A stretch of DNA of 64,000 nucleotides, taken from contig CAKOGP040002424.1 of NCBI GenBank assembly GCA_933822405.4, positions 663,108 through 727,107 of the forward strand, given 5' to 3'. This DNA comes from Cylindrotheca closterium (Eukaryota > Bacillariophyta > Bacillariophyceae > Bacillariales > Bacillariaceae). The notes beneath the pieces were generated by a model that was not told the DNA's origin, searched no databases, and saw nothing but the letters and a program-made list of their open reading frames with translations. The translations under genes and the position numbers were made by a program. Of the stretch, positions 1-64,000 are shown one piece after another. Position 1 is the first letter of the stretch; every line of letters starts with the position of its first letter.

Positions 1-350
1 ACGCTGGGAAGCACTGTAAAAAAAGGGTTTACAAAATGAATAAACGTAAATGACTGTCAAAGTTCTCGTGTACGGTACAGTGTCATTACTACAAAACACG
101 TTGGACTCAGTATGACTCCACGGGAGTCTACAGTATGTGGTCATCGCAGGCCCAAGGAAAAGAATACCACGAAAGTCACGCCCAATAATAAAATTTCAAA
201 AAGTCATGTGGCAAAAGAACGTCCGACACGTCCATCAAATCTGGGACATGCCGAAAAAATCTGTAAATGATTTTTTTGGTCAAAAATGGCACTCCTTCCA
301 GAAGGAGAAAAGCGAGCCATTGTCCTTCCGCCAGTGCGAGAAATTGCAAA

Positions 351-560
351 AGGCCTCAAATGTCTGTAGATGGTCGTGTAAACTCAGGAAAAACCTGTAG
401 ATAGTCGTGAAAATCGAAAATTCTCTGTAGACAATCGTGATTGTGAACCAATAAATGTTACTTAACAAAACCACGACCATCTACAGAGAATCTTCGATCT
501 TCACGATTATCTACAGGTTTTTTCTGAATTTTCACGACCATCTACAGGTATTTGAGGCCT
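351..560. repeat. Hairpin 1 of a foldback repeat cluster
   Basis: An imperfect inverted repeat of about 95 nt per arm. It opens with AGGCCTCAAAT and closes with its complement ATTTGAGGCCT. Each arm holds three copies of a module with core CTGTAGATRRTCGTG, forward in the left arm and reversed in the right. The loop (about 446-470) contains TTACTTAACAA. No protein is supported. It could be a foldback or MITE-like element, or a source of double-stranded RNA. Confidence 0.85.
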
Positions 561-613
561 ATTTCAATTAACGCGCCATCGAATTCTACTTAACAATAGT
601 CGCGTAGAACAAG

Positions 614-812
614 AAGTTCTCTGTAGATGATCGTGAAGACAAAAAGTTCTCTGTAGATGGTCGTGAAAATTCAAAAGTCTCTGTAGATAATCGTGGAATC
701 GAAGCGATAAGTATTACTTAACAAGTTCCACGATCATCTACAGAGACTTTTGAATTCTCACGACCATCTACAGAGAACTTTCTGTCTTCACGATCATCTA
801 CAGGGATTTATC
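614..812. repeat. Hairpin 2 of the foldback cluster
   Basis: Three forward copies of the CTGTAGATRRTCGTG module are followed by a loop containing GATAAGTATTACTTAACAAG and three reverse copies. The loop motif is shared with hairpins 1 and 3. A spacer containing TTAACGCGCCA follows, as it also follows hairpin 1, so the larger unit is hairpin plus spacer. Confidence 0.85.
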
Positions 813-842
813 ATTTAACGCGCCACCACCGTCTATATAACA

Positions 843-1005
843 AAAGTCTGTAGATGATCGTGAAGATTCAAAGTTCTCTGTAGATGATCGTGAAAACTCA
901 AAAGTCTCTGTAGATAATCGTGGAATTGAACCGATAAGTATTACTTAACAAATTTCACGATCATCTACAGAGAACTTTGAATCTTCACGATCATCTACAG
1001 ATAAT
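843..1005. repeat. Hairpin 3 of the foldback cluster
   Basis: Three forward module copies, the same GATAAGTATTACTTAACAA loop and two reverse copies. The arms are nearly exact complements. This unit is one module shorter than hairpin 2 on its right side. Together the three hairpins hold 17 copies of the module. Confidence 0.85.
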
Positions 1006-1110
1006 TTTCAATTAACATGCTACATCAATTTGTCGTATTCATAAAGTAATGGAGATGTAAATTCTGAATTTCTTTAAATGATCATTAAAACTCGAAACTC
1101 TCTGTTTGAG

Positions 1111-1215
1111 GTCTATAACTACTGCAAGCGCAACCATGTACAGGGGGTGGGACCTCTTCAAGCGCAACCGTGTGATTGATGGGACCTCTGCAAGTGCAAC
1201 CGCCCTGTTTATTGA
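1111..1215. repeat. Short tandem repeat, about three imperfect units
   Basis: Three imperfect copies of a unit of roughly 35 nt with the core CAAGCGCAACCRTGT, two of them preceded by GGGACCTCT. The spacing is slightly irregular. No coding potential is evident. Just downstream (1372-1413 and 1414-1453) is an independent duplication with the core AGGCCTGTTCC then CGGACCGCCAAGTGAAAC. Confidence 0.6.
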
Positions 1216-1371
1216 CAACAACTTTGGCTCGCGATCAAAATATACTTAGACGATTGAATAAAACCTTTCAGTCAAAACCGCGGGACCGCTTTTCAGAACA
1301 AGATATTTTTGATATTTAGAAAGAGAAAAAAATAATAAACAAATTGCATTTTTCTATTTAAGGTCTTTTTT

Positions 1372-1453
1372 AGGCCTGTTCCATCGACGAACGGACCGCC
1401 AAGTGAAACCTTTAGGCCTGTTCCCGTCGACGAGCGGACCGCCAAGTGAAACA
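1372..1453. repeat. Tandem duplication, 42-nt period
   Basis: Two copies of a roughly 40-nt unit start AGGCCTGTTCC and end CGGACCGCCAAGTGAAAC, with a few substitutions and a 42-nt offset. They lie about 170 nt upstream of the start of the plastid protein gene and may fall in its promoter. Confidence 0.7.
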
Positions 1454-1623
1454 CATATCTTCCTGCGGCAGGGGGTGCTTTGGTCGGGAAAAAATGAAAT
1501 CTACAGATTTTTTCGGGATGTCCCTGACTGATTCAAACAGAAAAACTCCAACGACATTTCCAACAGATCAGGAGCATAAAACAGACGGCAATTGGAGTTC
1601 TCACAGCACACTGCCAATTGAAA

Positions 1624-2422
1624 ATGTCCATCTCAAAGATCACCTTCCTCTGTGTACTCTTGATTGCTGTCTTCTCGTCAAGGAGTGCTTTAGCATTTAC
1701 TGGAAACCAATGTTTGAAGTCTAATCGTGATTCGTTGAGCAGAGTTTCTTCTCGAGGGAGAAGTTTTGAAGCCAGCAAAACTTTGGCGATAGTCCATAAC
1801 AAGGATTATTATACCGGTCACTATCACTACCATGCCCCAATTCACACTCTGGTTCAGACCGAAGCTGCCACTAGAGAGAAAAACTTTGTTTCGAGAATGA
1901 TTCCTTCACAGCTATCCAATTTGTTTCACTTCGACAAGTCCAAGGCTGCCTCGATGGGAGTTGCCTTCGCAATGACCTACAATTTCATCAGCAATATCAA
2001 TGGCTCGATAACGTTATCGACCGCATGGTACATTGCATCTGCACGAGTAAGTAATTATTATTGTTACACCAATGAATGGAACACATTGAATTCCACCTTT
2101 TGCTAACCATTTGGGATTTCCTTTTTTTTTACGACTACAGACTGGACTCTCCCCACTTGTGGCTGGTCAATGGAAGTCACTCATGTCTGCCTATGGTAGT
2201 CTATATCTCTTGGTCACCATCATGAGACCCCTGCGATTTGCCATGGCACTATCGCTCACCAAACATACCGAACGATTGATTGAGGAAACTCAATCTAGGT
2301 TGGGATGCGCTCGACCTATTGCCGTTGGCGTAGATGTCGTCATGGGACTTGTTCTGTGGCTTAGTACAATGGCAGGAGGCGTCTTGACTGCTAGTGCGCT
2401 ATCTGGTGTTCCCGTCTTGTAA
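1624..2422 (+). CDS. Predicted plastid-targeted membrane protein, possibly FAM210/DUF1279-like
   Basis: Two exons (1624-2046 and 2141-2422) joined by a 94-nt GTAAGT...CAG intron give about 234 residues. The ATG at 1624 begins a hydrophobic signal peptide ending in SALAFTGN, which resembles the diatom ASAFAP plastid cleavage motif. The mature part has hydrophobic stretches around residues 100-140 and near the C-terminus (VGVDVVMGLVLWLSTMAGG). The intron falls between the first hydrophobic stretch and a conserved-looking block (GQWKSLMSAYGSLYLL then RPLRFAMAL). This Tyr-rich helix followed by a basic RPxR motif is reminiscent of DUF1279/FAM210 membrane proteins, but I offer that only as a possibility. 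The plastid location is inferred from the N-terminus; the molecular function is unknown. Confidence 0.72.
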
Positions 2423-2701
2423 CTACTGTACAAAACAAAGCATAAGCTGCCGACCTTATACGGTCAGGCGCTTGATGGGCCACAATTTTATAGCTAGGCA
2501 AGCTGCAAACAAACAAAACAAACACTTTGAGAGCGCTCTCCAGAACATTCATGCATAATGTATTTCCAATTTGAAATGCAACGAATATTGTTATATAGAG
2601 GATTATACAACAAATGTAAAATACACAAAAAGAGGATATAAATAAATCCCATGTTATGATGTAATAGCCTTGTGTATGTTGTTCAAGAACAAAGTAACTA
2701 G

Positions 2702-4207
2702 CTAACTAGCCAGGATCAGATAATCGGCAAGACTGACCACTGCCATAAAGAGAGCACTGTCTCGCATCAATTCTTTTCGCTCTCGTCCCTTTCCTTGCAG
2801 GACCCATAAGTCTTCTCGATAACTCTTGAGAATTTCAGTTCCGATCCTATCCAAATGAGTAAAGTGTTCTCGTTGGACTTCTCGGAATTCGGGCAAGGAA
2901 ATCTTGGGACTCAGTTCAACGTATCGCTTGCGGTCACTCCATCCCGACTCCACCATGATGGATTCGAGTTTGTTGTCTTGATGAGCCTTTTCAGCCCAAG
3001 CATAGATACATCGCAATCGATGTGGCATTTCGACTTCATCTTCAAAGGTTTTCTGAACGGCTTTGTCAAACATTTTGATGAGCTGTTTTTTCATGTTGGC
3101 CTCGCGTCGTCTTTGTCGCCACCCCTTTTGCGGTGGCGATGGTTTTGCGTCGCCGTCACTTGCTTCCAAGGCCGCTGCCGCCAAGTCAGCCTCTGTCGCT
3201 GGTTCTTCATTCAATGCCAATTCAAAGAGTCGTGGCAATGCCAACTGCACTGGAGCTAAACACAGTTCTGCTACAAGAGTAATTTCAGATTCGTCCAATA
3301 GACCATCATCATCCTTATCAATAAAGTCCCATGCCGCATCCACTCGTTCCGAACAACTTCCTGACAAGTGTGCAAACAAGTACTTGTACACCTTGGCGGT
3401 GGGCAGTGTCCTGGCTTGTGGCTCTACAGATATTCCCTGGGTGGCTGCCCGATCCACGTCTCCGTCCGACACCGTCGTACAAGCATCCCAGGAGGCCAAA
3501 AAGTGTTCCATGGCGGCTTCCATCAATTGAAATCTCAACAACAAAACGGCCTGCGAAAAGGGTTCGTCCTGGACTTGCAGCAAAGGTTCCGATGTATGTT
3601 TTTCCAATTCGTCTTGTTCTTCAATCGAGGTCGGATCTAGATAGTCTCTGACATCTTTAAGGCAGTTAGATGTCGATGATATATGGCTGTTCTTCATGGT
3701 ATCAATGTGTTCTTTGACAATTGCCAAATGAGCTTCCCACTTGTCCTTGTCCATTCCTTCGGGCATTTTGGCCTGTTGTTCCACCAACCATTCCGAACAT
3801 TCTGCAATGACTGGGGTAGTAATATCCGTGGTAGAATCAATCGTCTTGGAAATGAGTTGCAAACCATCTACGAGGTACAAATCTTGCAATTGACTTTCGG
3901 TAGCGGCATCGTCCAAGCTTTCCATACCGTCCTTGAGTTCCGTTCGCAGTTCGTTCAACTTGTCGCGTTTGGCCGAGGTGGGAGCCCAAATGCCTCCGGC
4001 TGTGGTGACATCCTTGGCGGTAGGAATTCGACTCTCACCCTGCTGTTGGGGTGATGATGGAGCACTGGGAGCCATGGGACTGAATCCCATTAATTTGTCA
4101 GAAAAGGCGCGTCTCGCCAGATTCAGCTGTGGTGGTGGTGCATGTCGAGGAGATTGCCGCAAAAGCAGGGACCGTGCCACTGTTTTGGACAGTCTTCTCG
4201 GAAGCAT
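2702..4207 (-). CDS. Predicted mitochondrial protein with one EF-hand
   Basis: A single-exon gene of 501 residues starting at ATG 4207. The N-terminus (MLPRRLSKTVARSLLLRQ) is basic, rich in Arg, Ser and Leu and free of acidic residues, as expected of a mitochondrial presequence. Around residues 292-312 the loop FIDKDDDGLLDESEI fits the EF-hand calcium-binding consensus with Asp/Asn at the 1, 3 and 5 positions and Glu at 12. No second clear EF-hand was seen. A strongly basic patch (KGWRQRRREANMKKQ) follows at about residues 360-375. The rest is mostly helical and unrecognised. It is divergently transcribed from MCM9, with about 345 bp between the two starts. Calcium binding is likely; any more specific role is unknown. 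Confidence 0.8.
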   Translation of the reverse strand: MLPRRLSKTVARSLLLRQSPRHAPPPQLNLARRAFSDKLMGFSPMAPSAPSSPQQQGESRIPTAKDVTTAGGIWAPTSAKRDKLNELRTELKDGMESLDDAATESQLQDLYLVDGLQLISKTIDSTTDITTPVIAECSEWLVEQQAKMPEGMDKDKWEAHLAIVKEHIDTMKNSHISSTSNCLKDVRDYLDPTSIEEQDELEKHTSEPLLQVQDEPFSQAVLLLRFQLMEAAMEHFLASWDACTTVSDGDVDRAATQGISVEPQARTLPTAKVYKYLFAHLSGSCSERVDAAWDFIDKDDDGLLDESEITLVAELCLAPVQLALPRLFELALNEEPATEADLAAAALEASDGDAKPSPPQKGWRQRRREANMKKQLIKMFDKAVQKTFEDEVEMPHRLRCIYAWAEKAHQDNKLESIMVESGWSDRKRYVELSPKISLPEFREVQREHFTHLDRIGTEILKSYREDLWVLQGKGRERKELMRDSALFMAVVSLADYLILAS

Positions 4208-4552
4208 TGTTTATTGCGTGTGGATGATCTAATGAATGAATAAAATAGAAATTTAAAAGGGAGAATAGTTTGGTGGGAGCTTCTTCAAGAGTTGAGGAGT
4301 GAGTCGTCAGTTATGCTGAGGTTGAAAATGGTGATGTTTCGATTTTGGATGATGTCGATACGAGTGGAGGACGGACGTGGGTTTGAGTCACGAGTGGGAC
4401 TCGGCATTGGTTCGCGCTCAAAATTTTCTTTGCACACCTCAACAACCAATACAACAACAACTATTGAAATATCACCATACTCACCTCATTCAAACTATTT
4501 GCCACCCAATGACTCAACTCATTAGCAGCAATAGAAGTAACCAAGACCAAAG

Positions 4553-7522
4553 ATGAGGCCAAACGGCACAACAATAGAGGCAGAAAACGCTGTATGGACG
4601 GCCGAAAAGCTCCAACGAGCCAACTACAAAGATTTGGGCAGCCCCAGTGAAGTCGAAAATCGGTTCTTGCAGCACCTATTGTCGCCTCAGAACTCGTGTC
4701 GTGCCGCTATTACTGTCTTGTTGACGGCACAGAGTACCACCACCCGAGATTTCTCCCTTGAGATTGATGCTTTTGAACTCTTGCTGGCGGATTGCGTTTT
4801 GGGACAAATGTTGCTCAAGTATCCTTCCACACTTCTGCGAATTTTGGAAAATTCCATAGTGAGGGCCCAAAAAGTATTAAAGGCAGAACACGAGCAGCAA
4901 GAACTTGACAATGATAGCGATGACGACAATTCTGTGGAAAACAATTCCAGCCGACCCATGTCGGTCAAGGGTGACCAGCAATCCTCGGGGGCTCAGTCCA
5001 CTCGGGTACACGCACGACTGGTGCACTTGCCACCCACCATTACCCGCAATTCGGTCGCTTCCATGACGGCCAAAGACGTGGGCAAGATTGTGCAACTGTC
5101 GGGAACCGTCGTGAGAACTTCCTCGGTCCAAATGTACGAATCCGCCCGAAAGTACAAATGTACCGGCAAGGATGGTTGCGGCCAAACCTTTATGCAAAAT
5201 GCCGATTTGGAACAACGGACCAATGCCATGGCCAAGCCGGATCGGTGTCCTCTTATACTAGACAATTGTGGACAGCGATGCAAAGGTACCAATTTGCAAC
5301 ATCAAAAGGATGGATCCATTCACACGGATTATCAAGAAATCAAAATTCAAGAGGCTGCCAGTAAAATTGGAATTGGACACATTCCACGAAGCCTCATGGT
5401 CAAGCTTCAACACGATTTGGTGGATTCGTGTCAACCGGGGGACGAAGTGCAATTGGTCGGTTCCCTCATTGCGCAATGGCACCAGTCGAGTCAGCAACCG
5501 GGGATTGAATCCAATGTTGGCATGGCATTGGACGCCCATTCCATCCGAGTCGTTCAAGAAAATTCTTCCTCGGCTTGGAAACAATCAGGGGATCCCAGTA
5601 ATAGTAACACCAACCCGTCGGCCGAAATGGAAAAATTCAAAAAGGAATTTGATGCCTTTTGGCAACATCCATTGCATCAATCGAAACCAATTGCGGCACG
5701 GGACTTTATATGCAAGGCGGTCTGTCCCAAATTGTACGGATTGCACATTATCAAGCTGGGATTGCTGATTACATTAATTGGTGGAGTCCAAGGAACGGAA
5801 ACCAGCAATAGCCATGATCGACAGCAACAAGAGAGGACTACTGACTTTGCACAACAACACTTTGAAGGAGGAGAACAAGGAGGAGAACAAGAGCAAGATC
5901 GAGAAGATGTCTATCTCGATGGTGCACCCCAACCCTTTCAAATGAACTTTAATGATCGTGGCTCCAATAGTACTAGTAATATCAACTATGGCGGCGGTGG
6001 TGGTACAAACAATCAAAGCCAACAACAACAACGAAAGAAACGAAAACAAGAGACTGCGGTAGAGATTAGACGACGAGACATGTCGCACATTCTCATTGTG
6101 GGGGATCCAGGAACTGGCAAGGTATGTATTTGTGGTAAACGTAGCTTTTCTTTTTGTGTGGATGCTTGCAAGACAAGTCTAACACTTGCGGCTCTCTAGT
6201 CCCAAATATTACGGTTTGCAGCAGCACTTTGTCCTCGATCCGTCCTGACTACGGGTGTGGGTACCAGTGCTGCTGGTCTCACTTGTGCAGCAGTCCGAGA
6301 TGGGGCCGACAAGGAATTTGCACTGGAGGCTGGTGCTTTGGTGCTCGCAGACAAGGGGATTTGTTGCATTGACGAGTTTGGCTGCATCCGCAGTGAAGAT
6401 CGAACTACCATTCACGAGGCAATGGAACAACAAACATTGTCCGTGGCCAAGGCGGGAATTGTGTGCAAACTAAATTGTCGGGCTACCATTATTGCCGTCA
6501 TGAATCCAAAGGATTGTATCTATGATAATCATTCGTCCTTGTCCAACAATACGGGGCTGGGGACGCCACTCTTGTCTCGGTTTGATCTCATTTTCAAATT
6601 GGTGGATACTTCCGATGCGGAACGAGACAGCAATGTGACTACCTATCTATTGAACCGAGCGATTCAGGTAAGCTTCAGGACTGCAATTAGTACGCTGGTG
6701 GGTTGTAAAAAGCAGCTGTTGTCTCACTTGAAATGAAACATTCGTAGGGTACTGGGTTAGATGTCACAAACGCCAAGGACGGAAGTGAAATTGAGGAGGC
6801 ACCATGGCAAATGGAAAAGCTCCGGGCATACATTTCCATTGTCAAGGAACGCTTTGAGCCAATCATCAGTGACGATGCTGCCATTTTGTTGGAGAGACAC
6901 TACGAAAAAGTGCGGTCGGCCCAAAGCTCTGTGATTCCCGTGACGGTTCGATTTCTCGAGTCGTTGATTCGTTTGACACAAGCCCATGCACGGCTCATGC
7001 ATCGAAATGAAGCGATTCTGCAAGATGCCGTAGCCGTCTTGCGAGTGATGGAATGCACGGCGTATGCCTATGGTGGCTTTGACGGCAATGTATCAGGTAA
7101 GCAGGCAAAAGAAAGATGGAGTGATGTCTGTTCAACTTCGTCTTGGGCGGTGATTCTCACTCATTGTTTACCTATTTGCAGATTCCGAAAATGTCATGTA
7201 TTGTGATCCAATGTACATGGACGAATCAGATCGGCAACCAGACGAAGACTTTCTTTGCTTTGAGTATTTGATATTGAAACGATATGACATGCTGCACCAC
7301 ACAACGGACGAACGGCGAAAAAAGGCAGAAGATCTATTGTATCCACCAGACGATGGTTTTGCCGAAACATCAGGAGTAGGAATGGAAAGTTGGCTTGGTA
7401 TTGAGCATCCTCGAGAGAGGCAAGTGGAACGAAGCACTGTTCAGCACGATCACTACGGCCGAGATTACATTTTTCCCGACAAATCACAGCGCACACCACG
7501 GAAAAGAAGCCGGAACCAGTGA
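4553..7522 (+). CDS. MCM9: MCM9-type minichromosome maintenance helicase
   Basis: Four exons (4553-6121, 6200-6667, 6748-7096, 7182-7522) with introns of 78-85 nt give about 908 residues. An N-terminal MCM fold with a Cys zinc-binding cluster (CTGKDGCG then CP...CGQRC, about residues 202-245) precedes the AAA+ core. Walker A is GDPGTGKSQ, with the first intron splitting it right after GTGK. Walker B is CCIDEF, the following block [20 protein letters not shown] is characteristic of MCM9, and the arginine-finger region is [11 protein letters not shown]9 acts with MCM8 in homologous-recombination repair and mismatch-linked DNA unwinding. A long Gln/Glu/Gly-rich insertion (about residues 425-505) sits just before Walker A and is unusual for the family. 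The C-terminal tail is short and basic (RKRSRNQ). Confidence 0.92.
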
Positions 7523-7780
7523 CGGTAGATACTTTACTGCAGTTGTAACGTTACAAATCGATAGACTAGCGTTATTGGGACAAACAAATATAAAAGTACT
7601 AGTGCACTTTCCAGAGTAGAAAACTCGCACCATTGGTTTTGGGACTATAATAGTCCAGTCGTCCAATCAAAACCAATGCTCAAAATCGATGGCAATATAA
7701 CCGCAACCTTTCTCAATCATCGTGCCTCCAATTCTATGTCCCTGTAGTTCCAGTAGCTTTTTAAAAACGTGACCATCATC

Positions 7781-10700
7781 ATGACAAAGGAAGCGACTCC
7801 ACTATGGATAACGCCACTATTGAATTACAAGCAGCCAGAGGTTACAGTCGGCCACTACGAAGTCGTTCAAAGGGTTGTGATGCCGTCGCCACATCCCAAC
7901 AAGAAAGAAGCAGAAATTGAAACTTCGGTCGAAAACTTTATTCGACCAGAGGGAAATGTAGCCTGGCGACGGGTGGCTGTCCGAAGTGGGCCCTCCTGTC
8001 ACGAACAAACCATGCACGCTTCGTTCGTGTTGCCAGAGGACCGGCAGAACCTTTCGGGGAAATCCTCGATTGTCTGTTGGGCGGCATTTCCAGAACAACC
8101 AGACCACAAGCTTCTCTGTGTTCTTGCCAGTGCTACATTGTTGTGTATATACGATGTGTATCCAAAGGGCAAAGCGTACACTCTCGGAGGGGAAGGCCAC
8201 TCAATACCGTTGCCATTTGAAGCATGTGGGGTTTATGCGATTGATGACGGTCAGGGGTTGCTGCTACAAAGAACTGAGACCCTAGAGGACAATCTAGCAT
8301 TTGATGCTCAAAATAGAACATGGACTTCTACTGGACTCCAAGGAGAAGATGAAGATGACGGATTTGTGCTCAAAGCACCACCTCGTCCTCTTCGTTTTCG
8401 AGAATCGACGGGAACGGAATTTGGCAGTCTCAGCATGCCCAACAATCCTACCACTGCTCCGAGCCTATTTTCACTGTCTCATCCTCTAGATGACATATTA
8501 CCAGTGTCCAATATTCGTGATGCCGACTCACAAAACTCGCCCTTTGAAGATGTCTTTGAAAAAATTCTGTTTGTGGGAGTGGTTCGATGGGTTGATCCTG
8601 CAACCACTGCTGCCGAAAGAAAAGAACACTTGCAGCCAATCTGCGTGACGTATCATACCCATAAGAAAGTGTAAGTTGACGACACGATATAGATTGGTGC
8701 AATATGCTCATTCGGAATGATAATCACTCACACATGTGTTCCACAATAGACACGCCATCTGGGAAATAAAGAACTCTCCACCACCTCCACCACAGGCTCC
8801 ACTATGGGAAGTGAGTAGTCAATGGAGGTCTAGTGAGGGATTGAACAGTCACCTCGGTGTATTGCAGCAAGATTTTGATGACATGGTGCTACTGGAACCG
8901 CCACACGATCCGAACGCATCTCGATTCAACCCTGTTGCAAGAAAAGAAGCCCTTGCGGATGCCTTGGGTGTTCGAAAAAGTCCTCACAAAGTAGGGGAAC
9001 ATCCACGAGCGCGAAACCTCCCTTCAAGATCGGCCAATCGACCACGGGCTCAAAAGCCATCGGGAACCAATCTTTCACTACTTTCTCCTTTGTCAAAACC
9101 GGCGACGAACGAAACACTCATGGATATTGATACCACTGTGGAAACAGCGACGAGGCCACCATTGCTCAGCATAGGGCCATTTGCAAGTTTGCATCCCAAG
9201 ATTGCCATGGTACGCATCTATCAAGAGGAGGACATTACAAAAGAAGCTTCCCATATATTTCTGATTTCCAACGAAGAGGGGTCAGGAACACTTACATTGT
9301 GCATGGTGAGACCACGAGATGATGATACCTCGAATCCAAATGAAGTTGTACTGTGCCCCTTAATTTCTGCACGCAAAGGCACTCCAGTGCTGAATGGGAA
9401 CATTGGGCAGTTTCAGGTTGTACCAGTGACGACCATCCCATGCGTATCTGCTGCACCTTTGCAAGCTTCGCCAGTCCCTTGCTGCTTTGTGGGACAGGAA
9501 AAGAAACGATTGGGGCATAGCCACAAGGCAGCGACGGACATGCTGCTGTTACATAATGACAGCCAAGGCCAACGAAAGATGACATTGTGTCGGAACAGCA
9601 TGCCTATCGTGGACTGCGCGGTGCACGAAAACTCTGGTTTTGGCTTTGGGATTGTAGATGATATTCGTGATGCAGTGGGAAACAGAATCGACCTAATTAT
9701 TGAATCGGGATCCAGTGAGCCGGTCTGTCTTCGAACAAGAATAACATTGGAGGTCGAGTCCAATGCTGTCTGCGAGAAAGTCGTTCAAGCCGTCGAAGCA
9801 ACACTTTGTTCTCCAAAATTTCGAGAATCGACTTCCAAGGGAATTGAAGTTGCGCTGAAGATTCGAGCTGACTGCGTTCGGATGCAACAGGCACTTTTGC
9901 AACCACCAGATGGGAGGTCCGCCGTTGATGGAGATGCAGCATCCAAAGCTGTGGGTTCTGTCCTTTGTGCCTTGCTCGTTCTGGAATTGCTTGGCAAAGA
10001 TGTAAACAATAAAAGCAGCCAAGCAATGGAGTCGTCGACTCCTGAAATGAGTGCTTGGGAGTTGCTTTTGAATTCCGAGTACCACAAAAATTATTCCTCT
10101 GCCGAATGCCCTCAGTTAATCCCGCCAAGCGCTAGTGCAATACCAGGCACACTAGACACGTTTTGGCGATGGGACGATCTTGGAGATCTTCACTCTTTGA
10201 CCGTAGAGTGCCTCAAGGAGGATGCCACTTCTTTTGCAGCGTCAGTTTTTGATTCGATGCATGCCGTATACGAAGACTTCAAAGTCTATGGCAGCTCAAG
10301 GGATGAAGGGATTCGCTTTGTGGGATCAATTTTGTGCCAAGTTTGTTCAGTATGCCCGACAAGCGTCGGAATACCCCGAGACCTCTTCATGGGGCACTAT
10401 AGGAGAGATCTTGGTGACGAATTGTTCGAAAGAACTGTCGCTGCAGCAAATATCCAACAAGAATCTGTGGTGACACCGAAGGCGAAGCAACTATCGTCGC
10501 ACCGTTATCCGCCCTGTATCATGTCTTGGGTTGACTCTCGTGTTTCGTGCAAGAATGTTGAATGTGGTTACGAACAAGTACCCCAAGAGTCATCACTCAA
10601 CGCTGGTTGTACGAGAACTCTATCGGTTGTTCGAATTTTCTCTATGCTCTACGGGGATTGTGACAACAGCAGCGCTGGAAAATGCGAGCGGGATCGTCGA

Positions 10701-13700
10701 GTTGCTATTGCGCTAATTGAAGAGGGCTTCACTGACAGGGTTTTACTCCGAGATTCGTTGCCAGCTGGAGTCGTTGTACCCCTGCTAGAAGTCCTTTTTC
10801 GGTGTAGGGACGAACAAGAGTTGCTTGACATGCCTCTCGATGACCCAGAGATGTGGTCGTTGATTGGGAGGGACGATGTGTACAAGAATTCCCAAGGCGC
10901 AAGGCCTGGCTTTTCGGAAGTCTCATCATTCAAAGTTGATTCGTTGAGTGCACTTGATCTTTCTGACCAATCAACGCCAAAATCGAGTAAGCTCGATGAC
11001 AAAGATAAGGATGGCATCTGTCCGCTCGAAGTGACTTCGTCCATGCTCTTCCCCGAGGATAACAGAATACGGGAAGTCGGTCGTCTTTTGCGATCATCGA
11101 GACCAATGTACCTCAATGTTCCTCGAGCAATTGAAGTAACTGACCACGACTACGAAAGGATGAAACAGGAAAAACTTCTACTGCTGAGCCGACGATCCCT
11201 TGCGCTCCCATTAGGCCGTGGAATGTTCACTATTGGCAACCTGCAACCTGTACCAGCGGAGCCGCTGCCGCTTCCAGAGATCTCTCTTGTCAGCCGTGTC
11301 CCACCCACAAATGCAATGCTTGCCCTAGACACCAGTGAAATGGAAACAGATATGAAGGTGTGGCCAGATTTTCACAATGGCGTTGCCGCTGGTTTGCGTC
11401 TTCCGCTTCATATGGATTCAAACGATAGCATATCGAAAATCACCAGAACATGGATTGTGTACAACAGACCAGACGAAGCTGCGGCTCAATCTCCTAATAA
11501 TGGAAGCAATGCCGCGAACTCAAATCAGCCGAACCCAATACATGCCTACGGGGGACTTTTGATGGCACTCGGTCTGCGTGGTCATTTGACTGCGCTTGAG
11601 ATGACGGATATCTTTGACTACTTGACACAAGGAACAGTAACAACTACTGTCGGTGTCTTGTTGGGGATGGCTGTAAATATGAGAGGTTCTTGCGACGTTT
11701 CTGTCTCGAAGATGCTGTGCCTACACATACCTTCCTTGATACCGCAGCACTTCAGCGCGATCGACGTGGCAAGTCCCGTACAGGCCGCTGCCATTGCGGG
11801 GGCTGGTTTGCTATATCAAGGCTCTTCACACCGCATGATGACTGAATTTTTGTTGAACGAGATTGGAAAAAGACCTGCAAATGACCTGAATGTTGTTGAT
11901 CGTGAAGCTTACACACTGTCATGCGGAATCGCACTTGGGATGGTGAACCTATGCCGAGGGGAAGGGACGTATAATGATGGATCTGGCATCGGCAGTGCTG
12001 GTCTAAGTGATCTACGCATTGAAGATAGGCTGTGTCGATATATTGTTGGCGGGCAAGATGATGCTGAAATTCGTCGACAACGTGAGGAATCCGACAGGTT
12101 AAGTCTTCCTTCCTCCAGCGCTGCAAACGGAAACGAGAAGTGCTCGTGTATCTTCGAAGGCAATTCAATTAATACGCATGTTACTGCTCCGGGTGCCACG
12201 CTTGCACTGGGCCTGATGTACATGATGAGTGGAAATACCACAATTGCAGCGGCGATTGCACTTCCGGACACTCACTTTCTCCTGGAATACGTTCGCCCTG
12301 ACTTTTTGATGCTACGAGTGATTGCCAGATCATTGATTCTTTGGGACGATGTCAAACCCTCCACAGAATGGATTTTTTCTCAACTGCCAAAAGCTGCTGC
12401 AGATGGCTACGAGAAGATGCGGACAATGGCCAAGAACATGTCGGGTGGAGCGCCAGCTCTAGTAGACGAGGACCAATCTTTTGATCGCCAGGCTGTTCGT
12501 TTGATCCATGTCCATGTCATTGCTGGCGCTTGTTTTTCTATTGGGCTGCGCTTTGCAGGCACAGGAAATCGAGATGCTGCAGCAGCAATCTTCGAGAGAG
12601 TGATGGAGTTGCGAGATCTCAGAGATGGTACCGATTCGGTATCTTGTGCGCTACGTCCGCCGGTTCCAGTTCTTGAAATGTGTTTGGGTTGTGTTGCAAT
12701 TTCGTTAGCAATGGTGATGGCTGGTTCTGGCGACCTGGAAGTCTTAAGGTGCGTAAAGGCAGCCTTGTGCGTACTGATTTGTTTGCCGAAAAGTCTTTCT
12801 AATTCCTTTTTGCTGGTAGATTACTGAAGGTACTGAGATGGCGGTGCGACGAACAAATCAGCTATGGCAGCCATTTGGCTTTCGGAACAGCAATAGGCCT
12901 ACTTTTCCTTGGTGGTGGAACGTGTACCTTGGGCAGAGAACCAGAAGATATTGCTGCATTGGTTATGGCATTCTATCCACGATTTCCGGCTTCGTCTACA
13001 GATAATCAATACCATCTCCAAGCGTTACGAAATCTGTATGCAATCGCGGTAAAGGAACGTTCGTTTCGTGCGATCGATGTGGACACTGGTGAAAGTGTTT
13101 TCGTTCCACTTGAGGTATGTATCGTTCTATTGAAACGTCTCAATATACAATAACGAACACTAACCTATTTCACAAAGGTTCATTTTGAGGACGCTAGCAA
13201 CCCTCCATTGAAAATGACGGCGCCGTGTTTGTTTTTCAATACAGATGCCAAGCCAAAGGAGCTGAGGGTAACGTCAGAACGATATTACCCGTTGACACTG
13301 AGCATGAACAATTCAATCCCGAGGAGCACCATTTTTGTAAAACGACGAAGCGCACACTTGAGCTACCTCCAGGATCCTCACTCACAGCGGTCGTTGCTTG
13401 TCCAGACCGGTACCTTCCAAGGCAACAAAGCGCTTGATCTAATTGCTTCCTTCACAGACGACCAAAAGGTCCTCGCTTTTGCGAAGCATCTTTGTGATCT
13501 TGGCCAACCTGTGGGTTCTGGTTCCAACGGTCCGTTTTCTGTTGCCGGATTTTGTTCTCGGGTCTTGCACGAGTCTTTGTTGCTGGACACCCAAGAGGCT
13601 CTTCCGCTGTATCTTGCATTGCGTACAACGATTTCCTCGTTGCAGACTGGGTCCTTTTCTGTTGCAACTCAGGTCTGGGACTTTCGAATTATCAAGTCGT

Positions 13701-13933
13701 ACTACGAACAACGTCGCCAATTGCAGGTTTCAGATTCAAGCCCGCGCCTCCTCAACAGTGAAATTGTCGCGTACTTACTAGAACTTCTCGAAAAGCTCTT
13801 GGTCGGAAGTGGGGATACGAAATTGCTTGTTTCAGCAAGCAAAGCATCAAATCGAGATGGATCTGTTCCAATTTTCTTTGAATCACAAGTCAATTCGCTG
13901 GCAGTTTCAAGCACGAGTATGGACCTAAGCTAG
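7781..13933 (+). CDS. APC1: Anaphase-promoting complex subunit 1
   Basis: Four exons (7781-8670, 8750-12748, 12820-13114, 13178-13933) give about 1,979 residues, the size expected of APC1, the largest scaffold of the cyclosome ubiquitin ligase. I chose ATG 7781 because the frame upstream has only a GTG. The N-terminal half is the WD40-like region (VHAIWEIKNS at the first splice junction). The C-terminal half contains proteasome/cyclosome (PC) repeats, visible as small-residue helices such as HAYGGLLMALGLRGHL, TTTVGVLLGMAVNMRG, AAAIAGAGLLYQGS, TLSCGIALGMVNLCRGEG and FGTAIGLLFLGGGTCTLG. The last of these is encoded in exon 3. The family assignment rests on these repeats, the length and the architecture. 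It lies 258 bp downstream of MCM9 on the same strand. Confidence 0.9.
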
Positions 13934-14050
13934 AGCTCGAACGCTGCCAACGTCGCTAAACATAGATAAAAGCTGATTGGAGTTCGATCAATGGTTCAAA
14001 ACACTCTAGAAATGGTCTGTGTACTGGTGTATACCTTGAATGTTTATTGA

Positions 14051-15136
14051 TTAGAGCCATGTCAAGGGTTTGTCTGGATTTGGGTTCACTTCTTCCTCCA
14101 GTTGTTCCACCATTTGTCTCCATGGAACAGTTCCAACGCCGCGACGGATGACCTTTCCATTACTCGCAACGACGATTGCAATACCCTCTTCTCTTGCATT
14201 CTCCCCACTTTGCTTTACGGCATCATCCATCTCGGCTTTCACGTATTCATTCCATCCTTCTCCAGTCGGTCTTGCAATGAATGGTTGAGTTTCGTAACTA
14301 GGCCTCTCTCCAAAACCTCCGCTTGGGCGAATGTCGTTGGTTCCCGCAGATGTATCGTATGGAACAACAAGCACGTTACTGAGCGCAAAGTCCATTTTCA
14401 GAAGGTTGGCTCCAACCAAAGCATCCTTGCATGCCTTTCTCGGTCCGATTACAAGAATCATGTGTTGCTTTGCTCCCATTTGCATCTCGTTAACAGTAGC
14501 TTGGCGTGTGTCTCCCTCCGTTGATACTGTGATTTCCAGTGGAAGTGTTTTCAGAATACTCGTTCGCTCATTCATCTGTTTAATAATCTTCTTCTCTTCC
14601 TTTTTCCTCTGTACCTTTTCTTCAACTTTTGTTTGGAGTTCATTCTGTTTGTCAATGTCATATTTTGCCAAGAATCCGAAGACAGCAACTGCTGCAAAGT
14701 CGATACCAACATTCATAAGCTAAAGATAAGCATGTGAGATATACATGTACAGCCCATATTTTTGAACCGATCTACTGTTATATTCGCTAGAACATCTCAC
14801 CTCTTTGTTCAGATTAAAGTCAGGACTGGCGGACGCAGCGACTGCTCCACTGATGTTGATGAGACCCCCGACAAAGGCTCCCGAACCAAGAGATCCATAC
14901 AAGAAGAGGCGCAGTGTTCTCCAAGGAGCGATCGATTCACTGAGAAGTTTATTCCTGACGCCCTCGTCTAGACCACCCTTTTTCGGTTTCTTGGTTTCAA
15001 ACAAGACTACTGACGACGGTTCATTGTCGGTCGTCGTCAATGAGGTCTTGATGGTATTAATGTTGGGGGCAAATGCACCGGCTGAAGCCAAGGTTGCAAG
15101 TGCCAACAAAAGGCGAAGTTGGGAAGAGACAGCCAT
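14051..15136 (-). CDS. LPA1: LPA1/REP27-like photosystem II assembly protein (DUF3493)
   Basis: Two exons (15136-14801 and 14719-14051) with an 81-nt intron give 334 residues. ATG 15136 begins a signal peptide ending LASAGAFAPN, a textbook ASAFAP plastid import motif. The conserved DUF3493 core reads APWRTLRLFLYGSLGSGAFVG and leads into two transmembrane helices flanking the intron (the second is LMNVGIDFAAVAVFGFLA). A charged coiled segment (QTKVEEKVQRKKEEKK) and a soluble C-terminal domain follow. Plant LPA1 and green algal REP27 are thylakoid proteins needed for D1 assembly and photosystem II repair; that role is inferred by family. It is divergent from the ABC transporter gene, sharing a 332-bp intergenic region with a TGACGTCA palindrome and a TATA box. 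Confidence 0.85.
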
Positions 15137-15277
15137 TTCCGTACTGTTCCTGGATTGTTGGCTGAGTAATATAATGACAGGAACAAACAATAATGTCAAT
15201 AACTGACATCCGACAACAACTCATCATTATTGAAGTAAGATCGACTCAGCATACCCGACTCATTCGAATTGCTCCGA

Positions 15278-15285
15278 TGACGTCA
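15278..15285. promoter_or_regulatory. CRE-like palindrome TGACGTCA
   Basis: A perfect TGACGTCA palindrome lies 142 bp upstream of the LPA1 start and 184 bp upstream of the ABC transporter start, in the shared divergent promoter. TGACGT/ACGTCA elements bind bZIP factors and are known CO2/cAMP-responsive elements in diatom promoters. Function here is inferred from position only. Confidence 0.5.
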
Positions 15286-15302
15286 TACGATTATCATAGG
15301 CC

Positions 15303-15309
15303 TATATAA
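15303..15309 (+). promoter_or_regulatory. TATA-like element
   Basis: TATATAA lies about 160 bp upstream of the ABC transporter ATG and 18 bp downstream of the CRE-like palindrome. Its position suits a core promoter for the plus-strand gene. No transcript data are available here. Confidence 0.45.
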
Positions 15310-15468
15310 GTCCAGAAAAAGGCAACGAATTTTCAAAAGAAAGGTGTGTGTTGAGAACGCACCGCAGGTTTCATCAAACCCACACAATAATAAGCATCAA
15401 GCATCACCATTGCCTAAACTGCAAACTTTGAAAATCTTTGTAGAGAAGTATAAGAAACGGGTTTTATC

Positions 15469-18400
15469 ATGGCGAGTTCAGGTGGCGAAACCGAGATGAA
15501 TGATTCATCAAAAGAAGAGAAAACCATCACGAGAAAGTTTTGGCTTTTCTTTCTCTTCTTGCTAGTCGATTTGGGATCTTCTATCATTCTCATGACTCCA
15601 CTCATCCCGAGAATTTACAGACTCGAGGGAACTTCCAACGTATTCAAGCTTCCTGAATCCATAATCGACCTCGGTATTCTCAGCGCTGCGAGATTCGCCT
15701 TTGCAATGATTGCATTCTTGTATTCCTTTTCTGCTGCAGAAGTACGACCGGAGTACCCGTTTGATTTGTACAAACCGAATGGGGACAAGAAGTCAAGCTC
15801 AGAATTGGAACAGGAATCGCTGGAGCAGAGCTTCCTTTCGTGGTGCAGAAACTATGTCTTCCGAGCTTCCTTTCCTTGCGAATTCGTCTCGTTGATCACT
15901 GGAGTGCTTTGCATTGTCAAGTGTTTGGTTCGACTCAATCTGGAAGTTGGGACCCTTGTGGACGCGGAGAATCTTCATCCTCTGATGTGGTCGGCGATTA
16001 CTGCCGCTGCTGTGTTTTCCGCTACTGAAGCGAGCTTTTTGGATTCTATCTGTTGCTCTTTGGCTAAGCTCGGAGAGATTCGCCGAAAGAGGGGAGACTC
16101 CTCCTTGCTAGAAAGAGCGGCATCGTCGCTAAGCGAACCACTTTTGAGTGGGGCAGATGAAGAAGTTCCGGAATCGTTAGAAACTTCCAGTCAACAAGAT
16201 GATGAGAATGAGCGTGGCGTGAGCGACATCGCTGCCGATGCAAACTACAAGGCCCAATGGTCTGATTTGGTGTCACTTTGCAAGCCCGACTTGCACCTAA
16301 TACTTGCTGCATTTGTGTTCCTTCTGCTTGCAGCCGGAGCGCAGATTTACATCCCTAAATGTACAGGATTGATTCTAGACGGGCTATCGCATGAATTTTC
16401 TGGTGATACCACTGATGCGGACCGTCACAAGAAGATGTCTGACGTACCGGGATTCACAGAAAATGTAAAACTGTTGATCATCTTTTCGATATTGGGTGGT
16501 GTTTTCTCTGGTTTGCGAGGATCCATCTTTACAGTTGTGGGTGGTCGAGCGAATGTACGCCTGCGAACCAAGCTCATGGACTCTCTGCTTGTTCAGGACA
16601 TTGGATTCTTTGATACCACCAAAACTGGAGACATTACAAGTCGTCTATCAAGTGATACTACCCTCGTTGGTGACCAGGTTACTTTGAATGTCAACGTCTT
16701 TCTTCGTTCCCTTGTTCAGGCAATCGGGGTGTTGATATTTATGTTCAGGTTGTCGTGGCAACTTTCCATTTTGGCTTTTATCTCTGTGCCTGCTATCACC
16801 ATCTTGTCAAAGTGGTACGGTATGTTCATTCGAAGTCTTACGAAAGTGATGCAAACCAAGGTACGATTGAAATTTCTGTTGCTAGTCTTTGGTATCGAAG
16901 CGTTGGCATCGTTGGTCTAATTTTGTTGTTCTTAGCTGGCAGACGGAAATTCCTTGTCAGAAGCGGCTATTAGTTCCATGCCCACCGTTCGCGCTTTTGA
17001 TGCTGCCACAACTGAATTCAAAGAGTTCGAAGAATGTATGCAACACTACCTTGATTTGAATATGAAATCGGCAATTGCGTACAGTGGGTATGCAACTGTC
17101 TCCACCTCTCTTCCTCAGTTGGTGACTGCGTAAGTATTGCAACTGGAACCTAAATTTCTGTGATCAAAAACAGATTGACTTACCCATCTTCTCGTCAGCC
17201 TCGTTGTCTTTTATGGAGGGCTACTGGTGCGAAATGGCGACTTGACGAGTGGTGAACTCGTTAGTTTCCTTCTGTACTTGCAATCTCTATCTGACGCGTT
17301 TGCAAGTATTGGATACATCTTTTCGAGTCTCACACAAGCTGTTGGAGCTGCCGACAAAGTCTTTGAACTCATGAACCGTAAACCTCAGCTCAAATCTGAG
17401 TACCATAAGCCCTGTATGCACAGCGCCGTGACATTGGTTTCAAAGACTCGAAAAACTGGACTCGATCCTGAGACATGTCAAGGAGACATTGTTCTCGACA
17501 ACGTTGAAATGTACTACCCAGCCCGACCGAAGAGAAGGATCTTGAATGGACTTTCCCTTCGAGTACAGCCAGGGAAGATAGCTGCCTTGGTTGGCCAAAG
17601 TGGCGGAGGAAAAAGTAGTGTGATCTCATTGGTCCAGCACCTGTACGAACAATCGAAGGGCAAGGTCATGATCGACGGGAAAGAAGTGCACGAGCTCAGT
17701 CCGAGGTAAGCTCACAATATTCGTCTTTGGTTTTGTTTGGCGACATGGTACTTCAAACTCAAATTGCTCTTCAAAGATGGTTGAGCCGAAACATTTCGAT
17801 AGTGTCACAAGAACCGACTCTATTTGGTCGATCAATCAAGAGAAATATCATCTATGGCCTAGAGGGTACTCACTTGGAACCGTCGGATGAGGAAATCGTG
17901 AGGGTTGCAAAGCTTGCCAATGCTCATGATTTCATTGAGGTATGATCTTCAAAAATATTCTTTAAAAAATACTACTTGCAGGGGCTCATCATAATATTTT
18001 ACTTTGAATGACAGAAAATGCCGCAAAAGTACGATACAGAAGTGGGTGAAAGAGGTGTTCAGTTGTCGGGAGGGCAGAAGCAAAGAATAGCCATAGCCCG
18101 AGCATTGATTCGGAAACCAAAGGTATGTTTTGAAGGATTGAACCTTGTATCATCTCTCCTACTTTTACTGACTCCAAATGATTGCTTGTCTACATCAGGT
18201 TCTACTACTGGACGAAGCGACATCGGGTAAGTTCATTTGTTCTATTTTCTAAATAGTCCTGGGAATCACCGCAACTCTAACCGGTATGATTGTATGCTTG
18301 TCCCCGAAGCCCTTGATGCCGAGTCGGAACACATGGTTCAAGAAGCTATTGATCACATGCTAGAGTCTGGGCGCTCAGGGAATGATTCTTCAGGGATGAC

Positions 18401-18581
18401 GGTGTTGATTGTGGCACATCGACTTTCGACTGTCCGCAATGCTGACATCATCTTTGTTGTCAAGGATGGTCAAGTAGTTGAAGAGGGGAACCATACAGAA
18501 CTTATTGAGAAGCCTGATAGTGCATATGCGGCTCTCGTTCAGCGCCAAATGATGGTGCAGAAAAAGCTGGAAGAGAAGTAG
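15469..18581 (+). CDS. TAP-like ABC half transporter (ABCB family)
   Basis: Seven exons (15469-16860, 16936-17129, 17199-17705, 17777-17939, 18015-18122, 18199-18226, 18310-18581) give about 887 residues. The order is an extra N-terminal four-helix region (about residues 24-200), a six-helix ABC transmembrane domain (from about 275) and one nucleotide-binding domain. The last has Walker [10 protein letters not shown], signature [10 protein letters not shown], Walker [10 protein letters not shown], and the H-loop in IVAHRLSTV. All catalytic motifs are intact. The extra N-terminal region resembles TMD0 of TAP/TAPL (ABCB9) peptide transporters, which target lysosome-like membranes; substrate and location here are inferred. 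Exon 6 is only 28 nt and encodes the Walker B strand, so skipping it would destroy ATPase activity. It shares a promoter region with LPA1. Confidence 0.9.
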
Positions 18582-18690
18582 CCATCTTGAGATTCACGTG
18601 CCGGTGTTGTCATTGTTGATGGGCGAAAACAATGAACAGTAGCGTAATACTTTTTGTCAACCTATTTCATCCATGGACTTCATCATAATT

Positions 18691-19863
18691 CTAACAAATA
18701 ACAGCTATATCGCGTATCAGAGATGGTAGCAAGACGGAAGGGTACGGCTTGCTGACCATGCGTCCCTTTTTGGCAATATCAAGTTTCCATTCATTAGCGA
18801 CCGTCGCTTCAATGTTCTTCCGTATTTCGTCGGCATCTTGTCGGGAAAGAGGCATACTCGCTCCACTGTAGTTTAGCAGAAAGACTGCAAGTGGAGGGTC
18901 TCCAGCCTTTAGCTTATTATCAGATGTCAACAGTTCTCTTGCTGCGATTTGAAAGTCAATTCCATCCGGGATGAATGGCTGGACAAGTTTTTCGACAGCG
19001 TCACCAACGACAATTTCCTCATAGGATACAGGGCATTGTTCGAGTTTGTCATCCAGACTGATTCGTAGCTCATGGCGACAGCTAATTTGCAATTCTTCGT
19101 CAATAACATCTCCATCGGGTAGGGAGAAGGTGTACTGCTGAGGCGAGTCACCCAACCAAAACGGTCGATCAACTCCACGATGAGACGAAAGCTCGTAGTC
19201 TGGTGCATACGGCTCAAGTTTCTTCAACAGCAGACCATGAGATCCTGCATACATTGCAGCCATCCAGCTTCGTTTCCATTCTTCAATACTGGCAGCGGGC
19301 ATTCCTCCTTGTGCATCACACAGGGCGACCCGAATTTCTCCATCTGGCTTGACGACATGGGACGCACTTTGCAAGAAATCAGACAGCAGTTGACGGTTAT
19401 GTCGGTGATTCGTTTTTCCTCTCCAATGTGGAAAGTTGAACTCGATAAAGTCAAACCTTGTTGTGGGAAAGAATTCTTCGAGTTTTGTCGCGTCAATGCC
19501 AAAGCGAAGCTCGTGCCCCTCGTGCTTGCATATGGATTCCGAGTTCTCCAAAGAACGCTTGTAGACTGTTTGATGAATATTTTCTTCTTCCAACACTGTT
19601 GCTACCATATTGATATTGGACTTTGCGAGTTTTTCGGCAATCCCTGCAGAATATGACAAATCCCCATCTCCGCAAACTAATAGTGTCGTCGACCCGTGGT
19701 CAAGGTTTGATGATTTCTTTTGTGTGTTTTCTGTGGGGACGTCAAAATGACTCTTCAGAGCAGTCGAACTGAATAACCGCCTTTGTGTTGATACTAGAGC
19801 TCGACCTGGAGAGATGCTACAGGCAAAAATGCCTGCAAATGTATGGAAACGGGGTACAAGCAT
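18691..19863 (-). CDS. BMT5-like rRNA uridine methyltransferase domain protein
   Basis: A single exon encodes 390 residues from ATG 19863. Residues about 60-240 match the BMT5-like (DUF2431) Rossmann methyltransferase domain. Seen are the SAM-binding start LLVCGDGDLSYSAGIA, the acidic strand end FGIDATKL, and the FDFIEFNFPHWRGKTNHRHNRQLLSDF block typical of this family. BMT5 methylates N3 of a uridine in large-subunit rRNA in yeast. The N-terminus (MLVPRFHTFAGIFACSISPG, then Arg/Ser-rich) could be an organelle-targeting leader, so an organellar rather than nucleolar target is possible. The C-terminal 150 residues are unrecognised and end hydrophobic. It is divergent from the next gene. Confidence 0.82.
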   Translation of the reverse strand: MLVPRFHTFAGIFACSISPGRALVSTQRRLFSSTALKSHFDVPTENTQKKSSNLDHGSTTLLVCGDGDLSYSAGIAEKLAKSNINMVATVLEEENIHQTVYKRSLENSESICKHEGHELRFGIDATKLEEFFPTTRFDFIEFNFPHWRGKTNHRHNRQLLSDFLQSASHVVKPDGEIRVALCDAQGGMPAASIEEWKRSWMAAMYAGSHGLLLKKLEPYAPDYELSSHRGVDRPFWLGDSPQQYTFSLPDGDVIDEELQISCRHELRISLDDKLEQCPVSYEEIVVGDAVEKLVQPFIPDGIDFQIAARELLTSDNKLKAGDPPLAVFLLNYSGASMPLSRQDADEIRKNIEATVANEWKLDIAKKGRMVSKPYPSVLLPSLIRDIAVIC

Positions 19864-20132
19864 CTCTCAATCTGGACACAATGATGTTTTGACATGTTGT
19901 GGTCGTCGTGGAAAATTCATTCCAGTCTGTCCGGCCATCAGATATCTGATGGCTGCGGGCAGAAGGCCAGGCACATGCATGACGTGTGACGTGTGAGAAA
20001 CGCAAAAAATGAAAATAAGATGGCCAGTTGTATTTTATTAGAGCCGAGGCACACTAACCAACGCATTCTTGTTGTTATTGTCCGGACGCGCCTCCTCGCT
20101 CATCAACTCTATCATATTGGCAAACAAGAAAG

Positions 20133-21439
20133 ATGAAAATGAGCTTGTTACTAACATCCCTTTGTTTGGTACGGTCGTCTTCACTGGTGGTTCGGTCCAA
20201 CATTGCACGAGGGTCATCAACATCATCATCAACTACAAGACTATTCTCCATTTCAACATCGGATGTCAACCTGGGTGTTTCTCGATTGGAAACACTTCAA
20301 ACATTATTATCGAAACACGGAGCTCCAGGAAGTAAAGGCTGCAACACTGCAGATGATTTGGAACCAATCACCCTGGATATCGCGACAGAAGCCCCAGACG
20401 AGACTCCCGAGTTGGTATCTTCACTCATGGGTATCGACGAACTCAAGGATCTTCACCCACATCTCTATCCATTGGCGAGATCAAAGACTAGTGGAAATTT
20501 AATATGCGCCCTTCGGCGTGCTTATGCCGATGACGCTAATGAATGGTATGCCAGCTCATCCAATGCTCCATGGCCCATCGTTGAAGCAAAGGTTGGAGGA
20601 CCAGGCATGAAGCTGTTAGCATTGAATAGCGAGCATTTGATGAGAAGAATCGTTTGCGAATGTGACTTTGAAGGAGACAACGAAAATATTGTGGAGTTGT
20701 ACAATAAGGGTCTTGGACAAAGTGCGATTGCTGACAAGACTCTTGATACTCCCTACGAAGCTGGTTCGGTTGAAAAGCTTGGGTAAGCGGACGATTGAAT
20801 GAATGCTGTCGCCTTGTATTATTGTGATTGAAGCCCCTCATTTCTACATTTGCATTCATTCATCTGCTATGGTAAAACAGATATGGAGTTGACAAGTATG
20901 TTTTGCTTCGGGTTGGACCTTTCCCAGACATTTACGAAACCCTAGCACTTGGACATGCTGAACGTGGAGACGAATCATCTTCTTTGATTTCCGCCGAAGC
21001 TTCAAACAGCAAGATCTCTGGGTTCGGTTCTGGGTTCTTGTTTTACGCTAGGCTCTTGTCTTCTTTCCCCAATCGCGAAGAAGAGACGCGGGATGCCGCT
21101 CGTATGTGCTTGAGATTGCCATTGCCTTCCATTGGCATGACCATTGATGACTTTAGGGAAGCTGCAATCCTTGGCCAAATTGCTGAAGAATCTGATTCCA
21201 ATGAAGAGGTCTTGGCAAAGATGCAGCGAATGTACGAAAAGATCCTAGAATCGGAACGGGACGACCCTACTGGTCAACAAGGGAAAACACCAGAACAAGT
21301 TGCCTTCGATGAGGCTAACTACATTCTTGATAATGTAGCTCTCACAGGGGCCAAGTGGTCTGATGCTCGGCCCAAGCTTGCTGAGATATACAGCTCTGTA
21401 GGCCGGGACGATATGGCAGCATTTGTCAACCCAAACTAA
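20133..21439 (+). CDS. Conserved-looking protein with organelle leader, function unknown
   Basis: Two exons (20133-20782 and 20881-21439), joined by a GTAAGC...ACAG intron of 98 nt, give 402 residues. The N-terminus is hydrophobic and then Ser/Thr/Arg-rich with no acidic residue for about 38 positions (MKMSLLLTSLCLVRSSSLVV), consistent with a signal peptide plus transit peptide to the plastid, although no clean ASAFAP motif is seen. The mature part is soluble and acidic, with motifs such as SSNAPWPIVEAKVGG, YVLLRVGPFPDIYETLALGH and LRLPLPSIGMTIDDF. I do not recognise the family. The smooth splice junction (GYGVDKYVLLR) and full-length reading frame argue for a real gene. Confidence 0.72.
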
Positions 21440-21650
21440 TATAATAGATTTTTGTCACATAAAAGAGCTAAGCATTTTGAAATTGTGCGCCATGTATGGA
21501 GCTATGTTAGTGTTTTGTAGCCGTTACGAGTTTTTTAACGGCTCGGGCAGAGGCGAAGATCGTCGAAGAGAACGATGGGTGAAAAGTCTGGAAGATTTCA
21601 ATGCATGTCACTGAAGCATCATTACTTTCTCATCACTGATCCATACTACA

Positions 21651-22375
21651 ATGTTACCTCGAATCCTACCAGCAACACGCAGAATTGCATCAAGCAGCAA
21701 CTTTACAGCAAGATGTGTTTCAGCCAGCGCACACTTGTTAGAGAAACATACCATGAAAGTCCCAACGATGGGCGACTCAATTACTGAGGGAACAATTGTT
21801 GAATGGACCGCTCAGGTTGGCCAAATGGTGAAAGAAGGCGATGTCGTGGCGCTAATAGAAACAGACAAGGTTACTGTTGATATCAAGGCCGAAATTGACG
21901 GTGTATTGACGCAGTGTTTTGGGGAACTGTAAGTTTTGAAAATTGAAGCGCCTTTGGTGTTGAGGACCAGGTGACTAAAAATTGTTATTTCGGCAGCGAG
22001 GAGACGGTAGAAGTTGGAGCTAATTTGTACGAGTTGGATACAGAAGCAGAGGCTACCGCTGTTGCTTCAGAGGGTTCTGCTGAACCAGCTGCAGCTGAAC
22101 CAGCACCTGCACCACCCGCTAAGGCCGCTCCAGCTAGTGATGCACCAGTGGCAGCAAAGAAGGCTCCCAGTAGTACTAGAGTGCCATCCATTCAATTTCT
22201 TGGAAAGGACGGCTGGGCACAAAAACTGAGTGGTGCGGATGCCGCAGTCGTGTATTTACCCAAAAACTATGGACGACCAGTATTCTCCGAGGCTGAAATG
22301 GAAGCGCTAGCAACGGGTGGTGCAAATATTGCCCCACAAGTCAAGGACTACTCGCATGGTGCACTTTTTGGGTAA
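21651..22375 (+). CDS. Mitochondrial lipoyl-domain protein with KGD4-like C-terminus
   Basis: Two exons (21651-21928 and 21997-22375) give 218 residues. A basic mitochondrial presequence (MLPRILPATRRIASSSNF) precedes a single lipoyl domain with the lipoylation motif IETDKVTVDI, the form found in the E2 subunit (DLST) of 2-oxoglutarate dehydrogenase. An Ala/Pro-rich flexible linker follows (about residues 112-155). The peripheral-subunit-binding and catalytic domains of E2 are absent. Instead there is a short C-terminal segment with VPSIQFLGKDGWAQKL and GRPVFSEAEMEALATGGA. I infer similarity to KGD4/MRPS36, the small subunit that tethers E3 to the 2-oxoglutarate dehydrogenase core. Alternatives are a truncated E2 gene, or an extra exon: the stop lies next to a GGGTAAAG that could serve as a weak donor. 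Confidence 0.78.
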
Positions 22376-22643
22376 AGTAGTCGAAGCGACGAGGCTGTGG
22401 CTGCGATCAAAAACCGTGATGTTGGTCCAAGTGCAACCAGAAAGGTGAAAAAACTGACTTTAATTGCCGTCCTTCTATCCTAGAAATTATAGAACAACAA
22501 TTAGGCGTATCAAGGGTATAATATCTTTTTTTGTTAACTCTATGGGCTGGCTACTACGGCACACAGTACTTGTACCCAATAAAGCTTGTTTCTTGGCGAT
22601 CACGGGGAATCTAGAGGGAGGAAGAAAACAAGTTCACAACCTC

Positions 22644-22941
22644 NNNNNNNNNNNNNNNNNNNNNNNNNNNNNNNNNNNNNNNNNNNNNNNNNNNNNNNNN
22701 NNNNNNNNNNNNNNNNNNNNNNNNNNNNNNNNNNNNNNNNNNNNNNNNNNNNNNNNNNNNNNNNNNNNNNNNNNNNNNNNNNNNNNNNNNNNNNNNNNNN
22801 NNNNNNNNNNNNNNNNNNNNNNNNNNNNNNNNNNNNNNNNNNNNNNNNNNNNNNNNNNNNNNNNNNNNNNNNNNNNNNNNNNNNNNNNNNNNNNNNNNNN
22901 NNNNNNNNNNNNNNNNNNNNNNNNNNNNNNNNNNNNNNNNN
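22644..22941. other. Assembly gap (298 N)
   Basis: A run of undetermined bases between the lipoyl-domain gene and the glycosyltransferase gene. Sequence on both sides looks ordinary. Any promoter or 5' exon of the downstream gene could be hidden here. Confidence 0.99.
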
Positions 22942-23006
22942 CCGACCAATGCAACCTCAATAGTCTATACTACTACTCGTTTCAGGAGGATTCAACGCGT
23001 GGTGCA

Positions 23007-24026
23007 ATGAAGAAATGCTCGACATTGCTTCAAACGCTCGCTGTCATCTTGTCACTGCTCATACCATCCACCAATGGTCAGAGGTTCAATGTCATCAATC
23101 TGGCGCGGGATACCGATCGATGGGAGCGTGTGAAAGTCGAGCTTATGAAAGAGTTTGACCTTGAAAAGATTCATCGCATGGAAGGAGTTCATGGAAAATC
23201 TCTAACTTCCCAGGAACGACACGAAAATGCCTCGCTGGGAGCAAGACTCTTTTGTACAGAAGGAACCATTGGATGCTACATGTCTCATCGCAAATTCTGG
23301 GAGCAAGTCGTGGAGGGCGATGAACCTTATCAAATAGTCTTTGAAGACGATGTCGTTCTGACGGACGATTTCCAAGAGCAAGTCAAAGCTCGTATTGAAG
23401 AGTTGAAAGGTGCTGTAGGTGCAGAAAACTGGGACGTGCTGATGTTGGGTGCACTTGGATGTGTCAATCCAAACCCTCGAAAGTATGGTTCCTATGTGAT
23501 TCCAGCATTTGTTTCGGGTGGATGTCGGAAGCCTCGCAAGATTACTGAAAATATTCACATTCCAATGAGACCCTTTGGAACCCACGCCTACATCTTGTCC
23601 AAACGTGGAGCAAAGAAGCTATTGGATCGTAGCTGGAGGGCCACCTACCATGTGGATTGTGTGATCTGGGGTATGCGCGATCTCGACCTATACATTGCCC
23701 ATCCTCTCCTAGTCTACCAAGACAGTTCGCCGTCAACAGTGGGAGCCATCACGTCGGGACCGGAAACCTGGATTCCAAGCAGCATTCAAATGGATGACTA
23801 CACGAAAATGCGGTTGGAATGGGTTTGGAACGAAGCTGTCATTCGAATACCAGCAATCAATCTTATTATTACCCAAGGGAGGTATCTACTAATTGGTATA
23901 TTTGGAAGTATCTTTGGAGCCTTCAGGCATAAAAAGGCCCCAAAGTTCCTTCCCAAGTTTCTTTCCATGTACTTTATCTTCATTGTGAGCTTCAATCGAA
24001 TCATCAATCGTCCCAGAGGTAGATAA
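23007..24026 (+). CDS. Family 25 glycosyltransferase
   Basis: From ATG 23007 the frame encodes 339 residues. The frame stays open upstream into the N gap, so the true start is not fully certain, but the ATG begins a good signal peptide or membrane anchor (CSTLLQTLAVILSLLIP). The GT25 features are the opening VINLARDTDRWERV, the segment GTIGCYMSHRKFWEQV and the metal-binding FEDDVVLTDDF (DxD-type). A later motif FGTHAYILSKRGAKKLL and the DLDLYIAHPLLVYQ end are also typical. GT25 enzymes include collagen galactosyltransferases and bacterial lipooligosaccharide galactosyltransferases. A secretory-pathway glycosyltransferase, probably in ER or Golgi, is the likely role. The C-terminus has a hydrophobic segment (about residues 283-330) that may be a second membrane anchor. 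Confidence 0.85.
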   Translation: MKKCSTLLQTLAVILSLLIPSTNGQRFNVINLARDTDRWERVKVELMKEFDLEKIHRMEGVHGKSLTSQERHENASLGARLFCTEGTIGCYMSHRKFWEQVVEGDEPYQIVFEDDVVLTDDFQEQVKARIEELKGAVGAENWDVLMLGALGCVNPNPRKYGSYVIPAFVSGGCRKPRKITENIHIPMRPFGTHAYILSKRGAKKLLDRSWRATYHVDCVIWGMRDLDLYIAHPLLVYQDSSPSTVGAITSGPETWIPSSIQMDDYTKMRLEWVWNEAVIRIPAINLIITQGRYLLIGIFGSIFGAFRHKKAPKFLPKFLSMYFIFIVSFNRIINRPRGR

Positions 24027-24405
24027 TAGTTTGAGGTACTAGCCCAAAAAAACTTTCAAGAGGAACAGGGATTATTATCAGTCAATAGACATTTCTCCGT
24101 GACTCAAATAGAACATACAATGCAAGCATTGCACAGATTGATTTATTTTGGGGTGAGAATTCTACAAGTTACATTAGGAATGAATGAATCCCCCAAATAA
24201 TGGAAATCCTCTGTATATATCGAGTGGAAGTAGTACTGCACCCTTTCGACTCCCCAGAAAAATTTATGGGAAGATCCCACGACTGCTTATTCTACTATCT
24301 TTGGATCGCCTTCAAGAATCGAATCATCCGAGCGCTCAATCACCACTTTCAAGTTGAACAAGCCCTCTCAAAAAAGCATTCTCTCTACCGGCACCACTGA
24401 TATCC

Positions 24406-25941
24406 ATGTTCTGGTCCAAGAAACTGAGCAGCAACACTGTGATTGCGTCTCCTGAGACCAATCCTCGGAATCACAGTGGCAATGGGGGCCGATCGCATCA
24501 GAATTTGTTGGCTGAAGCTAGAGCGCAGGTTCGGTTTGAAGAAGAAAGCGACTCTGTTTTCATGGCTCTCGCAAACTTTGCCGGTAATGCGATCCTCGCC
24601 GGAGTGGCAATCGTGAGCGCTTTTGGAATGGCTACAATTGTGCTTTGTTTGTATCTGATAGTTCGTCCGTTTTCGGTTTCAATCGCAAGGCGACTATCAG
24701 CTCAGTTAGGAGCTTCCTCGTGGCTGGATGCTTTATCATTGATCATGCCGAATGTGCAGATAAAACTGACTGGAGACAGTGATATTCCCTCTCCTGTGGG
24801 TACTTCGATTTTGGTATCAAATCACATGATGGATGGTGACTGGTTCGCAATTCTAATGCTTGGTAGATGTGTTGGTCTCAGAGGCACGATCAAGGCATTT
24901 TTGAGGAATGAAATCCTTAACCTCAACCAACCATCAGAGCGTTCCCTGACAAGAACAAACTCAACATCTTCGACGAGGATGATGAGGTCTCCTTCTCATG
25001 TCACAGTAAATGGAAGTCCGCAAAGAACAACGACAAGTAGTGGAACCAGCAATGGTCGCCATCCCCACCCTGTCGACTTGTCATTGGCAGCCAAGTTTTT
25101 GCACACCTTTCTCGAGTTTCCTCTTCTCAATGGCGACGACTACATTACAGACAGGGAAAACTTGTTTCAGCTCTTGAGATCCTTTGCTGATAATGATGGC
25201 GCTGCAGCTCCAGTGCACCTCCTTCTCTTTCCAGAAGGATGGTCGTTGTATAATGAGGAGAACCGAAAAGATGTTTTGGCACGAAGCAATGAATTTGCCA
25301 AACGCGAGAGAAGGCCGCAATTGAAGCATTTGCTGCTACCTAAAACGACTGGTTTTAATGCCAGTCTCGATAGCTTGCGGGAATCAAGCCCTGTAGTCTA
25401 TGATGTGACCATTGCTGGTCGAGGTTATGATGGGTCCTTGCCACCAAAATTTGACCTCTCCATAATCAGCTTGTGGAATCTATTGCGAAGAGATTACCCA
25501 CAACAGGTTCATGTCCGAATAAAGCGTTACAGTATGGAGGAAGTTTTGGCTGATTCATCGTGGTTGGACAAGAAATGGGCCGAAAAAGATCGTCTCCTGC
25601 ATCACTTTGCGAGACATCAATCCTTTCCCGCGGATCGCGGATTCGCTCGATACCGTGTATTTGAATCCAGAACACATTCCATAGAGACATCGCTTGTTTC
25701 TTTGTTCCGGCTGCTGTTGGTTCCCTGCTTCATCCCCGTGCTATTGCTACTTTCCATCCCGATCGTATGGACAGTCACGTGGCTTTGGATATTCTATTCA
25801 TCTTTCAAGATTGTTTTTGGAACCGATGGACGACCTAATGCCAACACTAGTGATGGTGGTGCAACACCAAGACCCGACTCGAATCCTGGTACTCCTTTCG
25901 TACCAGCAACACCATTCGCGTCGCCCATGCTCAACTGGTAA
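24406..25941 (+). CDS. PlsC-type membrane acyltransferase (AGPAT/LCLAT-like)
   Basis: A single exon of 511 residues from ATG 24406. A transmembrane segment (about residues 52-90) precedes the acyltransferase domain. Motif I is NHMMDGDW (the HxxxxD catalytic motif reads H-MMDG-D), the acceptor-binding motif is LLLFPEGW, and a late motif reads YDVTIAGRG. A Ser/Thr-rich insertion of about 55 residues (about 180-235) separates motif I from the rest and is not typical of short AGPATs. C-terminal helices (VSLFRLLLVPCFIPVLLLLSI) suggest a second membrane anchor. The family acylates lysophosphatidate or other lysophospholipids in the ER; the exact acceptor cannot be read from the sequence. Ends in a Pro/Thr/Ser-rich tail. 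Confidence 0.85.
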   Translation: MFWSKKLSSNTVIASPETNPRNHSGNGGRSHQNLLAEARAQVRFEEESDSVFMALANFAGNAILAGVAIVSAFGMATIVLCLYLIVRPFSVSIARRLSAQLGASSWLDALSLIMPNVQIKLTGDSDIPSPVGTSILVSNHMMDGDWFAILMLGRCVGLRGTIKAFLRNEILNLNQPSERSLTRTNSTSSTRMMRSPSHVTVNGSPQRTTTSSGTSNGRHPHPVDLSLAAKFLHTFLEFPLLNGDDYITDRENLFQLLRSFADNDGAAAPVHLLLFPEGWSLYNEENRKDVLARSNEFAKRERRPQLKHLLLPKTTGFNASLDSLRESSPVVYDVTIAGRGYDGSLPPKFDLSIISLWNLLRRDYPQQVHVRIKRYSMEEVLADSSWLDKKWAEKDRLLHHFARHQSFPADRGFARYRVFESRTHSIETSLVSLFRLLLVPCFIPVLLLLSIPIVWTVTWLWIFYSSFKIVFGTDGRPNANTSDGGATPRPDSNPGTPFVPATPFASPMLNW

Positions 25942-26059
25942 CGACGTGCTGATCTCGCTGTTGCATACAATTTGTACAAAAGGCTGTATAGTGATCGTGT
26001 ACTCTAATAGACTAGACAACCGTATCTGTGATGGAACGAATGAAGAGAAGCATAGATTA

Positions 26060-27073
26060 CTACTTTTGTGCCGTTCGTGTCTCCTTCTCCAACTGTGTCA
26101 GCAATTTTCCCTCCTTCATCTTTTCCTTGCGCTCGCTGTACCGATTGTTCAAATCATCGGCGACAGGTGCCATGACTGCAGTGAACTTGGCAAACTCTTC
26201 GGCACAATCAACGACTCGTTCTCGGAAACTGGAGTCTTTCATCCGACCATCGTCGCCGAATTCCTTCCAGGCTTTGGCCACTGAGCTCTGGTTGGTACAA
26301 CATGGCATTCGCATCCATCGGGCCAAAAGTCTTAAAGCGTTAACGGCGTTAAAGGATTGGCTACCACCATTGACTTGTGCCACAAGACATGTTCTGCCCT
26401 GAGTTGGACGAACCGATCCAGAGTTCAATGGGACCCAGTCAATTTGATTCTTGAATGTTCCAGTCATGGTTCCGTGCATTTCAGGAGATACCCAAACATG
26501 TCCGTCACTCCATTGCGTCAAGGCTCGCAACTCTTGAACCTTGGCTTCGTTCTCCAATGCAGGATCTCGCACCGGCAATCCTTGAGGGTTGTACACACGG
26601 ACATCACAGCCCAACAAGTCTAGGATACGAGCAAATTCCAAGGCAAGCTTTCGGCTAAAGGAAGTAGGGCGCAAGGATCCATAGAGTACCAAAATTCGGG
26701 GTGCCCGGCCAATAGGCATCGAGGAGTAATCAAATTTGGTGATAATATCCATCACTTCATCTTTGATCCAACAGGATGGGGCCTCTTTCCCTTCTCCTTC
26801 TGGAACTTCCCAGACTCCACGATAGACATTCCATCCACCCAACTTTGTCTCTGGGTCACAATTCAAAGCATATCCAGGATGGTCCAAAGCGGAAAATGAA
26901 TCTTTTGTCTCGTCATTCCAAACAAAGGAATCTGCGGAAGCCTTGGTTACACTACTCATTGCTGCGGTTCCGTCTAGAGTCGCAATTACGCTGAAGATTC
27001 TACACAGAGAAGCGGTATTATTCAATCGACGAGTGCGTGTATGGAGGTGGGTAAGAGTGGCTCGAAGTCGCAT
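26060..27073 (-). CDS. arsH: ArsH-type NADPH:FMN oxidoreductase with N-terminal leader
   Basis: A single exon of 337 residues from ATG 27073. The first ~38 residues are rich in Arg, Thr and Leu (MRLRATLTHLHTRTRRLNN) and look like an organelle-targeting peptide that bacterial ArsH lacks. The flavodoxin-like core is clear: LVLYGSLRPTSFSRKLALEF (FMN phosphate loop), SPEMHGTMTGTFKNQIDW, and QVNGGSQSFNAVNALRLLARW. These are diagnostic of ArsH. Bacterial ArsH oxidises trivalent organoarsenicals and reduces quinones, dyes and oxygen. Arsenic detoxification or quinone reduction in an organelle is the inferred role. No other arsenic gene is adjacent, so the usual bacterial operon context is absent. 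Confidence 0.9.
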   Translation of the reverse strand: MRLRATLTHLHTRTRRLNNTASLCRIFSVIATLDGTAAMSSVTKASADSFVWNDETKDSFSALDHPGYALNCDPETKLGGWNVYRGVWEVPEGEGKEAPSCWIKDEVMDIITKFDYSSMPIGRAPRILVLYGSLRPTSFSRKLALEFARILDLLGCDVRVYNPQGLPVRDPALENEAKVQELRALTQWSDGHVWVSPEMHGTMTGTFKNQIDWVPLNSGSVRPTQGRTCLVAQVNGGSQSFNAVNALRLLARWMRMPCCTNQSSVAKAWKEFGDDGRMKDSSFRERVVDCAEEFAKFTAVMAPVADDLNNRYSERKEKMKEGKLLTQLEKETRTAQK

Positions 27074-27449
27074 CCACAGGGGCCTCTTTCCAATGCTGAT
27101 GTGTTGAAAAGTTTGAAGGCGACGAATTTAGATGAGGTGGGATGGCATTTTTCTCAATAGATTACACGCGAAGTTCGCGCGTTACAGGACTCAATCGAGT
27201 CCTGGACCATTTTGTCGGCAAGCGAGCCAGTCGACCGTTTGCATCACATCGCGTTTCAAAGTAACGACTATTTCGTTGTCCCGCCTACTGTGATGGCGGT
27301 AATTCAATCAATTGGCTGGACTGACACTCATCATCAATGCACTGACACACCCCATCTTGGAGTTCAAGACAGAGATACCGACATTCGTTACAATTTACAG
27401 AGCAGTTGCAAAAGGAAGAAAGCTTTTGCATGTACAATAATTCAAAACG

Positions 27450-29382
27450 ATGGAGAAATATATGGACAACGATGAATCATTGCTGTTGTGCACACCAAAC
27501 ACCAACAAGAAAGTGAGGTTTCCTTTCTTTGATTTGCCCGAGAGTACAAATAGTGCGTCACGGAACTATGAGTTACAAGGAAGAAGCGCTAAGGATGAAG
27601 AGTCTGGGTTGTTCACTCCGCCTCCAACAGGGCAAACAGTCGGCTTTGAAGAAGAGGCGGGGTTTTCGACACCCATCGATCATTCCAATTGGGAATCTGA
27701 AATCAGTCCCATTTCAAGAAATCGTGATAGCAGTGGCCAAACTTTGGATGTTTCATCTGGTGACTTGAGAATGACAACGCCACAGCACAACCAAGGAGGG
27801 AATATAGAAGACATTGATTCCATGTTGACGGAACTGAAAGACATTATACATCAATCACAAAAGAAGCAAACGGAACGACGACGGAGCTCCAGCTCTCGGC
27901 GGCGAAGTGCTGATAGAGATTTTCTGGTGGACGCTCTGACACGACAGCAAGAACCGGGGGGTAATGATTCTGAATGGCCCGTGAGTCCCCCTTGCGAACA
28001 AAGCGTAGATGCAGCACCAACATCACCTCAGCGTAGTACCACTCCACCTAACGAGAGTTCAGCACTAAGTTCTGGAATTACGGTAAGACTAGTCTGATCG
28101 AATCGTCCAGAACAAACTATTGACTTGCTAGATGAGCATCGAATCACTCATCCTTCTCTTGTTTTTTACTGTCTTTTAGTTTCATGACGACAGCGACGAC
28201 GTTAGCAGCGCAACAAAGAAAGTGAACGAGTCGTCGAATAATTTCATTCAGCGGATACGGGATGTTGCACACAAGAGAAAGCTCTCTATGACTCGGTCAC
28301 GAGACAACCTGAGGGCCATGCAAAAAGGAAAGTTGCAACCGTATGATGAAGATGCTGGTGATCATGCTGATGCGATTGCAGATGCCGACACTGATACCAA
28401 TGTGAAGGCCGTACCAAAAGAAAAGATGCAGAATTATGACGAAGCTGTAGCACAGTACGCTGATACTGAGACCTATACCGGTACAACTGATCATGCTGAT
28501 ATCGATGGTGATGGAGAGGACGAGAGTATAGTGGATGACACCACAGAATCATCGCAGTTAGCGCCGAAGCCTCGGAAATCAACATCAAATCAAGATTTGA
28601 ACAGAAGCGCCACTGAGTTTCACTTCAAGGCGCGCCCTTTACCTGAAACAACTGGGATGAAAGGGGTAGGAGGTCTGAATGGCATCCCGAAAGTGGCAAA
28701 AAGGCCGATAACGACACCGTTTTCGCCATTGCTTGGAGCGCGTCGCCCAGATAAAGTATCAGTGAAAGCTCTGAACGCACCAAAGAAAACAATGCCTGGT
28801 CCCAAAAACGAAGAGAAGGCAAAACGAAACTCCATCACAGAATGTCCAAAGACACCACCCCCTGAAACTCCCACTCAATCGATATTCAAAGCTCGTCCAA
28901 TGCCTTCGTTTGTTGGTCGGAAAGGACAGGGAGGTCTCACTGGGGTTCCAAAGGTTCAAAAGCGACCACTAACAGTTCCCAAATCTCCAATGCTCGGTGT
29001 CCGAAGATCATTAAGTGGAAATGAAATGAAGCCACAATTTTGCGGTTGGAAGAAGGCAGTAGAAGAGGGTTCACTCCAGAGCGCCGGCGGAAGCTCTTCC
29101 TTTATAAGCAGAGGCTCAGATTTACAGGGACTGGTGGTACTCGGGTCGCCACAGAACACACTCGACGACCGTCACATTGCAAATGATGAAAATCAAATAC
29201 CACGAGCTCACCACAACATGGCGTTCCAGCCTCAAAGTACAGTTCGAGCAAAACAAAGAGCTGACTACAACGAGAGACGAGACGAGAATATGAAGAGAAA
29301 GAAAGAGCAAGATTTCAAAACTCGCCAACGGGAGGTCCGCAAAATGGAAAAGGAACTCATTGCATTAAGGACGAAAATATAG
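27450..29382 (+). CDS. TPX2-like spindle/microtubule-associated protein
   Basis: Two exons (27450-28082 and 28180-29382) give 611 residues. The N-terminal half is disordered, with SP/TP sites and a basic Arg/Ser patch (about residues 147-155). The C-terminal half holds two copies of a repeat, FKARPLP...GVGGLNGIPKV and FKARPMP...GQGGLTGVPKV, each followed by KRPxTxPxSPxLGxRR. This FKARPxP...P.SP.L pattern is the signature of TPX2-family microtubule-binding repeats. A basic coiled-coil tail (ADYNERRDENMKRKKEQ) follows, also as in the TPX2 C-terminal domain. TPX2 proteins nucleate spindle microtubules and activate Aurora A. A proliferative role is likely, and the many SP/TP sites suggest CDK control. 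Confidence 0.78.
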
Positions 29383-29746
29383 CTGCAGTTGTTACAAATA
29401 GTAGAATTAGTTATTGTTGCTATTATCAGTGAGTGTGTAAAAGCTATTGGAAAAGAGATAAGATAGGCTCAATCGATTTTGTCGCGCTCGAAACAATGCC
29501 GTAGACATTCAACGCAATGCAGTAGGATTTGAATCATGTGTGGGTGGCAGGAAGGACGGACGATTGGGCGCGAAATGAAAAAAAGGACCATGGTTTTGTG
29601 TGATTGATCGTTCACATAATCGAGTGCTTATTCATCATCGCTGTCCTAGGCCAAGAGTCTCTCTGAATCTATTTTCTTCGTAATCACTAGGGTAATTCCT
29701 ACGAGGGTGACGCCTTGGACATTGAAAAAGAATTGGAGGAATCATA

Positions 29747-32700
29747 ATGTCGGCGGCAAAGGAAACTGGATCACCATCCGCCAATGCATCATCATCAACC
29801 TCCGAAGTGCCCTTTTTGGTAACCCATTGGTTGGCCAATTACAACAACAACAACAACAACAACAACATCAGCAATGGTAGCAGTACCGCCAATTTGAGTC
29901 CAGAACAAAAGGAAGCTATTGTTAAGATTCGCAAGGCCACTGCGCAAATTGCTTCAGCCTTTACGTCCTTGGGCGCCTTTGGACAATCCATGCCAGTAAG
30001 TGGAACCGCCAAAGACAATGATTTGGATCGGACGAGCAAATAAATCAATTCGTGATGATTTCGTGTATGCTTTGAAATGTCAGCCGTCGCTAATGCTTCC
30101 TTTTCCACTACTCCCTATAGCCACCTTCCTTGGGGTCCTCGTTTTTAATGCAATCTGAAGCGAAGCACGCCACTTATTCAGATCTGCAACGAAAGTGGGC
30201 TGGATTGTCGCCCCTCCATTTAGAGCATTTGGTGCAGGCCACCATCACGAATAACCAATTTGCAGACAATGCTGTCAAAGGACAAATCAATCTTTTGCAA
30301 GCTTCGGAGGAATCTACAACGCGTACGATTGCACCAGGTACTGGACGGACGTTGCAGGATGCCATTGCAGTGGACGACACCACCCAAGAGGAACAAAAAG
30401 AAGGAGAAGAAGAAGATCTAAGCGAAATTTCGTTTCTAGGGCGAACATCGGCATTGCACCCCCCAGTCTTGATGGCATTGGATCACAGCGCAACCGCTGG
30501 AAATGAATTAAAAACTCAGGACGCTGGAGAATCATCATCATCATCATCATCAACTGCTCTGCAAAAGGTGCCAGTATCCTCCACTTATTCTAGTGCCCAG
30601 CATGTCGCATCCGATGTCATGGAACAATATCTGACAGTTCGAGAAACGGTCCGAGTGAATCAGCTTGAAGTTAAAAGGCTGCAAAAGGCTCTTGCCAAGC
30701 AGGAGCACACTTCCAAAATTCTAACGGAGCAATTTCAAAGGATCACCAACGATGCGGAAATGGAACCGGCCGATAAGATACAGCAACTAGAAGAAATCAA
30801 GAAGAAGCGAGAAGTTCCAGGTCGTGTCATTACACAGTTGCGACGAAAACTCGAAGAAGTCCAAGAAATACTGGCCAAGTCCAATCCTGAATTATCAAAA
30901 CTGGAACAACAGATACACACCAAGAATTCGCACCGTCAAAGGTTGCTCCAAAACTATCGCGATCCCTTTTATTCTTCTGGCAAGAGAGGCATTCTGGGTG
31001 CGGTTTTGGGACGTCAGCATGGAATGGTGCGAACACGGGCTGGCACATCAAGTGCTCGAACAATCTTTCGTGGAGAGTTCAACCCCAGTCACTTTGAAAA
31101 CATGCGAAAGGCCTTGTTGTCTCGGCGATTATCCCATGCAGCCACCATTAATGCCCACTTGACGTATCCAGTGTATTGCCTTCGATTTGACCGAACGGGC
31201 CGCTATTTCATTACGGGGGCTGACGACTACCTCATCAAGGTCTTTTATTTGGGAGCAGGCCAATCTTGTATCAGAAAGGATCCAACTGATGGCAGCCGAC
31301 AATTGAAATGTAACTATGGTGCCAACCTTCGAGGGGCAGTCTTGGTTTGTTCTTTGCGGGGTCACGCCGGTGTGATTAATGATATTGATATCTCCGCGGA
31401 CAATTGCTTGTTGGCAACCGCTTCTGTGGACGGAGATGTCCGGGTCTGGGGGTTGCGGGACGGCTGTCCTATTGCGATCTTGCGGGGACACAAAGGTGGT
31501 GCGAATATGGTGTCCTGGTCGACGCTGACACCCTATCGGTTAGTCAGTACTGGGTCCGATGGCTATGCTCGACAATGGGATGTACGACAGGCATGCCTCA
31601 AGCGATATGGTCGAGTTGTGGGAAAGCGAGAAGAATATCGACTGCGGCTTAATGCTCGAGAAAAGGAAGCTGAAGATACTAGGAGACGGAGTGGCAATAC
31701 CTTTCAAATACGATCGCCAGCCTTGCTTCCACCATTGCCAGTTCGAGAAGGTGCTCCAGCTCCAGCTCCAGCTCCAGCAGTAGCCCCATCCCCACAAGCA
31801 GCGGCTCGAGAGACAAATCAAAGAGCTTCGCCCACTGGTAGAGTTGTAGTTCCACCATTGCCTGCAGATGTGCCACCGCTACCAGCAGCTGCAGCCCCAC
31901 AACCAGTGGCTCGAGAGAATAATCAAATGGCTTCGCCTCCTGGTAGAGTTGTCGTTCCGCCGTTGCCTGCAAATGTGCCGCCGCTACCAGGCATGGGAGG
32001 TAACAATGCTGGCCAAAACAATGGGGACGATGATAATACTCCTGGTCAATTCGTTGCGAATGATCTTTTGGATGAAGGCGTGAAGTTGTTGGCCAAGTTC
32101 AAGCACGGAACAACGGGCGAGGGTGCAACAGGACCAGGGACTCGCGCCAGAACTGCCGCAGTCAAGGTCATTTGTGTGGCCCGTAGTCCTGTGGGAGGTC
32201 ACTTTACCACGGGATGTGATGACGGTATTTGTCGGGTTTGGCCCGACAGCGAGGATCTGCGGGTAAAGGTCGTTGATCAACGAAAGCTGAAGGGGATGAA
32301 CAATGCAAGAGAAAATTCTGCCCCACGCAAGGAACGATCAAACCCGGTCGACCAACCGTTGTTGCAATTGATTGGCCATGTTAGTGCCATCACCGATCTT
32401 TCTTACTCTCACGCTGGTGAAAGAATTCTCAGTGCCAGCCAAAAGGAAGGGGTCATTCGAATTTGGTCAATGCAAGAGAAGCTGCTAGAATTGGAAAGCC
32501 AAAGCAGCGGATCCAACGATACCCGAATCCGGCATATTGTAATAAAGCTGACAAACCCAGGGTCCTCTGGTGATTCGTCGGGGTCCTCACGGCGCCGTCC
32601 TGGCCAAAGCTCGCAACGAAAATCATCTAGAGTGTCTTGTGATGCCGCAGTATGGTCGCATGATGACTCAAAAATGTTGACATCCCAAAGTGTTCTTGTC

Positions 32701-35700
32701 AAGCAAAATGGCACTGAAGTCCAACCTGGATCACAATACTTGTTCGTATGGGACAGTCTTACTGGTCAATGTCTAATCGGAATCTCAGGAGCCCACTCCA
32801 TGCAATGTCCTGTCGTCATTCCTCATCCTGCCGATGCTTCACTTGTTTGCACAGCAGGAGCTGATGGCGAGGCTAAGGTCTGGGATTTGGAATCTGGAAG
32901 TTGCGTCTTCACGCATACCAACAAAATTGAATTCGGTCCTTCAGTGGACCCTGCAGATAGAAACAAGGTTGCCGGGTATTTGGATGGATACTTTTCTCCG
33001 GATGGTACCACAGTTGTCCTGACTGACGACGATGGTAGAATAACGATATTGGACTGTTCGACTACTATGGGAAGGAATACTTCAAGTTGGGTACGGGAAC
33101 AGTATTTTGCAAACGACTACTACGAGTTGAAATACGACAGAACAGGATATTGCATTGAAAGGGGATCAGAACGACCACCACATCTTGCTCCTAGAGGAGT
33201 TCGCTGCACTCATTCAGGCACTCCATATCCCGATGAAATCAACGAAGCGTTTGGCCGTAGCCGTTTGATTGGACCGATGCCATTGTCAGAGAAACTTTGT
33301 CGTTGGCGCCGCAACCAAATTCGAGGAAAATCAAGTTCGTTAGAGAAACAGATAGTGCCTGCATCTCAATCTGGCTTCGGTGTAGCGATTCGTCGCGGAA
33401 TCAAAGAATTCGATGCGAACTCTACAATCATTATTCGAGGGTCCTGTCACGTTGAAGTTGAGAAGAGTGATTCTGTAACTCAACCAATACAGAGCAATGA
33501 ACGACAAACCACGAGCCCTTCAGGAAATGGATCATCCAATAATAATTCACAGAGGAGCCTTTCCAACAACTTTCAGTGGCGAGATTACGAAGACATGCTT
33601 CATGACCAAGGAGACGATGACATTGATTCCCAGGATGAAGAATTTGAGCCAACTTCAAGAGGCAGACGCCTAAATGATGATGGGGAGAACTCTGATGACG
33701 ATGATGATATTGACGAAGAAATGTACGATGTCGAAGAAGAAAATGATTCATCTCGTCGCAACTCTAGGCGAAGACGCAGTCAGGGACTTGTTGAGGAAAG
33801 AAGGAGTAGAAGACGGAACAGGCGACAAGACAGTCAATTTGTGGACATTGGTTCGGATGATGAGGAAATAGCAGAGTTCATGAGCACCAACAACACGCCT
33901 TCTGGCGACTATCTGCGAGACTTCAACATAGCCGGCCATTTCTGGAGGCTTTCTGGAAGCCGAAATGTGAAGCGTTCGTGGCTCAAGCGTTTTGAAAGTG
34001 ACACGTCCTACAAGGGCCTGAAGACATATACGCCGCAGCTCGGTGATTCGGTGGTATATATTCCCCGAGCTCATTACGAGAGCATCAAAGACTTTCCCAG
34101 CTTATCCCCTCCTTGGCAAAGATGGCCAGATGGTGCTGTTTGGCCCATCGTCAGATGTCGGATTCGCGGTATTCGCTACCGATTTCCATATATCGACTAT
34201 TACAGAAGAGGAAGGTAAGTATTCAAATGATTCGATCCATTGGTTCTTTCCACATCTAACTGCCATTCTCCACAGTACCTCTTGCACAAGCATTGTTGCA
34301 ATCCTGACGCTGGAGGTGACTGGTATCCCTGAACTGTCCACTGATCGCGAATTCCCTTGGCCTAAGCCTTCGTTTGTCCAACCAACGAGGAAGAATGTTT
34401 TTGAGGTACGTCTAGCCGTGTCACCTTTCCCTTTCTTGCTCTGTACGCTAACAGCACTTCATATTTTGCACAAATAGTTGAGCCTCTTTGAGATTGAGCA
34501 AAGCGAGTTTCTTTTGCCCGAGAATCAATACTTGAAGAGGATGCTGTCACTGGAGACAGCGGTGAGGCAGAATGCAATGGATTTCAGTGGGCTGGAGGTC
34601 ACGGTTTGCTACGCCGAGAATGGCGATGATGCTGAATTTGGCACCTATCCAGCGAAGATTGATGAACTTGAAGAAGAAGAAGATTTTGCTCATGCGAGTC
34701 TTAGAGGAAGTGGTTTTGGTACTTTGAATTTGACTTGCCAAGGATTCACTTCTCAATTCAGTCCATGGGAAATTGAAGCTGCCAACACAGAAATTGATAG
34801 ACCCAGTCTAAGTGATGAAGAGAAGAAACTCGTCATGGACAATTTGAACGAACAGCTCAAAAAGAACGAAGTTAGAGAGTACTTCAGCCGGCGGGTGAAT
34901 CAGGTTCGATACTCTGACTACTGGAGCATGGTGGAGGTCGAAATGAGCTTGTTCTTCATTAAGCGTCGATTGGAAGCAAATTACTACGGTTCGAAGTTGA
35001 GTGTAGTTGGTGATGTTCGCCTCATTCGGGACAACTGCATCAAATATAATTCTATGGAAAATGAGCTCTCCGGAATCGCATGTGAGATGTGTGATGAATT
35101 TGAGAGCAAAGTATTATCTGAGACTGAGAGAGTTCAGCTCATCACCGAAGATGAATTCAACAATCTCGTGAACTCTTCTCAAGCGTCAGAAACCTCGGTT
35201 CGCTTACGGGCACGTGACTCGCGGCGACCTTCGTCATTGGAGACTTTGCCGCAACCTGGGCTTTCCTCTCAACGCAGATTATTGCAAAATGAAGGAGACG
35301 CCTTCAGACCACGTCGGTCAAGCAGGTCTCTTGACACCAATCCAGGAACAGAGGTCCTCGGCCGAATGACAAGGCGCCGAGGTGGACCTCTTCCATCCTA
35401 CAATGAAGATGCAGACAACGATGATGATTTTGATAGACCGGAGGAAGAGGAGAGTGGAAGAAGAAGTAGTTCACGAAGATCAAGAGGAGGCGACAATGAT
35501 CATGTATCACCCACGCGAACTCAAAGAGCGAAGCGAGTCAGGTATAACGTGGGCGATGCTGGTGAGGAATCAGATGAAGATGAATACAATTCTCCAGAGG
35601 ATGAAAGTTCTGAGGAAGCCGACGATGACGCTTTGTCGGAGGATGACTTGGATGACGTCCAAGCGAGAAGATCTAATGGCAGAAACTCGGGGAGGTCGTC

Positions 35701-36880
35701 GACAAGAATACGAATCAACCAAAGATCTAATTCTAGATCAAGTTCGCCTAAACGGCCAATGAGATCGAGACGAAACAACAGTGCATCCGTGTACCAGGAC
35801 GTCGACTCGGACATTGACATGGAGGAAGAAGTTGAGGCGCCAGTGAAATCACGGAGACCGAGTAGAAACAACAAGGCGTCCGTGTACCAAGACGTTGACT
35901 CGGAGGAAGGCGAATCTGACGAGGAAGAAGTAGTGGCACCAGCGAGATCACGGAGATCGGGCAGAAACAACAGGGCGTCGAAACCCAAAGACGTTGACTC
36001 AGATGAAGACGCATCTCACGAGGAAGAACCCGAAACTCCAACGAGGTCACGGAGATCTAGAGCAAACAAGACATCAGTCTACGAAGAAGTTGACTCTGAT
36101 GTCGACTTCGAAGAAGACGAAGAAAACAATGACGATGATTCGGAAGACTTTGAAGCTGATTATGCGAAGGGGAAGAAAAAGGGAAGTAGAGGAACAAGGT
36201 CAAAGTATTTCGAAGATTCTGGATCCGACAGTGAAGAGGAGCCAAGCAGAACATCCAGGAAACGATCAGGTAGGTTAAAAACTGTGGCACACGTGCTAAT
36301 CTCACTGGGAATCCAAGAATCACATGATCTAACTTTCTTCTCTTAGGTGGTGCTACTAGTACAAAATCAATCAAACGAAGAAGACGAAGCAGCGAGAACA
36401 AGACCCAGGAGCTTCCTAAACTCAGTGATTGGCCAGAGATTCCCATCAAGGACATATCGAGCGTGGCAAGAGGCATTATTGGGAAACTTGAAAACTTGGA
36501 CACGGATGACACTTTTGCCATTCCTGTGCTTGAGTCATATCCAGATTTGGCAAACGATTATCTGACGATTGTTGACGTTCCAATGGATCTCCGAACTATC
36601 CGAGAAGAGCGAGTGCCTCTTTACGAAAGCATCAAAGAACTTCAGAAAGATTTGATCCTCATGTTCAAGAACTGTTGTGATTTTAATGAAACGGGGACAG
36701 ATCTATGGAACTATGCAGCGTAAGTTGATTTTTGAAGTATCGGACGTTTGACGATTCCATCTCTCACCTAATTTTTGGTTTTCTTTTCCTACCAGAACCA
36801 TGTGGACCGAATTGAACCAAATATTTGTCGATACTTGCGGCTCCCTCAACGTCCTTCTCCCACGTCGATGGACACCATGA
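29747..36880 (+). CDS. BRWD/PHIP-family WD40 double-bromodomain protein
   Basis: Six exons (29747-29995, 30121-34214, 34276-34405, 34478-36269, 36347-36719, 36796-36880) give about 2,240 residues. The order is an Asn-repeat N-terminus, a coiled coil (about residues 255-360), WD40 repeats (about 420-590), a Pro-rich insertion, further WD40 repeats (about 740-1070), an acidic region, and a BRWD cryptic-Tudor-like region (FWRLSGSRNVKRSW onward). A first bromodomain lies at about 1595-1705, then a long acidic/basic repeat tract, then a second bromodomain (about 2110-2225, with YPDLANDYLTIVDVPMDLRTI). BRWD/PHIP proteins read acetylated and methylated histones and serve as CUL4-DDB1 substrate receptors. 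The C-terminus ends soon after bromodomain 2. Single-exon frames here are separate pieces of this one gene. Confidence 0.88.
29844..29872 (+). repeat. AAC trinucleotide microsatellite (poly-Asn)
   Basis: About nine ACA/AAC triplets in exon 1 of the BRWD-like gene encode a run of eight Asn. Such in-frame triplet runs often vary in length between strains. Confidence 0.85.
31741..31998 (+). repeat. Coding tandem repeat in Pro-rich insert of the BRWD-like gene
   Basis: Two copies of a roughly 39-residue unit (core ASPxGRVVVPPLPAxVPPLP) are separated by an AxxAAPQPVAREN-type linker. They lie within an insertion between two WD40 blocks. A degenerate third start (LLPPLPVREGAPAPAPAP) precedes them. 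Confidence 0.8.
35772..36110 (+). repeat. Four coding repeats, about 33 residues each, in the BRWD-like gene
   Basis: Four imperfect copies of a unit with RRNNxASVYQDVDSD followed by an acidic stretch and xAPxRSRR. They sit in the charged region between the two bromodomains. Alternating basic and acidic blocks suggest a histone- or nucleic-acid-binding low-complexity tract; this is inference. Confidence 0.8.
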
Positions 36881-37136
36881 AAAACCATTCTTATTGGGTT
36901 GCATGTGTTTTCGAAATCATTGTGTGGATCTACTCTCTGCATTATTACTTTTTTACATAAAAGAGTGGTCAACGTATTTTTAAAATCAATTTTTTACACA
37001 AGGCGCTACTTTTACACATCTTTGTCATGATGACACTGGGAGGAGATGTTGTTGTGAATCAATCCAGATCTTGCATCAAGGATTGCATCTCAATCTCTTG
37101 CCGCTTTGTTGGAGTCGTTCGTTGCCGCAATCCTAG

Positions 37137-39110
37137 TCAATCCAAATCCCCCATGTCGGTCTGTTCTTTTGACGGAACAGTGTCCAAAAGGTCAACTGGA
37201 GTAGCGGCACTACTTTCAGCAGTCTTATTATCTGCATCTAGATCCGTCGTTGGTGTCGTGTTGTTGGACCCTCCTCCCAGTTCGATATCCACTTCTGGTT
37301 TGTTGGTAGACGGAGGTGCGTAATCCGTGGGTATTATCGTGGGCGAGTTCGCAGCCGTGTCTGGTTCCGTCTCGCCACCAAAGGCTGCCGTAGTATTAAA
37401 TAGTTCTGCATCCTCTGGTTGTTCAGAAATACCAAAGATGGCGAAACCGAGACAGCACAGTATTATGCCAGCCTGAAAAGTATAGCGGTTTGTTAGTTGT
37501 GGTGTTGCGGTGAGGTTGAATGAATAAATGATTGCATTGCAGATATTGATTGTAGTGATATATATGATGAATATGAACGTACCACGAGCAAAAAGGGAGA
37601 AATGATCCAAAAGGATGAAAACGTGGCACCTTGAAGCTTTGCCACAAATAGACACACCAGCACCAAAACGAATCCTTGGGAGCAGCATTTGGTACACAAG
37701 TTGGAGGCGTGGACCATGACTTCGGCTTTAAGATTTTCTCGCTCATCCTCGGTCAAGGGGGTTGGCGGAGACGCTCCTCCTCCTGCTGCATCCGGCGTGG
37801 CAGTACCATCCACTCCAACCGCTCCATAATCGGTACTGGTATTGAGCGGATCTCCTTCGATACCGAATAGTGTGGGATCCTTTTCCGCAGCTTTCTTTTG
37901 TACTTCTGCAAACGTTTGGTAGTTATTCAAGCAAACCAAAACGGAAATCACCCATACTGGCAAGAAAACGAGCCACCAGCTCAAGGTAAAGCTTCCACCA
38001 AGTTGTAGCAGTAAAAACAAACTGAAAATGAATCGAAAGGCGCTCTTGACCAGTTCTTGTCGAGCTGCACTCTTGGCTCGGATGGCTTCTTGGAAATCTT
38101 CCCCTTCTAAAGACGACACAACCGCATATCCTTCCTTGACCGCTTCCTTTTCTTCTTCTGTAAATTCAGCGGTTGATTTTCCTAAGGCAGCTTCCAAGTC
38201 TGCAATGGTCACAATCTTCATTTTCGTCATGGGCCATTTCTTGTAGACGGACATAAGCTCCCACAAGTAATATGGCAAAAATGCCATCAACCAACTTCCT
38301 CCAAAGGAGTCGTCCAACTTGAGAGTGGCAAAGATTTCGAAAAGAGTAAGCAAGCCAAATCGAAAGAAGGACATGTATCTCTTTGGCATTGGAAGGGGAT
38401 CCGACCATTCTTCTTCTGGGATGTGTTCCGGTCTCTCAATGGGTCCCATCATGATCAGTCGAACATGATAAAACACCAAAAAGCCGTCCCAAATCCACAG
38501 GGGTATAAAGGTTGCAAACCAGGAAGCATTTTCTCCAAAGGATCCGTCCAAATGCAAACAAATAAAGATAGGCAAGAGAAGAATAGCCACTGCCACTGCC
38601 ACAAAAATGGCAAAAATCTTGGCCCTATCCACAACAGAGGACTTGCTAAAGTTCGTGGCCAAATCTTGAGGATCAATGCTGAACGGCTCGTCAATCCATT
38701 TCATTCCTCTTGCTCCTATAGCATCGTAGGTTTCTCTCTTATGTGGATCACTGAGCACCTCGTAGGCTTCCTTCATTTTGGTGAATTCTGCCTGAAGTTC
38801 ATCCGTCACGGTTTGACCTCGTTGGGCCAGTTTGTCGGCTATATAGGTGCAAGTAAGTAAGGACAACGAATGAATGAATGAATCAATCGGTTAGAGTCAA
38901 GCAGCATATACAACTCAACTCAACTCAACTCAAGAATATAATAAAATACTCACGATGCATTTGGAGACTCTTTCTTTTGTAGGCTTTCTTCACGTCCTCC
39001 GCACTCGCATCTCGTTCCACGCCCAACAAATCGTAATAATTGGTTTCAGATTCATCGTCACCCAGAAACGACTTGCAACAAAACACGAAGAATGAAAGAT
39101 CCAATCTCAT
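37137..39110 (-). CDS. Multi-pass membrane J-domain protein
   Basis: Three exons (39110-38954, 38838-37583, 37472-37137) give 582 residues. The J domain is at the N-terminus: NYYDLLGVERDASAEDVKKA, with the HPD motif created only by splicing (CAT C in exon 1 joined to CC GAC in exon 2). The YEVLSDPHKRETYDAIG end follows. After this come about eight hydrophobic helices in repeated pairs with LDGSFGENASW, LDDSFGGSWLM and LGGSFTLSWWL motifs, suggesting an internal repeat of a membrane unit. The C-terminal ~110 residues start with a last helix and end in an acidic Thr/Ser-rich tail. J proteins stimulate Hsp70; the topology would place the J domain at the cytosolic face of an endomembrane. The 5' frame above ATG 39110 has no ATG. 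Confidence 0.85.
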
Positions 39111-39547
39111 GATTATTGTTGTTCGTTGTTCTTTGTTGTTTGTTGTATTGGGTAGTAGTACTGTACTGTTGCTAGTTCCCGTACTCTTGCACCACGACTT
39201 CGGTCCGTCAACTTCTCTGTTTTCGTTTTTCCACTTTCCATTCACAAGCCTCTCATTCTGTTGTTCGTCTAGGAATGAAACAGCTTCACTTAACGGATAT
39301 ATTTTTGTTCATTCCTCAATCCTCAGTGCTGTAGATATTTTATTATCGCAAATGGTCCAAGTAGTCGAATACTCAAGTACTATTCTAGTTCCCTGCACAA
39401 ACAGCTGTCCGTCAATCGACCATCATATTGATTTCAGATTGACTTCCATCTTCCATCCCGTTGTTGTTATTCCAAGCACATTTAGAATACTTTCAGTGCT
39501 TCTTCCTTTGCAACTACTGATTTTACAATATAACCCCTATAAGCAGC

Positions 39548-40870
39548 ATGACCAAAAAGGCATACATGACAATCCAAGCGGGGAATGCGCAGCCAGAGCG
39601 TCTCGATTTGGTGTTGTATCATGATTCGGTCCCACGTACTGTGGCCAATTTCTGTCACTATTTGCAGGCTTCAGACAATAAGGGATACAAGAATTCAACC
39701 TTTCATCGCATCATCAAAGGTTTCATGGCCCAAGGGGGTGACTTTTTGAATTCCGATGGAACGGGTAGCACCTCCATTTATGGCAAGACCTTTCCAGATG
39801 AAAACTTTTTGCATCGACACCTTCAACCTGGAACCCTGTCTATGGCCAACAGTGGAAAAGACACCAATGGGAGTCAATTTTTCATTACCTTTCGTCCAAC
39901 ACCACATTTGGATGGAAAACATGTTGTCTTTGGACATGTAGACTTGAGCACACCAGAGAGTCTAGCCACATTGGAACGATTGGAGGCTGTGCGAACAGTC
40001 AGGGATGACAAGCCACACAGTCCGGTTCGAATTGTGGATTGTGGTGTTGAAGAGGAAGAGGAGGAAGAGGAACCAGAAAACAAACATCAAGAAGTGGCAA
40101 GCGTCAAGACTACCGACACTATTCCAGAAGAAGAAGAAGAAGATTCAAACGAGTTGGAATTGCCAGAATCCGAAGACGAGGAACCACCCAAAACAAAGGC
40201 AGAAGCCATCAAAAGAAGGATGCGAAAACTCAAACTCAAAATGAATCAAGCTCGACAATTGAACAAGCAAGAAGTTTTAAAGGAGGGAGAGCGCTTGACT
40301 AGTGTTGAGGGCGCGACAGCCGTTCGCAAGCGGCAAATCAGAAAGGATAAGAAGATGAACGAAGCGGACTGGAAGGCAAAAAATTCCAAGGCATTTGGTG
40401 TAGCTGCGGCTCATGGTATTGATGGAAAACACTTGGTGCAACAAGCGGATTCAAGTCTCAAAGCAGCCTTTAAAAAGAAGGCCAAGGCCAAGGCAAATCG
40501 ATTTGAAATGCAAGATTATTACAATTCCGAAGGTCAGCATCGAAACTACGAACGAAATCTCAAAAGTCTGGTAACGGCAGCTGCACCTCTGGACGATGCA
40601 CACAATTCTACCGAAACCTTTAATCCAATTGCTGTGAACAATGCATCCGACGAAGCAAGAGAGCGAGCGGGAGCCCGTAATTTGGCAACCGAGATGAAAC
40701 GAAGAATTGAAAAGCAGGCCAAGAAGAAGAGGGAGAGGATGGAGTTTGAAGAAACTGACGTCAGTTATATCAACAGTAGAAACAAGAGATTCAATCAAAA
40801 GATTAGCCGCAACTTTGACAAGAGCACTGCCGAAATTCGGCAAAACTTGGAACGGGGAACGGCGCTGTAG
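39548..40870 (+). CDS. Cyclophilin-type prolyl isomerase fused to SYF2 splicing factor
   Basis: A single uninterrupted exon of 440 residues. Residues about 1-170 are a cyclophilin domain with FHRIIKGFMAQGGD and MANSGKDTNGSQFFIT, so the catalytic Arg, Phe and Gln region is intact; the usual Trp before LDGKHVVFG is His. An acidic low-complexity linker (about 170-215) follows. Residues about 218-440 match SYF2/p29: the MRKLKLKMNQARQLNKQEVLKE helix and the highly conserved end DVSYINSRNKRFNQK...TAEIRQNLERGTAL. SYF2 is a component of the NTC/Prp19-associated spliceosome, and several cyclophilins also bind spliceosomes. The fusion places both in one chain. Confidence 0.9.
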   Translation: MTKKAYMTIQAGNAQPERLDLVLYHDSVPRTVANFCHYLQASDNKGYKNSTFHRIIKGFMAQGGDFLNSDGTGSTSIYGKTFPDENFLHRHLQPGTLSMANSGKDTNGSQFFITFRPTPHLDGKHVVFGHVDLSTPESLATLERLEAVRTVRDDKPHSPVRIVDCGVEEEEEEEEPENKHQEVASVKTTDTIPEEEEEDSNELELPESEDEEPPKTKAEAIKRRMRKLKLKMNQARQLNKQEVLKEGERLTSVEGATAVRKRQIRKDKKMNEADWKAKNSKAFGVAAAHGIDGKHLVQQADSSLKAAFKKKAKAKANRFEMQDYYNSEGQHRNYERNLKSLVTAAAPLDDAHNSTETFNPIAVNNASDEARERAGARNLATEMKRRIEKQAKKKRERMEFEETDVSYINSRNKRFNQKISRNFDKSTAEIRQNLERGTAL

Positions 40871-41075
40871 CCTTTGAATTTCATAATCTATCAATTGGTC
40901 TTTTGCTTCTACAGCTCCTCAATGGTGGATGCAGGAAGCGGGGAAAGTCGAGCCAATGACTACATAATTCTTGCATTCTAATAAAACTCATATATAAAAT
41001 ACTATTATTTCAAGTTATTCTGGGCTGGTAGCTACTGCTAGACTTTTCCGTCAAGCCTATTTTCCCTTGTGTGTG

Positions 41076-44048
41076 CTAGGGCTGCGTAGTCACCAATTTT
41101 TGTCCATTCGAATCAAGTAGATTCGCGGCAGGTACATTTTCACTATCTAGCTCTCCATTGCAATTGGCAAAGTAATTGGGATCAGGAAATCCATGCACTG
41201 TACTATCTGGGTGTGTCTTGTGGTGAATGGATGACCAAGTACATTGGTTGGTAGCACCCGTCGTCATGGATGTACCAATCGTAAATGTCAATCCATGGAG
41301 AAAAGCAAACTTGAGTCTCTTGAGAAGATTTCGACCGTCAGGGTTGTTTGGGAGGTAGGCAGTTGCATGCTTGTCCGGGTGGGGTTGTCCTGGATTCTCG
41401 TGGTAGTGCTTTTGGGTTCCTGCCTGCATGGAGTACACAATCACAATCGTGTCCCAAGCCGCAAATCCGCTGCACTTCAGATTATAGGTGATACTGATAG
41501 ACATGGAACCAGATGGCGATTTTCCAAGCGGCGTTCCGATGCATTTGCGACAAGTTGGACATTTGGAACCGAACTTGCAAGCTTGCTCGATACAGTCTTT
41601 GTGAAATACATGGTTGCATACCTTCAAAGCGACACAGCACGAAGGATCGGAAAGGGCATCGTGACAGATAACACAGTCACTCTGAAAGTTGCACGATGAA
41701 GGAGGAAGGCAGAAGGCTTCGTTTGGGTTGACAGCACCAGAGAGCCTTTCTGGAGCAATGTATCCAACTACAGCTTGTTGCATTGTTCCATTTTGGGGAT
41801 TGAGTCTGACTGTAGCCCCGTATCTATGAGGTATGGCAGAGCTTGAAATGGTTGTGGAAGCTGAACCCGTACCAAAAGCCCTACCAACACCCACACCAAA
41901 AGGCTGGGCAATGGGAGGAATCCCACCAAGTACAGTTTGTTTCTTTGTACCATTGACATCAAGTAGGTTTGCTGCAGGGACATTTTCGCTATCTAGCTCT
42001 CCATTGCAATTGGCAAAGTAATTGGGATCAGGAAATCCATGCACTCCGCTGTTGGGCGACGTCTTGTGGTGAATGGAGGACCAAATACATTGGTTGGTAG
42101 CACCCGTCGTTATGGAGGTACCAATAGTAAATGTCAATCCATGGAGAAAGGCAAACTTGAGTCTCTTGAGTAGGCTTTGACCGTCAGAGTTGTTGGGAAG
42201 ATAGGCAGTTACGTACTTGCCAGAATGCGATTGTCCTGGATTCTCGTGGTAGTGCTTTTGGATTCCTGCTCGTATGGAATATGCAATCACAATCGTGTCG
42301 CAGTTTGCAAATCCGCTGCATTTCATACCATTGAAGACAGGAGGGATCATGATAGACATGGATCCCGATGGTGATTTCCCAAGCGGCGTTCCGATGCATT
42401 TGCGACAAGTGGGACATTTGGAACCAGACTTGCAAGCTTGCTCGATACAGTCTTTGTGAAATACATGGTTGCATACCTTCACAGCGACACAAGACCGAGG
42501 ATCGGAAAGAGCATCGTGACAGATAGCACAGTCAATTTGAAAGTTGCATGATGAAGGAGGAAGGCAGAAGGCTTCGTTTGGGTTGACAGTACCAGCGAGC
42601 CTTTCTGGAGCAATATATTGAAATAGACCTTGCTTCCTTGGTCCATAATGTATTGGGCCTGGGAAATTTGTGGAAGAAGGGTCTGTATACCGGTAGCAAG
42701 TCAGTGGTGCTCCGGTCAAGCCTGGATTGAAAACTTGGTCGAGGATCGCTTGCAGCGATCTGGTTAATCTTTGGATGAAATCTTGCCCTTCTTGAGATCC
42801 AACTAGCCCCATGTCGTACTTAATCATGGGCAAGCATTGGGCAGAGGTCTTGAGGACGACGATTTCGCGATCGGGCACAAGAACAGTGTTGGCACCATCA
42901 GTAGTTTGTTGCCCAAACGTTTTCATAGTTCCCAGTAAACGACCGACGATCAGTCCAGTGTTACCATAGCCCGCAAACTTTGTTGGACTGTTCCCAGTAT
43001 AGACACCGTCACCATAAGTGCTGCCATGGAATCGGTGAGCTTGTATTCCTTGCGAATCTCGTTCGTTCCTGGTCATGAGACCATTTGTACGAATGCTGTT
43101 CAAATTTGTGGAATCGGTATAGTGGTATCCGATATCAACAAACCCGAGAATCCCAGAAGCAAGAAATTCGCGCTGCTTCTCCAATAGATTTTTGGCCAAG
43201 AAGACCATATCATCGGTGCTCACCGAGTCAAAGTTCTGAGCAAAGTTGGGATACTCGTTCTTGGCTTGGTCCTTGGTATTTTTGGTCAGTTCCAGAATCT
43301 CCTGAACCACAAGGACGGCTTTACCATAGGGGGACTTGGTCATTGCTTCATGTTCCTTCTCAGCATCTGCCTTCTTGAGCTGATACTCCTGCTCTTGTAT
43401 AGTAGAAGCTAGTTGATAGTCCAATTTTCGCTGCGGAGACGAAGAGAGAGATGGAATGTTTAGGTTGAGATTTTGTATATCTTGGTTGGTCTGTCGCCGC
43501 TTTGAATCCGTAACATTATCAACTCCAGGTTGGTATCGGCACTTGCTGGGTGTAGTAGGAGGAGAAGTTGGCAATGCTGCGGGCTTGCAGTCATTGTTAG
43601 TACCAACCACGGTTGCCTTCTCTTTCATCCTTGTTGAAATTTTTGGTGTCTCTCCTTCGCCTTTAAGGTACACATGGGGATCGACGTCTGAGTCTATTGC
43701 AGTGGGTGGGCTCTTCCTATTGCGCGCTACGGCGTTAGTGTTCGCTGTATCTTCTGGAGACTCTTTTGTTATTTTGACCGCAGCGTTTTTGGATCCTTCT
43801 GAAGCCTTCTCGCAGTTACTGAGAGACGCAAGGAGACCGTCATCTGAAGAGTCAAATGTAGGTCTCTTCCGATTGGCAGTCGCAGCTACCGCATTCGCTG
43901 ACGGTGGATCCAAAAAAGATCCTTTTTTGGATCCATCTTGAGATTGGTGTTGCCACTGCTTTCTTTGTCTATGAGACGGCAATGCGGCCGGCTTGCGGTC
44001 GTCCTCGCTATCAGTCGCTTTCGACTCCTCGTGATTGCTTGGCATCAT
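41076..44048 (-). CDS. PARP-like / (RING-Deltex)x2 fusion protein, copy 1
   Basis: A single exon of 990 residues. Residues 1-210 are disordered and basic/acidic. A helical region (about 210-300) precedes a PARP-like ADP-ribosyltransferase domain (about 300-440) with GYHYTDSTNLNSIRTNGL, YGDGVYTG and REIVVLKTSAQCLPMIKY, giving candidate triad His309, Tyr350, Glu395. Then come two RING-Deltex modules. RING 1 is 507-551 (CAIC...CNHVFHKDC...CPTC) and its Deltex C-terminal domain 553-690. RING 2 is 792-836 and its DTC 838-978. Both DTCs keep GTSxTTGATNQC, IHHKT and HGFPDPNYF, the residues that bind ADP-ribose and act in catalysis in animal Deltex proteins. The product should be a ubiquitin ligase linked to ADP-ribosylation. 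The double module is unique to this copy. Confidence 0.85.
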   Translation of the reverse strand: MMPSNHEESKATDSEDDRKPAALPSHRQRKQWQHQSQDGSKKGSFLDPPSANAVAATANRKRPTFDSSDDGLLASLSNCEKASEGSKNAAVKITKESPEDTANTNAVARNRKSPPTAIDSDVDPHVYLKGEGETPKISTRMKEKATVVGTNNDCKPAALPTSPPTTPSKCRYQPGVDNVTDSKRRQTNQDIQNLNLNIPSLSSSPQRKLDYQLASTIQEQEYQLKKADAEKEHEAMTKSPYGKAVLVVQEILELTKNTKDQAKNEYPNFAQNFDSVSTDDMVFLAKNLLEKQREFLASGILGFVDIGYHYTDSTNLNSIRTNGLMTRNERDSQGIQAHRFHGSTYGDGVYTGNSPTKFAGYGNTGLIVGRLLGTMKTFGQQTTDGANTVLVPDREIVVLKTSAQCLPMIKYDMGLVGSQEGQDFIQRLTRSLQAILDQVFNPGLTGAPLTCYRYTDPSSTNFPGPIHYGPRKQGLFQYIAPERLAGTVNPNEAFCLPPSSCNFQIDCAICHDALSDPRSCVAVKVCNHVFHKDCIEQACKSGSKCPTCRKCIGTPLGKSPSGSMSIMIPPVFNGMKCSGFANCDTIVIAYSIRAGIQKHYHENPGQSHSGKYVTAYLPNNSDGQSLLKRLKFAFLHGLTFTIGTSITTGATNQCIWSSIHHKTSPNSGVHGFPDPNYFANCNGELDSENVPAANLLDVNGTKKQTVLGGIPPIAQPFGVGVGRAFGTGSASTTISSSAIPHRYGATVRLNPQNGTMQQAVVGYIAPERLSGAVNPNEAFCLPPSSCNFQSDCVICHDALSDPSCCVALKVCNHVFHKDCIEQACKFGSKCPTCRKCIGTPLGKSPSGSMSISITYNLKCSGFAAWDTIVIVYSMQAGTQKHYHENPGQPHPDKHATAYLPNNPDGRNLLKRLKFAFLHGLTFTIGTSMTTGATNQCTWSSIHHKTHPDSTVHGFPDPNYFANCNGELDSENVPAANLLDSNGQKLVTTQP

Positions 44049-44630
44049 TCTTCAAGCAATAGTCTTCTGCCTCTTCATTGCAAAGATCCACTTTTTGAGC
44101 CATCCTCACAGTAGGTGGAGTGGGCTATGTGACCATGGGGTCATACAAGGATGGGCGTCACAGATTCTCTACTTTGAAAAAAATAGTATCAACGGATCGG
44201 CATTTTTCAAACGTGCCATACCACAAGGTCGGTCACGTGGAATAGTAGGTATTGCAGCAATAACAACCCATTCATCTTGGAGAAAAACTCAGCCATGACA
44301 GCTTAGTTTATCGAAACTGGTTGAATTGATTTGTTGTTGATGCATAGTATCTTCCTGTTACACGACTGACTGATGTCACTGTTACCTGCTTGTGTCACCT
44401 GTCACCCTCAGATGGATTTCGCAACCGTGCCTACAGTAGTACCTAGCAAATCTCAGATTTCCCGCTTTGTACGGGATTTCTAAGACTAGATCGGGCTCCC
44501 TTAAAATACAAGGAAGATACAATTTCGAAATTGAAAACCACAACAGGACTGGTGCATATTAGTTCTTGCTAAAGTCATCCTATTATTTGAAGCTATTCTG
44601 GTACTACTATTGGTAGACTTGTCCATCTTT
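42750..44630. repeat. Segmental duplication, left copy
   Basis: This stretch (5' half of fusion gene copy 1 and the whole spacer to copy 2) recurs at about 45617-47509, offset 2,867-2,879 nt. The spacer (44049-44620) looks identical by eye over more than 500 noncoding bases. The coding parts differ at few sites, including a 12-nt indel near residue 197. Very recent duplication or gene conversion is implied. Confidence 0.9.
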
Positions 44631-44638
44631 CCTATTTT

Positions 44639-46927
44639 CTAATGCTGCGTAGTAACCAATTTTTGTCCATCGACGTCAAGTAGATTCGCGGCAGGTACAT
44701 TGGCGCTATCTAGCTCTCCATTGCAATTGGCAAAGTAATTGGGATCAGGAAATCCATGCACTGTACTATCTGGGTGTGTCTTGTGGTGAATGGATGACCA
44801 AGTACATTGGTTGGTAGCACCCGTCGTCATAGATGTACCAATCGTAAATGTTAATCCATGGAGAAAAGCAAACTTGAGTCTCTTGAGAAGATTTCGACCG
44901 AAAGTATTGTTTGGAAGGTAGGCAGTTGCATGCTTGTCCGGATGGGGTTGTCCTGGATTCTCGTGGTAGTGCTTTTGGGTTCCTGCCTGCATGGAGTACA
45001 CAATCACAATCGTATGAAAACTCGGAAATCCGCTGCACTTTAGCTTATTAGTGATACTGATAGACATGGAACCAGATGGCGATTTTCCAAGTGGCGTTCC
45101 GATGCATTTGCGACAAGTTGGACATTTGGAACCGAACTTGCAAGCTTGCTCGATACAGTCTTTGTGAAATACATGGTTGCATACCTTCAAAGCGACACAA
45201 CACGGAGGATCGGAAAGGGCATCGTGACAGATAACACAGTCACTCTGAAAGTTGCACGATGAAGGAGGAAGGCAGAAGGCTTCGGTTGGGTTGACAGCAC
45301 CAGAGAGCCTTTCTGGAGCAATGTATTGAAGTACAGCTTTTCCGATTGTGCTGATTCGGGGATTGCTTTTGCCTCCAATCAAATATCTGTTAACTGCGGC
45401 AGGGCCTGGGAGGTTTTTGAACGATGATCCGGGACCAAAATATTGGGTAGGAGGAGGCCCACGATTGGAACTGACAAATGAATTCTGTGCAATGAATGAT
45501 GGCGGCACCGTCGCATTTCCACCACGCGCATTGCTTGAAGCTGTTGCTACATTCCAAGGCGTGGGTAGTACCGGTGGTCCTCTCAAGCCTGGATTGAAAA
45601 CCTGGTCTAGGATCTCTTGCAGCGATTTGTGTAATCTTTGGATGAAATCTTGCCCTTCTTGAGATCCAGCTAGCTCCATGTCGTACTTAATCATGGGCAA
45701 GCATTGGGCAGAGGTCTTGAGGACGACGATTTCGCGATCGGGCACAAGAACAGTGTTGGCACCATCAGTAGTTTGTTGCCCAAACGTTTTCATAGTTCCC
45801 AGTAAACGACCGACGATCAGTCCAGTGTTACCATAGCCCGCAAACTTTGTTGGACTGTTCCCAGTATAGACACCGTCACCATAAGTGCTGCCATGGAATC
45901 GGTGAGCTTGTATTCCTTGCGAATCTCGTTCGTTCCTGGTCATGAGACCATTTGTACGAATGCTGTTCAAATTTGTGGAATCGGTATAGTGGTATCCGAT
46001 ATCAACAAACCCGAGAATCCCAGAAGCAAGAAATTCGCGCTGCTTCTCCAATAGATTTTTGGCCAAGAAGACCATATCATCGGTGCTCACCGAGTCAAAG
46101 TTCTGAGCAAAGTTGGGATACTCGTTCTTGGCTTGGTCCTTGGTATTTTTGGTCAGTTCCAGAATCTCCTGAACCACAAGGACGGCTTTACCATAGGGGG
46201 ACTTGGTCATTGCTTCATGTTCCTTCTCAGCATCTGCCTTCTTGAGTTGATATTCTTGCTCTTGAAGCATAGCCGCTAGTTGATAGTCCAATTTTCGCTG
46301 CGGAGAAGAAGAGAGCAAAGCGGAACAATTTGGAATGTTTGGGTTGAGATTTTGTATATCTTGGTTGGTCTGTCGCCGCTTTGAATCCGTAACATTATCA
46401 ACTCCAGGTTGGTATTGACGCTTTCTGGGTGTAGTAGGAGGAGAAGTTGGCAATGCTGCGGGCTTGCAGTCATTGTTAGTACCAACCACGATTGCCTTCT
46501 CTTTCATCCTTGTTGAAATTTTTGGTGTCTCTCCTTCTCCTTTAAGGTACACATGGGGATCGACGTCTGAGTCTATTGCAGTGGGTGGGCTCTTCCTATT
46601 GCGCGCTACAGCATTGGTGTTCGCTGTATCTTCTGGAGACTCTTTTGTTATTTTGACCGCAGCGTTTTTGGATCCTTCTGAAGCCTTCTCGCAGTTACTG
46701 AGAGACGCAAGGAGACCGTCATCTGAAGAGTCAAATGTAGGTCTCTTCCGATTGGCAGTCGCAGCTACCGCATTCGCTGACGGTGGATCCAAAAAAGATC
46801 CTTTTTTGGATCCATCTTGAGATTGGTGTTGCCACTGCTTTCTTTGTCTATGAGACGGCAATGCGGCCGGCTTGCGGTCGTCCTCGCTATCAGTCGCTTT
46901 CGACTCCTCGTGATTGCTTGGCATCAT
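44639..46927 (-). CDS. PARP-like / RING-Deltex fusion protein, copy 2
   Basis: A single exon of 762 residues, nearly identical to copy 1 over the first ~435 residues, including the PARP-like His, Tyr and Glu positions. The linker before the RING differs (Gly/Pro/Asn-rich, GNATVPPSFIAQNSF). It has one RING (CVICHDALSDPPCC...CPTCRKC) and one Deltex C-terminal domain ending NYFANCNGELDS. Its RING-DTC is closer to the second module of copy 1 than to the first. It shares an identical upstream spacer with copy 1, so both may be driven by the same promoter sequence. Likely an ADP-ribose-linked E3 ubiquitin ligase. Confidence 0.87.
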   Translation of the reverse strand: MMPSNHEESKATDSEDDRKPAALPSHRQRKQWQHQSQDGSKKGSFLDPPSANAVAATANRKRPTFDSSDDGLLASLSNCEKASEGSKNAAVKITKESPEDTANTNAVARNRKSPPTAIDSDVDPHVYLKGEGETPKISTRMKEKAIVVGTNNDCKPAALPTSPPTTPRKRQYQPGVDNVTDSKRRQTNQDIQNLNPNIPNCSALLSSSPQRKLDYQLAAMLQEQEYQLKKADAEKEHEAMTKSPYGKAVLVVQEILELTKNTKDQAKNEYPNFAQNFDSVSTDDMVFLAKNLLEKQREFLASGILGFVDIGYHYTDSTNLNSIRTNGLMTRNERDSQGIQAHRFHGSTYGDGVYTGNSPTKFAGYGNTGLIVGRLLGTMKTFGQQTTDGANTVLVPDREIVVLKTSAQCLPMIKYDMELAGSQEGQDFIQRLHKSLQEILDQVFNPGLRGPPVLPTPWNVATASSNARGGNATVPPSFIAQNSFVSSNRGPPPTQYFGPGSSFKNLPGPAAVNRYLIGGKSNPRISTIGKAVLQYIAPERLSGAVNPTEAFCLPPSSCNFQSDCVICHDALSDPPCCVALKVCNHVFHKDCIEQACKFGSKCPTCRKCIGTPLGKSPSGSMSISITNKLKCSGFPSFHTIVIVYSMQAGTQKHYHENPGQPHPDKHATAYLPNNTFGRNLLKRLKFAFLHGLTFTIGTSMTTGATNQCTWSSIHHKTHPDSTVHGFPDPNYFANCNGELDSANVPAANLLDVDGQKLVTTQH

Positions 46928-47509
46928 TCTTCAAGCAATAGTCTTCTGCCTCTTCATTGCAAAGATCCACTTTTTGAGCCATCCTCACAGTAGGTGGAGT
47001 GGGCTATGTGACCATGGGGTCATACAAGGATGGGCGTCACAGATTCTCTACTTTGAAAAAAATAGTATCAACGGATCGGCATTTTTCAAACGTGCCATAC
47101 CACAAGGTCGGTCACGTGGAATAGTAGGTATTGCAGCAATAACAACCCATTCATCTTGGAGAAAAACTCAGCCATGACAGCTTAGTTTATCGAAACTGGT
47201 TGAATTGATTTGTTGTTGATGCATAGTATCTTCCTGTTACACGACTGACTGATGTCACTGTTACCTGCTTGTGTCACCTGTCACCCTCAGATGGATTTCG
47301 CAACCGTGCCTACAGTAGTACCTAGCAAATCTCAGATTTCCCGCTTTGTACGGGATTTCTAAGACTAGATCGGGCTCCCTTAAAATACAAGGAAGATACA
47401 ATTTCGAAATTGAAAACCACAACAGGACTGGTGCATATTAGTTCTTGCTAAAGTCATCCTATTATTTGAAGCTATTCTGGTACTACTATTGGTAGACTTG
47501 CTCATCTTT
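45617..47509. repeat. Segmental duplication, right copy
   Basis: Counterpart of the left copy at 42750-44630. It covers the 5' half of copy 2 and the spacer between copies 2 and 3. Identity drops abruptly inside the 3' ends of the genes, which marks the conversion or duplication edge. Confidence 0.9.
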
Positions 47510-47517
47510 CCTAATTT

Positions 47518-50063
47518 CTAGTGTTGCGTAGTAACCAATTTTTGTCCATTCACATCAAGTAGATTTGTGGCGGGTACATTGGCGCTATCTAGCTCTCCAT
47601 TGCAGTTGGCAAAGTAATTGGGATCAGGAAATCCATGCACTCCTCTATTTGGGGACGTCTTGTGATGAATTGACGACCATGTGCATTGGTTGGTAGCACC
47701 CGTCGTCATTGATGTACCAATCGTAAATGTCAGTCCATGGAGAAACGCAAACTTGAGTCTCTTGAGAAGATTTCGACCGCCAGCATTGTTTGGAAGGTAG
47801 GCAGTTTCGTGCTTGCCAGGATGGGGTTGTCCTGGATTCTCGTGGTAGTGCTTTTGGGTTCCTGCCTGCATGGAGTACACAATCACAATCGTGTCCCAAG
47901 TCGCAAATCCGCTGCATTTTAGATTATCAGTGATAGGGGGGACGTTAATAGACATGGATCCGGACGGCGATTTCCCTGATGGTGTCCCGAGGCATTTGCG
48001 ACAAGTGGGACATTTGGAGCCAAACTTGCAAGCTTGCTCGATGCAGTCCTTGTGAAATACATGGCTGCACACCTTCAAAGCAACACAAGACCGAGGATCA
48101 GAAAGGGCATCTTGACAAATAGCACAGTCACTCTGAAAGTCACATGATGGAGGAGGAAGGCAAAAGGCTTCGGTTGGGTTGACAGCACCAGAGAGCCTTT
48201 CTGGAGCAATGTATCGAAGTACAGCTTGTGGCATTGTTCCATTTTGTTGATTGATTCTGCCTCTATTCCCGCCGAATCCATGAGTTGTGGCAAAGCCTGG
48301 GATGGTTGTAGAAGCCGAACCCATACCAAAAGCCCTACCAACCGCAGCACCAAAAGGCTGGGTAATAGGAGGAATCCCACCAAATGGGGCATTGGAACTA
48401 GAAGAGGAATTCTTCTGTGCATTGCGAAGAGATGGGTGAATCGGCAAAGATGCTGGAGGAGGTACCGTCATAGTGCCACGGTTCCCATTGTTTGCAGCCG
48501 CTCCTGTATCAAAAGACATTGGTGGTGCTGTCAAGCCTCGATTGAAGACTTGGTCGAGGATCTGCTGTAGCGATGTGTGTAATGCTTGGATGACTTGTTT
48601 CCCTTGTTCCGATGTAGCTAGCGTCTTGTTGTACTTGATCACGGGCAAGCATTGGGCCGAGGTCTTGAGGACAACCATTTTGTAATTGGGTACCAGGACA
48701 GTATTGACGCCATCACTAGTGTGCCCAAACAATTGCATAGTTCCTAGTAAACGGCCGACGATCAATCCAGTGTCACCATAGTTCGAAAACTGTATTGGAT
48801 TGTTCCCAGTATACACACCGTCACCATAAGCACTTCCATTGAATCTATTCGCTTTGACTCCTTGTGAATCTCGTTCGTTCTTAGTCATGAGACCGTTTGT
48901 ACGTATGCTGTCCAAATTTATGGAATTTGTATAGTGATATCCTACATCCACAAAGACAGAGCTTGATCCAGTAGCAAGAAAGCTGGCTTGTGTCTCCAGG
49001 AGATTTTTTGCCAAGAACACCATATCATCTGTGCTAACCGAGTCAACATTCTGCGCAAAGTTGGGATACTGGTCCTTGGTCTTTTTAGTCAGTTCCAGAA
49101 TCTTCTGAACTACAAGGATGGCCTTACCATAGGGCGACTTGGTCATTGCTTCATGCTCCTTCTTGGCATCTGCCTTATTTTTCCTGCTATTGGCCTCATA
49201 TTCTTGCTGTTGCAGAATAGTCGCTAGTTGAAAGTCCGAAGACTTCCGCTTCGCAGAAGAAGAAGGCAAAGCTGAACAAGTTGCAATATTTGGGTTGAGG
49301 ATTATTTTGTACAACGCCTTTATGATAAGAGGAATATAATCCTGGTGGCGGGCTTACCTTGGGTCCGATTCCGTTGCTGTGAAGGAGGAAGCACCCAACA
49401 TTCTTCATCATCACCACTATCACTATCTAGCATCACTATGATATCTTGGTTGTTGGCAGATTTTGTGCTGGTAATAATTCTTGTATCAACGACGATGACA
49501 TCTTGATTGATCTGTTGGCGCTTTGAGTCATCACCATCATCATCATCCACTCCAGATCGGTGTCTTTTCCGTCCAGGATAAGTTCCTGGCAATGCTGCGG
49601 GCTTGCAGTCATTGTCGCTATCAATCTCGATTACCTTCTCTTTTATAGTTGCGAGTGCCTTTGGTTCCTTCTCTTCACCCTTCAAATACGCAACAAGACC
49701 GATGTCCGAGTCATCGTCCGAGTCTAGTGCAGTGGGTGATGGTTTCTTCCGCGTTTTGCGCGCCACGGCTATAGTGCTAGTCGATGCATTTTGTGGATGT
49801 TCTTGTGTGATTTTTGCCGCAGCCCTTTTGGATATTAAATCCTTGTCGTCACCCTTGAAATAGGCAACTAAGCTATCATCCGAGTCATCACCTGCGCCAA
49901 ATCCAGTCGCTGATGGTTTATTCTTTGGCAAAGATCCTTGTATTTCTTTTGAGGAGGATTGGTGTCGCCGCTTTTTTCGTCGAGGAGAAGGCACTGCGGC
50001 AGGCTTGCAGTCGTCATCGCTATCAATCACTATCGATTCCGCTTGATTGCTTGACATAATCAT
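47518..50063 (-). CDS. PARP-like / RING-Deltex fusion protein, copy 3, with SUMO-interaction-like motifs
   Basis: Two exons give about 819 residues: 50063-49358, then 49271-47518 after an 86-nt GTAAGC...TTCAG intron that restores frame. I preferred ATG 50063. This is the most diverged copy. Its N-terminal third holds several hydrophobic-plus-acidic motifs (SIVIDSDDD, VIEIDSDND, DVIVVDT, IIVMLDSDSGDDEE) that look like SUMO-interacting motifs; these are mostly eroded or missing in copies 1 and 2. The PARP-like domain keeps GYHYTNSINLDSIRTNGL and YGDGVYTGNN, but the Glu position reads NYKMVV instead of DREIVV. RING (CAICQDAL...CPTCRKC) and Deltex domain are intact. Exon 1 could also start at ATG 50057. 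Confidence 0.82.
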
Positions 50064-50548
50064 GATTGATTCCAATAATTGGGCGTTTATCTATTTTGCA
50101 AAATAGTGTATCGTGTGGAGTGGTTGCTTATTTTTGTCGTTTCAGGCCATGAAATGAAGTCTCCATACGCGCGGTTGCAGTCAGGTTTTGAGGAGTAAGG
50201 GCATGCTTTAGTCCCACTATCCGTTTCTCAGTCGCCTTTTATCGATTTAGATAGAATACCTGTTCTGTAATATCTGCGCCTGCAAAGTAGAGATGTTGCA
50301 ATCGTTACTACAGTACCGGTATATCGTACTTTGTTGTTACGGTTTTTAAAAGTTGGTTTTGTTTCGTTCGAAATTTGAATATGCGCTGTGATGTGCGCGT
50401 GCTTGAAAATAATCTTCTTGTACTGGTATAGTCCTATCGGTACTCGTACCTATTATATTTTCATTTCAACACAAACACTTGTATTCCATTCGAGTGTTCC
50501 AACAACCTAGACTGCAGTAGAACCCGGGTTTTGCTCAACGCCACAAAT

Positions 50549-52195
50549 ATGCCTCCTCCTCCCCCACCGCCGCCCCCACCACCGAAACTAGGCTCTGTTC
50601 CTGCGGGTAATAATCATCCTCTCGCTGCCCAATCGGTTGCAACTCCAGGAGTGTCATCCATGAGCATACCCAAACCAGATGCACCCGGTGGGCTTGCAGC
50701 TCCCACCAGTCCTCCACTGCGCAGTCCCGTGCCAATAAGATCTGCTTCTCCTCAAGTCAAGGTGACTTCTGCCGCCGTATCCCCAGCTAGAACACTTGAC
50801 GCTCAGGCAGATGCCTTTCTCTCGGCACCCTCCTATCGGACCAATCAACTTGGTTTGGAACCGGCGTTACGTCCATTGCCACTTCCTCCTGGAGAAGGAA
50901 TTGAAAGAGTTCGGACGCTTGTGGAAAGGAGGGCCTGGGGAGATGTGCTCAAGTTATCCGCAAATGTATTGCAATCGGGCAATCCTCATGCGGACGTGTA
51001 CTCGTCCCTATTGCTCTTGCCGACAATGGCACCGAAAAGTGACGTGGAGACATTACCTCTGGCAATGAAATTGGAAACAGTGGAAGTCATGGCGCTGTAT
51101 TGTCACGCCTTGTTGAAACTTCGAAGGTATGCCGACTTGGAAAAGGAGGTGGCAAAATGGAACTTTTTGTTTCAGAACGAAACCAATGTGTTTTCACCAG
51201 ATTGGTTGCCATGGAGTATACGTAAGTAGAGAGAGGTATTAACACTCTGCGTGTTTTCCATTATTGGTCCTATCGTTTCCTAACCAACCTAGCGCTTTGC
51301 GCTCGTCACAGATATACTGGGAGCGCAATCATTGCAGTACACTGGGGACTTTGATCAGGCAGCAGATGTGCTTCAGGATTTGCAGAGTCGAATCCCACAA
51401 GAAGATGCATCGGCATTGGCATCCGTCAACATTGCTTTGGCCAACTTGTACATACGGCAAGAACAATGGCGACTTGCCCTTGGTACGTTGGACCGAATCA
51501 CGGATCTAATTCCAGCGGCGACCGAATTGGAAATTCAATCCAAATATTCCACCGCTCCCAACCCAGCCGCACTCCAATCCACATTGACCGCTGCCTACCA
51601 GTGCGAGGTTCGTTTTCGCCAAGGCAAAGCACTCTTGCAAATTGGTGCCTTGCCACAAGTGGCCGAACTCTTTGAATATGCCCGAAACGAGTGGACCGCG
51701 GCCAATGCAAATATTCCACCAGAGTTGGCATCGCATCCAGCCGTGGGCCTCATGTTCTGTCAAATGGAGGTGAACGAAGGCCTATTTTACTTTGCGCAAA
51801 ATGACTATGATCATGCTTTGTCTTCCTTTTCCAATGCTGTGGATATTTTGCGACGTATGGATTTGTTGACTCACAAGTACAATCCCGATGCCTATCTTGG
51901 AACTGGCGTTGTGTGTTTGGATGAACCAAATGAGCTCTATAGTGAGTGTGTCAATAACCTGGCCCTGTGCAATTTGTACACTTGCAAGATGCAAGATGCC
52001 GTGGGTCAATTGGAAGATTTGGTCCGCTCGGATCCAACCGCATTCTTGACCGAGAGGGTTGCCTTCAACCTTTGTACCTTGTATGAGCTGGGTGCGGATT
52101 CTGCAGTCAGTGCTCGAAGGAAACGCGTCCTACAACTCATTGCCAAGAGATTCTTTCTGCACGACATTGGTCCAGAAAGCTTCCGAGTGTCCTAG
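50549..52195 (+). CDS. TRAPPC12: TRAPPC12-like TRAPP III complex subunit
   Basis: Two exons (50549-51221 and 51312-52195) give 518 residues. ATG 50549 starts a polyproline run (eleven or so Pro encoded by CCN codons), then a disordered Pro/Ser-rich segment to about residue 95. The rest is a TPR-like helical solenoid. Features typical of TRAPPC12 are RTLVERRAWGDVLKLS, the repeat-like helices ANLYIRQEQWRLALGTLDRI and VNNLALCNLYTCKMQDAVGQLEDLV, and the end AFNLCTLYELGADSAVSARRK. TRAPPC12 acts in ER-to-Golgi and autophagy tethering as a subunit of TRAPP III. The intron is 90 nt with GTAAGT...ACAG ends. Confidence 0.85.
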
Positions 52196-52363
52196 GTTAA
52201 TATCTTGAGTATGTATTATATTATATGTGGAACGAGACTAACCCCATTTTTAATTAAAAAACGAGGATAACTCTAGGACTACTCACTCATGGTTTCACAC
52301 TATCATTTCTATTTTCTTCTTGCCGGCACGCAATTTTTCCGTTTTGCAAATCAACTACTTGTA

Positions 52364-53082
52364 TTAGGAAATTGCACAATTGACCTCCATATTCGTGGCA
52401 CACTGTCGTAACTCTTTCCCATGGACCGGCATCACATCTTTTCCGAGGTCCAAAGCATGCTTGCGCTTCATAACTTCCTTCCACGTATCTAGTCAAAATT
52501 CAGTTTGTCAGGTTTCATTGACGACGATGATGATACAACTCGGATGTCGCATACGACCAATCAGTACATACCTTGTGGAAGTGGACGATTTGGACCTCCA
52601 AAATGCGGTGGACTGACTTCACTCTCCCATTGCAAAACTAGGCTTCCATGATGCGCATACCAAATCATTCCAGGTTGCACCATGCCATTTGGATACGTCC
52701 CTTTCGTTACATGATCCGTCACATGTGCCTCTTCTGGAGTCATAGTCTTGAGATCTTCCAGAATGCAGTCTTCGACAAGATAGTTGGCAAGTGCGTTTGT
52801 GTCATCGCCAATAACCTCGTCAAAACCGAACTTGGTGGTCAAACCCCACTCCTCGTCAGCCTGCTTTGCCCCGTCAGCGCCTTCACTAGTCCATGCAATC
52901 AATTTAAGGTGCTCTGATTTGATTGTCTCATTGTTGTATTTTCCAAGCTTCTTCAAATAATATTTGTCGTATTTGCACCAGTGGCCACGAAAGATGACGA
53001 TGCCGACAAAATCGTTGCTCTCGGTAAGATCACGTAGCCATTTCTCAGGGTCAGTGACGTATAGCGGTTTCTCTTCACTCAT
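52364..53082 (-). CDS. Peroxiredoxin-like (thioredoxin-fold) protein
   Basis: Two exons (53082-52572 and 52488-52364) joined by an 83-nt intron give 211 residues. ATG 53082 was chosen. Further upstream the frame is open but contains ordinary noncoding-looking sequence. The thioredoxin-fold core begins VGIVIFRGHWCKYDKYYLKKL, matching the RGHWCP-type active-site strand of peroxiredoxin-like AhpC/TSA proteins, but with Lys-Tyr after Cys instead of Pro-Phe-Cys. Thus only one Cys lies at the redox site. A second part (WTSEGADGAKQADEEWGLTTKFGFDEVIGDD) fits the AhpC-like resolving region. Antioxidant or redox-sensing function is likely but the substrate is unknown. Confidence 0.8.
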
Positions 53083-53440
53083 TGTTGTTGTTTTTTCTTC
53101 TTTTTTTGATATTATGTGATGTATTGCTTCTGGATTCAAAGGAAGGCAACGGTGATGACAACTGTCATGTAGTGATCGAAAACCGGATGGAATGTGTTCT
53201 TCTGATCGAGTTCTCATTCTTATTTTGGTGGTATTTTCCACATTTATGCGGAAACATGGACATCATTGATAACCCGGAGCGACAGTTCTGGTTGGAGTGA
53301 AGAGAACACAGAGGAAACAAGCGCTACTAGAAGGGTGCCGCCAAACCAGAAGCTGCAACGATGAATGACGATACAGGCAAAGTAGCAATGGCCAAGGTAG
53401 CAACGGTGAAATTAAAGTCTTCCCATGTGCATACGGTACA

Positions 53441-55975
53441 TTAAATGTCTTGGTACAAGAAAATGCGACCATCAGCTCCAGCTGTGAAAAGCCAAGGCTG
53501 GGTAGGGTGGAAGGAAAGATTAAGAACACCCAACTTCTTCTGGATGCTGTGGCCCCGTAGAATCTTCACTGGAATAATGAGTGGATTGCGCATCAGATCT
53601 GAGTACACCATGCTGTGGAATACATGGACTGCTCCATCGTCCGAAGCACTGGCCATCAGTGGGTACCGATTGTGAAATTTGGTCGATCGGAGCGCCCTTT
53701 CGTGGTACTTTAGTGTCTTGAAGGGTGTGTGAGAAAGGTCCAAATCGAACCAAATCATGCGTCTATCGAGACTGCCCACAATCAAGTGGTCTCCAGAAGG
53801 ATGCACGTCCAACGACGAAATCCAACGGCATCCAGATATCAACCCTATAAAAATATTTCGAGAGTAGAAGAAGGATGATTAGAACAGATTCACGACTGCC
53901 GGGATCAGAAACAGTATTGTAGACTTACGTTTCACCATAGCTTGCTTTACGAGATGATATACTCGGACGTGTTGCTGGGTGGCAACAAAGAGGAATGGCT
54001 TGCTGGGGTGGAAACAAGCGGTTTGGGCCTCTCCCTTGGCCTTGCTGAACGGCTGTTGGGAGTTTCCCTTGCTCAATTGGTGGATTAAAACCGACGGGGC
54101 TCCTGCTTTGGGACTGACAGTCACAAAGTAGTCTCCTTTGGTATGCCATCGCAGACTGGCAACTTCGTTGCGGGTGAGAAGAGCACAAATTGGGCCGCTC
54201 GAAAGTCCAAAGGAGCTCACTGGTTTACTTTCGGATTTGACAGAATGCCATTTTACTGCTTTTGCAGCCTTTTCGGTTTTGATATTGCCGCCAGTCTTGG
54301 CTTCGCTCAAAAGTGCCTCGGTAATAGCAGCATCATGGACACCTTCTGTGCCTGTGGCAAGCAGGATTGCACACTTTCCAACGGCCGCAAGCATACAATG
54401 ATGAGCAGCATTTGGATTCCATTCCAGTGAAACGACGGGTTTAATCGAATCGTCATCCTCATCGCAATCGGGATCAACAGACTTCGAAACCTTCGACAAG
54501 TCCCAACTGCGAAGAAGACGGCCAGTCTCAACTTCCCAAAGTCGGACAATTCCATCAGAAGCGCCGCTTGCCAAAAATTGACCATTGGGGCTGCAGCTGA
54601 CGCATCGGATAACTGGAGCGTCGTCGCCATCGTACGGTGTCTTGTACTCGATACACTTTGCTGTAGGAAATGGTCGCAAATCACTGGCCTTTGGAAGCTT
54701 CGGAACAAGGCTCTCTGGATCAATATTCAAACGCCGCTTCATCACCCGAGGACAAAGGTAGAGATCCAAACAGCGCTCAAATGCCTCACGGACCGAGTGC
54801 TTGTAAGCTCCAACAGACCGAAGATTTGGGAACTTTTTAGGAACCAAAAGGCCATGAGGTCGGTCTTTGGGTTCCATTTCTTCCCACTCCTTGAGTTCCT
54901 CTTCTGTGGGAACGTATTCATTTGGTGGGATGTAACTCTCTGCATGTCCTGGAGGGGCGACCTTTGGTGCTGCAATGTGTTGGGGTCCCTTTTTCATATT
55001 CAGTTCATCTTCTTCTGCTCCCGTCCAAAGCAAAAAGGGCGCATTTGGATCCTTGTTCTTGTTCGCATCGTTCATGTCACGAACCTTTCCAGTCAAGTAA
55101 TCCATGCTAATGTATCCCTGTTCCAACTTTCGGAGTAAGTTATCGACCTGCATTTTCTCCCATTTACTTGGCTGGAATTTAGACTTTGGCAAGTAACGAT
55201 TGTCATTCAAACCCGAAAGCTCTGGATCCACACCACTGAAGTAGTCAATATAATCTGGGTTTCCGTCATGTTCAGGATGAGCGTAAGCTCCATTCTGAAT
55301 TCTTCTGATAATCTCCAATTGTCGTTGCGTCAGTTCAACCGACTTATCGTTGAGCGCATCATGTACAACAAACTTTCCAGTCAACTGATTATCAGCATTG
55401 GCAATAGCTTGATCCACTCGATCACCTTCAGTCTTGCTTGCAGACTTGGCAACTTTCTTTCCATGTCCGTCGTATCCAATGTGTTCAAGGTCGTCATACC
55501 AATGAAGAGGAACTCTCCCGATACGATTTCCGGTACCATCTTCGTCTTCATCATCAGAAGACAAGTCATCAGTATGCATTAACTGGGACTCTGCTGTTCC
55601 TTTCCTAGGGTTCCCAGTTGCACTTCGTTTCCCGCTTTTCCATTTGCGTGGAGCCGACTCGTATGTCTGTTCAAGATCTTCGAGCTCATTCATCTCGTCA
55701 CCAGAACCATCATCTTCGTGCTGCTTTTCCATAAGTTCCTCGTCTTCGTCTGATGATCCTTGATCTTCGAAATCATCGTCATCGTCATAGGCATCAGATA
55801 CATAGACATCGGATCCTTCATCTTCTTGTTGTGAACCGTCACCATCCGATCCATCATAACTATACTGACTAGAACCGTCCGAGTTCTCTCCCTGGTCGAC
55901 AGATTCAAGGTCTGGAGTTTCCTCCTCGACCTCTGCCTTTTTGCTCTTCTTTCCTTGAGGCTTCTTGCGTGCCAT
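53441..55975 (-). CDS. BOP1: Ribosome biogenesis protein BOP1/ERB1
   Basis: Two exons (55975-53929 and 53844-53441) give about 816 residues. The first ~160 residues are acidic, with Asp/Glu/Ser runs. The BOP1 N-terminal domain follows, with NRIGRVPLHWYDDLEHIGYD and GAYAHPEHDGNPDYIDYFSG, both diagnostic. Seven-bladed WD40 repeats occupy the C-terminal half, starting near APVIRCVSCSPNGQFLASGASDG and ending GVLNLSFHPTQPWLFTAGADGR. BOP1 forms the PeBoW complex with Pescadillo and WDR12 for 27S/32S pre-rRNA processing in the nucleolus. The 84-nt intron lies between WD40 blades at KR/LISGCRWISSL. Confidence 0.94.
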
Positions 55976-56391
55976 ATCGTTGTCACTTCAAAAAGAAAAA
56001 GAACAAGGGGTGTTTGTTAGACAGATGTCTCGCCGTTATGACTCGTATGAATACAATAGAAGAAGCACATATAGTGCGTTCCGACCAAAAGGTCATGCAA
56101 ATCAGCCTTAAGGACGGCGAAAAGTCAAAATGCCTAGTCTCGAGCAAAACGCTCGAGGCCAAGGCGAAGACCCGTATTCTACCGGAGTGTCTGGGCTACA
56201 AAATCATGGAAAGGAAATAAATCCTTGAAACAGTAGCAATGATTCTCCGGAAACAAACCAACAAAAAGCAACTATCAAGCTTCCATCGCTTACATTTTCT
56301 TTGAAATAAAGATTTGTGTTTCTGGGTCTTCATGGGTGGAGACGATTGAGGGTCGCGCAGAGTGCGCGAAAAGAAGCACACTCGCCTATTT

Positions 56392-56398
56392 TATATAA
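56392..56398 (+). promoter_or_regulatory. TATA-like element at the AAA ATPase gene start
   Basis: TATATAA directly abuts the first in-frame ATG (56399). A TATA box this close to the start codon argues that translation begins at the next in-frame ATG, 56489. It is a single sequence-based clue. Confidence 0.4.
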
Positions 56399-59015
56399 AT
56401 GGATGCGTCTGAACGTCTCCCGCTTTGGCCATTTTTGAACCACAATAAGATTTCACTGCGCCATGCATGGTCGTCATGGATATCAACAATGGGTCGGAAG
56501 AAGACCAAGAAGCAAACTTTAAAAAGTCCCGATGAGGATTCAGTCGACATCTTAGTACAAATATTAGAAGATGCTGGTATTTTCCAGAAAAACGGTGCAG
56601 AAGAGGGTTCCTGGGAGACCTGTTCCAAGTCCATCGAAACCCTTGCTATAAAACTGGAAAAATACCGGTCAAACAATCGTAATTCTGATGCTATCGGCGA
56701 GTCTGCGGTCATGATGGTCTTGGATATTGAAGAAGCGACACGAATGGTCCGCCAAGATGCGAAAACTCTAGAGATCGAGATCGAAGCACTGGATTCGGGA
56801 CTGCAGTTGTGTCGAGATCTTGAGTTGTCTAGCCGACAGCTCTGTACGTTGGCAAAATCACTTAACGGGGCAATATCCAGGCAGAAATGGACGGCACAAG
56901 ACACACTTTATGATTTAATACAAACACTGGACAATCTCTACAGTAAAACAGAGGATCAATCTTCGACGAAAAGTACCTTGACAAATAGTGCTTCTCTTTT
57001 TCGCAAACGTTGCATTGAGGCAAGACATTCGCCATGGAGAGAGGCGTTGTCAGTGTTGCAAGATGATTATGAATCTAATGTGATTGCTCCAGAAGTATTG
57101 GAGGAAGTTATTGCTTTTGGATTTGAGCCGAAGCACAATAAATTGCAGCTGGACGACAAGCAGCTATCTTCCGTGATTACTCACACCACCATATTTGATG
57201 CAGTACAAGCATTTGCATCTGGAACGGGCATTTCACATGCATCCTTTACTTCGGTCCTATTGCTTGGCCCAGAAGGTAGCGGAAAAACTCAATGTTGCGA
57301 TGAAATCGAGAGGATGGTCAAGTCAATGATAAATGGTAAATCTTCGTTGGCCCCATGTGTTCTGTCTTTTCTTGGGTACTCACCAGTTTCACCCTTTCAC
57401 CATCTCAGTTATTCGACCAACCTTGCCGTATGATATTATGGGGAAAACTATTGGTGCGACGGAAGATATCCTTGTTTCCATCCTTTTAGGGTCTCCAGAG
57501 CCATCGATAATCATCCTCGATGATATCGACAAAATTCTTGGATCAAACTACTTTTCTTCCGCCACTCCAACTGGTGGTCCTAGTGGTGATGCCACAAGCG
57601 GACAACAGGTAGAGCCCCATGTCACAACAAGATTGCGCTCCTTATTTCTTTCATTACTGGATAGGCTGAAAATGGCAAGTGGTAGTTCCAATCAAACCTT
57701 GCTGATTTGCACGTCGGTTGTGGATTTGGGCAAGTCAGTTGGTAGATTTGACAAGACATACCACCTTTCGATTCCCGACGAACAAGTGCGACAGGCTATA
57801 ATATTCCGTTGCATTGGAACACTGAAAGGCTTAAGAAGTGCAAATTCCGCTCTTCATACGGTACGGGATACTGAAAGACTCTTCGATAATATCGTTGAAT
57901 GTACAGCCGGGTTATCATATGCTGAGTTAGCACAAAATTGCCGCCAAGCAATGCTTGCAAGTTGCAAACAGTACGAGAGCTCCCAACAGACAACCAGTCC
58001 TGAGGTATTGTTTCTAGTCACCTTGAGAGAGCAGGTACAAATGTCAACCCCGAATTCCCTTCGCAGTGGATTCAATGCGGACTCTTTGGACATGAGGGTG
58101 ATGTCGGGAAAAGATCTACTGGAAATGTCAAAGAATGGTCAACATCAAAGCAATTCATTTCCATTTCCATTGTTTGGCAAAAGCGCTGGAGAAGCATGGG
58201 AGAATATTCGGAGAACAGTTGTGGTACCAATCTGTCAGGCAATGGCACTCAAGAACTTGATATATCATACTGGGGGGCAAGGGGGCAGGATATTTTCAGG
58301 CGGCGTGCTTCTGACGGGTAAGCCTGGCTGTGGTAAATCTGCTTTGGCCTATCATGCTGCCATGGTGGCTTCCAATTTGAACCCAGCTGTTAAGCTGGTC
58401 GACGTTAGTTGTACTTCACTCATATCCAAAGAAGTAGGGAGCTCAGAGCGCTCCGTCCATCGACTGTTTGAAGCGGCGAGGGCAGCTGCACCATGCATTC
58501 TACTAATGGACGGGATTGAAAACGTTGCTGCTGTTCGAGGCAATGACAACACGACGGAAGGAACCATGGATCGTGTCCTTTCTACCCTTCTTGTAGAACT
58601 GGATGGTGTTAACGGCGAAAAATCTTCCGAAGACAATGGCGCCGGTTTTGCTGTCATTGGCATCACGCATAACTCGAAGTGGATCGATCCTGCTCTGCTA
58701 CGTCCCGGAAGGCTTGGGCACATCATCGAATTGGGGTACCCCGAATATGAGGCGAGAAAGGAGATTGTTCTGCGTGAGTTCAAGGGTGCCGAATGTGTCG
58801 ACGATAGCTCGGAATATGGTTTCAAGGATGTAAAGAGTCTCTCAGACTTCATTGCATCGAAAACAGAGGGATTCAGTGGCGCAATCATCATTGCGGTCTG
58901 TAATGAAGCAAAGATGTTGTCGTCGAGAGCGCTGACTAAGGAGTCAACACATATGGAGCTGAGACCGCAGCACATCTTATCGGCTATAGAAGCTAGAACA
59001 GGCGCTATACCGTAA
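56399..59015 (+). CDS. Divergent double-AAA+ ATPase (CDC48/AFG2-like)
   Basis: Two exons (56399-57335 and 57409-59015) linked by a 73-nt GTAAAT...CTCAG intron give 847 residues, or 817 if translation starts at ATG 56489 (MGRKKTKKQT). The N-terminal ~270 residues are helical and unrecognised. AAA domain 1 has Walker A LLLGPEGSGKTQ and Walker B IIILDDIDK. AAA domain 2 has Walker A LLTGKPGCGKSALA, the pore-side motif region SLISKEVGSSERSVHRLFEAARAAAP, and arginine finger region LLRPGRL. The Walker B of domain 2 reads CILLMDGIEN: the catalytic Glu is Gly. Domain 2 resembles AFG2/SPATA5L1-type proteins most, by eye. The role may be ribosome maturation or protein unfolding; not certain. Confidence 0.78.
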
Positions 59016-59084
59016 CAATGAGTTTATTGGAATGAATCAACTTGTAGCATTTAGTGCCAATGTAAACCATTTGAATGGAGTCAT

Positions 59085-59600
59085 TCCGCCTCTTCCAGCA
59101 AGTCTTTCTCGTTGTCGACTAGGTCCTCATTTTGTATTTTGAGCTATTTGCCCTTTGGTCTGATTCTAATCATTTGGGAACAAACGATTGCATCACAGCC
59201 AATGAGGATGCAAACTATACAAGTAGAAAGATCGAGGGAAACTGATTCACCGAAACTTCCAACGCACCTGGAATTTGCCTCCTCGGAAGCAATTGCTATT
59301 GAAGGAAGTTTGGATTTTGTCATTTGCAGTTTGCTTGCTCTGCTCCCAAACAGTAAGCAGCCTTTCTTTCCTCTCTGGAATCGGATGAACATTTCACGAA
59401 TTCAGTGTAATCTTGGTTTCCAGTCTAGATACTGATTCCGCAGTCATCGAGAGACTGCTTCAATGTTAAGCGTACCGGTAGTAGTAATCAAGAAGTTGGT
59501 CTTTGATAACCTACGGCTCTGCTCTAGCTGCAATATGATGCTTTATTTTACCGCTGATGTATTGCTTTTTTGATAAGCCTTTTATGAATGCTATGTTTTC
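59085..59600. repeat. Diverged repeat, copy A
   Basis: Collinear with 60445-60990. Shared islands include ATTCCGCCTCTTCCA, CTTTGGTCTGATTCT/CTTTGATTCTGATCC, AGAAAGATCGAG/AGAAAGACCGAG, GCACCTGGAATTTGC/GCACCTGGTATTTGC and CTTGCTCTGCTCC. It is too diverged and stop-ridden to be a gene. Possibly remnants of a mobile element. Confidence 0.65.
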
Positions 59601-60444
59601 CTTGCTACGAAGTTCCACGAGCTGTCCGCCCTCTTTACGGTAGCAGTGTCACTGACTTAAAATATTCACTGCTTCTTCTTACAAACGAACCGATGCGATC
59701 GGAACATCTCGGACGGCAGTGCATATTCGGTCAAGATTGGCCTTTTCCTGGCACTATGGGACAAAGGAACAGTACATATTTTCCGCAAAAATGGGATGTT
59801 GGATAGTTCGAGTTTCGAGTGATCGATCAGCAGGTTAAATACTTGAAGATTTTTCTACTCCCGCAGTCGTACTTGGTTTTATATTTACAAGTTTCTGAGG
59901 TTTTCTGCTTCTCTGTTCTGTAGGCTATTTCCCATACATAACACCGGCCACCACAACAGAGTTTGCTCTAACGATATTGTCAAGTACTAACTGCACTGTA
60001 CACGTGTACCGCTGATGTACTGTTCAAACTGTTTTTCACGGAAATCGATCCAATTCGCTCCGTTCCGATCACCAGTGCCGTTTGGTACTACTGAACCGCG
60101 TCTTCAGCACTTAGCACCCGATAACTAGCAGAATCATCTGTTTCTTGTGAAGCACATTCCTTTTTCCAAAGACAGCACTGTAGGTAAGCGTCCTGTTGTT
60201 TTGTTGGGAAGCATTCGGAAAGTCATTGTTCACTTCTGGCCATGCTGATTCTGCAATCAACAATGCTGTTGAACGACCGGACTTGTCTCTCGAACGAAGA
60301 CAAATGACCACTTTTCTTTGTTTCTTTCAAAGTTCGTTGCATTGGCGGTTACTCGACGTCTCTGATAACTCAATTGTTCGGTAAATACTTCCTACCAATC
60401 TCCTCACCTCGTTCGTCTTTGCATCCTCTCGAATACCATTACAG

Positions 60445-60990
60445 GAACTATTCCGCCTCTTCCATCCAGTCTTTCGACGTGTTACTTCGGTACGTTTCTT
60501 GTAGTGTTTTAACATATTTGTCTTTGATTCTGATCCATCCGTTTCGTCGTATTCTCTGAGTCATGTAATTGGATCCATTACACTAGCAGAAAGACCGAGA
60601 AAAACTTCTTTAGCGACACAACCAATGCACCTGGTATTTGCGTTCTCAACGGCACATGCTAGTAAAGGAATTTTTGACTGGATCAATTGTAGTCCCGCTT
60701 GCTCTGCTCCGGAACAAAAGGAACGATGTCTTCCTCAGTGGTATCATACATAAATTTCATCAATTAAGTGTCTCTTCTGTTTCCAGCATAGTCACTCACT
60801 CACTTCGAAGTCATTATGACAGAATGTTTTACGATCATCGAGTGACAGTTTCAATCAGAAGAGTACCTGTACAAGTAGTCGATAGTGCTATTGTAATCTA
60901 CCCGTAGTAACGACTTTACTGCAGTCTTGCTAATTTTCCTTGTCCACGCATTGCTTTTGGAATTATTCGGATGCATACGATGTATTTTGC
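60445..60990. repeat. Diverged repeat, copy B
   Basis: Counterpart of 59085-59600, offset about 1.36 kb. No complete reading frame spans it. The 59016-61026 interval otherwise holds no gene I can support. Confidence 0.65.
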
Positions 60991-61026
60991 TGGCTACAAA
61001 AGGCCAATGAGCTCTCGGCCATCCTC

Positions 61027-62070
61027 TCACATAACAGTCAATGCGTATACATTGGTTTCCTCACCACGCTCGGTATAGCAAACCTTCAAACCAGCTTGAT
61101 GAAAGAGTAATCGGTGATGGTTATCAGTTCTTGTGATGTCATACCTCTCATTGCCCCCCTGTGGCATGTCCATTTGAAACCTATCTTCCCGCTGCGTTCC
61201 ATATGGACGATTCTCCTTGACAATCAAAACTCCTGATCCTTCCCGCAGCCCACCGGCCAAGACTTTCAGACAGTCGACCACGTCGGTATCAATGAGATAT
61301 TGCAAGGTCCATTGGACCCACATGAGATCGGCTGGTTCTCCCCAGCCTTGTACATCCGCCTTGGTCAACGTGTCGAGCTGAAACGTAGGGAAGAAATGAA
61401 ACTTTCAAGATGAGAGAGCAACAAACAAGAACGATTCAGCATTATAACGATGACTCACGCGTTGGTGGCTAAAGCTGCATCGAGAAGATCGCTTTCTTCC
61501 TAGATAGTTCCTCGAACGTTTGGACCATCCTCCATCGGCTTCTACAAGTCGAACTTCTCCGTATCGTTTCAGCAGGAGCAATTTAGTCAACCTGCCGACT
61601 CCTGCACCGAGATCGACGGCATGATCAAAACGACGACGTTGTCGGCGGCGATTATTCTGATGTGAGCAAGAAGGTTGCTTCATCGCTTTGTCTTGGTTCG
61701 TCGTCTCAAGGGCAAGAAAGCGATCTAAAAAGGCGAGGCCCTCCTCAGCATCTTCTTGACCGCCTTCATCTCCAACCATGGCCTGCTCATTGGTGCTTCC
61801 GTTGCATCCTTCATTAGCCCAATACAACGAGTTTGCCTTGTACATTTCCTCTTGATTGACCTTTTGAAAGGATAACAATTCGTCGTGGCAGCTATAAAAT
61901 TGGCCCATGTCATCGATTCCCTTGATGGATTCGGGACAAATCTGATGGGAGGATCGTTCTTTGGCACTTTTTCGAACATTGCAGCTAGACAAAGAACTAT
62001 GATATCCCTCGTCCACCCCAGCACTTGCTGGCTCAATAGATAGAGTTTTCTTCTTTCCTTTCCTTGTCAT
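61027..62070 (-). CDS. Alpha-N-terminal protein methyltransferase (NTMT1-like)
   Basis: Two exons (62070-61459 and 61377-61027) joined by an 81-nt GTGAGT...TTCAG intron give 320 residues. Residues 1-60 are disordered and basic/Ser-rich. The methyltransferase core has YKANSLYWANE (NTMT family opening), SAM motif HAVDLGAGVGRLTKLLLL, the acidic motif VRLVEADGGW, and the strand DLMWVQWTLQYLIDTDVVDCL followed by VLIVKENRP. These match the NRMT1/NTMT1 fold. The enzyme methylates the alpha-amino group of proteins starting Met-X-Pro-Lys (RCC1, some ribosomal proteins). A ~45-residue insertion between the opening and motif I (about 95-145) is unusual. Exon 1 ends with a basic stretch (NYLGRKRSSRCSFSHQR). 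Confidence 0.82.
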
Positions 62071-62844
62071 GATATATAATGAGATTATAAATTATGGTAC
62101 GGTTTCGTAGTCAGAAAGGCTAGCCTGTAGTATTGTATGGACAGAAGATGAACAATGTCAACAGTCAACTTATGGTGAACGTAACTCAACAATTGCGGAG
62201 AAGATGTTGAAGGCAAATAGAGAACGAATCCATATTTCCTGCACAGAATTCTTTTTTTACGAACGAAGTTAGATCCCTACGTACTACGAACGTTGACAGA
62301 TGTTCATCCTTCTGCTTCGATATAATATATTTTGATCACGTCTTTTGGTGGATGAGAGAAGGGTCGACGTGCGCGCAACGCAGAACGTATAATACACATA
62401 CCGTAATATATTTTATAAAAACACACGCATCGCAGTAGTTTTATCGTCTTGTTGAAGGAACGACTACTGTACAGTATGAAGATGTCGCTGAAGGCAGAAA
62501 TTGATTGAATCAATTCTAAAAATGAATCGAAAGTACAAAGTAAAATGCAGATGAAGAGTAATCATTGGATACTCTAACCGATGTACCACATAATAACGAT
62601 ATTTTAAAATATCTCAAAATGTTGAATAGGAGTACGGCAAACTTTTTACAAGGATTTAAGGAGTCCCAAAATCGTTGCATTGCAAACAGAAGGATTGGTT
62701 CATTCAGTATTACAGCACTTACTACTGCGGCCTGTATTGATGCAAAGGATGGAGGTGTTGTGCAGTCCTTGGAAACCTTTTTTTAAAGTACACATCAGTC
62801 TTTTCAGATTATAATACATTCCGTTGCATCTCTGCTGCTGCCAA
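62071..62844. other. Gene-poor interval, nothing supported
   Basis: No coding sequence, RNA gene or clear repeat is evident. Short open frames here are at chance length. Confidence 0.6.
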
Positions 62845-63157
62845 TATGGGTCAGCTGTCATAAAGGAAACACTTCGTCTTCATTTGCAGGGATGACAACG
62901 GCAGATCTTTTGACCAAGACAGTCGTCGCCGGCCAAGCAGGTCGAAGGGATATCAGTCGAGGTTCACTCAAAATTCATAGCGTTGTCTTCCTATTTCATC
63001 GTATGGGTCAGCTGTCATAAAGGAAACACTTCGTCTTCATTTGCAGGGATGGCAACGGCAGATCTTTTGACCAAGACAGTCGTCGCCGGCCAAGCAGGTC
63101 GAAGGGATATCGGTCGAGGTTCACTCAAAGTCATAGTGTTGTCTTCCTATTTCATCG
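62845..63157. repeat. Tandem duplication, 157-nt unit
   Basis: Two copies (62845-63001 and 63002-63157) differ by a few substitutions and a 1-nt indel. Each runs from TATGGGTCAGCTGTCATAAA to CTTCCTATTTCATCG. A conceptual frame contains ADLLTKTVVAGQAG, but both copies are broken by stops. Origin unknown. Confidence 0.85.
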
Positions 63158-63790
63158 TCCTCCCGACAAACCTTGGCCATCGCAGCCATTGATTGATTGA
63201 CTTGTTGATTCGACATACAGCCGTATCAAACAATCATGCAAGTTGTGTGTAGTCATTGGATAAACACCACCATTTCAGTGCAAGAGAGGGGTTTTCAGTC
63301 CGTCACAATAATCATTTTGAGGTTGCCAATGAGGATCAAATGAATCGAATGAAGCCAGTCGGACCGGCCAGCATAAAAAACGTACAGTATGACCTTCTGG
63401 GTTCTCTGGAACCGTATTTAAGTACGGTAGACATAGACTAAAATGTAGTACCTCCTGGAACGGCCGGGAACGGTGGTCGGAGTGGTCGGCGAAATGTTTG
63501 GGGAGAGACTGGAAAAGGAATCAATCTGAGGGTTGCGGAATTTCAAAAAATTGGACATTCGAACACCCGATTCAACTCTCCAGATGAATAAAAAAGGCTG
63601 TCTTCTCTATCGCAGGAGTTAAAAAAATTGGCCAACGGTTCGTCCATTCTGTTCCGGTGCCACCAACGTGAATCATGTAATATAAAAGTAGTGGAAATAT
63701 CTGTTTTATTCAATCTACTACAAAATACAGTAGCCGCGAGAGCGCAATGACCGGCTGAGTGATGATTGACCGCAACGAGCCAGTCGAGCC

Positions 63791-63902
63791 GTGGTCAATT
63801 TGACCACGAGCCAATCGAGCCGTGGTCAAATTGACCACGAGCCAGCAGTAGAGCCGTGGTCAATTTGACCACGAGCCAATCGAGCCTTGGTCAAATTGAC
63901 CA
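63791..63902. repeat. Four palindromic repeats, GTGGTCAATTTGACCAC type
   Basis: Palindromes at 63791-63807, 63822-63838, 63856-63872 and 63887-63902 are spaced 31, 34 and 31 nt. Inner bases alternate AATTT/AAATT. Flanks read GAGCCAATCGAGCC. The fourth copy begins TTGG rather than GTGG. Just downstream, CCAATCATACTTGGACAAAA occurs twice (63904 and 63955). Confidence 0.85.
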
Positions 63903-63903
63903 T

Positions 63904-63975
63904 CCAATCATACTTGGACAAAATTCGAAGGGCACGTGGTTTTCCAAACAATACCCAATCATACTTGGACAAAAT
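63904..63975 (+). repeat. Direct repeat pair, 51-nt offset
   Basis: A 21-nt direct repeat starts at 63904 and 63955, each ending in a region with GCACGTGG or CCACGTGC (an E-box-like CACGTG). The second copy runs toward the window end, so the array may continue beyond. Confidence 0.7.
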
Positions 63976-64000
63976 CCTAGGGCCCACGTGCCTCAAGACA

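Follow-up and report, generated by a model that had tools for sequence, protein, structure and literature searches.

Three adjacent genes of the marine diatom Cylindrotheca closterium each appear to encode one protein that joins a predicted PARP-type ADP-ribosyltransferase (ART) domain to one or two Deltex RING-DTC modules, and the evidence leans modestly towards a single chain that ADP-ribosylates a target and then ubiquitylates that same ADP-ribose. The genes lie head to tail on the minus strand and fill positions 41076-50063 of the window, which is the whole stretch of 64,000 nucleotides that was analyzed. All three share the order PARP-like region, RING, DTC (Table 1).

Table 1. Features of the ART-RING-DTC array, numbered by position in the window.
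Feature	Position	Strand	Remarks
Copy 1	41076..44048	(-)	990-aa single ORF: PARP-like ART + RING-DTC + RING-DTC
Copy 1 ART-like domain	42702..43358	(-)	His309, Tyr350, Ile396 at third catalytic position, Glu395 beside it
Copy 1 first RING	42402..42533	(-)	Arg at linchpin position
Copy 1 first DTC	41985..42380	(-)	His660-Glu684 pair
Copy 1 second RING	41547..41690	(-)	
Copy 1 second DTC	41139..41525	(-)	His942-Glu966 pair
Copy 2	44639..46927	(-)	762-aa single ORF: ART + RING + DTC
Copy 2 MIU-like motif	46256..46288	(-)	predicted ubiquitin-binding
Copy 2 ART-like domain	45548..46225	(-)	His313, Tyr354, Ile400; used for structure model
Copy 2 RING	45110..45241	(-)	
Copy 2 DTC	44705..45088	(-)	His714-Glu738 pair
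Copy 3 exon 1	49359..50063	(-)	N-terminal tail
Copy 3 SIM-like motif VIEIDSD	49614..49634	(-)	predicted SUMO-binding
Copy 3 SIM-like motif IVMLDSD	49419..49439	(-)	predicted SUMO-binding
Copy 3 intron	49273..49358	(-)	86 bases, GT-AG; joined CDS = P0003
Copy 3 exon 2	47518..49272	(-)	ART + RING + DTC, stop included
Copy 3 ART-like domain	48517..49161	(-)	His348, Tyr389, Met434
Copy 3 RING	47998..48129	(-)	
Copy 3 DTC	47584..47976	(-)	His771-Glu795 pair

An earlier note, made from the sequence alone, had proposed three neighboring genes with PARP-like, RING, and Deltex domains, and the open frames, the Pfam matches for RING and DTC, and the predicted ART fold bear this out. The gene structures needed revision in two respects: all three genes do encode the three domains, but copy 1 carries two RING-DTC modules instead of one, and copies 1 and 2 are uninterrupted, but copy 3 consists of two ORFs joined across an intron. 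Its spliced translation is identical to the NCBI protein P0003, which, like the NCBI record for copy 1 (P0002), is named as Cylindrotheca closterium. The NCBI model of copy 1 omits 73 bases (41204-41276) as an intron and thereby loses the end of the second DTC; as the frame is open without this intron and encodes a complete DTC, it is probably a prediction error. Adjoining the array, a 440-aa ORF (39548-40870) encodes a cyclophilin-type prolyl isomerase (E 5.5e-44) with a SYF2 splicing-factor domain (E 5.1e-18). In another ORF (37493-38866), a TMEM185-type membrane domain comes after a DnaJ match that is partial and below cut-off.

The ligase part of these proteins was assigned by Pfam. E-values for DTC (PF18102) were 3.3e-36 (copy 2), 2.1e-36 (copy 3), and 5.4e-76 (both domains of copy 1 together), zf-RING_2 was matched at E <= 1.5e-8 in the array copies, and the RING is directly followed by the DTC in all four modules of the window. 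Searched against PDB sequences, copy 2 gave DTX2 (E 5.5e-32), DTX1, and DTX3L as its top matches, and the model of an unlinked paralogue at C496 showed 34-37 percent identity to DTX structures over the aligned residues. No Pfam match for WWE (found in DTX1/2/4) or RRM/KH (found in DTX3L) was listed in the array proteins up to an E-value of 1. As these domains define subfamilies and not the RING-DTC core, we filed the array genes as RING-DTC ligases, and not as DTX1/2/4 or DTX3L.

The motifs IHHKT and HGFPDPNYF, which the DTC had been said to keep, are present in all four modules. Zhu and colleagues assigned His582 and Glu608 of DTX2 to activation of the 3'-hydroxyl of ADP-ribose, and described the pair as conserved among DTX proteins, and human DTX proteins as lacking the RING linchpin arginine (PMC7615817). 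When aligned to the PDB match, these two residues correspond to the first His of IHHKT and the Glu of GELD, which are kept in all four window modules; the unlinked paralogue contains IHHKT and DELD. A count with a pattern that takes part of the motif for granted found the pair in 28 of 29 cases; P0020, the one that differs, has lost both residues. An Arg was found at the linchpin position in 43 of 46 RING modules, including all four of the window. With both the DTC pair and the linchpin Arg in place, the modules would be expected to retain the ability to ubiquitylate ADP-ribose, and might act on lysines as well.

The assignment of the upstream domain relies on structure prediction. The earlier note had proposed a fold comparison as a check, and a predicted model of the copy 2 region did yield a PARP-type ART fold, as did a separate model of the unlinked paralogue (pTM 0.47 for its whole chain). 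Foldseek TM-scores of the ART model were modest (query-normalized 0.35-0.46 among the matches listed). Among its best fold matches were PARP10, PARP12, PARP14, and PARP15, and the fold matches, these four included, showed 12-17 percent sequence identity over aligned residues among the matches listed. TASOR, described as a pseudo-PARP, and PARP13, which is inactive, were also close fold matches.

Sequence comparisons of the same region gave weaker signals. In copies 1 and 2, PF00644 scored below its curated cut-off (15.8 versus 26.7 bits), and no PF00644 match was listed for copy 3 in the Pfam search; across the family, 11 of 36 members matched it at E 0.1, with a best value of 0.0016. What supports the PARP-like call is thus the predicted fold, together with the homology of the copies to one another, and we term the domain PARP-like without filing it as a PARP. 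A phmmer search of the ART region against the PDB returned nothing significant (three matches, best E 0.13), and in a profile search the 60 matches listed, of 191, were all RING or DTC proteins. Alignment of the family core to three PARPs of the C. closterium genome with hhalign was weak (E 0.0004 over 40 columns, probability 34), and a greedier setting left the third motif unaligned. Alignments A3 and A4 comprise 44 and 36 chosen rows. Resemblance to DarT was likewise weak: the DarT profile matched 2 of 36 members (best E 0.06), a DarT sequence in the PDB matched 27 residues of the ART region (E 0.13), and DarT was not among the 50 listed fold matches of the model. This resemblance leaves room for various ADP-ribose acceptors, which may include DNA.

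Catalytic residues were compared in an alignment of 55 of the 62 family proteins, the seven without the second motif having been dropped (P0026, P0053-P0057, and P0061). The His was kept in 51 of 51 ungapped rows, the Tyr in 54 of 55, and a downstream Gln in all 55. The His and Tyr of the first two ART motifs, which in PARPs position NAD+, are kept in all three array copies, and the Gly that follows the His is replaced by Tyr. This His-Tyr in place of the His-Gly of PARPs is an unexplained departure. At position -8 from the invariant Gln, 47 of the 55 proteins have Glu. Of the other eight, copies 1 and 2 and P0004 have Ile; copy 3, P0024, and P0025 have Met; P0020 has Phe, and P0021 has Trp. 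The candidate His-Tyr-Glu triad that had been proposed for copies 1 and 2 therefore does not hold in that form: its His and Tyr are retained, but the Glu then chosen lies at -9, one residue upstream of the family position, which is Ile in both copies. The unlinked paralogue has the full His-Tyr-Glu set. Because the profile alignment with the genome's own PARPs is weak and leaves the third motif unaligned, the register of this residue rests on the invariant Gln; by a count made by eye, the same register holds in three PARPs of the genome, where L006, which is PARP1-like, has Glu at -8 and both L008 and L009 have Ile (L007 and L010 were left out of this count).

With Ile, Ile, and Met at this position, the tandem copies would be either mono-ADP-ribosyltransferases or pseudo-enzymes. 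They look like PARPs of the H-Y-[hydrophobic] type, which are mono-ADP-ribosylating or silent, and most of their relatives keep H-Y-E, Glu being the third residue of poly-type enzymes. We consider it rather doubtful, at perhaps the weight of a serious minority view, that the tandem ART domain merely binds NAD+, ADP-ribose, or partner proteins, and recruits or regulates an otherwise ordinary Deltex ligase, as the inactive PARP9 does for DTX3L. The absence of the catalytic Glu in all three copies, the His-Tyr substitution, and the closeness of TASOR and PARP13 in fold all point in that direction, as does a review in which the ART domain of PARP9 is called inactive (PMC13224862). Against it stand the retained His and Tyr, the constraint on the ART domain (dN/dS 0.28-0.32 for copy 3 versus the other copies), and PARP14, which has Leu at this position and is an active mono-transferase (PMC13224862). 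Among the mono-ADP-ribosylating PARPs, PARP10, PARP12, and PARP15 also have a hydrophobic third catalytic residue. The diatom domain differs from these four in reading His-Tyr-Thr for their His-Gly-Thr and in falling below the PF00644 cut-off.

Upstream of the ART domain, the proteins carry tails with SIM-like and MIU-like motifs, scored by the generally known consensus of each. We counted motifs in 40 of 61 proteins, namely those with the first ART motif and a tail of at least 60 aa. SIM-like motifs were found in 23 of the 40 tails, MIU-like motifs in 22, and [RC]KPAA in 22, where shuffled sequences gave expectations of 1.1, 0.28, and 0. In total, there were 41 SIM matches (1.1 in shuffles) and 32 MIU matches (0.28), an excess that is descriptive, since the patterns were chosen post hoc and the relatives share ancestry. 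The 17 other long ORFs of the window, called mechanically, contained one SIM and one MIU match in 9823 aa, versus 41 and 32 in 6641 aa of family tails. All three copies have one MIU-like motif each; copy 3 also has two SIM-like motifs, and a pattern scan of the tails of copies 1 and 2 detected none. A [DN]-[RC]KPAA motif, strongly conserved and often preceded by acidic runs, occurs at 43983-44003, 43575-43595, 46862-46882, 46454-46474, 49995-50015, and 49593-49613.

The frequency of SIM-like motifs, together with a linchpin Arg that the human DTX proteins are reported to lack (PMC7615817), would suit a RING-DTC part that acts mainly as a conventional lysine E3 ligase of the SUMO-targeted type, for which ADP-ribose serves only to steer the enzyme to its substrates. 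Ligases of that type combine a RING with at least two SUMO-interacting motifs; among the array copies, two SIM-like matches are present in copy 3. We regard this reading as unlikely, as the hydroxyl-activating His-Glu pair is kept in the window modules and copies 1 and 2 have no SIM-like motif. The preferred reading, in which the chain both writes ADP-ribose and ubiquitylates it, fits the kept ART His and Tyr and the DTC His-Glu pair, consistent with the "ADP-ribosylate, recognize, ubiquitinate" scheme of the earlier note.

The DTC matches found in the 47.6-Mb assembly number five: the four of the array and one more at C496. The C496 gene also carries an ART domain, so that every DTC found in the genome is fused to one. 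When copy 2 was the query, only the 7988 candidates with the most words in common were scored; this gave 26 proteins, 21 of which contain a DTC. Of the remaining five, P0024 has a RING without a DTC match, P0026 has PDZ domains, and P0022, P0023, and P0025 have no Pfam domain; P0022 and P0023 end shortly after the ART part. P0026 is a 656-aa metagenome protein in which the PDZ domains are followed by a KPAA-like and MIU-like stretch and, at its end, by the start of an ART domain, and is perhaps a PDZ variant of the family. The ART part of P0007, used as a query, matched 44 proteins (33 with a DTC, 11 without any Pfam domain), and that of the unlinked paralogue matched 5, all with a DTC. The organisms named for these relatives were all diatoms (Cylindrotheca, Bacillariaceae, Thalassiosira, Skeletonema, and Chaetoceros), in searches that were not aimed by name at other stramenopiles; many matches were metagenome proteins. 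As a viral origin was also considered, viral_contigs was scanned once with the family alignment, which gave 125 pattern matches and no confirmed relative.

The earlier note had suggested a survey of diatom proteomes for the same architecture, and the single chain is indeed present in several diatom genera. Transcript continuity between the ART and RING-DTC parts is likewise supported, by P0007, P0028, and P0059, which derive from transcriptomes (MMETSP/EukProt). Together, these observations indicate that the fusion is not a join made by gene prediction. That the two parts are separate genes, or were brought together by chance or annotation, was considered and rejected as extremely improbable: the transcript support comes from relatives and not from C. 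closterium itself, but the array contains long open frames of 762 and 990 aa, and the same domain order recurs across genera, in transcript-derived proteins, and in the unlinked paralogue.

Both an ART tree and a RING-DTC tree separate a clade of the C496 type from the window copies and place the latter with P0004, suggesting that the fusion is likely older than the array; both trees are rooted at midpoints, and the bootstrap for ART had not converged. Over their first 1.35 kb, copies 1 and 2 are 96.7 percent identical in DNA. The second RING-DTC of copy 1 is closest to that of copy 2 (95.1 percent protein identity), and its first has diverged further, with 82.7-84.4 percent identity to the others. 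For copy 3 versus the other copies, dN/dS was 0.14-0.21 in the RING-DTC part; between copies 2 and 3 it was 0.51 in the tail. The ART value of 0.86 for copies 1 and 2 says little, as this near-identical pair differs by very few changes. The genome also contains at least five PF00644 PARP matches, on C101, C223, C257, C425, and C329 (L006-L010), and at least eight macrodomain matches, indicating a wider ADP-ribosylation toolkit.

Each part of this architecture has known counterparts. PARP9-DTX3L of vertebrates, with PARP14, likewise combines an ART-fold domain with a Deltex RING-DTC, and the DTC His-Glu pair is common to both systems. There, the parts are divided over two or three distinct proteins, which carry RRM, KH, and macro domains (PMC13224862), whereas the diatom protein is one chain, with no RRM, KH, or macro domain listed by Pfam and with the ART His and Tyr kept. 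DTX1-4 resemble the array in having a RING immediately followed by a DTC with the catalytic pair; the array differs in that no WWE is listed, in the ART domain and SIM/MIU-like tail upstream, in the linchpin Arg, and in the doubled module of one protein. Precedents for PARP and ubiquitin-pathway domains in one protein are the U-box-macro-PARP protein of Dictyostelium and the clade 6A PARP-UBCc proteins (PMC2964712). The ubiquitin part of those is a U-box or an E2-like fold; in the diatoms, it is a DTC, which acts on ADP-ribose itself. The architecture is real, conserved, and unusual, and its parts are each already known.

We propose the following order of events. SIM-like motifs (in copy 3 and many relatives) and the MIU-like motif of all copies would recruit the protein to targets that carry SUMO or ubiquitin. 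ADP-ribose would then be written by the ART domain using NAD+, presumably as mono-ADP-ribose in the tandem copies if these are active, given the Ile or Met at their third catalytic position. The DTC would bind the adenine-proximal ribose, and its His-Glu pair would activate the 3' hydroxyl, to which ubiquitin could be transferred from the RING-bound E2~ubiquitin; with its linchpin Arg, the RING may modify lysines too. This proposed two-step activity is the best-supported mechanism, the main doubt being ADP-ribose transfer by the tandem copies.

The likely setting is sexual reproduction. According to a 2025 paper, all four diatoms under study, C. closterium among them, upregulate members of the Deltex E3 family when they reproduce sexually (PMC12618581). 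As the DTC genes found in the C. closterium genome are without exception ART fusions, the sex-induced Deltex genes likely belong to the ART-RING-DTC family. A more speculative picture, which we consider somewhat less likely than not, is that of a diatom one-protein ADP-ribosyl-ubiquitin synthase, directed by readers of SUMO and ubiquitin and turned on in sex. In the pennate lineage to which this window belongs, the family would then have split into a single-copy His-Tyr-Glu enzyme and a tandem mono-ADP-ribosylating array, one member of which has a doubled ligase.

The earlier note knew of no description of this fusion in algae, but the family as such has been seen before. Members are present in databases as "deltex-like" or "RING-type E3 ubiquitin transferase", and diatom Deltex ligases have appeared in print (PMC12618581); neither these names nor that paper, the main text of which does not contain the string "adp-ribos", includes the ADP-ribosyltransferase part. 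No described ART-RING-DTC protein was found in the literature searched, which largely excluded subscription papers. Deltex, listed as a WWE/RING protein, was called specific to holozoans in a 2009 survey (PMC2770060), while for the brown alga Ectocarpus a Deltex is listed, by KEGG, in a gamete study (PMC3879662); the diatom RING-DTC genes extend this range. According to a 2014 survey, PARPs had previously not been found in sequenced diatoms; the survey itself then reported at least two from Thalassiosira oceanica (PMC4245714). With a sequence this divergent, the diatom ART domain may have been overlooked earlier.

In animals, transferase and Deltex ligase are separate proteins; the way in which ADP-ribosylation is coupled to ubiquitylation there is an open question, and the part played by PARP9 has been disputed (PMC12687431). 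If the proposed activity is true, the two-step ADPr-ubiquitin reaction could be tested with one purified protein, which could also become a tool for producing ADPr-ubiquitin. It would further suggest that the coupling of ADP-ribose and ubiquitin is not confined to animals, and would provide a mechanism beneath the Deltex induction reported in diatom sex (PMC12618581).
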